From Malania oleifera (Eukaryota > Streptophyta > Magnoliopsida > Santalales > Ximeniaceae), in contig NC_080422.1 in assembly GCF_029873635.1 (NCBI RefSeq), positions 5,126,001-5,190,000 of the forward strand: 64,000 nucleotides of DNA, read 5' to 3'. The notes beneath the pieces are model-generated. The model was not told the origin of the DNA and searched no databases. It saw nothing but the letters and a program-made list of their open reading frames with translations. Each line of letters opens with the position of its first letter. Positions within the stretch are counted from its first letter, which is position 1. The position numbers were made by a program, and so were the translations under genes. Positions 1 through 64,000 of the stretch are shown here, piece after piece.

Positions 1-1018
1 CCTATGACCAGGGTGATCTGAGCTACACTCTATCCGCGAGCCTGATCTGCTCGCCTAACTGGCTCACCTGAAAAAATGTTAAGGTAATGGGGTGAGTCGA
101 CGCTTAGTAAGTGGAAATATGTTATTACTAGTGTGTGGCAACTAAGTTAAGGATACTTTTAAAAATACTAACTGAACTGCAATGTAATAAATCATCTGTA
201 AAACATATCTTTCTTTCACAATTTAAAACATATTGTATCGTCTATTTTTCCACTTTTCATACTGGTAATATCATACTATACTCATCATATACTGTAAAAC
301 TGTAAACATATATATATATATATATATATAACTGTGCTTTTATCCCTGGGACTCTGTATGTCATGATTTGACCCCTCATGATAGGGTTGTACGGCCCGTA
401 GGCGGGACTCTATCTAGTCGGCCCTCCGGATAAGTCATCATACTCTACACTACCTCAGCCCGGCCAAACTGTATCCTCTCCTAAGCTCAGGACTGGCTAC
501 TACCTCGTCAAACCGGTCCCCTCAACCCAGTGTACTGGGGAGCTGCATACTCTCCGAGCACGGCTGACGGTACCCACATACTATCTGAGATATGTGGTTG
601 TACTCTATCTGTATCTAGCAACGGTACCGTGCTCTGTAATCTGTATCTGTCTATGTATCTTTCCTCAGGGATCTGATACTATATACATATATAAATATAT
701 ACTCTTTTACTGTTTTCATCATGTTTCCAAAATTACCGTAACGCTATCTTTATGTACTATATATATATACTGTAAAATTGTATACTGCATCTGTAGCATC
801 TTGATGCTACCTTTGTATCTCTGTCTGTATATTACGGTAATACGAAACACAGGGTTTCGTCGACGAAGCTTGGCAATTTCCCGCAACTATGATTATTTAA
901 TATTATCTCCAAAATGCAATGTCGTCGACGAACGCGAATTCTACGGCCTCCTTTTGTTTCTATATCTATTTTCTTTCCCTCTTATTATTGAAATGTTATT
1001 ATTCTTCGGGTCACTACA
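1..1018 (-). mobile_element. LTR family A, partial copy cut by window start
   Basis: This is the left-truncated copy (by the window edge) of a roughly 2-kb LTR that recurs at 12075, 13700, 16362, 24825, 48608 and 63819. It shares the CCCCTCATGA...GGTTGTACGGCCCG block at about 380-410 with those copies. On the minus strand the LTR begins TGTAGTGACCCG at 1018. Only two GTCGAC palindromes (859 and 924) remain of the usual eight. It is a fossil with no coding content visible. LTR type is inferred from TG...CA ends and the 5-bp target duplications of better preserved copies; the Ty3 versus Ty1 class is not proven. Confidence 0.75.
307..331. repeat. (TA)n microsatellite
   Basis: A run of about 12 TA units inside the family A LTR. 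Confidence 0.9.
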
Positions 1019-1879
1019 GCCAACACATGTCCTGGCGACATCTCCTTGACGTCACCCCCTGTCCCCATTAATGCTAACATATATAACTCGCCACGCATCT
1101 TCACTCGGAGGCAACACGTGACCTAAACCAGTTGACTGAGATCGATCTCCCCTGAACCGGTTGATCCCCCTGAACCAATTTGAACTGGTCTAGTTTATTT
1201 TTTTTATTGTATTATTTATTTTCTTAAAAATTCAGGGAAAATATGAAAAAAATCACCCCAAAAAATCAAGAAAACCAGAGAAAAATTAGAAAAATATTTT
1301 TGAGGTCAGAAAATTATTTTTCCACCCTTTTCACCCCAAATAATTCCAAAAAACCTCCTAGGAAATTTTGAAAATATTATTTAATACTTATAAAAATTCT
1401 ATAAATTTTTGAAAACAAATTTGAGAGTTATTTTCATGAAATATTTTCTTAATTTTGTCCCTATGATTTCAAAAAAGGGCATGAGCTTTTTAAGTTTCAC
1501 GTGCCCTAGGTCTGAGTGATATATTATTGTAAGTATACTATGTGAATATTGTGTGATTTATTTGTATTTTGTAAATTGTTTAAAGGGAGTAAAACAAAAG
1601 GCTATTAAATTTAATTTAGGGATAATCTTCAATTAATTAGATACTGTTCCTAGAACAGGTATGTAGGGGGTGCTAGTACCTTCCCCTTACATAACTGAAC
1701 TCCAAATCCCAACCATGGTAACGCAGACCGATTCTACCCTTAATTAGGTGGTAATCACGTGTTCTAACCACACTCCAAAAGGTTAGTGGTGACTCTTACA
1801 TCCATTTTTCATGAAAAACATCCAAATCATTTTTCATTCACCCACCCTGGGGCACCCTCGCTCTCGGGATGTCACGACA
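1019..1879 (-). mobile_element. LTR family C, fragment, minus orientation
   Basis: Read on the minus strand this begins TGTCGTGACATCCCGA at 1879 and runs through an internal block GTTCAGTTATGTAAGGGGA... followed by GCACCCCCTACA. The same blocks occur in plus orientation from 2746. It runs into the family A LTR at 1018. The two family C pieces face each other tail to tail across about 870 bp. It is an LTR-type fossil without coding capacity. Confidence 0.6.
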
Positions 1880-2745
1880 TTGGATATTTTCTTTTCCTTT
1901 TCCTAATATTTTTCACGTTCCAAATGGAGCTTAAGTTAGTGTTTGCAAGCACGGATTTTGGACCTTAGATTTAGATTTGAGCAAATTTGGACAAATTTTA
2001 ATATAATTTTACATTACATTTTATCCAAATCCAAGAGTTCCCCTAACATAGGGTAAGAATTTTTATTTTGTCGATTTAGTGTTTAGTGAACCTATACTAC
2101 ACAATAGAAGGTCTATTTCCCGTCTCATATCCCCTCCCACTTTCTCCCAAAAATACAAAACCAAGACTAACATAAAGCTCTCATGCTTTAATTATGAAAT
2201 GTTTCTTCTGAGGTATTTTATTATGAGTTATTCTAAAACATCTTTTAGATTTGTATTCCAAAATGGTTTTCTTGGAGTTTCATTTGCATCCCATCTGGTA
2301 ATTAAGTATTAGATAAAAAAACATAACCACTCCTAAGATTTGACCAAAAAATACAAACCTTCCTTAAGATATAAAAAATCTCAAAACGCTTCTCTAAAAT
2401 TTAAAAAATTGTACAGATCCCTTCTGAGATTAGCCAAGACCCAAGACACAAACATCCCCTTATAGTACCAAAAAATTGAATGTCAAAGAGGTCTATGAGA
2501 TTTTTGAAAGCTCAAAGGTGCTCATTATTTTTTTTATATAGCCTAGTGGGGGACAATGTCATTTGCCTCAAAACTTTTACATTTTAAAAATTTCAAATAT
2601 TGGAAAATTTATGTGTTCAAATGTTTACATATGCATGGAGGAAAAATAATGAGGCTTATTAACATGAGGGTTTAATTTCAAGGGAAAAGAATCCTCCTCA
2701 TTAGTATTTTTATACTCAAAATTTTGAAATCATCACCATTGGTTT
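1880..2745. other. AT-rich intergenic stretch with short interspersed repeats
   Basis: There is no gene here. A copy of a short (about 110 bp) AT-rich interspersed repeat lies at about 1939-2046. It is recognised by 'ATTTGAGCAAATTTGGACAAATTT' -like wording cut here to its core ATTTGGACAAATTT and by TTTTATCCAAAT near its other end. A degenerate copy of the 'CTCCCxTGAGATTT' repeat described at 35255 lies at about 2325-2520. Confidence 0.5.
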
Positions 2746-3859
2746 TGTCGTAACGTCCCGAAAAAGGGTTTGGAATGGCAAAGAATAATATTTGAAAATT
2801 CGATGGAGTTGCCACTAGCCTGTTATTTTCCTAGGTGCAGTTAGTTCACCTAATTATACTACTTGTTGATTGGTCGTCTAGACTAATCTTACGTCAAGGA
2901 ACCAATAGTCTCAGTCTGTATTAACTAAAATTGGGATTGAAAGTTCAGTTATGCGAGAGGAAGGTATTAGCACCCCCTACACACCCGCTCTAAGAACAGT
3001 ACTTAATTAATAATGAATTATCCTTAAATTGAATATAATGGTCATTGATTAACTCCTTTAAAATAAGCAAATAAATAAATATATAAAATTAAAAGGAAGA
3101 TGACAACCATAGTGCGATTTTAAAATGACTAATAAGACCTCCAAACGAGGGAATCTTATTAGATAAACCACCCTCATAACTAATATAGGTGAGATTCGAA
3201 ATACTTTTTTACTCTTTGTTAAATCATTGGACCCACACACCCAAAAATCATCCAAATTTGAGCAAAAAGGGTCATTAAAACATTCCCAAATTTTTCAATA
3301 TTTTAAAGAAATTTTCTGAATTTTTCCTAATTTTTTGGGATTTTAAAGACTTTTACTCATTTTTTTGTATTTTTATTTTCAATTTTTTATTATGTAAGTT
3401 AAAATAACTCAAATAATTTTTATTTATTTTCCTAATTTTTAAAATATTTTTCTTGATTTTTTTATGATTTTTAATGATTTTCCCTATTTTCAAAAATTGA
3501 AAATCAATTAAAAATTAAAAATAAAGTAAATAAAACCAATAGATCAAAAAACATATGAGTTCAACCGGTCTGAACTGGGTTCGACCCGGTTTTCCTTAGT
3601 GGGTCATGTGTCCACCCACAGTGGTGACATGTGGCTCATTTTATTTATTTATTTATTTATTTTTTCAATTCACTGTAGTAGGGTGACGTCAACATGATGC
3701 CACTCGCCACGTGGCACTCTTCTTTTTTATAAAAAATAAAAAATTTCTACACATGACGTCACCCACCGTGTGGAACCTCTTTAGTGGTTCTGACTGTTTA
3801 AACAGTTTTGATTGTGTCATGTGTCACCGTACGGACGATGATACATGTCCTACAATCTC

Positions 3860-3868
3860 TATATAAAA
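3860..3868 (+). promoter_or_regulatory. TATA box of family C LTR
   Basis: TATATAAAA at 3860 is followed within 30 bp by a CT-rich tract, the usual plant core-promoter layout. Confidence 0.55.
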
Positions 3869-3929
3869 ACTTTCTTTTTCTCTCTCTCCTCTTTCTTTTT
3901 TCCCGTTTCCTTTCTCTTTCTATCTTCTC

Positions 3930-3953
3930 CTCCTCCTCCTCCTCCTCCTCCTC

Positions 3954-3988
<35 letters not shown>
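3930..3988. repeat. (TCC)n(TC)n microsatellite
   Basis: About 11 TCC units run directly into about 14 TC units in the presumed leader of the LTR. The poly-Ser, poly-Pro and poly-Glu reading frames here are only translations of this tract. Confidence 0.95.
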
Positions 3989-3991
<3 letters not shown>

Positions 3992-4405
3992 CTCTTCTAC
4001 GATTCGCAGTTCTCTTTCTCTCCTTATTTTTTATCTCTTTGTTCTTATTCTCTAGAAAATCTTCTTTCTCACCAATCTCTCTTCTCTCACTCTCTCCCAC
4101 CCTTTCTTCTTCTCTCAGATCTGGCACTCTCTCTTATTATTTCTTCTTCACTTAAATCTCTTTTCTATGTTTCTTTTCTCTCTAGTTTCGCACTCTCACA
4201 CCCTTTCTTCTCCTCTCAAATCTCTCTTCTTCTTTTTTTCTATGATTTCTATTCTATGTTCTTTTGTAGGTGCTAAAGATACGAAGGAACCATGACTGTA
4301 GCCCTCAAACCTAGATAAGAAAGGACCAACAGATAAGTCTACCCATTACTCTTTTCATTTTTTTGTTCTATTTTTTATTTTTTTGGTAAATTTTCTCGCA
4401 GCACA

Positions 4406-4810
4406 TTGTCCAAACAAGGTGATGATACTAGGTCAATTGACTTGAGTTAGGCTAGGTTGGGTTAAGGGATTGAGTCAGGTTTCCCAAATGGGCCTGATAT
4501 ATGATTGGACTAATTATGATTCTATGATTGGGCTATGGAAATGGGCTCAAGTCCAATTGGGTCATTACGATTTGGACTTTTACTGGGTCAAGCCCATTTT
4601 GACCTTAAAGGCATTGGGCTGAGTCAATGAGCTATTTTGGGCTTTAATCAAGTTGGGTTTGGTTAAGCCCAATTGGGCCATGAAATCAAATGAAAATGGG
4701 CTAACTATCATAGGTAAATGAATAGTGGACCCATGTTCAAATTGAACATGGATCTTGGGCTTTCAGGTCAGCTCCAAATAGTAGGTCATTGGTTATAGGT
4801 CAATGGGTTG
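4406..4810. repeat. Degenerate GGGC-rich tandem array left of a solo LTR
   Basis: TTGGGCT/AAGCCCAA words recur every 20-40 bp in both orientations from about 4480 to 4760. No gene is visible. It was probably continuous with 6876-7500 before the solo LTR at 4811 inserted: the 5-bp target GGTTG is present on both sides. Confidence 0.5.
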
Positions 4811-6870
4811 TGTTGACTTTGGTGCAATTCCAAGAGGGGGGGTGAATTGGTATTTTAAATAATTTCTCCCCTAGGTCAATTATCTAGCACTAGTATTTCA
4901 CAATCCTAGGGTCAATTTAGAGCAAATGATAAAGTAAACCAATAAATGCATTTGTAATTTAAATTATACAATTAAATCAACCAAGCATGCACAGAAAAGC
5001 GAGTAAAGTAAAAATAACACCGAATATGTTATCGAGGTTCGGAAAAAGTGTCTACGTCCCCGCCTCAGCTCGGAAGCCTGAGGATTACCACTATTGCTTA
5101 CTTAATAGGTGGAGTGGCACCGTTTACAATCAAGTCAAATTTTCAGAGCTAACCTCAACCTTTACAAACTCTTCTTACGGGGTGGAGAAGGCCCTACCGA
5201 TCCTTACGGGCTAGATCAAACCCTCTCAGGCCACGCCTGGAATATAATCAATGAATATGAAATTTTGCGTACAATTTAAGCTCTTCTACACAAGCATATA
5301 AGTATCACAATACAGTCCAAATAAATATGCACTCACAAATGATATGGATTTAATGCTCAAGTGAGATTTGCTAAAACACTATATCAGCTCTCAATAACAA
5401 TGTATATATGTGTGTATACTTGAGAGAGATTACCTTTGATTCAAGACAAATAAAATCAATATATATCAAAGGAACTTTGAATCTTAAAGAGAAAATCTCA
5501 ACACAATATTTTTCAATATAAGCACAACCGAGATTTAGGGATCAAGCTTGCTTAAAAATAATTTATCAAATAGTGCAAGCAAGCTTTCGAATCTGGTAAT
5601 GAAGATGCCAAGACTCAGAAGCTAAAAAGAGTGTTTCTCAAATAATATTTATCAATCAAATATATTGAAAAAAACCCTAGCTTTACTCTCTAAGAAAACT
5701 ATCAAACAATGCAATACAATGAAAGTAAAAAGTTTCAAGAGCAATATATGTAACCTCACACAAGTGAGAATCAAACTCACTTTAACTTGCAATTAGTTTG
5801 CAAGAAGGAGCTCAAGATAAAATATAACTCTCTGTTTTGAAAAAGATTTAGCAAGAATAAAATGAGAGTGTATTAAAAATTTGGCCTAAAAACATGAAAT
5901 ATAAGCAACATGGGCTCAAGAAAAATCATAGAGAATTTTTGCTAATTATATTTCTAATCGGTTGCTAATTTCTCCAAATGAATGGGTATATATAGATATC
6001 CTCAAAAATATTACCGTTGGGGAGATAGGGGAATTTTGGAAAATATTTAATGAATGTTAATTAAAATTAACCTTGGTTTATCGCAGTAAAAATTATGGCA
6101 ACTCGAGAGTTTCAGTCGACCATATTTGAGGTTCAATCGACCATATCACTAAGTTCGGTCGACCGTGGTATTTTTGAACTGAGGTTTTGGTTGACCGTGT
6201 TAAGGCAATTTGGAACCCTCCGAGGTTCAGTTGACTAGAGCATGTTCGGTTGACCAAATTCTGAGGTTCGGTCAACCAGGTTATTGGGAATCACCCATGT
6301 GTCAATTCGACGACTGTGCAGTGCAAGTTCATTTCAAAATGGTCGACCAAATAGTCAACAAGTTGACTCTGTTAGTTTCAGTCGATTGAAGCTTCTATGT
6401 AGGGTTGGGTTTGGTCGACCGAACACACTTAAAATGTGCATTTAAGTCCTGATTTTCATTTGAAGTCACCCCTGGTCACATAATTATAACTTCTAAGTTA
6501 TAGTGGACTTGTTATGAGGTACTTGGGGACCTAAGGTCAGTCTATGGCCTAGGCTTTTAAATTAAACCCAAAAATCTGGCATCGGTCGACTGAAGGTGAT
6601 CCCTAAGGTCATTCTATGGTCTTTGAGTATTAAACCCTATCAAGCATACAGATGCATCATTACAGATCATATAAATTATTACAAACCCAAATGAATGAAA
6701 TATAAATTACAAGAATAAACAATTTGGTCTTCATTTTTCCTTCGAGTCTCCATATGCACCATATGATATTGCCAACTCATGCAAGACTAATTTTGTGCAC
6801 AAACTTGGCAAACATTAAATACCAAGGTATTTGTCATAATCAAAATGGGATATGACCTATAAGGTCAACA
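4811..6870 (-). mobile_element. Solo LTR, family B (copia-like)
   Basis: The element is 2060 bp with ends TGTTGACT...GGTCAACA and a perfect 5-bp duplication GGTTG at 4806-4810 and 6871-6875. On the minus strand it starts TGTTGACCTTATAGGTCATA and ends just after a CAATTCACCCCCCTCTTGGA block, as is common at the ends of SIRE/Angela-type copia LTRs. An array of GGTCGACC-like motifs lies at 6110-6600, followed in its own direction by a TATA box. No internal region is present, so it is a solo LTR fossil left by LTR-LTR recombination. Confidence 0.88.
5987..5995 (-). promoter_or_regulatory. TATA box of family B solo LTR
   Basis: CTATATATA on the minus strand lies in the same place, relative to the GTCGACC array, as the TATA box at 27930 in the plus-oriented copy. 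Confidence 0.6.
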
Positions 6871-6875
6871 GGTTG

Positions 6876-7510
6876 TACCTAATATAAAGAGTCAGGTCAA
6901 CATGTCGGATCTAATCTACTAGGTCGGGGTCAACGGCTCAAAGTAACAAGTTAGTTTTAGGTCAAAATTTCACATTTCAAATTATTGGATTTACATAATT
7001 TAAACGCAAATTAAGCACCAAATTGAAACCAATGTTGGTCTTCAACTCCTTCAATCTTCTCGTTCAGTGTCAGACCTTCTAGTTCTTTGTAGTCATCAAA
7101 TCTTCAAGCTTTGATTCACGAACTCCAACTGCCTCTACCTGAGCACCTCTAAATCCTTCATTTTCCTTCACAGTACCTTCAATTCCAAGCTCTATGGCTC
7201 ACCCTCGATAAAAACTTTCTGGTTTTCTCACAATTGCCTATACAATTTCTCTCTGTAATTATATGTTAATCAAAACTCTCTAAATTTTCTCACGACTTGC
7301 CCACACTCTCTCGATGATTCCGTGAATGTGTATCCCTGTGTCTCCTAGAAATCCTCTATTTATAGGCTTGGGACCAATTATCAGCATTAAAATCAACATT
7401 TAAACTCAATCAATCAAATCAAAAAATTGATCAATCAAATTAAAAAACAGATCAATCAATCTTTATTGTTAATTTTCCTAATTGTTTCCTTTGTGTGTGT
7501 GTGTGTGTGG
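6876..7510. other. Intergenic stretch with a minus-strand TATA-like site
   Basis: This continues the sequence interrupted by the solo LTR. On the minus strand CTATAAATAGAGG at 7355-7368 is followed by about 330 bp that look like an untranslated leader, with GAGAGAG and no long reading frame. It could be the relic of an LTR promoter or of a host promoter; I see no protein attached. A short (GT)n tract sits at about 7493-7509. Confidence 0.4.
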
Positions 7511-9506
7511 GTTTCAACATGGAATTGGAGAATCTAATTTTTTTTTTCTATATTTTTTTGTTCTTTTCAATGTAAAAGTTTATTTCCCTATATTTTTTTA
7601 TTTTATGAAATAAAACTTTTACCTAATTTTATTATATAAACTCTAGACAAATTGAGGTGTCTAGAGATTTTACTAAAGATTATTATAAAACAATGGACCA
7701 ATTGAAATTTTTTTAAGTCAATGAAAATCAAGATAACAAATATACTTAGGAGCGTAAACCTCAAATTGAACCATCCAAATAAGAAACCCACTAAAATGAA
7801 ATACCCATTAGTTTTATGTTTAAAATGTTTGTCCACTAAATATGTTTTTGTTTAGGTTGATATTAAAAAATTTACACAAAAGGGCCTATATTTTATTATT
7901 TGATTTTTTATATATAAAAAAACCCGTTTTCATGCTTTGAATTTAGAATTGAATAAATTTGAACAAAACTCAACATAATTTTATATATAATGAATAATAA
8001 TATATGACAAATATTCATATTTTTTCTAGAATTAATTGATTGAGAATTTATAATTAATTAAATTTATACTTGGAAATTTTAGTCATCATAAATAATCATC
8101 CTTCTTTCATAAGGATGCTTATTAAATTAGTATGCATGCCAACATATAATAGTCCCGCTTGATTACCATACATAATAATGGGACATGTATCTCAAAAATG
8201 TCACTCAAAGATTTCAGCGAAACTATATTTGTACCATTACTAATTATGGATTTCAATGGTAATTTTTATGGGTTCGTATGAATTAAAGATTTCAATTGGA
8301 AAGAGAAAGGAAGAGGAAAATAAAAGGAAAATTCATTTTCCTTTACATTTTCCTTCTACATTAAACTCGATTAAAAATGAACTTTTTTTTATATAATTAA
8401 AATTAATAAAAATAAAATATTAATAATACATAAAATTAAAAAAATTCATGAAATTGGTATATTTTAAATTTTATTTATTATTTTTTTTGATAATCAAATA
8501 TGAAAACGTAGATTCCTTAATATTTTCTTTTAATTTCCCTAATATTTTTCAAGCTCAAAAAAAAAAAAACCCTTGAGGATGGATATATCAGTCTCATAGT
8601 TTATGAGAATAAAATAGTTAAAAAAAATTATGCTTGTCTCTTATAATTTTAGCAATAAATCTAGGTAAGCATATAATAATTTTAACGTCATATTTTTAAG
8701 AGAAAAAGATACTGATATTTCTCGAGATTTGATAAAAAAATAAAATTTCAAAATTTTCATTGATCTCTCCTAAAGTTTCAGGAATGTCATAAATCTCTCT
8801 TAATATTTGTCAAAAAAATATAAAATTTCTCTCGAAAACCTTGTCTCTTTTTACAAAATATAAGAAGAGGTCTAGGAAAGATCCTTAAAATTTTTGAAAT
8901 CTTATAAGAGAATCCTGAAATTTTTGAAATTTCCTTTTCTTAATGATACCAGTCATATTTGTAACCAAAAACACTTCTAAGAATTCACACGATTACTTAA
9001 TTAAGCATAATTTGGGCCCTAATTTCTTGAAGAATGCAAAGAAACATCACAATATTTTAAAATTTTCTAATATCTATATGGAAATTTTGATAAATATAAA
9101 AATAGTTGTTAAATTTTTTTGACACAATTATTTAAAAATTTAAAATAGAGTGACATTTTTATACTCCATTAAAAATAAACATAAAAACGTTTTTCCACAA
9201 CTGCCCTTCATTAGAAAGATATTTCCCTATTCATTTGCTTCTGCACACATGTATGCAGATTCAAGTCAACACACAAACCCATCTAAAGCACTTACTCAAG
9301 ATGTGTGTGGGAGAAAAAATCAAGAAGAATTAAAACAAATGTTAGTCAAAGAAACTAATCAAGAAGCAGAGCAAAACATAATATTACGAATCATATTACA
9401 GAAACAGAAAAACAAAAAAACAAAAAGAACAAAAAAAACAAAACCAAAATCATGCAACAGATCTGAGTATCCATGTCAAAAACCCAAAACAGAGCAGCCA
9501 CATGAA
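7511..9506. other. AT-rich intergenic region
   Basis: No gene is seen. The region contains poly-T and poly-A tracts, one copy of the GTTTGGA...TCCAAAC MITE-like repeat (8268-8560), a short AT-rich repeat at about 7930-8005, and a degenerate 'CTCTCCTxAAATTTT' repeat at about 8690-8945 that resembles the repeats at 35255 and 53436. Confidence 0.55.
8268..8560. mobile_element. MITE-like repeat M1, divergent copy
   Basis: This is a diverged member of an approximately 300-bp family found at least ten times in the window. The order of blocks (AAAGGAAAATTCATTTTCC, then AAATTGGTATATTTT, then a TGATAATCAAATATGAAAA block) matches the copies at 23889 and 31619. It has no coding capacity. Confidence 0.6.
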
Positions 9507-9537
9507 AAAGAAGAAGAAGAAGAAGAAGAAGAAGAAG
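9507..9537. repeat. (GAA)n microsatellite
   Basis: About ten GAA units lie downstream of the minus-strand gene at 9703-10074, and probably within its 3' untranslated region. Confidence 0.9.
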
Positions 9538-9702
9538 CTCTCTGTTGAAAGGACTTAAGAACTTCCATGGCTCCCCAGTTAACTAAACATTGCTAATTAC
9601 AAACATGGCTCATCGCCCACATCAAAATTAATGTCCAAAACATCAAAAGAAGAAGAAGATCAAAAGCAGAGCAAGCAGGAGAGAAAAAAAAAAACACGGG
9701 AC

Positions 9703-10074
9703 TCATCTATCCATGTGATCAGGCACTTCAGGGATCTCCGTGATACTCTCCAGCGATGGTTGCCATGCTTCACTGACTCTGTTCTCAGCTCTCCCTCTCT
9801 CAATTTTCTCCAAAACTTCTTCCAATCTCTTCCCTTCTCCTCCCCTGCCCTTCAGCTGAAACATCAACCACTCCAGCTCTTCCTTCGTCAGCACCACCTT
9901 CACCCTCATTCCTCTGTTTCCAAACCCATTTTCCTTCACAAGCCCACTTTCCCTCACAATCCCACTTCCTTTTCCTGCATTTTCTTCCTGATTTTCTCGC
10001 TTGCTCTGTTCCTGAGGCTCTGTTTCTCCTTCCACCTGCCTCTCTGTCCAATACGTCTCAATGCAATTTCCCAT
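9703..10074 (-). CDS. Small MGNC-start protein, probable N-myristoylated plant protein of unknown function
   Basis: This is an intronless frame of 123 residues. I start it at the MGNC methionine (10074) rather than six codons upstream, because Gly2 with a small residue following is an N-myristoylation context and Cys4 could be palmitoylated, which together suggest plasma-membrane attachment. Residues 10-55 are polar and low in complexity, rich in Glu, Gln and Lys. Residues 57-96 form the likely conserved core (RVKVVLTKEELEWLMFQLKG, then KRLEEVLEKIERGR), which should be helical. The C-terminus carries AWQPSLESI followed by IPEVP. I recognise the core style from unannotated small plant proteins but cannot assign a function. 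A TATA box lies about 190 bp upstream (10263-10273). The opposite-strand frames over this interval are shadows. Confidence 0.75.
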   Translation of the reverse strand: MGNCIETYWTERQVEGETEPQEQSKRENQEENAGKGSGIVRESGLVKENGFGNRGMRVKVVLTKEELEWLMFQLKGRGGEGKRLEEVLEKIERGRAENRVSEAWQPSLESITEIPEVPDHMDR

Positions 10075-10262
10075 GACTCCAATCTGTGTCAATTACCCAC
10101 TCAGGAGTTTAATTTTCTCTGAGAAAATTCCCACTTTTCTGAGTCTCCAAACAGAAACTTTGTTTCAGGATCTGAGGATGGAGATTTGGAGGACCACCTA
10201 ATAAATTTTCAGTAGTAAAAGATTTCAATTTTCAACCATTTGCATGTGAGGTGGGGGAGGTG

Positions 10263-10273
10263 CATATTTATAG
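10263..10273 (-). promoter_or_regulatory. TATA box of the MGNC gene
   Basis: CTATAAATATG on the minus strand, about 190 bp before the chosen start codon, would put transcription start near 10235 and give a 5' untranslated leader of about 160 nt. Confidence 0.6.
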
Positions 10274-10274
10274 G

Positions 10275-10994
10275 TGTCTAATATTAATTATTACAAATTT
10301 TTAAATTGTTTTATATTAAAAAATTAAAGTACGTAAACATGTTCCCCTGCCTTCATTCCTACTGAGTAATTTTCATCTGGCCAATTCTGTCAAGACACGT
10401 AGCCATGTGCACCACTCTGACTACCACGCGGTGTCGATCTTCCAGTTCTAGTCCTGAACCTTCTAACCACCCGCCTGTACAGCTAGCTTTCCCCATGCTG
10501 GCTATCTTATATATAAATAAATAAATAAATATTATACATACATACATACATATATATATATATATACAAATAAATGAATAAATATTATACATATATATAT
10601 ATATATATACATAAATGATAACATATATTAAAGTTGGGTTTTACTTTCGCTCCAAAAGTCGAACATATCTCCATCGTACGCATTAGACTAGCAAATTTGA
10701 ATCGATGGGAATTTTTTTTTCTTTAGTTGATAAAATTGTATGTATTTTTTATTTAAATTAACTTAGTACAAAGCAGGTCAATTTCAATTTCAATATATTT
10801 TGGAAGGTTATTACAAAAAAAAAAGGATAATCGAGACATTGCTAAGAGAGAGAAAGAGAGAGTTAAAAGTGATTTATATTTATACTTAGAATTTGTGGCT
10901 ATAGAAATATAACGGAGCTAAACTTGATAATTCATTTTTTGGAATCATAATTCTCCGAGAAGGGCCTCTTTGGTATAATAGAAATAACTTATAT

Positions 10995-11040
<46 letters not shown>
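10275..11040. other. Upstream intergenic region with TA-rich microsatellites
   Basis: No gene is seen. There are AATA, CATA and TA repeats at about 10510-10610, a GAGAGAG tract at about 10846-10862, and a long (TA)n at about 10998-11040 that ends exactly at the outer element starting at 11041. That (TA)n supplied its TATAT target duplication. Confidence 0.7.
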
Positions 11041-11044
<4 letters not shown>

Positions 11045-11214
11045 ATCACCAGAGGAGTCCATAGGTATACTTGTTAATTGATACACATGAGTGAGCACCA
11101 ACTTGATCCAAAAGGTTAGGTCCATTGGGTCTTGGGTTTAATTATATATATAAACACCCATCATCCACTCACTTTTTTCAATGTGAGACAAACTCACAAG
11201 TGGAATTCTCAACA
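11041..11214 (-). repeat. LTR of outer TRIM-like element (left)
   Basis: It is 174 bp, TGTTATCACC...TCTCAACA, and carries the CACCCATCATCCACTCACTT block shared by all four LTR copies of this nest. Confidence 0.75.
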
Positions 11215-11530
11215 ATCTTCCCCTTGAACGAAAGCTCCTCCACTTGTGAGTTCCAACTGCTCCCCCTTGAATGGAAGCTCCACCACTCGTGAGTTCCAAC
11301 TACTTTCCCTTGAACGGAAGTCATCTTCTCCCTCATGGTACTAATTCTCTAACAGTTTGCTCAAGTGAGTCTTACCACTATGTCTTACGTGTCTCGGATT
11401 GAATTCCAAGTAAGCCTCCAAACCAATCCTACTTCCCACTTCTTGACCCTATTTGGATCCATCTTGGCAGCTTAGATAATCCTTCTTAGCCTAGGTCACA
11501 CACTCCCACACCCAAAGTTATGAACTGTCG

Positions 11531-11544
11531 GCTCTGATACCACT
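11531..11544 (-). other. Primer-binding site (tRNA-Met type)
   Basis: The minus strand reads AGTGGTATCAGAGC directly after the end of the LTR copy at 11545. This is the classical plant copia/TRIM primer-binding site. Confidence 0.75.
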
Positions 11545-11670
11545 TGTTAGCAACGGAGGAGTCCATAGGTGTGCTCGATACATATGAGTGAGCACCAACT
11601 TGACCCAAAAGTTTAAGCCTTTTGGATCTTGGGCCCAACCACATATATAAGCACCCATCATTTACTCACT
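11545..11670 (-). repeat. Partial LTR of TRIM-like element
   Basis: It begins TGTTAGCAACGG next to the primer-binding site and matches the left LTR up to TTTACTCACT, where unrelated sequence takes over. Confidence 0.7.
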
Positions 11671-11912
11671 AAAATAATATGACGAAGATGTTCCAACAAA
11701 AGAAAAATCTTACTCACTTCCATCATGCTTGACTATATTGGCATTAGAATGTGTTTTGCCCTTATTCTTCTGCTGCTCTTTAATAGGTCTCCCACGAGAT
11801 TTACTTCTCCTTCTAGGTTTACAACTCTGAGAACGTCCTCTTATTGTTAGTTCTTCTGCTATTTCCTTATGAACCCTCTAATCCTTCTTTCTGCATTCAA
11901 TACTAATCAAGG
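11671..11912 (-). pseudogene. Possible copia gag remnant
   Basis: On the minus strand this encodes a basic stretch with RGRSQ and SKSRGRP-type wording preceded by a GHKEIAEEL-like segment, reminiscent of the basic region beside the gag zinc knuckle of copia elements. It is a short fossil fragment, and the assignment is tentative. Confidence 0.35.
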
Positions 11913-13699
11913 GGGAGCAGTTGAAACTCATAAGTGGAGGAGCTTCCGTTCAAAGGGGACCAGTTGAAACTTACAAGTGAGGGGAAGATTGTTAAGAATT
12001 TCACTTGTGAGTTTGTCTCACATTGGAAAAAGTGAGTGGATGATGGGTACTTATATACATGGTTGAGCCCAAGATGTCACGCCCGAACCCACCAAGTGGG
12101 GCCCAGGATGTGATGTGATCCGATCACTTGTGTCTAATACCATAACCTCAATCACCAGCTGAAAAATAAATAAAAGTCCTCAATAATATACCAGAGTTCT
12201 ATATAAACATCCCAAAAAAAGAATTTCCAAACATCCAGTATCCATATATACATCTCAGAAAACTAAAAACATAAACCCAAAAATACATCCAAGTTTTGTA
12301 CCCTCTCACAAAAATGCTATGCCAACAAACCCAAGCCCGAGCTCGCTAAGTTCGATCACGCAGAGGTCCTAAAAAAGAGGAATTGTATAACGGGTGAGAC
12401 ACATCTCAGTAAGATGAAATAAATTAATACCAGTGTGTGGCTATCATAAGTTTAGTGTATACAAAATATCATTAGTTGTTAATTAACCACAGTTATAAAA
12501 TCATTCTCAGACCATACTCACACACACACACACACAATTGTTTATAAGCAAAAGTTCCTGAGAATAGGGGAGATTACACGCCCATACATATAGCTCCCCT
12601 CTGCTCTAATACGTTATGCAACCTGGTATGGCTACAACTGACACCTATCAGGCACTCGCCTTTCTCAGCAAGCCCTCGGACGAAGAGTTTACTTTGCCTC
12701 AAATACATATAATACAACTATATTTAATACATTTAATACTTTGTTACTTTACTCTGTATAATGTTATCTCTGTAAAATCCAACTCTTCATAATCTCTGTT
12801 TTCACATTATCTGTTCTCTTGTCACATACTCTGTTATCACATTTTACATCTTATGTCTTCATATATTCTGTATTCACATACACTGTTTTTTATTTACATG
12901 CACTGTTCTATTATCCTCTAGTTAAACTACATATATGAATTTAGAAATCACTGCCATATGGATAAAAAATCGACATGCTTCCCCCCATGACGGGTTGTGT
13001 GGCCTGTAGGCTGGACTTAACCCTGATCAACCCACTAGAGTTAAATCAATTCCCAACTCTTCAGTTTGCTAATCCGATTGGCTTTTCCATATTGGTCTAG
13101 ACTTTAGGGGGAACTCTATCCTTTACAGCTCAATCGACTATTCAATATCAACACTCTCTCTAAGACGTGTGATTGCACTAAACTCTTCATAACTCTCACA
13201 ACAGTACTATGCGTACTATGGTCCACCAGAGTTTTCAAACCATACATTGCAATTTAACATTAATACTCTATTCTGATTAAACAATTCTAAATACAATATA
13301 ATCCTAACGCATTTCAGTATTTCAACATATTATACATATTTCATAACTCAACACAGTATTTTCATTTTTCCACATGCCACATGATTTGAATAATACACAT
13401 ATTTATATAACTACTGAAATAATAAGTCAATCCATGTTCATTATCTGCTTCATTGAAAAAATAGGTTAAATTATCTCCACAATTTATCTAATACTCAAAA
13501 TAAGCGTTAGTAAGAAAAACGAAGATAATTAACCCTACCCACCTTGACCAATTTTTAAAAATGTAAAACAATTCTAACCAATCATTTCAACCAGTCAAAT
13601 TATCCATAAAATCCATTATTTAAATCCCGTAGCCTTTTTCTTTACTTTAATTGGTTCATTTTCGAAAATAATAGTTATTAACACAACCCTAGGCTTAAA

Positions 13700-15632
13700 T
13701 GTAGTAACCCAAGGAAATTTATCAGAGCCTCGTCGATGAACACAGGGGATTCGTCGACGATGGTACATGAGGATCTCGTCAACGAAGGCACGTTCTGTCA
13801 ACGAGAAGATACCGAGAGGCTGTTTTCCAAGTTATGAATTTCGTCAACGAGGAGTAGGCATTCGTCAACGAACCTCTTTCTTGACCTCGTCGATGAGATG
13901 ATGTTGCTCGTCAACGAAGCCCAAAGTATAATTAAATAGTTCTAATTCCAGATTTTTTAGCAAAATTCTCAGCAAAATCTTCCTTTTGTCTCTCATCTAC
14001 AGTTTCTCTCCCTTCTTTCTTCGATTCTAGCTCCGTTAGTCTCTAGATCGACGATCTGAGGCCACCACGACGCTCCAGAGAAAGTTCTCTCCAAGTCTAT
14101 CAGAGCGGATCGTTGGTGGGACGAAGTTGAATTTCATCTCAAATTCAGGGTAAGGTCTTTTATACAATATTTGGCTTTCGAGCAGTTGTAGGAAATGTAG
14201 TAGTCAAAGAAATAGTGATATTTTGTTCTGGTACATGTTATTTTCAGAGTGTTGAGTGGGGAACCCTGCGGGTGTAGGACCCGTCACAATAGGAGATTTA
14301 AACAGGAATCAGGTAAGGGAAATATGATGTGCTAGGCAATTCTATTATGATTCAGTACAATTCATATGTTTTTAGCAAATTATTATTCAGACCATAATAT
14401 ACAGTTTTCAGAACCTGATAATATTGATATTTAGTTGTATGGCATGAGTTTAATATTATATTAGAACAGGGTTTATATAATTTTCATAATACCATGATTT
14501 ACAGTATACGTACAGAAACTTGAATTTGACACTATTTTCAGAATACTATGATATACACACCTCAGAACCATAACATTTAATTACTACAGTTAGTCAGATA
14601 TTTCAGTTATTCAGTTATGCAGATATCTCAGATATTCAGTTATTACAGTTTATTCAGATCAGTTTATATAATGTTATGATTATTTTAGTTGTTACAAAAT
14701 TATCGTATAAGCAGTATTTTAGAAGTACCAGTTACTTATATATAATATCAGACCCTGATGGACCATATTCAACCAGCAGAGCACGATACCGCAGCTATAT
14801 TCAGTTCAGAGTGCAACCACTACTTAGATAGTATGTGGTATTCAGAAGTCGATCATGCCTATGTTGTGAACAGCCTTCCCATCAGATATAGGTTGAGGGA
14901 GCCAATCTGATTGTTGGAGTTTCAATTAACTTACCCTGGTCGACTAGCTAGGTTAGGTCCCGCCTTTGGGCCGCACAACCCTGTCATGAGGGGTTAAATC
15001 ATGACTTTCAGTCATCCATCCAGGGAATTTTCTTAATTATTATATATATATATATATATATATATGTATGCTCAGATTTACAAAAAATAGTCATACCTAT
15101 AGATATTAGCAGTATTATGAATAAACATTCAGGAAAATCAGTTTATGTTAAGCAACATAGGTATAATTTATATTGCAACAGGTATACCGGTTTGACTCAA
15201 CTTTGTTATTTATGGTATTTTCTAAGTCAGATTTTACTAACATGTAGCTCACTTGCCACACACTAATAATATCATATTTCGTCTTACTGAGCGTCGTCTC
15301 ATCCCAATAAATTGACATTTTTCAAGTGATCCAATTAGGCGAGCAGATCAGGCTGGCAGATAGAGGGTGTTACAATGCAGGTCTATCAGTAGGGTGAGTC
15401 TTTTGGGGAAGGGAGTACTGTTGTGTAGCCTAGTTCAGTTATATACGTGTAATTTGAGAATAATCTAGCGCTCTGGTATTGTATTATATATATGTGATTG
15501 TGGATTTATGTGAATTCAACTTCTCGCTGCTTAGGCTGTAGTTAGATTTAAATTAACAGGTATCAGAGCAGTGTAAACTTCAGTTTATATGTATATTTAA
15601 AATTTTTTAAAAAAAATTAGCAAGTCGTTACA
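13700..15632 (+). mobile_element. Solo LTR family A, copy B (plus orientation)
   Basis: It is 1933 bp, TGTAGTAACCC...AAGTCGTTACA, with a perfect duplication TTAAA at 13695-13699 and 15633-15637. It was inserted head-to-head into copy A of its own family, so 12.1-15.6 kb looks like a large inverted repeat. Eight GTCGAC-type palindromes at 13732-13915 precede a TATA-like site at about 13930. Many of its sites have decayed to GTCAAC, as CpG deamination would produce. Confidence 0.87.
13732..13915 (+). promoter_or_regulatory. GTCGAC palindrome array (copy B)
   Basis: Sites start at 13732, 13753, 13778, 13797, 13843, 13864, 13889 and 13910, giving spacings of 21, 25, 19, 46, 21, 25 and 21 bp. Five of the eight read GTCAAC. 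The array ends about 20 bp before the TATA-like site. Confidence 0.7.
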
Positions 15633-16010
15633 TTAAAACCCTCAGTTTAAATAGTTGGCTTTCAAAACTTGTATGATAATCATATACATACACATATAAT
15701 TTCCATTTTAACTAGTAGAATTTACAAAACCACTGGTTTAATCTATTCCTCTTACCTGGTTTCCTGAAGCTACGCCTACAGGGATCCCAAAACTGTGCAT
15801 GTGGCACTCACACAAATCCTGAATTCATAAATCCTAGTTTAATCAACTCAACCCCAAGTAAAATAATATTTTAACATTTCCTAGGCCCATAAACTCCGAA
15901 TAAATGATTAAACTCCCAAAAACATCAAATTTGCTTAATTCTCTAAATCTTACCCTAGCCTTGAAGTGGTGCCCAAAAACCCCAAATCACGAATCCGCTC
16001 TGATTATCTT

Positions 16011-16361
16011 GGAGAGAATTGCCCCTAGAACCACATGATGGTTTGTGATCGTCAGTTTGGCTAAAGATTGGGGAGAAATTGAAGAGAGAGAGTAAGTTTA
16101 ACCTATCCCAGGAGTGGTGCCTACGACTCTCCTACGACAAATCCACTCCAGTTAAAATGTCTGTGGCGGAGAATGGAACTCAAGGGTATTATCTGTTCTT
16201 CGATCGGCGCATGTTTGTTCAAGGAAATCAATGAGAGAGAGAGGCAAAGTGGAGGAGAGAGAGAGAGAGAGAGGCGTAGAGATACGCCTGAGAGAGAGAG
16301 AGGAATTGAAATCCTGAGATTGAATTTCAATCTCAGGTTAATTTACTAGTAAGTATATATA
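16011..16361 (-). repeat. Left unit of a segmental tandem duplication
   Basis: GGAGAGAATTGCC... to TTACTAGTAAGTATA is repeated at 18476-18830 (GGAGAGAATCGCC...). The block runs across the end of copy A into TRIM sequence, so both element and flank were duplicated together. The copy here was later split by copy C. GA-rich microsatellites lie within both units. Confidence 0.75.
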
Positions 16362-17893
16362 TGTAACAACCTACTTATTTTATCATAATTTTTTTCCATA
16401 ATAATAATATCCATATAAAAGTCCTATCAAATCATAATTAACCTAATAAACCATAATCCACCTAGACCCAGGGGTACTAGGGGTAAACCGGAAATACAAT
16501 ACCAATACCTAAGCAACAGGAAACGTGAAATCATATACATATCAAATTACCATTCAACACAATACCAGAGTTTATTACATCCCTCATATGAATATACACG
16601 TCCCAAAATATCCAAAAAGAGATCTAGGGTCGCCACCCCAACAATCTGTCTGATCCTAGTAAAATGAATTACCCTTCAGGTAGGATAGGACAACTGATTC
16701 CTAACGTTGTGGAGCTTTATCCGCTCTTCTATCTGGGGCTCCTGAAATGTTTATATAATTTGGGGTGAGACTATCATGGTAAAACATACTAAATTTCTAT
16801 ACATGTAAATCATCTCATATAACAATACATAGAAAACATCCTAGAAGGTTAGCTGGTTGGTGTTATATCTTACCCCCACGTGATTGGGTTGTGCAGCCCG
16901 AAGACGGCACCCGACAATGGCTGGCCGACCACTGCCGAGTCAAAGCAAAAGTCTGTAAGTACGATAGGTCTGCCCCCTCCTAGTCCATACACCAAAGGGA
17001 CGACTGCACTACAATAAATCACATCGACTACCAATCTCCCACTGCCCCGTACAACAAGCGGTAGCACTAACATAATCATGATCGTGATCATATAGCTACG
17101 GTACCGTGCTTCGTGAAAACCTAAATCAAGTCAACCAGGTTCTGATAACATATAACACATTTCCAAATAATAATACATGACTATTTCATAATAATAACTA
17201 TCAAGTTAATATCTTCATATAAATTTGCATAACATATCATAAAAATCTTTGGCCCTTACGCTGGCATTTTATATTTTATAAATTACAACCCGTACGCCAG
17301 TATTGCATATTGTAAAACCTTCGCCCTGTATGTCGATATATCATATAAAAACTTCGTATCATTTAACATTTTCCTAGAAACAGTAAAAACATAATTATTT
17401 TACAAACATAAAATTTCATGATAAATTTTACTCATGTCACACAAAATAGGTATTAATCATATTTATGATCAACAACATTACTTCCAACATAATTCTACCA
17501 TATGCATATTTATATGAAATTAATTGCTATAAAATAATAAGTACAATTTCATGAAATCCTGACTTAATTTATCCCCTTACCTAACTTCTGAAAAACCCTA
17601 AAATAACCAATCCTACACCTGCAGGGTTCCCCGTTCAACACCCTGAAAACAATATCTTCCTGAACAAAACTTTAGTATTTTTTCGACTACTACATTTCTT
17701 ACAACTGTACATAAGTCAAATATTAAATAAAAAGTCTTACCTTGAATTTGAGATGAAATCCAAGTTAACCCTACCAATGATCCACTCCAACAGATTTGAA
17801 GAAAACTTTCTCAAGAGTGTTGTGGTGGCCTCGAATCGTCGAACCGGCAAGAATCCGGCCCCCAATCTTATAGAGAAGGGGAAAGGGGCGAAC

Positions 17894-17896
<3 letters not shown>

Positions 17897-17954
<58 letters not shown>

Positions 17955-17977
17955 TGTGTGTGTGTGTGTGTGTGTGT
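17897..17977. repeat. (GA)n(GT)n compound microsatellite
   Basis: About 28 GA units run into about 13 GT units, in the transcribed leader just downstream (in LTR sense) of the TATA box of copy C. Confidence 0.95.
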
Positions 17978-18014
17978 TCTTCGCATGATTTATGATGAAA
18001 AATTTGAGTTTAAA

Positions 18015-18024
18015 CTATTTATAC
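18015..18024 (-). promoter_or_regulatory. TATA box of LTR copy C
   Basis: GTATAAATAG on the minus strand, about 11-20 bp from the last GTCGAC site, followed by the CT-rich leader. Confidence 0.6.
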
Positions 18025-18034
18025 ACCTGCACTC

Positions 18035-18218
18035 GTCGACGACCCAAGTCACTTCGTCGACGAGGCCATAAAGGAAGTTCGTCGATGAACACCTATTCCT
18101 CGTCGACGAAATTCATAACTAAAAATAGTCTCTCGGTATCTTCTCGTCGACGAGACACGTGTCTCCGTCGACGACCCCAATAAGCCACTTCGTCGATGAA
18201 CGCTTCACGTTCGTCGAC
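18035..18218 (-). promoter_or_regulatory. GTCGAC palindrome array (copy C)
   Basis: Sites start at 18035, 18056, 18081, 18102, 18146, 18167, 18192 and 18213. Spacings are 21, 25, 21, 44, 21, 25 and 21 bp, that is two tetrads exactly 111 bp apart. Confidence 0.75.
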
Positions 18219-18475
18219 AGGGACCTGTTGTGACCCCCTTTTATAATTTCTTTTTTCCTCTTTCTTTTATTATTTAAATACCGTAATTCTTTAGGTCTCT
18301 ATAATATATATATATATAATATTATATTATATTATATTATATCAATTAATTAATAATTATTATTTAATTAATTAAATAATTTTTTTTCCCCGGGTTACTA
18401 CACAAGACCCAATGGGCTTAAACTTTTGGCTCAAGTCGGTGCTTACCCATGTATATCAAGCATACCTGTGGACTT

Positions 18476-18693
18476 GGAGAGAATCGCCCTTAGAACCATG
18501 TGGTGGTTTGTGATCGTTAGTTTGGCTAAAGATTGGGGAGAAATTAAAGAGAGAGTGTAGCTTTGCCTTATCCCAGGTGTGGTACCTACGGCGCTCCTAC
18601 GACAAATCCACTCGGGTTAAAATGTCTGTAAAGGAGAATGGAACCCAAGGGTATTTTCTATTCTTCGATCGGCGCACATTTACCGAGAACAAT

Positions 18694-18734
<41 letters not shown>

Positions 18735-18860
18735 CAAGGCGGAGGAGAGAGAGAGAGGCATAGAGAGACGCCCAAGAGAGAAGAATTGAAATCCTGAGAT
18801 TGAATTTCAATCTCAGGTTAACTTACTGAGTAAGTATAATTTTTTTCCCGGGTTACTACA
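18476..18860 (-). repeat. Right unit of the tandem duplication (LTR family A end)
   Basis: This carries the same sequence as 16011-16361 plus 18380-18402, including the LTR terminus GGGTTACTACA, but without copy C inside. TRIM LTR sequence follows (CCAATGGGTTTAAAC) as after 18402. It therefore records the state before copy C inserted. A (GA)n tract of about 16 units is at about 18698-18732. Confidence 0.75.
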
Positions 18861-18947
18861 CAAAATCCAATGGGTTTAAACTTTTGGATCAAATTGGTGC
18901 TCACCCATGTGTATCAAGCATGCCTATAGACTCCTCTAGTGATAACA
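18861..18947 (+). repeat. Right end of the third TRIM LTR
   Basis: Together with 11990-12074 and 18403-18475 this is the LTR that copy A entered. It ends AGTGATAACA at 18947. Confidence 0.65.
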
Positions 18948-19069
18948 AGCAATCCTACCTTCCACGTTTTGACCTATTTTGATCCATCTTGGTAGCTTAG
19001 AGGATCCTTTTTAGTCTCAATCACACACTCTCACACCCAGAGTTATGAACTGTCGGCACTGATACTACT

Positions 19070-19236
19070 TGTTATCACCGGAAGAGTCCATAGGTATGTT
19101 TGATACACATGGGTGAGCACCAACTTAACCTAAAAGCTTAAACTCATTGGGCCTTAGGCTCAACTATGTATATAAGCACCCATGATCCATTCACTTTTTT
19201 TAATGTGAGACAAACTCGCAAGTGGAATTCTCAACA
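19070..19236 (-). repeat. LTR of outer TRIM-like element (right)
   Basis: It is 167 bp, TGTTATCACC...TTCTCAACA. The primer-binding-site-like sequence lies immediately to its left, so this is the 5' LTR of the minus-oriented element. Confidence 0.72.
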
Positions 19237-20650
19237 TATATATATCCCTTTATTTATTTTTCCTTTTCATGGTAGATTAGTTATACAAATTCTTGAGTGA
19301 TTAATTAATCCAAATATGTAATTTACTCAAAGAAGATTTTGTTGAATGAAAAAGAAAGTAGATGATAAGGAGGGCACAATATCCCAAAATAGCCATTGAT
19401 TAGATGGCTCTCTTTGGGTTTATCATCTCCATGTTTTTTATGAGTTGATTTGTAACATCACTAGAAAAATACAAAAATATATCTGTGCGTGCATTTTGTT
19501 AAGGAGATTTCTCTAATTGAAATTAATGAAAACTTTTTTAAAAAAATTAGAAAATATTTTTTTGATAAAAGATTATTGCCTATTTAGTTTTAGGAAATAT
19601 TTTTATTTTTAAAATTTTTAAATTTATAAAGAGTTATAAAATATTTAGTTTTAGTTTATTATCTATTTTTTTAAGATTTTATTGAAAAGGTAGAAAATAA
19701 AGAGTTTGTTTAAATTTTTAAAATAATTTTTTATTTTTATTTTTTGGAATTTTAAAATAATCACAAAAAAAAAAAACAACTTGTTATGCAATTTTTTAAA
19801 ATTTATAGAATGTAATAGTTAAAATTATGAATTTTAATACTTGAATTTGGATTTATGTGGATTTACAAGAAATTTCATGCATAATCCATAAAAATTAAAG
19901 TTCAAGACCTAAATTTGATATCAAAGTAAGAGTTAGGAATCTAGAAAAATAATAAAGGATGAATTTTCTATATAAATTTGAAAATTTGAAAAATAATTTG
20001 GTACTCTTGTAATTATTTGAAAAATTAAAAATAAAACTATTTCGACAAAAAAATGTTAAAACTATTTATTTTTGTTGATTTGCTTCATACCGATGTTGTA
20101 AAAATAAAAAATTAGTTAATTTTTTTGAATTTTTTTAAAAAATAAAAGTCATTTTCCTAAATTAAATGGACCCTTACAGTGTTCAACTTAAATTAATTTA
20201 ATTTTAAATATCATTATGATTAGAAGATCTAAATTTTAATGAATTTCTATTTATTTATGGAACAATGCCTTAGGGACATTAATGACATTATAATCTTTTT
20301 TCTAATTTTTGTGGCCATTAATCAACAAAGAAGTTTTAACAAGTAATTCAAAAGCACCAAAGAAGTACTCAAAACACACATGTAAAGGAAATTAATTTTG
20401 AGATTTGTGACAAAATATGTAATTAATTTTAGGCCCTAGAAAGGATAAGAGCCCAAAATTCATACTAGTTAGGAGACCCTTTCTGTTAATTCATGAAACC
20501 TCATTTATCGTAATCTTACTTACGTGTCATTTAATTAAAAGCATTAAGACTATGTTTGGGAGCATAAATTTCAAATCTTGAATTTAAATTTGAGTGAATT
20601 TGAACAAATTTCATTATAGTTTTGTATAACATCTTATCCAAATTCAAGAT

Positions 20651-21170
20651 CTTATTGACCAAGATACTTTTTTAAAAAATAAAAATTACCCACCGAGGGG
20701 AAATAAAAATATTGCCACCCACTCATTGACACATTTTTGGTAATTCACAAGACAAATCATAAGTGGATAATCAAACCTAGAACCTTAAAGTCACCAGACC
20801 TAACTTCGCCCTCACCACTTAAACAAACCTAACTAGGCATAAACATATCCATTATTATATAATGCATTCTTATTGACCAAGATACTTTTAAAAAAAAATT
20901 ACCCTATCGAGTTCCTCAAAACTCTCTCCCACACCCTCACCTCACTTCTTCTCCCATCTTACTTCATCCTTCCATCATCTCGAGTTTCGAAATCTCTTAA
21001 ATCCTTCACAAACAAATCTCTTTATTTATCATGCTACACATCCCTAATCTCCGAGATTCCCACCACCACACGACACTTATTTAAATTCCTAAAGATCTCT
21101 TTATTTATTACGGTACACATCCCTAATCTCGTATCACCGTGTGATGGGTATTTAAATTCTTAAAGATTAC
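20651..21170. repeat. Local direct duplications
   Basis: CTTATTGACCAAGATACTTTT occurs at about 20651 and again at about 20869. Within the second part, a unit of about 78 bp containing TCTCTTTATTTAT followed by ACACATCCCTAATCTC is repeated at about 21017 and 21095. Confidence 0.65.
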
Positions 21171-22101
21171 ATAATCTTCCTCTACCCCTATTTTGTGTCA
21201 CCTCCATCTTTTTTTATGCAATGTAAAAACTAAAATCTCCCACAAATTCATCCTTAAAATCCTATCACCCCACAAACAAGGGAGCTTGTTTTGAGGAAGG
21301 AAGATTTGATGAATAAATTAGCATATGCTATATGCATATAATTGCCCCAAGTCAAAGGAAATGCACAAATCACTCTTAACTTTTTGTGCCAAACTCCATG
21401 GTGTTTGGGGGAGTGGAAAATGTTTGATGGGCAAAAATCGATGGAGGGTTTAACTGTTTAGGATTGTCTGGGTCAAAGGAAATCTGCAAGTTCAACTTTT
21501 ATTATGCTTATGTACAATTGTATATCACACAATTTCTAAGAAGTATATAATAAAATTAGTTTAGCTTCAATGGACTTTATTTATTTATTTGAGTCGGTGG
21601 ACTGTTCATCTATGCATGGTATTAGATCTTTTTACTTTAATATGTTACTTGAACTTCAAGGTACCAAGTATTTTGAATAAATGGATTTTGCACTATACAA
21701 ATTATAAGTGCTATATAATGTAAAAATATGAAAATTATTTTATTTTTGATGAACAAATTTCATTAAAAGAAATCAAATAGAAACCAGTAAGCCTACGAGC
21801 TTCACTCGATAAAAAAAAGTCCTAAGTTATGTTTTGACTGTTGCATATCGATCCCAAAACTAGATTAGCTCTTCTTATTACATGTTGAATGAAACAATAG
21901 AAAATGCTTAAGAAATAGCTATTAATTATCCTCAAGCTTTTCATTGTATTCCATCTTAAAAGAATCAAAAGTAATTTAACGGCTGAGAACAAGCGATAAG
22001 AAAGTGACATATCATAAGATATTATATTAATGTTTAGGCCCAGTAAAGTATTGTAGGACTCATATTATCAGAAGTTACGCCAAAACATACTTTTAACTCG
22101 T

Positions 22102-22250
22102 GGAGAAACTATTAAGTTAGACAGTCTAATCATGTTATATTTTAGACAGCCAATCACATTTAAACAGCTATTTTTTGATTCAAAACCCAAGAACGTGATT
22201 AGTTGTCTAAAATGTGATGTAATTAGACTGTCTAACTCAATACTTTCTCC
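22102..22250. repeat. Inverted repeat with about 60-bp arms (foldback)
   Basis: GGAGAAACTATTAAGTTAGA at 22102 is mirrored by TCTAACTCAATACTTTCTCC ending at 22250. The arms continue inward through GACAGTCTAAT and TTTAGACA. The loop is about 30 bp. It may be a small foldback MITE; no clear target duplication was seen. Confidence 0.7.
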
Positions 22251-22681
22251 TAATTTGTATGGGTCCAAGTATTAATAGGTCCTTTTTCAATTGGTAAAAA
22301 ATATCAAATCGCCTGTCTACAAATGAGATGTGATTGACGGTCTAAAATGTTATACATTTAAACAATTATTATGATAAAAAAAATTATAAAAAAGACCTCT
22401 TTGCATTTTCGTGCACCCAGTGCTTATATGATCACCATGTGGTTGTGGATTCTATTTTCTTAAAATAAATTTTTCATGATTAAACTAAAAATAAATGGAA
22501 ACATAACGAACTTCGAGCACTACTTGCACATAGGGTTTGCCATTACATGAGAAATATTAAAGGTATATCATTGCGCAAAATTCATTACTAGCATTATTGA
22601 ATAAAGATCATTTTATCATTATACGCACAACCTTTTAAGGAGGTTCATTTCTTTTATAATTTTTTTTTTCCCTCCTGTACA

Positions 22682-23172
22682 AACCAATCATTAAACACTT
22701 TCTCATCAAACAAAATTCAATGTCCCTCCAAATTAAGTCTAAAAAATATTTTTCGTGATCCAAGTATTTATTAGAGCACAATTATAGTGCTAAATTTTTA
22801 ATAAATAACTGACATTTTTGAATTTGTAAAATTGTTTCACATTTTGTAAATGTGACCTTATCCGGATTATCCACTAATTGCGGAGAGCACCCAAACCCTA
22901 ATAAGATAAAAAAACCTGACGATGAGAAACATGACAACCAATCATTAAACACTTTCTCATCAAACAAAATTCAAAGTCGTCGAAAAAAAAAATTATTCGT
23001 GATCAGAGTATTTATTAGAACACAATTATGGTGCTAATTCTAATAAATAAAATTTCAATAGGTCAATAATAAATAATATTATTGAATTTCTAAAATTATT
23101 TTACAATTTGTAAATGCTCCCTTATCCTGATTATCCACTAATCGCGGAGAGCACACAAACCCTAATAAGAAC
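22682..23172. repeat. Tandem duplication, about 250-bp unit
   Basis: AACCAATCATTAAACACTTT begins at 22682 and at 22936, and both units end in GCGGAGAGCAC...AAACCCTAATAAGA. The units differ at many positions, so the duplication is not recent. Confidence 0.85.
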
Positions 23173-23888
23173 AAAAGAATTTAGTAGTCAAAAAGGATTA
23201 GTTGAAAGTGCCCTTAGAATGATTTTTTATGGCTTTTCTTTGTGGGGACTTTAATTTAATGCGCTGGCAGAAGGTAGCTGTGGTTGACTCTCTTGCATTT
23301 GCTTCCCAACATAGAGGCTTGAAAAAACTGAAAAGCTAAAAAAGGCAGTCTTCATTTTTGGCAGCTGTTTCCTTTAGGTGGGAAGAAAAGTGGGCAGCCT
23401 CTGTCCCAAACTCCCAACCCAATTCTCATTAAATGGAGTGAACCATTATTTTTGATAGGGGCTTTATTACCTTTGCCTACCCATCAACCAATCAAAGAAA
23501 TTAAGGCTATTTTTGTTGTATAAAAATTAATATATAAGAATCAAATTTATTATATTTGGAAGCATGAATTTCAGATTTTAAATTTTAATTTGAGTCTATT
23601 TGAATAAATTTTAATATAATTTTATATTACATCTTATTCAAATTTAATACAAATTTGCATTCAGTTTTTCTTAAAATAGAGGGTTAGAGTCTGGAACTTG
23701 TCTATTAAAATTTATTTTTGTTGATGTAAAAATTATTGAAAGTCAAATTTTGACGCATGAATTGGACAATCACTAGCTTTCCTTGCAATCATAAAAAGAG
23801 AAAAAACCTTGAGAGGCCTGAAGTCTCCAGAGGTCTTTCAATGCTTGAATTAACTCTCATTTATACAAAATATAATGAATTCTTTAAG

Positions 23889-24201
23889 AGTCTGTTTGGA
23901 TCAAGAATTTTATTTGGAAAAAGAAAATGAAAGTAAAATGTGGAAGCTCATTTTTCCTTACATTTTCCGTCTCTATGAAATTTTATCAAAAATGAAAGTT
24001 TGTTTTAATACGATTAAAAAATAAGAAAAACTAAATAATAATAATAATAATAATAATAATGTGTAAAATCAAAATTTTGTTTGCCAATTTGGTATATTTT
24101 TTATTTTTTAATCACTTTCCTCCTTAACCAAACATGAAAATGTGATTGCTTGATATTTTTCTTTCCTTTTTCCAATATTTTTTGAATTCCAAACAGAGCC
24201 C
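23889..24201. mobile_element. MITE-like repeat M1
   Basis: It starts GTCTGTTTGGATCAAGAATT and ends GAATTCCAAACAGAGCC, giving short inverted termini GTTTGGA/TCCAAAC. It includes an (AAT)n tract at 24032-24060. Confidence 0.7.
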
Positions 24202-24252
24202 AAGAGTTTCAAGAAAGAAAGCTCCTTACCTTAAAACCAAAAAAATCTTTAT

Positions 24253-24545
24253 GGCCCCGTTTGGAACTTGGAAAATGAGAGAGAAAGGAAAGAAAAATAT
24301 AGAGGAATCTACTTTTTTATGTTTGATATCAAAGAAAGTAAAAAAGAAAAATACAAAAAATATACCAAATTAATGAATAAAACTTTAACATTATGCATCC
24401 TTAACATTTAATTTTTCTTAATTTTTTATTATATTAGAACAAATTTTTATTTTTAATACTATTTAATATAAATATAATAAAAAATAAGTTTCATTCATAT
24501 TTTCCTGTCCTTTTCCCCATCAAAATCTTTCATCCAAACAGATCA
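24253..24545. mobile_element. MITE-like repeat M1, opposite orientation
   Basis: It starts CCCCGTTTGGAACTTGG and ends TTTCATCCAAACAGATC, the reverse orientation of the copy ending 50 bp to the left. The two copies form a head-to-head pair. Confidence 0.7.
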
Positions 24546-25705
24546 TAAATAAAAAGGAGATCATCTTAAGTCATGTAATGAGTAGTTTTCTATTTATCTA
24601 TTTTTTTCTTGAACAAAATGGACTTTATCTATTTTTCATTATCTTCTTATTATTGCTTATATTAGGAAAATCTTGTCGATATTTGTATTTGTCAAAATAA
24701 ATTTTGGCTCTAAACTATACATGGGTATCTCTCATCCATATTTAGAAACACTGTTTTCATGATTTGAACATGTGACCTTTAACGATCACAATGTATATAT
24801 ATAAATAAATGTATGTATAATTTTTGTAACATCTCTCATTAAAATATAACAAAATAAATCAAATGGTCAACTCGAACCCATGGATAGCGGGGACACCTGT
24901 CATACACAGCGGAAAACCCAGCAACAGTACACATAAAAATCCATACATCCATCCATAAAACATAATACTAGAGCTTTCTATTAACGTCAATATACTGTTC
25001 ATATGTACAATCTCCAAAAGTCAAAATAACACTAGGATTATGCAAAAAAAATCTCCTAGTCCTAGCTCAGGGCTTACCCTTCTAGTAGGGAAGCACCAAT
25101 CACTCAGCGGCGGCCCTGACCAGCCGGTCTCTCTGGGTTTCCTGAAAAATTTAATAATGTTGGGGGTAAAACACTTCTCAGTAAGGGAAAATAAATTAAA
25201 TACAACTGTATGGCAACATGAATATTTAAAGTGCTTATACATATACAGTACAATTCATAACTCTGGAAATAATCATAATATCATACTGGATAATCATGTA
25301 ATTTCATATTCGTTAATAAATCACAACATACATAAACATCTGTTATAACTCGTAATACTAAAAATCAATTCAGGATGAATAGCTAGCTAATGTCATGTAT
25401 TACCCCCCATGACGGGTTGTGCAACCCGAAGGCGGGACCCGACAATGGCTGGCCGACCACTACCGAATCAACTATGTCTGTAAGTGCGATGGGCCAGCCG
25501 CACCCTGGTCCGAACTGCCAAGTGGATGTCTACACTCTACTGAAAGCCTCATCGACTATCCATCTCCCATTCCCTTGTGGGACGGTAGCACTAATAAGGC
25601 ATCGTGTCAAAATCAACCCATAGCTACGGTACCGAGCTCCTAATCTAAACTAAACTAACATCCTGGTTGCAATAACGTATAATACATGAACATACGTAAC
25701 ATCCA

Positions 25706-25910
25706 CACGGCCTCGTGCCGAAAGCATAGATACGGCCTCGCGCCGCAATCATACGTATGGCCTCGTGCCAAAATCATAGTAAATATATATATATATATAT
25801 ATATGGCCTCGCGCCAATAACATCAATATGGCCTCGTGCCCAAAACACAATAATACGGCCTTGCGCCGATAGCATAATAATACGGCCTCACGCCAAATAC
25901 ATTTCAGGTA
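25706..25910. repeat. Tandem array of a 25-30-bp GGCCTCGTGCC unit
   Basis: Seven to eight units carry TACGGCCTCGCGCCGA or close variants, interrupted by a (TA)n tract at about 25782-25804. A degraded counterpart with TACGCCAGTAT-type words is at about 17250-17345 in copy C. Confidence 0.8.
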
Positions 25911-26642
25911 TTTACATTTGAAAATAACTCATTTATCATATATTCGTCAACTCAATATAATATAACCCATCTATCCAAAATACCTGAAAATGTGTTTTAC
26001 TCGTAAAAGCATTCATATCTTATCTCACTTCACGTAAAATAATATTCATGCCACACATGCTCTATTAAAAGTCATACTTCATATTTTAAAATCGTGATTT
26101 CGTGACATCTTATACATACATATGTACACTTTAAGCATCATAGCAGTATTTTCCAAATCATACATTACATTCATAATAAACAAATATATCATATGTTTTT
26201 TCTGAAAATAAATCTTCTCATAATCAATAATAGTTTGTATGGAAAAGAACTGCTTTAGTTTACTCCCTTATCTGGCTACTGAGAAAGCCCCTACAATTTC
26301 CTAGCCTGACCCCCGTAGGATTTCCTACTCAATACCCTGAAACTCAAAACTTCCAGTATTAAACCTCAATATTTTCATGCATATATCAATTTCTCTAACT
26401 ACCATAAAGTCTAATTTGGCTTAAAAAGTCTTACCTCAACTCAGGGATGATTTTCAACTTCGTTTTCCCGATGATCCGCTCCTGCAAACTTGCATGGAAC
26501 TTCGCCAGGAGCATCGTGGTAGCCTCAGATCTTCAATCCGACGTAAAACTAGCCCAAAATTGAAGAGAGAGAGTGAGAGAGCCGAAGAGGAGAGAGAGGA
26601 GACAGAGAGGAGCGTGAAAAATGAAATAAAAATCTGATTTTT

Positions 26643-26653
26643 CATATTTATAG
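26643..26653 (-). promoter_or_regulatory. TATA box of solo LTR family A
   Basis: CTATAAATATG on the minus strand, directly downstream of the palindrome array and followed by a CT-rich leader. Confidence 0.65.
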
Positions 26654-26665
26654 GCGGCGGAATTT

Positions 26666-26845
26666 GTCGACGAGATCCTGTGTTCGTCGACGAGTCCTTC
26701 ACAAATTTCGTCGACGAGGCCCTGTATTCGTCGACGAAATTCAGGCTGCCTCAGAACCCCTCTCGGTATTTTCTCGTCGACGAAGCCCTGTGTTCGTCGA
26801 CGAAATCTTTAAAGCCTTCGTCGACGAAACCCTGTGTTCGTCGAT
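26666..26845 (-). promoter_or_regulatory. GTCGAC palindrome array, two tetrads
   Basis: Sites start at 26666, 26686, 26710, 26730, 26776, 26796, 26820 and 26840. Spacings are 20, 24, 20, 46, 20, 24 and 20 bp, so the second tetrad is the first shifted by exactly 110 bp. Most sites read TTCGTCGACGAA or a one-base variant, and pairs are joined by CCCTGTGTTC-like linkers. Confidence 0.8.
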
Positions 26846-27424
26846 GAAGCTTGGCAGCTTCCCTTCTTTTCCCTTTTTCAAATTTTCCTTTCTTTATTAT
26901 TTAAATTTCATTTAAAAATTCAGGTCGTTACAATTTTAATCAAGCTAATTAAAAATTTTTAAAAGAAACCATCAAGTGGAACCAATATTTTGTTTCTTTG
27001 CTCATATTTGTTGGCATTTTGAATCTAATCCCTATTTTAATGCTGACAAAGTACAAGTTATCTTATGTGTGTTTAAGTATGCGAACAGGTCTTGATTTCA
27101 GCACACATAAGAACAAGGAACTTGAAAGTCAGAAGAAACTCCAAGATCATATGTATCTGACGCATTTCATGAAGACACACGAGTAAGAAAATTGAAGACA
27201 TTTGTTCTTATTGTAAAATGCATTCTGTTTTATATTTTGAGTCTGTAATAATTGCATGACATGCATGATGTGAATGACAAGCTAAAAGACTACCGTAGCT
27301 GACCTTAGGACACAAAATATTTAATGAAAAAATCCCTCACTTAAAAACTATACTCATACATGTAAGGGGAAATATCATTAAGGTCAAAATCAGGGGCAAA
27401 ATAGGAATTTCACTTGCCTCGATC

Positions 27425-27815
27425 GACCGAACTGAGAAGTTGACCAAAGTCAAAGCTTCGGTTGACCGAACCCTTGGCGCTATAAATGCTTTGGTTGACC
27501 GAACCAATCAGAAGTCAACATGTTAACTTCGCCCAGTCAACTGTTCTGAATTAAACATATCGTTCTTGGTCGACCAAATCATAAAGTGTCTAATACCCTC
27601 AACGACTTGGTCGACCAAATGTGTAGTTCAAATTAGGTTCGGTCGACCGAACCTAGTTGAGTAGTCTACCGACCTTGTCTTGGTCGACCGAACCCATGAA
27701 GGGGTTCAAAATCGCCTTGAGACGGTCAACCAAATCCCTAGTTCAAAATTGTCACTGTTGACCTAACTTATTAAGGTGGTCGACAGAACCTTGAATATGG
27801 TTGACCGAACCTCTC
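27425..27815 (+). promoter_or_regulatory. Array of GGTCGACCGAAC-type motifs
   Basis: More than ten sites read GGTCGACC, GGTTGACC or GGTCAACC, mostly followed by GAAC or AAAT, with irregular spacing of about 25-55 bp. The GGTTGACC forms contain the W-box core TTGACC bound by WRKY factors, which is known for plants; whether they are bound here is inference. Confidence 0.65.
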
Positions 27816-27929
27816 GAGTTAGTCAGATTCTAACCGTGATTAATTGATGTTAAAATTAATTAAACTCTATTAATCTTTTTTTTTCGAAATGACCTCCATG
27901 TCCCTAAAGGTTATATTTTTTGCAATATC

Positions 27930-27937
27930 TATATATA
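27930..27937 (+). promoter_or_regulatory. TATA box of family B solo LTR
   Basis: TATATATA in TCTATATATACCCC, about 110 bp after the last motif of the array and conserved in the copy at 5987. Confidence 0.6.
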
Positions 27938-29145
27938 CCCCTTCATTTGTCTTAATTAGCACAAGATTAGCAAAAATCATTAAGAAAAATTCTCTGAAAT
28001 TTTTAATACTCATACTCCTCTTATTGTTCAAATTCTTTCAATCTTTTCAAAGCATGCTACTCATACTCTCTTACACTCGTTTGTTTTAAAATTATTTTAA
28101 AGAGAGCATTTGACAAATCTTTGGGCATTTATTTTCTTCATCCAAAACTTATACTCTCACTTGTTCTTTTTTTATGAAAATTTATTTTTGAGAGTTAGCT
28201 TCTTGGATCTCCCATATATTTTATTGATAAATATTACTGAGAGAAAATTTATATTAGTCATTTTTGAAAGACTTGAGCACATATAATTTGTGTTAAGAAA
28301 GTTTTATTGCAATCGTACTTACACTCACACATACTATTTTTGCAAGTTCATTTGTAAGCAAAAACCCTAGATTTTCCTGCACTTTATTTGGGAAAAACAT
28401 ATTTGGAGAAATATTTTGTTAGGGTTTAAATCCTTGAGCATCCATCATATATATATATATTTAAGGATTATTTTAGTAAGAAAATCACCATACTCACATT
28501 GAGCTTCAATTCATATCATACGCGAGGGCATTGTGCTTTAATTGTTATACACATCTACTTAGTTTAGAAGCATCTTTGTAGTACAAAACTATTTTATTGA
28601 TTATCTATTGTATTCCCGGCGGGTGGTCGGAAGAGGGAGACTAGCCCTATGAATAGTCCCGAATTACTCAGACTCTGTTAGGAGAGCACCGGACTGCTTT
28701 AGACTCGATTAAGAGAATTAGGTGCACCATCCTGGTAAGATGTTGTAAAGTTTGATGTCAACCCTGTTAATCTGACCTGGGGTATTCTCTTGCCCAGTAA
28801 GGAGAGGGGAGTTGCAAACAGTGTCGCTCCACGCACAAGTGAATAATCTTAGTGGAATCCTCTTACTTGTGAGCTTGCGGGGACGTAGGTAGTATTGGTC
28901 GAACTCCGATAACATATCCGGTGCAGCTTTTATTTTTTCATACTTTCAATTTCAGCATATATATGTTTTATGTTTGATTTTTTATATGTAGTACATGTGT
29001 TTAATTATTTGAATTTTTTATTGGATTTATGATTATATAGAAAGACCCTAGGCTTGTGTAATACTGTTCGTGGAATTTGGATTGATCTACGAGAAAAACT
29101 TTAAATACCCAATTCACCCCCCTTTGGAATACATCAATTCCAACA

Positions 29146-29958
29146 ATATTTGTTTCATATTTTTTATTACAGGTGTCTATTTTGCATGTATTATTAACTA
29201 AAATGTGGTCCCCAATAGTACTTTAAAAAATTTTCTTGGCCTCTCTTTTGCACCATGTTTGGCCCCAACACTATTTTATGTGGACCATTGAAGGTGACAT
29301 TTTTCATTTTTTTTTTTTTTTTTTCCTCTTTGTGCAATAAAATTATACTATATATATATATATATATAGGCTTGAATTGTGGCATCAAGTCTTTGAGTTC
29401 TACCTTTAATTTCTATGCTTTCAAATCATAATACAATAAAATAATCGATTTCAAACAAGTTGGGGGATGAAACTTGGAATTTTCTGATCTAATTTTTTTT
29501 TTTTTCAACCCTTTTGAATTTTAAGTCCAAGGAACAAGTCTATTGATCTTAGTCTACTGAAAAAACAGCATAGATTGAAACCTTGACATATGGTCTATTT
29601 GTTAAATGTTGGTGATGTTAAATTCTAAATAATTTTTTTCTGATTTAATTTTTTTGATTTGTAGTAGCAATTTATTGCACAATTTTATAGTTTTCTTTCT
29701 CATTTTAAATTTTTTGAAATGAGTATTTTCTTTATGATGATACTTGAAAAGTCAGATACCGTTATATGCTGCTATAACCAAAAGTGGAGGTTGGAGGTTA
29801 TTTCTCGATGCAGACTATAAATAGGCTAGCTGCTAGCTACGCACATTCAGTTCTCTCTTCTCTCTTTTACATTCTTCACCTATTTCATCGTCGAGTAATT
29901 GTATGCATCCTTCAAATGGCAAGTTTGCAAATTTTCCATTATCTCTCTTACATTTGTA
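29146..29958. other. AT-rich intergenic stretch
   Basis: No gene is seen. It contains long T runs (about 29309-29323 and 29491-29505) and a (TA)n tract at about 29349-29368. Confidence 0.6.
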
Positions 29959-30386
29959 TAGGGGTGGCAAAATGGATTGAAACACGGCGGGTGACCGATG
30001 ACCCACCCATTTAAATCGGATTTGGGTTAATACAAGATGTCCCATTTATAAACGGGTCAATACGGACCCAGCCCGCTTATTAAACAAGTTAGGCAGGCTT
30101 GGGTCGGGTCACTCGTTGCCGTTTATAACCCGTTTAGAAATAAAATGAATGAGTTTTTTTTTTTTTAAATGTCATTTTATATGAAATGTTTAAATTTTTT
30201 TAAAATAAATAAATTATATTTTCAAAGCAGATGACATGTTTATGACCCATTTATTAAACGGGTAGGTTTGAGTTTACATAGTAATCACCCGTTAATAAAC
30301 GTGTCAACCTGAACTCGAACCCATTTAATCTCGACCTGTTTATGACTCGCCCGAACTCGGCCCGTTAACCCGTTTTGCCACCCCTA
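29959..30386. mobile_element. hAT-type MITE (GGGGTGGCAAAA family), copy 1
   Basis: It is 428 bp with inverted termini TAGGGGTGGCAAAA and TTTTGCCACCCCTA. The flanking 8-mers CATTTGTA and TATTTATA match at six of eight positions. The interior is two arms rich in GACCCGTTTAT/ATAAACGGGTC words around an AT-rich centre, so the element can fold back on itself. It has no transposase and is a non-autonomous DNA transposon of hAT type, judged from the 8-bp target size and terminus style. Confidence 0.78.
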
Positions 30387-30429
<43 letters not shown>

Positions 30430-31618
30430 TGAAATTATACATTCCTTTCATATCTCAAGACCGAAATAATGGGAAAGATCGAAACCTAGTATATTGACTG
30501 TAAAATCTTTTTTTATCGAAAGCCCATATTGGACCTGAATCACACAATAAGAGGTAGTTTATCTCTGATTCCATACCTCTCCTAACTTTTTTTAGCACTC
30601 AAATTTAACGCTTTCAATATAAATGTCTCAAACTTTTAACCTTTGAAACGTTTCAGAGGAACTAACAAAATAGAAACAAAATGAGTTGTTGACTTATCTA
30701 ACAAATGTGAACATAGTATATAGACTAGGGTAAGTTTATGGAAAGTATCGAGTTCATAAAATTCTACTCAATATTGTATATGGGTTGACATTGAAATTCT
30801 TCTACTAATTAATTCCAAAATTGTTTTAGAGATGCTAAGAGGTTATAGCTATCCTAAAATTATAGGCGAGGAATGCAAACCGTTGTGAGCTAAAAGAATG
30901 CCTAGTAGATATAAAAAATTGTCTCACAACAAATATATCTTACTCGTAAAATTGTATTCAATAATATACAAACGTTGACATTGATCAAATCCCCTTTTTG
31001 TTGAAATTCTCCCCTTAATTAATTCAAAATTTGTTAGAAATGCAAAAAGGTTATAATTGGGTACGACAGATCCCAAAATTAAAGGCAAAGATTGCGCTCT
31101 TAAGATATTTGATTAATGACCTAAGCTAAAATTGATGATTCAAATGAGTGTATGGGTTAAACAATTGAGCTTTTTCTGTATATCGTGTGAAAACATGTTT
31201 GATGAGAATGAATAAGAGAATTTAACGTGCACCAATATATGTTATCGAGTTAACCTCGAGATTAATATTAACTTACATTAAAGTCGAAAAAAAAAATGAT
31301 TGTTGTCCACTCTATGAATACAAATAATTGTAAATTGAATTGCAAAAAAGAATAAGTGATTGAGACTCACAACCAAATTTAGATAAACAAATTTTCGTTT
31401 ATAATTTAGAAAGATCTTCCTTGAGTAGGGATTTGTTTAAAACTTAAAAATCTTTTGCTAATTTAACTTTAGCATTGCATTAGATTTCTAAAATAGAAGA
31501 TGATGGAACTAAATTATTGCAAATATTAGAATAGATAGTAGAAAGGGTTGAGATAGTATGATCTTAAGGCAATTGATCATATAAAATCAAGAACTATTTC
31601 AATTTTTCTATTCGTTAA

Positions 31619-31916
31619 AGATCCGTTTGGATCATGGATTTTACATGGGAAAAGGAAAAGCAAGGAAAATAAGGAGAAAACTTAGTTTCGTTATATTTTC
31701 TTACTCTATTAAATATTATCAAAAATTAAAGATTGTTTAATATGACTAAAAATTATGAAAAACTCAATATTAATGATGTGTAAAATTAAAGTTTTGTTTA
31801 TAAATTTGGTGTAATTTTTATTTACTTTCTCATTTTCCTTGATAATCAAACATGAAAATAAAAATCTCTTGATATTTTCCTTTCCCTAATATTTTCCGAG
31901 TTCCAAACGAACTGTA
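31619..31916. mobile_element. MITE-like repeat M1
   Basis: It starts ATCCGTTTGGATCATGG and ends GAGTTCCAAACGAACTG, with the same interior block order as the copy at 23889. Confidence 0.7.
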
Positions 31917-33475
31917 AGAGAAACAATGAAAAATGGCAGATGTGATATGACTCGTTTTAGAGTACCAATATTGATTTTCTTTAAATATTTAATTAAATTT
32001 ACATTTACTAAAAAAGAAATAAACAACATATGTTTTAGATAATCTAAAAAGCTTTTTTTTTTATTCTTCTTCTTTAGTTTTTCGAGTTGCTTGTGTCCAA
32101 CCTTTGTTGAAAGCAACTAGGGCAAGTTGGCTACAAATGACATCAACAATAGCAAGTGATGATGGGTGATTGAAACCTACATTAGTCCGAACGATTTTGC
32201 TACTCAACCGAAAACAGCCCATTTCTCTTTCTTTTTTTTTACCCCTTCCTTCTCTTCTTATGATTGAATATCGAAATCTCTAACATAAGATTTCTAAGTT
32301 AAAATATCTCCTAAGAACAGCATCCATGCCCGGGGAGGGGCTTACTATCGTAACATTTCTCCTAGTGTATGTGAAAAAGAGCGACGAACCCATTTTTGTT
32401 CTATCATAGGGTAATATAGATTCACTGCACATCGTTCCCATTTCTTTTAATCAATATCTCTATTTCTCTCTTATTAATCTATAAATTAAATAAAATAATA
32501 AAACTAATTAACTTTTTTTTTTTTTTAACAATTTAAAACAAGTTTTCAATTCCTATCTTGTTTCTTTCTTGTCCTTCTCTTTCTTGCTACGTATTCTCAC
32601 TAGGTCAATATTTGTAATTGTCATGCCAGCTAGTGTGAAAGGGTGCATGCATCTAATTTCAAACCCCATCATCCTTATTTCCCATTTCCTTTTCTTTTTT
32701 TTTCTTTTATGTACGTACAAATAATAGTGTCATTGTCACGAGAAATTATAAAATTACACATCAGATATATTTTAATTTTATCATGCATATGTATTTAATA
32801 AAATTAAGTAATTTTTTTATAGATATGAAGAAATCATGCTAGATCTAATGGAGAGCTTATTATCTTAATATATTTCTTCCTATTACACTTAATAAAAAAC
32901 AAAACAAAAATAAAAAATAATATAATGGAAAAAAAAAATTTTGATTTTTTTTTCTTTCAGAATTCGAACATATTTTAATATAAATTTATATTACATCTTA
33001 TCTTATTTAAATTTAAGACATAGTCAACCATAGATTATCCAATCCTTTTGTTTGTGTATTTTGGTCAATTCTAAATAGTATAAAAAGGGCAAAGACTGTT
33101 GACGAACAAAAGCACTGCTGCAGACTTGAAAGGAGTTGTCCCAAAACACGGTGAGAGATGACGCCTGGTGCAAATCAAATTCTAAAAACAGAAAATAAAA
33201 AACAAAAAAGCAAACAGACCACAACCAAACCACCCTTTTATTTAATCCTCAATCATCGCAAAACCCCAAAAAATCGAAAACGAAAAGCAACTTAATTCAA
33301 CCCATGAAAAGGAATGAATATAAAATAATTCTAAATATAAAATAGAGAGAGATAGAGAGAAGAGGAGAGGGTAGCTTTCAAGCATCGGTTGGGAACAATG
33401 ACGCCCGTTCACTCGACAGCCTTCCAAAGTTTAGGTAGGAATCAGTCTGACCCCTCTTCTCCTTTTTTCTAGTTT

Positions 33476-33830
33476 GTTTGGATTAAGGGGTTTTATTAAA
33501 ATATATATATATATATTATTAAAAATAAAAAAATTATTATAGCATAATTAAAAGTTAAGAAAAAATAAATATTAATAATATATACGACCATATTTATATT
33601 CATTAAATTAAAACACAAATCACACCTGACTAATCCAATCAAGTGTTGCCACATGAGTTCGTATCATTACAAGCTCGCTCCTGCTGTTTAACATTTTCCT
33701 TAATAATGATTTTTTTATTTTTTTCTTCTTGATAATCAAATATCCAAATATATATATATATATATATATATATTTATTTATTCATATTTTTTTCATTTTC
33801 CTAATATTTTCTAACTTATAGACTTTTTTT
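33476..33830. mobile_element. MITE-like repeat M1, expanded copy
   Basis: It starts TTTGTTTGGATTAAGGG and near its end has the GATAATCAAATAT and CATTTTCCTAATATTTTC blocks. The centre carries unrelated sequence (about 33595-33710) and two (TA)n tracts. Confidence 0.5.
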
Positions 33831-35254
33831 TTTTTTTTTTTAATTTTATTTGGGTGGGGGTTTGGGTTGTGTTTGGTTGGACATGTGATGGAAGTCATAT
33901 TGATGATGGACACATTCTCTGCATTTTCTTTGAGAAACCTAATCTTGTCCCCTAATGGATTCACGGGGGGTTCAATACCAAAATCTGGATCCAAGGGGAT
34001 TTAGGCTGTCCCACACCTCTCTATATCTATATATCAATCAGTTACTAACAACATCCTCTCAAAAACTCTAACCCAAAAAACAAATGCATCGATGCAGTAG
34101 ATTAATAAAAAAAATGCAGTAGATTAATTTTGTATTTAAAATTTTTATTTTAATTTGCATTGAATTTAGATAAAATATAATACAAAATTGCATATTCAAA
34201 TTTGAAGTCTAAAATTTATCATACTTTCAAACACAGCATAAATATTTTCTCATGAATCAGGAAGAATTTGTATGAACCCAAATGCTATATGATTAGGTCA
34301 TGGTAACAAATTATTTCAATGCATGTGGACCATACTTGGGGGAGGAATAAGTGTGATGCACAAAATCTCCTATGCATTATCCACAACTCTTGAACCCTTC
34401 CTCTCCCTCAAAGATTTTCATACACAGCCACAACCAAGTCTATCTAGGTGAGACACCCACAGAAATCCTTGTCCACCAATCTACACAATAACTTCAAACA
34501 AATCTCAGAAATAAAACCTTACTCTCTCCCTTGGTTATACTACTCATCCGCCTAAGTGAATACTTGTTTTGTATTTGCACTTTTCCCATTAGGACTCGTT
34601 AACATAACTATCTTATAGCCGTCCTTAAATTTTTACTGACTGAACAATATTTGTGTTAATTCTAATTATTTTTACTCACTGAACAATATTCTATGTAGGG
34701 GGTATAATCTTGGAATAAAAACAAAGACATAAAACTGCAAAATCCCCTTTATACATGTATGGGTAGTTGAAGATGTATAGAAATACAAACCAAAATATAA
34801 GCAAATATACACACGAGGACGACAACAAAGAGTAGAATTAGATTTGTTGCAAGAATTAAAGAGGACGATTGCAAAACCCATAAAGAAACATCTATCTACT
34901 CAACACTCCAATAGAGATCTGATATAACTAATACAAGAATTGTTTTGGGTTATTTTCTACATTGTTTAGACACTTCATTTGCTCCAGAAATAATAAACAA
35001 AGGTCGACTACAACCTGATTTCTTACGTTAATTTTCAATTGGCATCACATGAAAACAGAGATTAAAATTTGTTCTTTTTTAAAATTGCAACTTGTTTGGC
35101 TATATTCTCAAAATTAAAAGAAATTCAAAACTTATTGAGCCAATTAAACAACAAATATCATAGCATCCATCAATCACCAAAACATTCATCATTATCAAGA
35201 AATAAGCAATTTAAATCATGTTATTGGACAAGTCAAAAAAACAAAGACAAAAGA

Positions 35255-35570
35255 CACTAACCTTCCCTGAAGTTTGACAGAAAGAAAATGTCCTCCCCTA
35301 AGATTTCAAAAAATCCAAAGACATTCACTAAGGTTTCAAAAATCCCAAAGACCTCCCATGAAGTTTGTCAAAAAAACAGACCTCCCCTTATATTTTATAA
35401 AAAGACAAGTTTTTCAAGAGAAAGTATGCATCCTTTTGGCAAACAAGGGCGGTTTGTGCCATTTTTGACAAACCTCATGGGAAGTCCTTGCAATTTTTGA
35501 AATCTCAGGGAAGATCTCTATCTTTTTATCAAACCTTAGAGGAGATTAGTGTCTTTTACCCAATAAATAA
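35255..35570. repeat. Internally repetitive CTCCCxTGAGGTTT repeat
   Basis: Units of about 30-35 bp such as CTCCCATGAAGTTTGTCAAA and CTAAGGTTTCAAAAATCCCA recur and switch orientation near the middle. Related copies are at 53436-53760, about 2325-2520 and about 8690-8945. There is no coding function; it is an interspersed repeat of unknown class. Confidence 0.6.
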
Positions 35571-36024
35571 ATAAATAAACAATGCCACTATAAACCTTAA
35601 AAAAACCAAACATTAGAAAAAATGAAGTTAGAGCTTAGCTCAATCAAAATGTAATTAGAATAATAAAAACAAAATAATACAAATTAAAATATATTAAGAA
35701 TTACTTGATAATTATTTTATTTAATAATTATATTTTTCCACTAGCTCTTCAATACTTCAAGAACACTTTTATTGTATATGAAACCTAAAAAATGATGAAA
35801 ATATTTTTTAAATATTTCATCTTTCTTATTAGAACAATTGAGAAATAATTATTTAATCCATCAAAATGAATTCTAAATATTATTGCACAAAAATGAATTC
35901 TAAATATTAAAATATTGTTGCACAATAATGATTTCAAACTATTGTTGTTGCCTCAAGCAAATGGGAAAATTCTAATTTAAAATTGTTGCAATGATAAAAA
36001 AATTAATATTAAAACTAAAAACAA

Positions 36025-36074
<50 letters not shown>

Positions 36075-36639
36075 ACCAAACAACTTCATTTCAAATATAA
36101 AAATTGTTAAATTTTTAACTTTATTTTAAACTAATAAATCTAATTGTCACTACTATGCAAGGAATTAAATTTTGACCAAAACCCCAAATTACGACAAAAT
36201 TGTCAAATAACAAAGAAAATTCAGTTCACTCAAACATAAAATCTTGAATTCAGACATTTTTACAAAGAAAAAATAACAGATGGTATTCCAGGGATTGAAC
36301 TCTTCACCTTCCACTTCTCTAGATAAAATTTACACCTAAAATCTTTTAGGCTGCTAATGCACTACTATCTTTCTTCCCAAAGAAAAAAGTATCTATCAAG
36401 TTTATACTACAAGATTCTCCTTTGTTTCTTCTTCCCATACCATACCACATCGAAGACTCAGGAGATGTCATTTTCTAAGCAATTCTCTAAATGTGGACCA
36501 AGGAGCGGCAGCTGCAATAAAGATATTTTGGCCCTAATAAAACATTGCTCTTGCAACCTTGTGTAGAAAAACCAAGTTGATACAAAATGAGCAAATATAT
36601 GTCAAAGATGGTTTTAGCTAGTCAAGCAATTTAAGAAAC

Positions 36640-36754
36640 ATTCTTATTACATTTAAGTCTTAAATTATGTAAGCTTCTGAATGTTAACCTGGATCAGCTC
36701 CAGAACTGCTGCCTAAAGCATGCGGTGCAACCACACTAAAAAACCAAAGATAAC
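36640..36754 (-). other. Probable 3' untranslated region of the UBR7 gene
   Basis: Downstream of the stop codon at 36755-36757 the minus strand is non-coding. It contains AATGTAATAAGAATG at about 36650-36640, a plausible plant polyadenylation signal. Confidence 0.45.
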
Positions 36755-39700
36755 TTACAGTACACGCTTACGCTTCTTCTCAAGATTCTCAAAAACCTGC
36801 TTGACGTCGGCAGAGGTGATTGGCTTTGATGAGTCGAAGGACTCCTGGAAGCAGAAAATACCATAAAGCTTAGTGTATGAATCATCAATAATTTCTAAAA
36901 AAAAAATGGAAGGAAAAACACTTGTGTTCTTTCCCTTGCAACCAAGCCATTATGACATCAAATCATCAGGGGCATACCAGAAATGAATGAATCTCATTCT
37001 TCATGTCTGCAATGCCATTCAGAATCTCCATTTTCTCTACATGGCCAAGTTTGTTGAGAAAATTTAACTCAACACCCTCCTGTTGCTGCAACTTTTCTTC
37101 CCTCTTCTGCTTTGCCATCTTTTCGTACTCCTCAATTGAGTCTTCTTTGTCAAGCAGAAAGCCAACACACTTTTCCACATAGAAAGCTGTACATTTTTCA
37201 CATCTACAGAGGATATCCCGCCAGTTTTTAGAAAGAAACATTGGCTTACTCCTCCCTACAGTAGGTGGGGCTGCCAGCAGATCAACTCCAAGAATGCATG
37301 CAGTACTTCCATCGACATCTGGAATGCAGTGACTCGAACCTATGTTATTACCAGTATTTTCTCCAAGACCCAAAACCTTCTCATCAGATAGAGCTTCAGA
37401 GCCAGCACTAGTTATTGTACAATCCAATTTTGGGGAGTCAGATGAACAAATATCATTCTCAAGCTTTTGAGCGAATCCAACAGCAGATGGATCTTCAATA
37501 GTGCCTTTCTCCTCTGTATTACTTACTGTAGCATCATGCTGCCTGACTACTGCCCATATAGTTTGAGGATAAAGAGTCAAGAAAGAACAAACCAATGAGC
37601 ATGTCTGGCATATGAAGTCGTCATACAGAGGTTCCCCTTCCTCATCTCTTGGAATCTGTGATACATGTAAAGGAATTAGCATTGGATCTTAATCAAGAAA
37701 AGAAAAACAAATTATGAATACGTATATTGTGCTAATTGCCAACAACCTAAAAAATAGAGATTTCATTAGGGAAACTTCTCAAACATAAAGATGTGATGTG
37801 CTGACATTTCAAATGCACAAGCATTAAAATTGAGAGTGAGCCTCATTCCTTGAATTTTGCCCAGTTCAAAAGCATAAATGATGCATCCTATTAGAATGAG
37901 TATATACTACAGAAGTAAACACAGCAACCAATGATGGTACACAGACAATACCATTCAGAAAAAATTATGCAACTAACAATCATTGGAGAAATTCAATCAT
38001 TAGTATAATTTCCAATTTTCTATTAATATCTCATCCAAAGGCAAGTAGATGACCTTAATTAGAATCTCATAGTTCTGAGATCCAGTTCGTATGGTTTGTA
38101 TCAGTTCCACATCAAATCAACTCGAATCTTATATTACAATCAAAAACAACCAAATCATTTCTGGATCTTTCGATTCACCCTGTGAATGTAATAAATCAAT
38201 TTGAATCCATCTATTCACATGATTATGGACCTATCATATCCTGTCAGGTCTGACACGTTTGAAACCTCCAAAACAGAATTTCCTTTTTTATTACCTTTAA
38301 AAAAAACGATTACCTTCCATTCCTTGTCTACGTTAATTCAGTGCTGAAAAAGAGGAGAAAAGTAAAACAAACTTTGGGTCTGATGTTGCCTTCACAAAAC
38401 CATTCTTCACTCGTATGGGAGTATAGAGTTTCACCAATGAGAAGGGGCAGAACACTCGATGGCTAAGGTAGTACTCCACTCTGTTGCTTTTTTATTATAT
38501 ATATATCCTTGAAGAAGAAAGAGTGTACATAAAAGGAGCATAAGAAATCCTCATAAGGAAGAAAAAAAATTTTTAGAAAGGAAAAAATTACGATAAAAAT
38601 AGCACAGTTTTCCAATCACTCTGTAGATCCAAAAAACACAACCAATTAAAACACCCATCTGCAAAAGCCCAAAGCAAAGTCAAAAACTCAATCCTATCCC
38701 AAGGCAAAGATGGAGACTTCTTTTCCCCCAAAAAGATACGCATTTCTCTCCTACTAAATCCCCCACAAGATGCACAACCCCAAACCATCTCCACTGAGTC
38801 CACTCTCACCAAACTCCAAAAAAATGTAGGCAGTTTTGTTTAAGTTAATTGTTTCTTTCTTATTTAGTGAAAGCATATTCATGAATGACTGTTAACAGTT
38901 GATAAAGACAAAAAAAATTACTTTTTTTCTTGACTCCTTCCCTCAAACAACATAAACTTCCCTTTTTGCATACTTTTTCCGCTACCTCCCTTTTTATTGT
39001 TTAGGGAAAGCATATGCATGAATATGATATGTTATTGTCAAATTTTAGATATATTTTCCTAGTTTGCTTGTTTTTCATATATTATTATATGCATGTTGCA
39101 TGTCATTTGGAATCGATTATGGAAATTTGAACCAAATCTCATGATACAATCTGATTCTCGATTCCAAAAATTGAAATTTCAATTGATAATTTCAATCTCA
39201 TTGACAACAGCGTGTAAATCAAATAGAGAACATAAATCACAAGCACCTCATAACATTCTATATTTCAAACAATTAACAAGAGATTAGCAGAAACTTAACA
39301 ATCAATTTTTTGGGGACCCAAAGGTAAAAACCAAATAAAGGAGAAACTAACACTATGTACCTCCTCAGAAGATTCAAGACCAATATGCTCCTCATGAAAC
39401 CAATCCTCACAGATGCAGCATTGTATCATCTCCACCTGTTCTTCAGCATCTGGATCAGGATACAGACGACCACAGGTGCAGTATGAACCTTTGAAGTTAT
39501 GGTTATAAGAGTTCACAACATTTTCTACATCCTTGTTTGGGAAAAGCTTGCAGAAGAACTCCCCAAATTTTGAATTTCCACAATCACACCTAAAGTTTCT
39601 CTTGGTCCACAACTCCACAATCTTGTCAACACAGTCAAAGAAACAACCGCCCAAAAACATAAGAAAAAAATTATAAATGCAGCATATTATTCTTGAGGGA

Positions 39701-42700
39701 AAAAAATATATGAAGATCTGAAATGGGAAGAAAGCTTCTAAAACTTGAAGAAAATAATATCTCACATGGACATAATATAATGTATTTAAAGCAAGAGGTA
39801 TAATTCAAGTGGAGATGGGCGCATTGTCCTGTCCAACAATAAAACGGCATATGAAATTTATTTTTGCCTGAGCAATAAATCAACAGTAGAAACCCAAACA
39901 AAATCACTGTAATTAGTTTGATTCCAATCAAACACTTATGTTACCTTTTTGAACCATATAAACTAAATAAAAGTATCAAAATGGTTGAAATGTTCATGAA
40001 ATGAAGTAAATTATAACAAATAAATCCATTTTTCAGATGGAAAGAAAATACAGCTGAAAACAGGTGAATGCAAAAGCTCTTCTATATAGGTGAAAATGTC
40101 ACAGAGACCAATGCTGCGTCAAAAAACAGAAATACTGAGACTAATATTAGACAGGATAATTCTGAAAAACAAAAATTCAGCCATAAATATCAAAAGCAGT
40201 GTCTTTGTAGGTAGCATATGACATAAATTTCAAACGGCAATGCCAACAGCATTTAAAAAATGGTACAACTAGAAACTCAAAACACAAAAATGGTGATATT
40301 ATAAGTAGAGGACATTAACAACGGGTTACATCTAGGATTTCACACTTAAGATCAAAAGAAAAATTTCACTCATTTATTAGATGACCGCTTTCTCACAGTA
40401 AGCATTAGCAGGACTATTAAACAGAACAAAATATGACCACAAATCATGCCACAGTTTTAAAAAAAAAAAAAAAAAGTAAAAACCCAAAAGTATATTTCTA
40501 AAAGTGAAAGGATACAGAAAAAATAATACCTCATGGCCATCATGACAAGACAAGCTACAGGCCGTGCAAACCCCAGCATTCCCTTCAGGAGTGCAAGTTA
40601 AACACGAGAAAATTGCCTGCCTCTTCATATAACCTTTGTTATAGGTGCACTCTTTGCCTTCATCCCCACCCAATACCAAATCCGCTTCCTTTATATTCAC
40701 ATTATACAAAAAGAAAATAAACAATTATGCAATATTCAAAAAACATTAATTAGGTTAAAGGTTACACCCAAAAAGAAATCAATTTCAACGAACTACAGCC
40801 ATCTTCACCCCATAAAATAATATCACTAACAATCAAATTAATCAATTAAATATAGAAATTAGTTTAAGGCAAACATTTATTTGAGATTAGTTTTCCGAAA
40901 TATATTAGGAGTTCTTTTTTTAGCTACTCAAATTTGAAAATGCAAGGCTGTTCAATTCCAAAAAGAAAAAAAGTTACATCTCTCAAACAATACGGATCAA
41001 AAATTTAGATGGATAATTACCCAGCATCCAACCAAATGAACTGCCACCCAAGAAGCAAATGTTGAGGCAAAAGGAGTAGAACTTTTTGCCAAAATGAAAA
41101 AACTCTTATGTTGAATTGAGCACATAACTTGCAACTCCAAGCAATAAATGCTCAAATTGACTTATTGAAGTCATGCCCAATTAATGGCAATTCTTAACCT
41201 CTAATTTTGAGTGCATGAACACAATAACAGCCAAGCGAACAAATTAGAAAGGGATTTCTCAAAACCAAAATATTAAATATCTGTAATTTTATATCGTATT
41301 GAAAACAAATAGCTTTTGGTCTGTCCCTTTTTTGACTGTCAAATCTCCAGCTATCCTTTTTATAGACACAAGGGACTCTGCACAAGTGATGCAAAACACG
41401 CCATGCACTGAACAATCTGAAATGAAAAATGGGGAAAATACATGCATTGGGGGATAGTTTTAAGTTTTTAAAAATTTTAATTTACTATGTTGTCCCTTTG
41501 ATCCTTACTTTTAATTTTTAAGTCAGTATAATCTAAAGAGGGGCAATAGCTGGAATTTTCATGAATAAAGTATCATTAGGTGTTCCAAGGGGAAAGACAA
41601 AAGGATCTTTCCTTTCTTCAAATGGAGGGACATTAACACAACTTCTGGACAGTTGACTCCAGACACCTGTCCATGCACATTCTTCACGGATGGATAATAT
41701 TTAATATTAAAGATAAAAAATACTACCATTAAAGCGATTTTCAGCTTTTTTGTCCTTTTTCCATATCCCTTATTGCTCCTTTTTAATAAATTTAAAAGCA
41801 AATCAAAGAAAATTACTAATGTCATACTAAAAGTCATAGCAGTCTTACCACCCACTTCTTAATAGATACCGCTGCCCTTTAACTTCTAGTAGTATAACAT
41901 TTTACAACTTTTCAAAGAAATTATGCATAAGAATTTAAAATTTACATTAGCAGCATAGTTCTAAATATGATTATATTTATTTTTAAATAGATAGTTTTTT
42001 AATTAACCCCGAAGAAAAAGAAAGAGGAATTTGAGGAGAACTAAATGAAGATGTTTGATGAGAAACTATTTTAAGGTACTTGCAGTCTTGCAGATATTTG
42101 TTGGAGAGAGAGAGAGAGAGAGAGAATCCATTTGCCATAACCACAAACTAAAAAACGGAGGTCATGACCACTGCACAATGGCAATAGTGTGTATTCCAGT
42201 GCAAAAGTTATAAGTTGTGTCACTGTCATCCAATCCTTGCAATTTCTCAAAAGCAAACTTCCCAATTCAAAAAAATGGCCCACCCAACAGGATTGCCACA
42301 TTTTTATCAGTTTCTCATCCAAAGCTCTCCATAAAATCTTCTGGATTTCCCCTGTTGCCTAGTTTCCATACACCATGAACAAATAAATACTCATGTCAAA
42401 CAAAATGACAAACGGTATTAAGTTGTATAACATATGCTTATTTGCTTAAGATCATCAATGATGTCAAAAATCTAGATTGATTAGATAAACCATTTCTTCA
42501 CCACTCCCTTCTTGTTCCAATTGCCCCTTTGTCATGACCAGAGCCCTCAAAGTCCTTATATAACAACCATCATTCAATACGTGCAAAAATAAAACTTATG
42601 ATCCACATTTCCTATTGCAGCTAGTTGCTGAAGAGATCCTGCAGCCAACATGAAAAAGGAAAAGAAGAGGAAAGGGAGAGAGTAGAAAAGAGAAATGTGG

Positions 42701-44073
42701 GCAGCCATCAAGGTTTCTGGTTATGTGAAAAAATCCCTCAGATGCACCCATGCGTGTGTAAGAGAGAGTCAGAGAGAACAAATATTAAAAAAAAAAAAAG
42801 AATAGCCTGAATAATAGTTTTCCATCTCTCTCAAGGTCCTCCCTTGTGAGAAAGAGCACCTGATAATTGTTCTCTTGTCGAATATACAAATTTGACAGCA
42901 AAGCATTTAAATGCGGCTCTGAATGGTTTAGGGTTATCCCTTTCAATTCAAACAATTTCAGTAGTCATGCCAAGGGATTTGGGATTTATTCTGGCAAAGG
43001 GTCAAACACAATTCATCAAAGATGGAAAACCATAAAGCCACCATTAATACCGGGCCTACCCATGGATGAAGAATGACTAATGAGAAAGAAGGCATGGGCA
43101 GGAGAAAAAATCCCCATATGGAATAAACCAATTGGGTGAGATCTCAAAATTTTGTAGACAATTATAGTGTAGTATGTAACTAAAAGGATAAGGTGGTTGA
43201 AAGCTTTAAACTTACATTTTAGTCAAAATATCTCAGTAATATGTTAGAGTTTATATACAGGAATTTAAGAAATATTTAGGGAAGACGTTAAAGTGGGGAA
43301 TCCTCTTTCTAATAGTTAGGTACCATCTTATACCCATAATCTAACTTAACTGCATTCATCAATAAGGGAAAAGGGTACAAAAACTGGTAAACAAACCTCT
43401 CATCTGCTTAAAACCACCCATCCTACTATGCTCATTTCCCTTCCCAACTCTGTTTTAAGATATTGTAGAACTATACCCATTTTCCAGCATGAAACGTGAA
43501 AGCTGCAAAATAGCCCAATAAGCAAAGCAGCATAACACCCTACTATGAAAGTGAAAGATGATAAATAATGCAAATAAGTGTTCATTTTTTGCCATTTTTG
43601 GCCCTAGTAATTAGCAAATTGATTAAATTTCTGAAGTAGTATAGATTGTAAAAGTTGTCTTTGCATTTCCTTTTCCTTCTTCCCCTCTTTTCTTTTCCTG
43701 GTTTATGTTTGTATCCGGTTGAATTGAAATCAAAAGTTGAAAACTGTAGAAGTTGTCTTCAGGTTTCGGTTTTCCTATTCCAGCTACTTATGCAATGTAC
43801 TGATACCATGATCGATCAAAAAATAGATTATCCACCGTACATCATGCAACCCACAAACAAAACGCGTAGTATGATGCCACAAAACATCAATTCAAGAAAA
43901 TCCAATCAAAAAGAAAGCGGCCTACGCAACCCCCAAAATTTTGCGATCCATCATGCAAAACCCTAGATTTTGTATGTTAAAAGGAAGCTCACCAACTCTT
44001 GGTCCTCGACGCCTTTAAGGTACTCCTGAATTGAAACCGTCTGCTCAGCTTCATCTTCAAAAACATCGGCCAT
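36755..44073 (-). CDS. UBR7: UBR7-type E3 ubiquitin ligase (UBR box and PHD finger), five exons
   Basis: Exons on the minus strand are 44073-43993, 40688-40530, 39621-39361, 37655-36978 and 36844-36755 (81, 159, 261, 678 and 90 nt). All introns are GT-AG and phase 0, giving 422 residues. The start is ATG in MADVFEDEAEQTVSIQEYLK. A UBR-type zinc finger spans about residues 41-104 (C41, C56, C59, C68, C71, C75, H76, H79, C92, C94, C104), which in this family recognises N-degrons. A PHD-like finger spans about 128-186 (C128, C130, C148, C151, H156, C183, C186). A Glu/Lys-rich segment around 350-370 and the basic tail KKRKRVL, a possible nuclear signal, close the protein. This layout matches plant UBR7 (Arabidopsis At4g23860 as I remember it). 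UBR7 proteins elsewhere act on histone H2B; that role here is inference. Introns of 3.3, 0.9, 1.7 and 0.13 kb carry ordinary AT-rich DNA and one LINE tail. Confidence 0.93.
38488..38830 (-). mobile_element. Probable LINE 3' tail in UBR7 intron 3
   Basis: On the minus strand, 38812-38588 encodes a segment with LPWDRIEFLTLLWAF and DLQSDWKTVLF, like the C-terminal end of plant L1-type reverse-transcriptase proteins. It is followed by about 100 bp of untranslated sequence and an A-rich end (AATAAAAAA at about 38495-38487). It looks like a typical 5'-truncated insertion. The family call rests on wording alone. Confidence 0.45.
40689..43992 (-). other. Intron 1 of the UBR7 gene (3.3 kb)
   Basis: The donor is GTGAGC at 43992 and the acceptor is ATAAAG before exon 2. 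It contains a (GA)n tract at about 42105-42126 and short reading frames with no protein-like character. I see no recognisable element over most of it. Confidence 0.7.
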
Positions 44074-44273
44074 TCACCCGACAATAAGAAACCCTAAACT
44101 CTGAAACTGAAATATAAGTCTCTTAACAACTTTTTCTCTTTCGCCTCACGATATGGACATCCTAGGTTTCGAACTCCACTCGCGAAATCGCTGAAGCAGC
44201 TGGCGATGGAGACAAATGGTTTCGCTCCTTCCGAGAAGCTAGAGAGAGAGAGAGATCGTTCGTAAGGGATGAG

Positions 44274-44322
44274 TTAGGGTTTTATAAGGTGGGGGACTGC
44301 ACGGACATTTCCCGCCACGTTT
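44274..44322 (-). promoter_or_regulatory. UBR7 promoter: E2F site with ACGTGGC, TATA box and telo-box
   Basis: Read on the minus strand, AACGTGGCGGGAAA (44322-44309) overlaps an ACGTGGC ABRE/G-box-type core with an E2F site (GGCGGGAAA). About 22 bp further on is TTATAAAACCCTAA (44287-44274), a TATA box fused to the telo-box AAACCCTAA. A second AAACCCTAA lies near 44096-44088 in the leader. E2F and telo-box elements are known in plant promoters of growth- and division-linked genes. That this gene follows such control is inference. Confidence 0.6.
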
Positions 44323-44329
44323 AGCCGGA

Positions 44330-46807
44330 GAGGATCTTCCTTTAACTGAACAAAATAAAAAATCCTTTCCCTCCAATGATCAATTTTTGAATTGCTTCAC
44401 ATCTTGGGTATGGAACTTCTTTGCTTTCTCTTTGTTTTTTTTTTTTTTTTTTTCCTTTAATTTTTAGACAATTTAATACACCAATATATTAAAATAAATT
44501 TGACTGCATTTTAACTACCGTACATATTATTTTATATTTTTATTAAATTTATATGTCTTTCAATTTCTATATGTCCCTATTTGATAATTTTAATTGATCG
44601 CATTTACGTTTCCAAAATATGTCTTTTTTTTTTTTTTAAATAAACTCATTAAATTGAAACAATATGTAATTCAACCTTGAATTGAATTTGATAAGCATGT
44701 CCTAATTAATCGAGCAAAGGACTTTTTAAAATTTTGGATAAGTTTTAACCAACTTACATATATTTTAAAATTTTCTTTTAATAAATTTTATTGCATACAA
44801 AATATATTAAAATATATTATATGTGTTTTTATTCTTAAATATAATAAACTTATTTATTATATTGTACTTCCAAACTTTTAATCTAATTGTCCTTTAACTA
44901 TAAATATGAAATCAAGAACAAGAGAGTAATTGAATTAGATTAGTTTCATTAATAAATCAATTAACACTGGTCTATTCGAATTTTAAAACATTTACTACTC
45001 AACAAAATTAGGCATGTGTGTTTTACTTATGCTTTTTTTTTTTTGCATTTATTTGTACATTTATATTAAACAATTAACACAACCCTAATCCCGTCCAAAG
45101 AAATATATATATACTCATCATTTTGAATAACAGTATATTTGATCATAAATACGATATGAGATTGCTAGCTCAAAAGTATACTTTTAAAAGTACTTGGCAC
45201 GTAAACGATTAGAAAGATAATGAAAGTCTAACAGGTTTCGAAACTTCTAATGATATTTTTTATAGTTCTTGATCTTATGATGAATAATGTGAAATGGATC
45301 TCTTAAAACGTTAAAAAACATCTAACAGTTATAACTTGTAATATTCATATCAGGAGTTTTGAATTCTAAACTTTAAAAAGGTCAAATAAATAAGAAATAT
45401 AAAAGAAAAAATGAATCATCTCACGTCTTACTATCCAAACATATAGCTAAAACTCGAAAACCTTTTCTTCCACACCCCTCCCCCCTCCAAAAAAAAGGGG
45501 AAGGGGAATAATAGGTCGGCAGTTAAAAAAATAGTCAATTTTATTGCTTTGTTAATTTTTATTTAATTTTGCAAATGATCATTCAACACTTGTCGGTTGA
45601 TTGAAGTATTTTTGTAATAAACTAAAGCATAATATGTTCAATTTTTAACATCAGTTGGTAGTTTATATTTATGAAATATTTCTTGAATGTTTTATATATT
45701 TTGTCTAGAACTGCAAACGAGCAACACCGATCATGAGCAGTTCGAGAGCTTAACTTGGTAGGAGGTTTCTTGTCTTCAAGTATATAACCTTTGAATATAA
45801 GTCACGTCTCAACAACATCTAATTCAACTTGGGTAGGCTTAAAATTTGTTTGTTTTTATTCAAATTTTGTCTTGAATTGAATGATCTATCTATAGCAGAA
45901 AGTGGTATGAAATACAATTGACCAGCCCTACTTCCACCCACTCCTCACCAAATTTAAGAATGATGAGTGAAATATGCATAGTACCATAGTTGTGTACTTT
46001 ATAGGATCACGACGATTATAACTTTTGATTATCAAGAAAAGTGAAAAAAAATAAAAATGCTAAGTTTATTAACAAATTTTGATTTTATACATGTTTAATA
46101 TTTAAATTTTCTTAATTTTTAATCATATTAAAATAAAATTTTTTTTATAGTATTTAAAAGAGAAGGAAAATATTAGAGAAAATGAGTTTTTTCTTCTTCT
46201 TTTTTTCCCTTTCTTTTCATTTTTTTCGGCTAAAATCTTTAATTTGAACAAACCCTAAATATTTAGTTGACTAGAGAAGTTATATGAGTCATTGAACATT
46301 TTTGTGATATTTTTCATGGTGTGTTTGTATGATGAATTTCACAATTCAAATCTAAATTTTCATGAATTTGGATAAAAATAAATGTAATTATTTATTACAT
46401 TGTATTTAAAATTGCATGAATTTATATATGAAATTTATACATCAAACTTTCAAGTCATATTATCTTCAAGCATAAAAATTTGGTGGCTTAATTTTCAATT
46501 AAATTAAGCAAGGATTTTTTTTTGGCTACATCGATCTAGTTAAGTGGGGATGGAAAGGTCAATGCGGAATTCAAATTAGGGTTTAATTTTACTCCAATGG
46601 TATCACCTAGTTGAACAAAATGAAATAGACTTCTTTTTAGTTTAACTATTTGCGAGTGATGACAAAGTATAGTTGAATATATAAATAGCTACAAAGATAT
46701 CATTATTTTTTATTTTAAACCTTCTTTTAATATCCATGAAAGTATTTCAAATTCTATGCATGATTGTATCAATGTACTCTCCTAGTACGAAGGAGGTATG
46801 AAGTTGT
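44330..46807. other. AT-rich intergenic region upstream of UBR7
   Basis: No gene is seen. It has T runs at about 44430-44450, an M1 partial copy at 46020-46255, and a short AT-rich repeat at about 46316-46452. Confidence 0.6.
46020..46255. mobile_element. MITE-like repeat M1, partial
   Basis: The blocks TTTTGATTATCAAGAAAAGTG, TTTTCTTAATTTTTAATCAT and GGCTAAAATCTTTAATTTGA match the reverse-orientation members such as 54085-54360. The left terminus is not visible. Confidence 0.5.
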
Positions 46808-47015
46808 ACTCAAGTTAGGGATGGCAAAACGAGTTAGCGGGTCGGATTTGGGTGGGTTATAAATGGGTTTAGATTCAGATTGACCCGTTTACCTGTTTGT
46901 TTAATAAATAAGCTATAAAAGAATGCTCGTTAAGAACCCATTTAAAAATATAATTTATTTTATTATAAATTTTTAAAAACATTTCATATAAAGTGACATA
47001 TTTAAAAAAAAAAAA

Positions 47016-47402
47016 TGTAAGAAAACAGCAAGGAAAGTTTGGAAAAAGGAAGAAAGGAAAGTTCAGGTTTGAGAAGAACTTGAAATCTTCAACATTGAAT
47101 AATTTTTTCCTTTACAAAGAATTAGTATATGTAGGCTCTGCACAGCCTTCCTCACGAGCAAAAGGAATATTTACAACAGAGCAAAAACATAATATTTTAC
47201 AGTTCTGCACATAACAAACTATACAACTCAGCAAATGACAAAAAAAAAAACTAACTATGAAAATATATAAAAGCCTATAGCTAGCCTTTATCTTGTAAAC
47301 TGAGTTGATGACCATCTTGTAAAATAACTTCATTACTAAATGAATCAGCAATCATCAGCTTAAGATCATTGAGAGGATAATCATCCCCATCATTTTCCAA
47401 TA
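47016..47402 (-). repeat. 3' LTR of the copia fossil
   Basis: It begins TGTAAGAAAACAGCAAGG and ends at CATTTTCCAATA, where similarity to the other LTR stops. It partly overlaps the end of the coding interior, as often seen in copia elements. Confidence 0.75.
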
Positions 47403-48398
47403 TCCCTCGGGAAGATGAAGAATAGAGATTCACTATTCCCATATTGGATAGAAGAGCCTTAGTAAAAATATCAGCCAGTTGAGAATTTGTAGGGACATAT
47501 GCAGTCACAATGCTACCTTCTTGAATTTTATTTTGAATAAGGTGACAATCAATTTCAATGTGCTTGGTACGCTTATGAAAAACGAGGTTGGCAACAATAT
47601 GTAGAGTTGTTTGATTGTCATAGTGAAGAATTGCAGCATTCAAATGTGACATGTGCAGAACAGCTAGAAGCTATTTGATCCAAGTGAATTCACAACAGGT
47701 TGCTGTCATGGCTTGATACTCAGCCTCTGTAGATGAACGGGAAACAATAGATTGCTTTTTAAACTTCCAAAAGACAAGTGAATTCCCAAGAAATATACAA
47801 AAGTCTGTAATGAATTGTCTTGTGTTAGGACAGAAAGCTCAATCAGAATCACAGTATCCTTGCATTGTAATGGAGAAGAAGAGTACATCAAGGTCCCGTG
47901 ACTAGGATTTCCCTTTAAATACTTAAATACTTTATGAGCAGCATGTAAATGAGCATTAGTTGACTAAGACATAAACTGACTTAAAACTTGCACTGAGTAG
48001 GTGATATCAAGCCTTATGATGGTTAAATATAAGAGCCTTCCAACAAGTCTTCTGTAGATGCTTGGATCTGGAAGAGGGGAACCTGAAGTCTGGCTAAGTT
48101 TCAAATTTTGATCCATGGGAAGTTTTGTTGGTTTTGATCCAAGATTACCCGAGTTTGATAAAATGTCGAGGATATATCTTCTTTGACACAAGTGGATCTC
48201 TTTAGCAAATATGGTCACTTCAAAGCCAAGGAAATAACGAAGAGAACCAAGATCTTTAATCTTGAACTGAGTATTCAAAATTCTTTAAGAGAATTAATGC
48301 AGTAAAGAGAATTGCTAGCAACAACTATATAATCGACATAGACTAATAAAGCTGTGAAAAAATGCTCGTTAGGCGTTCCAGCTGGGAGTATATAGTTC

Positions 48399-48607
48399 AA
48401 GAGGGGGGTGAATGGACTTTTTTCACATATTTTGATTTTTTCTACAAAATAAAACTCTTGACAAGAATGCAAGTCATTATATCACAATATATAAATAAAT
48501 TCAAGCACGAGACATAAGTAAATGAGTGAAGGAAAAGAAAGGTTAACATCGGAGTTTTAACGCGGTTCGGCACCAAGCCTACGTCAACGCTTTTGCACCA
48601 AGTCAAG
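48399..48607 (-). mobile_element. Fragment of a family B-like LTR inside the copia fossil
   Basis: AAGAGGGGGGTGAATGG at 48400 and an AACGCGGTTCGGC...CTACGTC stretch near 48560 follow the same order as the start of the solo LTR at 4811 (AAGAGGGGGGTGAATTGG, then a GTTCGGAAAAAG...CTACGTC stretch). It abuts the family A fragment at 48608. Confidence 0.5.
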
Positions 48608-48915
48608 TGTAACGACCCTGACCCGTCACGTGGGCCCGAGATGCTACTTTAGTAATGTCTGTGTACCTAATACCTTATTCATCATATATAAAACACATAT
48701 ACGTACCGAAAATAAAATACAAAATCCTAAAATTACATTACTAGAGTTCTAACTATCTTTATACACAAATATCTCTATTTTCACATAATTGCATCCTATA
48801 AACTATATAAAAGTAAAACCTCTGTCCATACACACTACCTACATAAATTTACACCACTAGCCTCACTCCTCTAGCCTGTTAGACCCGATCTTTAGGATTT
48901 CCTGAAAAGACAGTT
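48608..48915 (-). mobile_element. Fragment of LTR family A inside the copia fossil
   Basis: It starts TGTAACGACCCTGACCCG and carries the TTAGGATTTCCTGAAAAGA block seen at the corresponding place in the solo LTR at 24825 (GGGTTTCCTGAAAAATTT). About 310 bp are present. Confidence 0.6.
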
Positions 48916-49400
48916 TATATTTATGCCATTGTTGAGTAGAGTTTATTTTGGTTACACTATTGTTGGGTTTTATTTTGTTTAAAGTATTGATGGATTAATT
49001 TTCATTTAAGTTAATGTGGATTTATTTTGTTTAAGCTATTGTTTGAGTTTTATTAATGTTGGATTTATTTTATCTTGTATTTCAATTCCTAAGATTTAGA
49101 TTTTTAGTTGTTCTTTTTTTTTTTGTTGAATGGTTTTATTAGATTAATGAAGTTTTTGCTTTTGATTTATTATTTGAGTAAGTGATATTAGTTGTGTTGA
49201 TTTTCTCGTCGTTTATTTACCGTCATTCGTTTCTTGTCGTTAACTTTATGCATGTTATGTCCGTAGTTTATGTTTTGTTTTGTTTTAATTTCGTTCCATA
49301 CCCTCAAAAACCCAAAATTTGAATCTGGACTGTGTTAAGTAAATGTTTTTTTGTTTTTTGTTTTTTTTTAATTTTCTCCTTGTTGCTTTAACGCAAGTTT
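48916..49400. other. T-rich stretch of unknown origin inside the copia fossil
   Basis: GGATTTATTTTGTTTAAGCT-like units recur three to four times between about 48940 and 49080. No coding or LTR similarity was recognised. Confidence 0.4.
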
Positions 49401-50278
49401 GAAATTGATCTACATTCTGTGATGAGATAATCTGACCTTTTGGGCTAATTATTATGCAACAAAATACCTATACTTGAGATAGTCTTTACGTTGCTTATTT
49501 TAGAGTGAATCGGTTGTTAAGGCCATCGAATCAGGAGAGGGACAACTACTCAGCATGAGATGCTGCCTCTCCTGTTACTGAACCATGGAAATGACCTTAC
49601 CAACAAAGGGTAGGGAATCAATGAGCATGATTTGCTCCCTTGGATTGGTGTATGAATCACTTAGGCCCATTAAGAATTGTCACACAATCCCTATGATGTC
49701 TATCCGAAAGGATCTTTAATTTCCATAGCTACAATCAGGCAATGGATCAAACACATTTAATTCATCCCAAAGATATTTCAATTTCCCATAATAAACACTT
49801 ACTGAATGTTGCTACTGTTGTAGTCCAGCTAGTGTCTGCTTAAGCTAAAAAATTTGTGAACCATTTTGTTGAGTAAAGCACTCCTTCAGCTCATTCCAGA
49901 TCACGAAAGCTTCATCCACAAGAGCAATGCTAGACTTGATTAATGGAGAAATAGAGTTATAAAACTAGGAAGTCACAAGGTCATTGCAACGTTTCCAGGC
50001 TTCAAGTAAAGGGTCATCTGGATTGGTGGGTTTGGAAATCTCACCACTAATAAATCCCAATTTGTTTTTGGCTTTAAGAGCTCTTTGCATAGCCCTGGAC
50101 CAAGTGGTATAATTATCAACCGTGACAAGTTCAGGGTCAAGAGAAACATATGGGTTGTCCCCATTGTCAAGTCGATAAGGATTAGTGACATCATTGAAAT
50201 TGAGAAAACGATTTAAAGAAGACTTATCGGCAAGAATTTTTCTAGTCATAATTGTTGTGTTTCACTACTATGATACCA

Positions 50279-51086
50279 TGTAAGAAAACAAGAAGGAAAG
50301 TTTGGAAAGGAAGAAAGGAAAGTTCAGGTCTAAGAATAACTTGAAATCTCCTGCATTGAATGATTTTTCCCTTTACAAAGAATCAGTATATGTTGGCTAT
50401 GTACAACCTTCCTCATAAGCAAAATGAATATTTATAGCCCCTACGGGCATGACACGGTGGAATGACATTAGCATGTAAGAAGGAGCATCGAGGGTTCAAT
50501 TCTAGGTAGATACGCTCGTTGAACTAGCAATACCTGTGCATGGTGAGAATTTACTCTGTGAGCCAGCGAGGACTGTGGATGGTGAGAGTTTGCTCTGTGA
50601 GTCAGTGGGGACTATGGATGGTGAGAGTTCTTTGTGAGCTAGCGAGGACCGTGAATGGTAATGGAGATGTGTCCCGAGAGTCGGGTTGGCTGAATGTCCA
50701 ATTGATGCACGGAAGCCATGTCCATATTCCAGACTTTACCCTAATCAACGAGACCTAGGGAGAGGATGCTGATCCGTAGGTTTGGTGCCGCACCAGGGGA
50801 TCCGAAGTGTTTGTTGGTGGTAGGAATTCCTATGTAATAAAAAAGTGAATATTTATAGTAGAGCAAAAACTTAATATTTTACAGTTTTGCACATAACAAA
50901 CTATACACCTCAGCAAAGGACAAACAAAAAATAACTACCTACAAAAATACAGAAAAGCCTACAACTAGCCGTTATCTTGTAAACTGAGTTGAGGACCATC
51001 TTGTAAAATAACTTCATCACTAAATGAATCAGCAATCATCAACTTATGATCATGGAGAGGATGATCATCACCATCATTTTCCAATA
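50279..51086 (-). repeat. 5' LTR of the copia fossil, interrupted by a SINE
   Basis: 50279-50437 and 50859-51086 together match the LTR at 47016-47402. The intervening 50438-50858 is a SINE with its target duplication. Confidence 0.75.
50438..50845 (+). mobile_element. tRNA-derived SINE with internal tandem repeats
   Basis: The 408-bp insert is flanked by a perfect 13-bp duplication TGAATATTTATAG (50425-50437 and 50846-50858) and ends in an A-rich tail (TAATAAAAAAG). A box A-like TGACACGGTGG is at 50450-50460 and a box B GGTTCAATTCT is at 50493-50503, the spacing of a Pol III promoter. A 39-bp unit (GTGGATGGTGAGAGTTTGCT and onward) is present three times at 50536-50650. A second copy of the family, with one unit only, is on the minus strand at 51815. 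Confidence 0.85.
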
Positions 51087-51183
51087 AAAAACAACACTTT
51101 TTATTTTATTTATTAATATATTAACAAATAAACATAAAATATAGAAAATAGTACATCTCTTTAATTAATATTTTTTTAATGTA

Positions 51184-51216
<33 letters not shown>

Positions 51217-51393
51217 CGGGTCACCCAGCGGATACCCAATCCAAACCTGCCTAAATTGTTTATTAAACAGGTCGGGTTTGGGTTGATCCATTTATAAACG
51301 GGTCACCTTATGCTAAACCTGAACCTGATTTAAATGGGCGGGTCATAGGTCACCCGTCGGGTTCCGACCCGTTTTGCCACCCCTAACTCGAGC

Positions 51394-51814
51394 CGAGAAG
51401 TAACCTGGTAAAAATGTGTTAATTAATCAAATGCGATAATCGAAAACCTTTTAATGCTTAAGTCATAATAAGGAGTGAATAAAAAAAAAAAAAAAGTGGG
51501 AACTAACGACCTTCCTTATTTAAGCAGCTCTTCCCCTTTAGATGGACACATGAGCAGTAATTTTGTGTAAGGAAAGGAGTTTATATTGGAGTTCAACTGC
51601 TCTAAACCCATCTCGACCAAGAATTTTCAAATAAATATTTTAGGAAATAGAAAAATTAAATATTTTTATTTTATTATGTACTAACTTGGTTCGATTGACC
51701 ATGATTATTAAACGGGCCGAGTTAAATTTGAATCAAAATATGAAATACGAAAAATTTAAGCCAGACCAAACTAAAAAAGAAAAAAAGTAAATCAAAATTT
51801 TATTATTTCTTTTC
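51394..51814. other. Short intergenic stretch
   Basis: No gene is seen. There is an A run at about 51481-51495 and AT-rich sequence otherwise. Confidence 0.6.
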
Positions 51815-52094
51815 ATTTTTTTTATTACATAGGAACTTCAGTCACCAACGAGCCATTCGGACCCCTGGTCCGGTACCAAACCTACGGATCAGCGTTCTTC
51901 GCCCCCAGATATCGCTGATCAGGGTAAAATCCGAAATGCGGACATGGCTTCTGTGCATTAGTTGGACGTTCGGTCAATCCGACCCCTGGGACACATCTCC
52001 ATTACCATCTATGGTCTCTGCTGGCTCCGTGAGTATATTTACCTAGAATCGAACCCCCGATGCTCCTTCTTAATTGCTGATGCCTTTCGTATAC
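51815..52094 (-). mobile_element. tRNA-derived SINE, second copy
   Basis: Read on the minus strand it contains AAGAAGGAGCATCGGGGGTT (box B region), TGGAGATGTGTCCCAGGGG, GATCCGTAGGTTTGGTACCG and TTCCTATGTAATAAAAAA, collinear with the SINE at 50438. The box A end is diverged. An approximate T-rich flanking duplication (about 51800-51814 versus 52095-52108) is possible. Confidence 0.75.
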
Positions 52095-52735
52095 TTATTT
52101 ATTCCTTTACTAATATCTATTGCATAAATATTCCAAAAAAATTAGAAGAAAATAATATTTATACATATATTTTAAAAAATAATAATTTATAACTACTAAG
52201 TGCAACCATAATTTTTTTTGGAAAATGAGAATAAATTGTCAAAATTAAGGACTAAAAATTCAAGGAGACGCGCAATTTGTCTCTATATAGCGTCTATTCT
52301 AAGCCCCTCAAAAATTCCACCTTGTGTTTTCTCAGTCCACTAATTTTTTTTGTCTGTTGAGACCAGCACAACATTTAAATGTGTACGTTAAATTCAAAAT
52401 TCTGAGACGTGGAAATAGGGACACGCCCCACCTGCGATTGACAACCTAAGACGCATTTTCGTCCCACGCTTTCAAACTTTTTAGTCAAACTATTTTGTCT
52501 AATTAACTATTTTTATGCCCAATCAACGACCTGCTGTCCTTAATATAATTATTTAGAAGTTAATATAAAATTTTTAATTTTTGTTGAACATGTTTGGCCA
52601 CATCTAAAGTCTAAAATGGGAATTAAAATTATTGGAGAATAGGAATAAAAGTAATTAGAGCTGTCTTTGACAAATAAATAAAACCTTTTGAATTGTCAGC
52701 ACTCTATTTAGAGCATAAACGAATTGTAAATATAT

Positions 52736-53039
52736 TACGGTCCATTCGAAACTCCAAAAAATGTTTAAAAAAAAAGAAATTTATATTTTCATGCTTGGTT
52801 ATAAAAAAAAAATAAGAAGGAAAAATTTTAAAAATATATCAAGTCTAAAAAAAAATATTGATTTTCACATCGTTAATATTTAGTTTTTTCTTAATTTTTA
52901 GTCATATTAAAATAAAATTTCATTTTTCATAGTATTTAATAGAGAAGGAAAATATAAGGAAAAATGATTTTTTCTCCTTATTTTCCTTTCCTTTCCTCTA
53001 TTTTCCGTAAGAAAATATCTTGATACAAACGGGGCTCAA
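52736..53039. mobile_element. MITE-like repeat M1
   Basis: It starts GGTCCATTCGAAACTCC and ends TTGATACAAACGGGGCTC. The interior blocks match other reverse-orientation members. Confidence 0.65.
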
Positions 53040-53435
53040 AAGACTTTCAGATTTGAGTTTTGAATTTGGATTTAAATTTGTGTAAATTTGGACAAAATAT
53101 TTTTCGATTTTCTCTGTATTCGCACAAATCCAAATAAAATGTCTAAAATTCAATCACCTAAATGCTAGCTAATGAATTGTATGAATGGAAAGAAATTTAG
53201 TATAATTTTATATTACGTTTTATCCAATTTTATACAAATTTAAATTCAAAGTCCTAAATTTATATTTGCAATTTTATACACTTTTTTATTTTTAATTTTT
53301 AGATCTTGGATTTCTTTGTGTAGGAAATTGGAAAATATTTTTTAATTATTTTTCATATCGCCTATATAATTAAAAACTGAAAGATGCACCCTTGTAATTA
53401 TATGAAAATTTGAAAATAATAAAATAAAAAATCAG

Positions 53436-53760
53436 GGCAAAAAACACTAAGCTCCCATGAGATTTAGTAAAAAGACATTGACCTCCGTTGAAGTTTTAAA
53501 ATTTTTAGACACATCTTCTGAGATTTCAAAAATGTCACTGACATTCTCTGAAGTTTTGCAAAAAGACACAAATCTCCCCTCAAATGATTTGTCTTTTTGC
53601 AAAATACAAAAAGTTATTTGTGTTTTTTTTTGACAAACCTTAGGGAAAGTATATGAAGTTCTTGAAACCTTATGGGAGGTTAATAGAAATTTTAATACCT
53701 TATGAAATGTTCTTGTCTTTTTACTAAACTTCAAAGAAGTGACCGTTTTTGTCTTAAAAC
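53436..53760. repeat. Internally repetitive CTCCCxTGAGGTTT repeat, second copy
   Basis: CTCCCATGAGATTTAGTAAA, CTCCGTTGAAGTTTTAAAA and CTTATGGGAGGTTAATAGA lie at intervals of 30-60 bp, with orientation reversing near 53600. The structure is similar to 35255-35570. Confidence 0.6.
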
Positions 53761-54084
53761 TTTTTTCTTTTTCTTTTTATCTATATTTCAGATAAAACTT
53801 GTAAAACATTAAGAAAGGGGAACCATGAACGAACGAATTATTTTTTTCAAATTATCAAAGAAGTGATAGAGAAAATAAAATGTATAATAATTCAACGATA
53901 TCATTAATGTTTAAATTGTTTAGCAAATTAGTAATAGAACAAATTTTAATTCCTAGTAATATTTTATATAAAAGAAAATATAATAAAAATAATTATTCAT
54001 TTTATTTTACGAATAAAATTCCTAATATAAACGAACTTAATATCGACTTCTCATTTTCATAGCTTTCAATAACATTCGGTAATA

Positions 54085-54360
54085 CTCTGTTTGGAACTCA
54101 TAAAATGTTGGGAAAAGGAAATAAAAATATCAAGATATCGACATTTTTATGTTTGATTATTGAGAAAAGTGAAAAAAAAATTATGTCAAATTCATAAATA
54201 AAATTTCATTTTTACACATCATTAATATTTAGCTTTTCTTAATTTTTAATATAATAAAAATAAATTTATATTTTTGATAATATTTAATAGAAAAAGGAAA
54301 ATATAAGGAAAAATAAGTTTTCCCTTTAATTTCCTTTCCCCTTATCCAAAGAGGCCCTAA
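54085..54360. mobile_element. MITE-like repeat M1
   Basis: It starts CTCTGTTTGGAACTCAT and ends CTTATCCAAAGAGGCCC, close to the family consensus. A TTA microsatellite follows at about 54366-54386. Confidence 0.7.
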
Positions 54361-54470
54361 AGCCTATTATTATTATTATTATTATTTTTTTTTTGATAAA
54401 AAATAAATTAAAATTCAACAACAGATTGGCCCGGCCTCCCTCTTAATATAGTACAAAATTATAAATAGTT

Positions 54471-55085
54471 GCCCTCGAGTGTTGGTTGAGGTGGCAAGGG
54501 GATCTGCGGTGGGTTGCTTGATAGTAATGGTGTACACTGTTCGGTTCGGTTCGGTTTTGGCCGAACCGAAAATCGAACCGAAATTATGTTTTAATTAAAA
54601 ACTGAAAATTTGGCGGTTCGGTTGCGGTTTTTCGGTTTTAAACTGATTTTTTTTACAAAAGAAAAAAACCTTTATTTTCCATAAATTTGTTGAAAATTTA
54701 TTGAGCATTTTAATTTTTTATAGGGACTCATAATTTTAACAAAATAAAATATGTTGGACGCTTTTTAAAAAAATAACCTTTATTATATATATATAAATCA
54801 GTTTTTTGATTTTTTTCGATTCGGTTTCAACATAAAGCCGAAACCGAAACCGAACCCAAACCTTTTTATTTTTGAAAACTACAACCAAAACCGAAAATCG
54901 AAAAACCGAACCATTTATGGTTTCGGTTCGGTTTCGGTCCGATTTTCGATAATTTTTGTACACCCCTACTTGATAGTATAAGTTCGGGTTCAATTCCTGC
55001 CACGCTGAGCAAAAACCTACCTCCAGACTTAGTTGTGGGACCAGACAACGTGAGTGAGGGATTAGTCTAAATACCTTGTGACGTT
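54471..55085 (+). mobile_element. tRNA-derived SINE interrupted by a MITE
   Basis: Box A TGGTTGAGGTGG (54483-54494) and box B GGTTCAATTCC (54987-54997) would be about 40 bp apart without the 452 bp added by the MITE and its duplication, the right distance for a tRNA-like promoter. Sequence on both sides (GCCCTCGAGTG... and ...GTGAGGGATTAGTCTAAATACC) reads like a plant SINE. The 3' end is an estimate. This SINE differs from the one at 50438. Confidence 0.65.
54525..54968. mobile_element. hAT-type MITE (CGGTTCGGTT family)
   Basis: It is 444 bp with termini TAATGGTGTACA and TGTACACCCCTA and a perfect 8-bp duplication CTTGATAG at 54517-54524 and 54969-54976. Both arms are made of CGGTTCGGTTCGG/CCGAACCGAAACC words, so it folds back extensively. 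It has no transposase. The 8-bp target size and termini suggest hAT. Confidence 0.85.
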
Positions 55086-56386
55086 ACTAGTGATCATATA
55101 TTATGTAGTTTGATGAGCTGAGGGCACTAGGACACTTGAAGTAACCCAAAATATATATATACATATATAAATAGTCAAATGAAAAAATGCATAAAAATGA
55201 AACCATTCAACAAAATTTAATTTTTGCTTCAATACGCATTTGAAATTGACACATTTCTGATTTCTCCACTGCTCACATTTTGACTTCGTCTTCACATTCT
55301 CTAAATAAATAAAGATTCAAGATGCCATCATTAAATTGACCCCAAAAATAAAAACAAAAATGAATTTAAATTGGTCTCCAACACAGACAATGACTAATCT
55401 TTTGAAATCTGCTAAATCCAACGGTCCAGAATGCGTCCAGGAAGATGACCTAACCCCGTTTGTCCTTTACAACCGTTGACTTGTAGGACCTCCAAAAAAT
55501 GTTGAATGTTATTTTTCCTTTCCCTAGTATTAATTAAAATAATTAATATTGAAAATAACAAAAAATACTATTCTCTCCTAAGCAAACTAGCAAAGTATGC
55601 CGACATCTTTTATTATTTTTAAAATTATATAAATCATTTTATATCATGTTTGATTTGCGAAATCCGATAGAAAATAAATAAATAAAAAGTTTAAGTGAAG
55701 AATATAACAATATCAAGTAATAAATTTAATTTAATATTATTTTGTTCCATTCCTAAAAATTTGACTGAACGATGTAGATTTTCACTATTGAGATTTTAAA
55801 AATTATGTATATCTCTCTTTATATTTAATTTTTAGGGCATATTTATCCATTCTTAACTTGTCTTTTTATTAAAATTTACAGGAGTTTCTTGTCTGTCTTT
55901 TTATTAATGGTCAAGGACAGTTTGAAAATTTTTTTAGAAATCTCAAAAAAAGTTTGTACCTTTTTGGTCTGTTTGAATCAATGATTTTGGTGAGAAAAGG
56001 AAAAAAAAGTAAAATAAGAACGAAACTATTTTTTCAGTCATTTTTCTCTTTATATTAATACCACTAAAAATAAAAATTTATGATAATATGATTAAAAATT
56101 GAAAAAAATTAAAGACGGTGTTGTGCAAAAAATTAAATTTTTTATTTTTATTTTTAAATTTATTTAATAATCAAATATCTTCTAAGATTGCTTTGTAAAT
56201 GCAAATTTTAATAGAAAGGCATAGAACCTTCTAAAGTCTCCACTTGGCAATTCACCATTGCATAGAAGAGACCGATTGTAGAAATTTCACACCTCACGGT
56301 TCCATAGAACCACTCTCTCTCATGTGGAGTATACCATAATCCCTAACATCACAAAATTTAACGGGTAAACATTAATTTTGTAGCAA
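55086..56386. other. Intergenic region upstream of the ATL gene
   Basis: No gene is seen. There is a partial M1 copy at 55963-56190 and a weak CTCC-type repeat at about 55790-55960. The last 150 bp, with CACTCTCTCTCATG at about 56309, are the likely promoter and leader. I see no strong TATA box. Confidence 0.5.
55963..56190. mobile_element. MITE-like repeat M1, partial
   Basis: It starts GGTCTGTTTGAATCAATG and reaches the TTTAATAATCAAATATCTTC block. The distal terminus is not visible. Confidence 0.5.
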
Positions 56387-59379
56387 ATGGGTACCTTAGA
56401 AGCTTTCTTCTTCCTCTCCTTCTACTCCCTCTCCACCGCAAACGCCGGTCAGCCCACCTGCTCCACCACGTCCTGCCATAAAACCGGACTGCCGGTCCGG
56501 TTCCCATTCCACCTCAAAAAAACCTCCCGGCCTGACCGCTGTGGCTACCCCGGCTTCGCCCTCTCCTGCAATGACCGGAGCCAGACCGTCCTCACCCTCC
56601 CTGCCTCCGGCGACTTCGCCGTCAAGCGCATCCACTACGCCTCCCAGACAATCCGGATTGCCGACACAGACTCCTGCCTCCCGGCCCGGATCCTCCGACT
56701 CAGCCTCTCCGGTTCGCCCTTCAAGCCCGTCTACACCATGAACTACACTTTCCTGAACTGTTCCAGCGGCGCCGTTTTGAACTCTTGGCTGAGCTGGCTC
56801 GTGCCGGTTCCGTGCCTGAGCAGGCCCAACCACACGGTCCTGGTGGCGCCGTACAAGCCCGTGGGTAATTCGGGTCTGGAGGGATGTCGCCGGGTGGCCA
56901 CGGTTCCGGTTCCGGTTCAGCGGGCGGTCTACGAATACGGGCGCCCGTCTGAAATTGCGAGTGCAGATCTTCAGCTCAGGTGGGATGAACCCGATTGCAG
57001 AGCGTGCGAAGAGAAGCGTGCCATTTGCGGGTTCAAAAGCAATTCGAGTCTTGAAATTGGGTGCTCGGGTGCTCCACACTCCGGTAAGTTTTTTTTTTTT
57101 TTCCCTAATTTTTAAATTTAGGTAATAATATCAAATTTAATTTCACTCTGCTATCAGATCTTAATAAATATAAATTATTGAAAAATAATCGTAAAAAGTA
57201 TAATAGCATAATAATTTATTTAAATGGATTTCTTTAATTTTAATTTTATGGCATGGATTTTTAAGGGTTCTTCTCATTTAAAAAAAGAAAAAAAAAAAAA
57301 AAAGTCATTGATTGGGTGGATTGTTTCAAAATGGTAAGAGCCATGAGCTGTGCTTTTCTTTCAATCAATTGGTCAACTTCGTGTTGGACATTCTATATTT
57401 ATTTAATTTCTGCAAAAGTTGGTATAGTCTAAATTTACACAAAAGTCCCTAGTTATTTTTATTTTATTTTCCGTGGGTATTTTTTTTAAGAAGAGCTTAA
57501 TTGGTAAATTTATTGCAAATAAAATTACGATAAAGCAAGCTATAATTATAATATTTGAATTATTTTATTTTATTTAAGGTATTGTTCGGAATTTGAAAAA
57601 CATTTGATTGTCGAGAAAAAAAAAAAAAAAAACATCAAATTAATGAATAAAAATTTGGTTTCCTATATCTGGAAACATTATCCTCTCCCCAAAACGATAC
57701 TTTATTAGAGTTTGCAATGTCTAAGCTTATAAGCCCTCTGGATCTCCTAACCATTTCCGATGTGGGACACAAGCACCCTGCCTACCTCTTGGAAACTTGG
57801 CGTGAGTTGAATCGAGTCAGGTTGGCTTTGATACGAGGTGTTTCGAGCCGAATATTTCATAAAAAAATAATTATTTTTTCTTGTTTGAATATTAATAAAA
57901 AAAGATAAGTAGAATAAAATATAAAATAAATTAATGAATTCTTCTTTGCATGTTATTAATTATTATTTTATTATTATTTTTAATACAAAAGTGTTCAATG
58001 CCATTTTAGCACTTACCAATCCATAGGTATCGGAATTAGAATAGTTGATTTTCATTCCTAACATTTGTTTTATGGTAATCTTATTCCAATTCTCATTTCA
58101 TGTAGATATGGGATTCTCCTTTTTACTTACATTTTGATTCCTAAATTTTACTTTGGAATCAAATCATAATTCCTGAAAACACAATATTTATTATAATATG
58201 ATATTTTATATAACACAATATATATTACATAAATTTAAAAATAATATTAATATTATGATAATATTATTAATATTTAAAATAGTATTATATTTTCATATAT
58301 AAATATTAAACCATAATTATTAATATTTTTATTATTTATAATAACATTATAATATATAAAAATTAATAGGATAATATTAGATGTTAAAATATATGGTGGT
58401 ATGATTACTGATTTATTTTACTGCTATTCATAATCTTAAAAATAAAATAAAATATCTATTACTATCATCAATTATAAATATTTAATAATAATAATACAAT
58501 GTAAAAAAATATATTTAATACAGTTATATATTAAATAGAAAAAGTCACATATATATTATAATACAATATAAAAAATATATTATATAAATATAAAAAATAA
58601 AACTAAACTCATTTCTGAAGCCTATGTCTATATATACCAAACACTATAATACAATTTCAATTTCGATTTTGTGTGCAACAAAACATGAAAGGGGGATTTG
58701 ACATTCCGTTTTCGATTCTAGTGAATTTCGATTTCGGTTTCAATTCTGAAATAAATGCTACCTAAGTTATAGCTTCTATTTGGAAGTCATTTAAAACGAA
58801 CAAACACCCTCGAAATTAATATTTAATATAATTTTTTATTATTAGTATCTAAATAAATTTTCACCGAATTAATTAAATAATTGAATTGCAGGCCTCCCAA
58901 GGAGTGCAAAATATGGCATAATCATAGGTGTGGGGATTCCTGGGCTGGTCTGCCTAATTGGGCTTGCATGCTACTCATGCAGCAAACTTCGGGCCTTCGG
59001 CCGGCCCAATCACCACCTCGACCCCGAGCTATCCCCTGCCCTCGCCACACCACCACCCGCCACCGTCGCCCGTGGCCTCGATGGCCCTACCATCGACTCC
59101 TTCCCGAAGATGGTGCTCGGCGACAGCCGGAGAATGCCCGAGCGGACGAGCGACGGTGGCGCGTGCCCCATATGCTTGTCCGAGTACCAGCCCAAAGAGA
59201 CCCTCAGGACCATACCGGAGTGCAACCACTACTTCCATGCCAATTGCATAGATGAGTGGCTCAAGATGAACGCCACCTGCCCTCTTTGCCGGAACACGCC
59301 GGAGGGCTCCTCCAGAGTCACCTCTTGCTCCTCGTCGGCATCACCATCATCGTCGTTGTCGCCGTCATCGTCGCCATGA
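56387..59379 (+). CDS. ATL: ATL-family RING-H2 E3 ubiquitin ligase with WAK-type ectodomain, two exons
   Basis: Exon 1 is 56387-57083 and exon 2 is 58892-59379, joined by a 1808-bp GT-AG intron (CCG|GTAAGT and TTGCAG|GC), giving 394 residues. Residues 1-20 form a signal peptide (FFFLSFYSLSTANA). Residues 25-98 match the GUB_WAK galacturonan-binding domain (C25, C30, RFPF at 38-41, C52-GYPGF, C61). A second Cys-rich part ends CRACEEKRAICGF. A membrane helix lies at about 240-262 (YGIIIGVGIPGLVCLIGLAC), with a GLDGPTIDSFPK segment after it. The RING-H2 finger has C324, C327, C343, H345, H348, C351, C362 and C365, with DEWL before the last pair. The tail is Ser/Pro-rich. This is the ATL20/21/22 type: a membrane E3 that would ubiquitinate proteins in the cytosol while its outer part may contact cell-wall pectin. 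Targets are unknown. Both exons are strikingly GC-rich. Confidence 0.94.
57084..58891 (+). other. Intron of the ATL gene
   Basis: It is AT-rich and contains a 160-bp LTR/TRIM-like fragment (57716-57860) and a short M1-like piece at about 57585-57665. The second half (about 58180-58600) is very low complexity, of ATTAT and TAATA words. Confidence 0.75.
57716..57860 (-). mobile_element. TRIM/LTR fragment in the ATL intron
   Basis: On the minus strand TGTCCCACATCGGAAATGGT and GCTTATAAGCTTAGACA are words typical of plant TRIM LTRs. A TATCAAAGCC stretch on the far side resembles a primer-binding-site neighbourhood. It is a short fossil fragment. Confidence 0.5.
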
Positions 59380-59521
59380 TCACTGGTTGCAAGTACATAG
59401 AGAAATGTAGTTTTGTATATGTATGATGATCAGTTAAAGTACGTGACTACTTTGAGTAATGTTAAAATACTAAAATTTGTGTGGTATTTTTGTTTCTATT
59501 GCCATGGCAACTTTTAGAGCT

Positions 59522-59808
59522 CGGAAGCTATTAGGGATAGGAAAGGAAAGGAAAATATTAAAAGTTCTATGTTTGGTTATTGAGAAAGTATGAAAGAAAG
59601 TGAAAATTATACTAAATTCGTGAATAAAATTTTGATTTCACACATCATTAATATTTAATTTTTTTTTATTTTTAATCATATAAAAACAAACTTTAATTTT
59701 TAATAAAATTTAATATAAAAGAAAAATATAATAAAAAATTAGTTTCATCCTTATTTCCCTTTCATTTCATTTTCTTAAGTAAAATCTTTGATCCAAACAG
59801 ACCTTAAG
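59522..59808. mobile_element. MITE-like repeat M1
   Basis: It starts near GCTCGGAAGCTATTAGGG and ends AATCTTTGATCCAAACAGACC. The interior is close to that of the next copy. Confidence 0.65.
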
Positions 59809-59810
59809 TG

Positions 59811-60121
59811 TCTGTTTGTAACTTGAAAAATCTTTAGAAAAGGAAAGGAAAATAATACATGAAGGAATATAATTTTTCATATTTGGTTATCAAGGAAAGT
59901 AAGAAAGAAAACAAAAAATATATCAAATTAATCAATAAAAATAAGATTTTCACACGATTTACATTTGATTTTTCCTAACGTCTAACCATATAAAATAAAT
60001 TTTCATTTTATTAATATTTAGTATTGAGAAAAAAAATAGTAAAAAACGAATTTCCTCCTTATTTTTCTTTCACTTCCTATACTTTTTTGGACCAAAATTT
60101 TTTATCCAAACAAGTTCTAGG
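59811..60121. mobile_element. MITE-like repeat M1, adjacent copy
   Basis: It starts GTGTCTGTTTGTAACTTG and ends TTTTATCCAAACAAGTTC, in the same orientation as the copy 3 bp to its left. Confidence 0.68.
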
Positions 60122-60732
60122 AGAAGTTTGCAATTCCAAAATTCATTAATAATGATAATTATGATGTTCAATATCAAATTCACCTTTTTCTGTTCATTGT
60201 CCTTAGATCTCCTTTTTTTTTTTTGTTGATTGGGAGAATTATTGAAATTAAGTCACCTAACAGGAGTGCTTGTTTAGTTATGAAAATTGATGTTTATTTT
60301 CTATTAAAAGTTCCTAGTGTTATTTTCTATCAAAAGTTTCCCATGTAAATATTAAAAAAATTAAAAATCGAGTGACGTTTTATTTATTTTTTAAGTAAAA
60401 AATTTATTTTCACAATTAAATAGACCTAAAATTTTAATTTTCTTTTTATTATAAATTAATATCATTATGTATTTGAGAGTTTAGATTTCAGGTTTTAAAT
60501 TTAAATTTGTATGGATTTGAATACAACTTTATGATTTTGTACTCCATTTTATCCAATTACATATAAATCCAAACTAAAAGCACGAAATTCATGTTCTTAA
60601 AGAAACCTTGTTCTATGTTTGAGAGTTTAAAAATTTGAATTTGGACCTTGCATTTGAATTTGTAAAAATTTGGATAAAATCCAATATAAAACTACAATAA
60701 ATTTCATTTAAATTTATACAAATCTAGCAATA

Positions 60733-61410
60733 ATAACAAGCCTTAAGACCCATTAGTAGAAGTTGGTTACGTAAATCTTTTTCCACCCGTTCACATGGTT
60801 GAGGGTAGTTCTGTTGAATATCTTAAGAGTTATTAAATCGTTGATCACTAATTCATTCCATGTTATTTTAAGTTTACCTCTACCTCTTCTACTACAAGTA
60901 ACAATAAATAACTCATTCCGCCTCACTAGTGTGCCCATTGGCCTACATTTTAAATACCTAAACTATCTAAGTTGTACCTCTTCCCTTATCGTATCTTCTA
61001 CCGATATTATGTCTAGCTTATTACAAGTACGAGTTCCTTAATTTATCCTTTAATATTATACTATTCATCCACTTTAGAAGTCGCATTTGGACAACTTATT
61101 TCTTAGCTATCCAACACTCTCATCCATTGTACATGACTAGTCTTATAGTTGTCCTATAAAACTTTCCTTTTGATAAGGGTATTTTACAATCACATAGCAC
61201 ACTCCAAGCACTCCTATACTTTACCTAACTTGTTTTAATTTTATGTATTATATCCTCTTTAATTTCTTGTCTAACTTGTATAATAGATCCAAGGTATCGA
61301 AATCTACTAGTGTTATTAATTTATCGATTATCAAATCTAATTTTATCTTTGATATTCCTCCTTATGTGGTCAAGATTATAGTTTATACTTTTATTAATTA
61401 AAACATGTTG
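60733..61410 (-). mobile_element. RTE-type LINE, 3' part
   Basis: On the minus strand, near 61090-61020, the frame VQMRLLKWMNSIILKDKLRN follows the 'EMRMLRWM...KDKIRN' signature near the C-terminus of plant RTE LINE reverse transcriptases. Near 60938-60753, LVRRNELF, RRGRGKLKITWNEL and GWKKIYVTNFY match the characteristic end of those proteins. It is 5'-truncated and has frame breaks, so it is inactive. Confidence 0.75.
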
Positions 61411-61488
61411 TTTATGGTGTGGCTCTTATACTTCGGAAGTCTATAAATAAAGGGAAAAATATATGAATGTGGTAAAGTTTAAAGACTC

Positions 61489-61560
61489 GTCAACAAGTGG
61501 ACAGAATCGTCGACGATCGGCCTTCTTTGGCTCGTCGACAAGTACCCTATTCTCGTCGAC
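61489..61560 (+). promoter_or_regulatory. GTCGAC tetrad in the copia LTR
   Basis: Sites start at 61489 (GTCAAC), 61509, 61534 and 61555 (GTCGAC), giving spacings of 20, 25 and 21 bp, the same tetrad geometry as in LTR family A. A TATA-like GATATATATG follows at about 61650. Confidence 0.65.
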
Positions 61561-61969
61561 AAGTGGACACTGGGCTGCGAGAAAGAATTTAAATTTTGAA
61601 TTTGAACGTTGCAGTCGTTGGGTATTCGGAGGGAAACGTCCGAGGGGTTGATATATATGTCATTCTGGGCATATTTCAACATGTAAAAAAGTAAAAGAGG
61701 GTGAGAGAAAGAGAGAAGATCATTGTATTGTGAGACTTTGATTTTCATAGTGAATCTCTTATCGATTGCTCCCATGGATGTAGGCTTTACCGAACCATGT
61801 AATTCCTGGTGTCGTTGCCTTTATTATTACTCTCTTTATATTGCAATGATTGTGGAATGTTTTCTTTTTATCACTATTTTGTTTGTTGCAAGTATGTTTG
61901 TGTGATTTTTATATAATGTTCATTCCGCTGCGCATTGTTGGGAGAGGCCGCCCTTATTTTTTACAACAA

Positions 61970-61983
61970 TTGGTATTAGAGCG
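61970..61983 (+). other. Primer-binding site of the copia fossil
   Basis: TTGGTATTAGAGCG just after ACAACA, the usual LTR end and tRNA-Met-type primer site of plant copia elements. Confidence 0.7.
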
Positions 61984-63818
61984 TGTTGTATGGCCTCCGA
62001 ATTTAAGGATCTCGTTTTGTAATAAGACATGGTGAATGTTTATACATAATCTCAACTGGATAGCATGGATGCAACGACTTGGAATGAATTGGGAGCAATC
62101 ATTTGTCTTTGTTTAGCTAAGGATGTGTTGTATCTCGTCATGGATGAGAATTTTCTGGCATTAGTTTGGTGAAAACGAGAATGCCAATATATGTCTAAGG
62201 GTTCATCAAAATTTGCAAGTGTAAGGAGAAAGACTCAGAATGTAGTGTTGGAGATATGCTATGTGTTTCATTGGGTTAGAGTGCCTCGCGGGTGATTCTT
62301 GAATCTTAGTCACCAGATGCTTTTGTCCTAGAAAATGGTTTGATACCGACATGTCAGTTTATACTGGTTGTATTTTGATGGAAAATGATATTTTATGCAA
62401 AATATTTGTTATTGGAGATGTCAGAATCAAAATGTATGATGGTGTTGTAAAAGTCATATGTGATGTAAAGCATGAATCAGGTATAAGGAAGAATGGTATT
62501 TTCATTGGAAATTTTAGACCGTAATGGATATTGTTACAAGTCTGGATACAAAAAAATGAAAATGTGTGGTAACTCGATAGTAATGAAAGGGGATAAAGTA
62601 GCAGGAAACATCTTTGCACTACGGGATGTTACAGTTGTAGGTGGAGTTGCAACTGTTGAGTCTGAGTTGGGTTTCTTGTGGCATATGCAGTTAGAGCATA
62701 TCGGTGACTACGTGAATTCATATGTTTGAGAACCAATGATGATAGCATCAGGGGATAGACATATGTTTTTCGTGGGATTATCACGAAGGGTCTTGGTGTA
62801 CTTCATGTAGTGGCTAAGGTGAAGAACCAGACCGGGAGAGAGATTCTTAAGTCAAACATTGGGGTTGAGTACGCTGGTTTTGTTCAAAAAGTTTTGTGAG
62901 CAGGGCAGATTATATACAGGGCTTGTAAGGCACTTCTTGGTGAAGTCAGTGAGAATGAAGCGTTTCTCGTGTAATCAATCGCCAAAGGTATTGCTAGATG
63001 AGAAAGTTGCAGGTGAATAGTGGGCAGGTTTTGCGGTAGACTACTCGATTGTGAGTGGATGTCTATTGGTGCACTATTCTAGTGATGGAGGATCTATGCT
63101 TGGTGTTGTGTCTGGACAACACATCTTTCTGGGTTATAAGAAAGGTGGGTGCAAGTTAGGTGATCCTATGGCAAACAAAGGGGTGATTGAGGACATGACT
63201 TTTAGTGATAAAGTCATGGGGCAGCATACTTAGGTAAAGGAAGAGAAACAAATGTCAGAAAATTGCAGTAGCATCAATCATGTTATTCAAGTGAAGTTAG
63301 GCACTCAGGATAGAAATGCGTGGAGTTCTATCTCGGGTCAACATTATCATGGTTTGAATGGGCGTGTGATGTAGGTGGAGCAACAGACTCAGGGCAAAGA
63401 TGACATTGTTCATATTATAGGGAGTTTTCAGCTCGGGAGACCAGCAGGTTCACGATGGGCTCATATGTACTATCAGACAACTACTCAGGAATGTGAGTTG
63501 GTGAGGCTTTTAGTGTGGAAAAGGGTGATAGGATGCTGTAGAGTGATGTATCTGTTGTGTGTGAATGACATGTTATTGGTTTGAAAGGCTTTGATTGAGG
63601 CTAATGAGTTGGATTTTTCTTGGGAAAGTTTTAACATGAATGTGTTGGGTACAACCAAGATGGATCTTGGTTTGCTGATTTGCTTGAACAAAACTGTAGG
63701 GAGATTGGTGCTATCTCAGGGTGGTTTTGTAGACAGGGCTATAGGGAGATTGGTGTTATCTTAGGGTGACTTTGTGAATAGAGCTATGGGAATATTGGTG
63801 TTATCTCAGGGTGGCTTT

Positions 63819-64000
63819 GTAAGAACCCGACCTGATAATTTTGAATTGAAATAAATAAGAAAATGGGGAGGAATTTAAAAAGGAAAAATCAGCAGCGCTT
63901 GTTGACGAGGCTCCTTCTATTGTCGACGAAGTCCCTTCTATAGCTTGGCGGCAAAATTCAGAGGTTCGTCGACAAGAGGATGCCAAGGGATTTTGGGAAT
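63819..64000 (+). mobile_element. Start of an LTR family A copy, cut by window end
   Basis: It starts TGTAAGAACCCGACCTG, and the next 80 bp follow the start of the solo LTR at 24825 read on its own strand. GTTGAC/GTCGAC sites at 63901, 63922 and 63968 are 21 and 46 bp apart, as expected for the middle of the array. Confidence 0.65.

Follow-up and report, generated by a model that had tools for sequence, protein, structure and literature searches.

A conserved array of eight GTCGAC-centred palindromes in the U3 region of chromovirus LTRs of Malania oleifera

To our knowledge, regulatory sites in the U3 region have been described for few plant retrotransposons, and then as one or a few boxes. 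Tnt1 of tobacco is a Ty1/Copia element whose BII boxes lie in tandem, are partly palindromic and vary in number; Rider of tomato is a Copia element. According to the accessible part of the Tnt1 source, the BII boxes of its U3 bind defence-induced DNA-binding factors (PMC3316501). In the LTR of Rider, U3 contains a CBF site and R an ABRE-like one, and some Rider lineages have a shortened U3, as stated in the available portion of that paper (PMC6762207). In VANDAL transposons, a short motif arrayed in noncoding DNA is read by the sequence-specific protein VANC, which is encoded by the element itself; its motifs share one orientation and expand and contract in number (PMC5735166, available in part).

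Here, we describe an array of eight palindromes found in the window, a stretch of 64,000 nucleotides of the M. oleifera genome. It resembles Tnt1, which has several boxes in its LTR promoter (PMC3316501, accessible part), and its sites are repeated between the LTR start and the TATA box and are conserved beyond the neighbouring LTR. The differences are that it consists of eight palindromes, all strict and set in a frozen layout, and that it belongs to a Ty3/Gypsy chromovirus. Rider and other stress-responsive LTR promoters likewise contain motifs of host transcription factors, but those of Rider are single and predicted, and the part of its description at hand holds no comparable array (PMC6762207). 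Unlike the VANC/VANDAL system, the chromovirus shows no extra gene in the pieces searched, its sites are palindromic and their spacing is largely frozen.

A search of open titles and the beginnings of abstracts, with subscription papers and preprints outside its scope, found no description of the array, and the matches listed for the motif words (titles and abstract starts) included no transposon paper. The accessible part of PMC12786077 contains nothing on it. Here, eight palindromes retain both their sequence and their layout, in very many copies, across lineages whose LTRs are otherwise nearly unalignable.

The array and its carrier element

The preliminary description had reported eight GTCGAC words in the window (Table 1). 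All eight places were right; seven of the words are exact (starting at 26666, 26686, 26710, 26730, 26776, 26796 and 26820), and the one at 26840 reads GTCGAT, one CpG transition away from GTCGAC. Pattern search bore out the spacing given, 20-24-20-46-20-24-20, and the second tetrad is indeed the first shifted by 110 bp, the two forming a 73-nt direct repeat of 79% identity. Most sites had been called the 12-mer or one base off, and this agrees with the counts: TTCGTCGACGAA is exact at three of the eight sites, one off at four and two off at one. In the whole 64-kb window GTCGAC occurs 34 times, against an expectation of 2.4.

The array had also been placed in U3, directly upstream of a TATA box, and the order on the minus strand (LTR terminus, array, TATA) is the same. 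Since TGTAACGA (26932), the array and TATAAATA (26652) follow one another on this strand, the array occupies most of U3. The TATA box is present, but lies 10 bp from the nearest 12-mer and not about 15 as first thought. The suggestion of a common helix face holds for pairs 20–21 bp apart, for which it was made; distances of 24–25, 44–46 and 110 bp are not whole 10.5-bp turns.

Two diverged relatives of the array, whose aligned LTR parts are 65–68% identical, are found in the same window. More TCGTCGACGA-type sites are present at 856–935, 61506–61563 and 63919–63976; the spacings at 61506 and 63919 (25, 21 and 46 bp) agree with those of the array, and these sites are probably remnants. Short tandem repeats (25–27 bp, CGGCCTCG core) occupy 25707–25901, within the element and downstream of the promoter.

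Table 1. Features of the array, its carrier element and related arrays in the window
Feature	Position	Strand	Basis
LTR 5' terminus TGTAACGA..., start of U3	26925..26932	-	BLAST alignment boundary against two-LTR element L039; well-conserved columns in 29 arrays
Palindrome site 1 (LTR sense), TTCATCGACGAA; GTCGAT on +	26837..26848	-	sequence, pattern search
Palindrome site 2, exact TTCGTCGACGAA	26817..26828	-	sequence, pattern search
Palindrome site 3, exact TTCGTCGACGAA	26793..26804	-	sequence, pattern search
Palindrome site 4, one off	26773..26784	-	sequence, pattern search
ATACCGAGAGG, asymmetric mid-spacer word, also conserved	26759..26769	-	29-array alignment, deepest pairs
Palindrome site 5, exact TTCGTCGACGAA	26727..26738	-	sequence, pattern search
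Palindrome site 6, one off	26707..26718	-	sequence, pattern search
Palindrome site 7, one off	26683..26694	-	sequence, pattern search
Last spacer before TATA; ACGTG[G/T]C absent from window copy	26675..26682	-	sequence
Palindrome site 8, two off	26663..26674	-	sequence, pattern search
TATA box TATAAATA	26645..26652	-	direct reading; conserved columns in 29 arrays
LTR and adjoining internal DNA aligning to L039 at 85%	24835..26932	-	BLAST alignment
Diverged array relative, 21-25-21-44-21-25-21; 7 of 8 sites within three mismatches	13729..13918	+	pattern search, alignment
Diverged array relative, 21-25-21-44-21-25-21; 8 of 8 sites within three mismatches	18032..18221	-	pattern search, alignment
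Second-family array, T[T/C]GGTCGACC[A/G]A palindromes, other geometry	27419..27808	+	sequence, pattern search
Second-family array, T[T/C]GGTCGACC[A/G]A palindromes	about 6155-6593	-	pattern search

The element that carries the array is a Ty3/Gypsy chromovirus LTR retrotransposon. No second LTR of comparable identity accompanies the window copy within the window. Its relative L039 has two LTR pieces of about 760 bp each, 93.2% identical and about 7,070 bp apart, and between them the Pfam domains Retrotrans_gag, zinc knuckle, RVP_2, RVT_1, RNase H, Integrase_H2C2 and SH3_Tf2-1; the integrase core gave no match in the L039 pieces searched. A chromodomain (PF00385, cut-off 25.1 bits) was detected in an array-less relative (1.2e-6, 28.7 bits) and, under the cut-off, in an array-bearing one (3e-4, 21.1 bits). 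As a guess, the element may belong to the Tekay/Del lineage. Among the pieces searched only gag-pol domains were found, and no extra element-encoded protein.

Conservation of the sites and of their spacing

The array was compared with copies from elsewhere in the genome. Exact palindromes on contig C1 yielded 27 loci, of which L001–L008 were picked automatically and L040–L058 by hand from 100 listed places, with a leaning toward places with several clustered matches. L007 had no group of four sites and was left out; the others and the three window arrays make a set of 29, which leans to intact sites because it was sampled through the palindrome. The register is kept in most of these arrays. 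Sites are missing in L006, L052 and L054–L057 and extra in L047 and L058, and some arrays, such as L058, seem to have gained sites. Mean information content in this set is 1.65 bits for the 10-mers, 1.91 for their non-CpG positions and 0.82 for the spacers, and when the comb of sites is tried at 233 offsets, the true one gives the highest score. A TATA-like word, under a loose pattern, lies 7–20 bp past site 8 in 20 of the 29 arrays and elsewhere in two; the same pattern finds none in the remaining seven.

Enough aligned columns for pairwise comparison were available for 398 of the 406 array pairs. In the deepest 111, whose downstream LTRs are less than 45% identical, identity amounts to 97.7% at the non-CpG site positions and 85% at all ten, against 38% for the spacers; upstream U3 stands at 50%. 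The mid-array word ATACCGAGAGG reaches 68%, against 38% for other spacer columns. It may be a ninth, asymmetric site.

A blind set was fetched by the integrase C-terminus alone (best 30 of 150 scored, from 35,032 candidates) and ranked by its likeness to a single query with the array, whose own element is L059. The array was present in the same geometry at 15 of these 30 loci, L059 included, in some cases with one or two sites beyond three mismatches. When the 29 arrays and the 15 blind ones are taken together, 23 of 44 keep a strict register in which each of the eight sites has at most three mismatches. In the blind arrays, a single non-CpG core position of 464 is altered (four of the 120 sites had gaps and were excluded). 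Eighteen rows, made up of these 15 and the three window arrays, give 1.68 bits for sites, 1.96 for non-CpG site positions and 1.40 for spacers; the smaller contrast between site and spacer goes with the closer relatedness of the blind arrays, which are less diverged than the set of 29. In the element's own family (30 rows: 29 of 40 scored copies and the window), A/T columns deviate at 6 of 960 positions in sites and 46 of 1350 in spacers (Fisher p 2.7e-6, an optimistic value because the copies share ancestry, as are the other p-values for this family), and at 184 of 4040 in R and 128 of 1913 in upstream U3. CpG positions deviate less in sites (157/1440) than elsewhere (207/1259).

At the scale of the 1.49 Gb genome, TTCGTCGACGAA occurs 37,861 times and its reversed control 67 times, and the pair TCGTCGACGA-N(2-32)-TCGTCGACGA 20,830 times against none for the control. 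Pair spacings of 12–42 bp were permitted, and all 83 close pairs of the 10-mer core among the matches listed, which cover approximately the first 3 Mb of contig C1, fall at 19–21 or 24–26 bp: 19 (8 pairs), 20 (30), 21 (20), 24 (18), 25 (6) and 26 (1). Because the genome holds 37,861 exact 12-mers and the palindrome-blind sample has the exact 12-mer at 23 of its 120 sites, the number of chromovirus arrays may be put at roughly 25,000, a crude extrapolation that counts every exact 12-mer as part of such an array.

These data bear on whether the array is an ordinary tandem duplication without function. Duplication did build it in the first place, given the shifted second tetrad and the likeness of spacers 1, 3 and 5 within arrays (identity 0.54–0.67, against 0.46–0.59 across arrays). 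As an account of its present state, duplication is very improbable: while spacers fall to 38% identity, non-CpG site positions stay at 97.7% and the spacing is unchanged, and in the own family the rate of change in A/T columns is about five times lower for sites than for spacers. The preliminary description had named random spacing, or conservation no higher than in neighbouring LTR sequence, as the mark of such a duplication. In this one genome, the listed pairs keep a fixed spacing, and conservation is far higher in the palindromes than in adjoining LTR sequence, in the set of 29 and in the own-family rows alike. Its statement that the array is not a passive repeat is thus upheld by fixed pair spacing and by palindrome conservation beyond the adjacent LTR, and we rejected a passive tandem repeat, site conservation being far above that of the spacers. 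Judged by these patterns in the DNA, the U3 array is real and under selection.

The way in which sites decay is informative about what may recognize them. The 29 arrays offer 221 aligned sites, in whose cores CpG transitions account for 151 changes and all other kinds for 24; the two half-sites decay alike and the site edges are mostly T/C and A/G. A two-fold-symmetric recognition site fits these data. The pattern also fits the decay of inserted copies as presumably methylated CpG. Covariation between the edges within a site had no clear support (121 against 118.3 in a pooled shuffle and 113.2 in a site-specific one, p 0.05).

The U3 also stands at the 3' end of the transcript, where sites could pair 1:8, 2:7, 3:6 and 4:5 into one long hairpin serving RNA processing, export, packaging or small-RNA production. 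Folding of the window array indeed gives this nested structure at -81.5 kcal/mol, compared with -59.3 kcal/mol for shuffled sequences (z -4.8), but good folding is expected of any array of identical palindromes, and a hairpin does not require individual sites to be palindromic. The spacing is mirror-symmetric, and across 23 arrays spacing lengths correlate slightly better in mirror order (pairing spacings 1-7 and 3-5; 0.28, 0.60, 0.47) than in duplication order (1-5 and 3-7; 0.00, 0.60, 0.15). Relative to comparisons across arrays, complementarity is in excess for spacers 2 and 6 (0.566 against 0.523, p 0.007) but not for spacers 1 and 7 (0.365 against 0.375) or 3 and 5 (0.398 against 0.449). 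Likewise, the 20-bp pairs have complementary outer edge bases in 72 of 108 cases, with 62.4 expected (p 0.002), but inner edge bases and 24-bp pairs give no signal. Finally, the sites decay equally at C (78 mismatches) and at G (84), although an RNA helix would be expected to tolerate changes from C to U. On balance, we regard an RNA element as improbable.

The last spacer before the TATA box contains ACGT in 14 of the 29 arrays, 13 of them as ACGTG[G/T]C, a word that we take to be of bZIP/ABRE type. The other six spacers contain ACGT in 8 of 174 cases, five of which are in spacer 3. With both strands of the genome counted, there are 4,824 instances of TGACGTGKC joined to TCGTCGACGA, against 0 for the control. 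The longer word TGACGTG[G/T]C was seen in the last spacer of L001–L005, L040, L046, L050, L051, L055, L056 and L058 and is missing from the window copy.

LTRs with other U3 sequences

A second LTR family in the window carries palindromes of related sequence in another geometry. About 120 bp downstream of its array at 27419–27808 lies TATATATA (~27930). Some 11–14 palindromes are recognizable per LTR in L089–L101; the fullest, L093, has the spacing 33-39-33-42-33-40-32-21-21-41-32-22-21, from which the others differ by missing sites. In L101, a TATATA word lies about 130 bp past the last palindrome. The genome holds 17,197 occurrences of TCGGTCGACCGA (control 47) and 4,354 of TTGGTCGACCAA (control 28). 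L101 has two LTR pieces of this family, 86.5% identical, and ten open pieces searched against Pfam contained no transposon domain; the family is apparently non-autonomous. In its deepest pair, sites are 0.673 identical and spacers 0.53, a modest contrast and much weaker than that of the chromovirus array. That the two families have converged on one protein is a conjecture.

The 15 of the 30 blind loci without an array (L062, L063, L071–L073, L075–L077, L079–L081 and L085–L088) have in common with the array element L060 the pol end (77–82%) and R/U5 (72–78%), but not the U3. The first 330 bp of their LTRs are AT-rich (13–22% G+C) in 14 of the 15; in L063 this stretch is 54% G+C and of low complexity. 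An R/U5 tree was built from 74 of 78 segments, with four duplicates and the loci lacking a long enough match left out, and its bootstrap had not fully settled. On it, the array-less loci form one clade (support 100/100), nested in array-bearing lineages with midpoint rooting. A single change of label suffices on this tree, so a single gain of the array would be possible under another root. As a related clade does without the array, the latter can be replaced, and it might even be a disadvantage.

This exchange of U3 bears on the possibility that the three palindromic CpGs of each site form an epigenetic handle, that is, a target of methylation and silencing or a dock for an anti-silencing factor and not a plain enhancer. 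The median number of CpGs in the first 330 bp of the LTR is 22 at array loci and 1 at array-less ones, and open frames have a median of 308 aa in array-less copies, which include the longest, against 174 aa in array copies (p 0.0002); both differences speak for such a handle. The longer frames suggest that the array-less clade is younger, although the sample behind these ages was ranked by its likeness to a single query. Exchange of the U3 for CpG-poor DNA would leave room for the silencing-target variant, but a pure silencing target should not be kept by selection on the element. A precedent for anti-silencing is offered by the VANC proteins of VANDAL elements, which bind repeated motifs in noncoding DNA, with loss of methylation as the outcome (PMC5735166, in the part available). 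As described in the same part of that source, VANC arrays have one orientation and a repeat number that is fluid among related copies, in contrast to the symmetric and largely frozen array seen here, and the pieces searched encode no extra protein that might act in this way. We therefore consider an epigenetic handle unlikely, if somewhat less so than an RNA element.

A candidate binding platform for a host protein

The explanation that we favour, and hold to be likely, is that the array serves in U3 as a promoter platform for a DNA-binding protein of two-fold symmetry, probably encoded by the host, and that selection on source elements maintains the array. It rests on the position of the sites, their conservation, fixed geometry and symmetry and their distribution among lineages, all of which are observed. 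The array would then be a cis-regulatory module of the Ty3/Gypsy chromovirus LTR, in which a host DNA-binding protein, most likely in dimeric form, occupies eight two-fold-symmetric sites (YTCGTCGACGAR) at set distances. The mid-array ATACCGAGAGG would belong to the same module, as would, in many lineages, the bZIP/ABRE-type site of the last spacer. Dimers 20–21 and 24–25 bp apart would assemble into a single complex beside the TATA box, and this complex would drive, or conditionally gate, transcription of the element. Source elements with damaged sites would leave fewer copies, which would keep sites and distances fixed while the spacers drift; after insertion, copies would decay chiefly by CpG transitions. 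In this scheme we infer protein binding, a dimer, cooperativity, activation over repression and a host over an element protein.

We found no transcription factor matching the palindrome. GTCGAC matches on both strands what we take to be the RYCGAC (CBFHV) cis-element; RYCGAC spans only six of the ten bases that are conserved, and from it neither the palindromic form nor the TC and GA flanks would be expected. A CpG-methylated GTCGAC acting as a W-box mimic was considered and dropped, as methylation of the W-box is reported to lower WRKY binding (PMC10152670, accessible part).

A wider reading, which we offer tentatively and think doubtful as a whole, is that of an undescribed retroelement code. 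A host protein, or a small family of them, might read GTCGAC-centred palindromes (TC-GTCGAC-GA in the chromovirus, GGTCGACC in the apparently unrelated and probably non-autonomous LTR family) as rigid lattices upstream of the TATA box. The approximately 25,000 arrays might then act as a genome-wide sink or enhancer network for this protein, and lineages that exchanged the CpG-dense lattice for a nearly CpG-free U3 might have escaped its control, or methylation, and expanded recently.

The array provides a ready natural probe for a putative DNA-binding protein. Clades with and without it, which share the rest of the LTR, constitute a natural experiment, and the array makes it possible to ask whether a CpG-dense promoter benefits or harms a plant retroelement.
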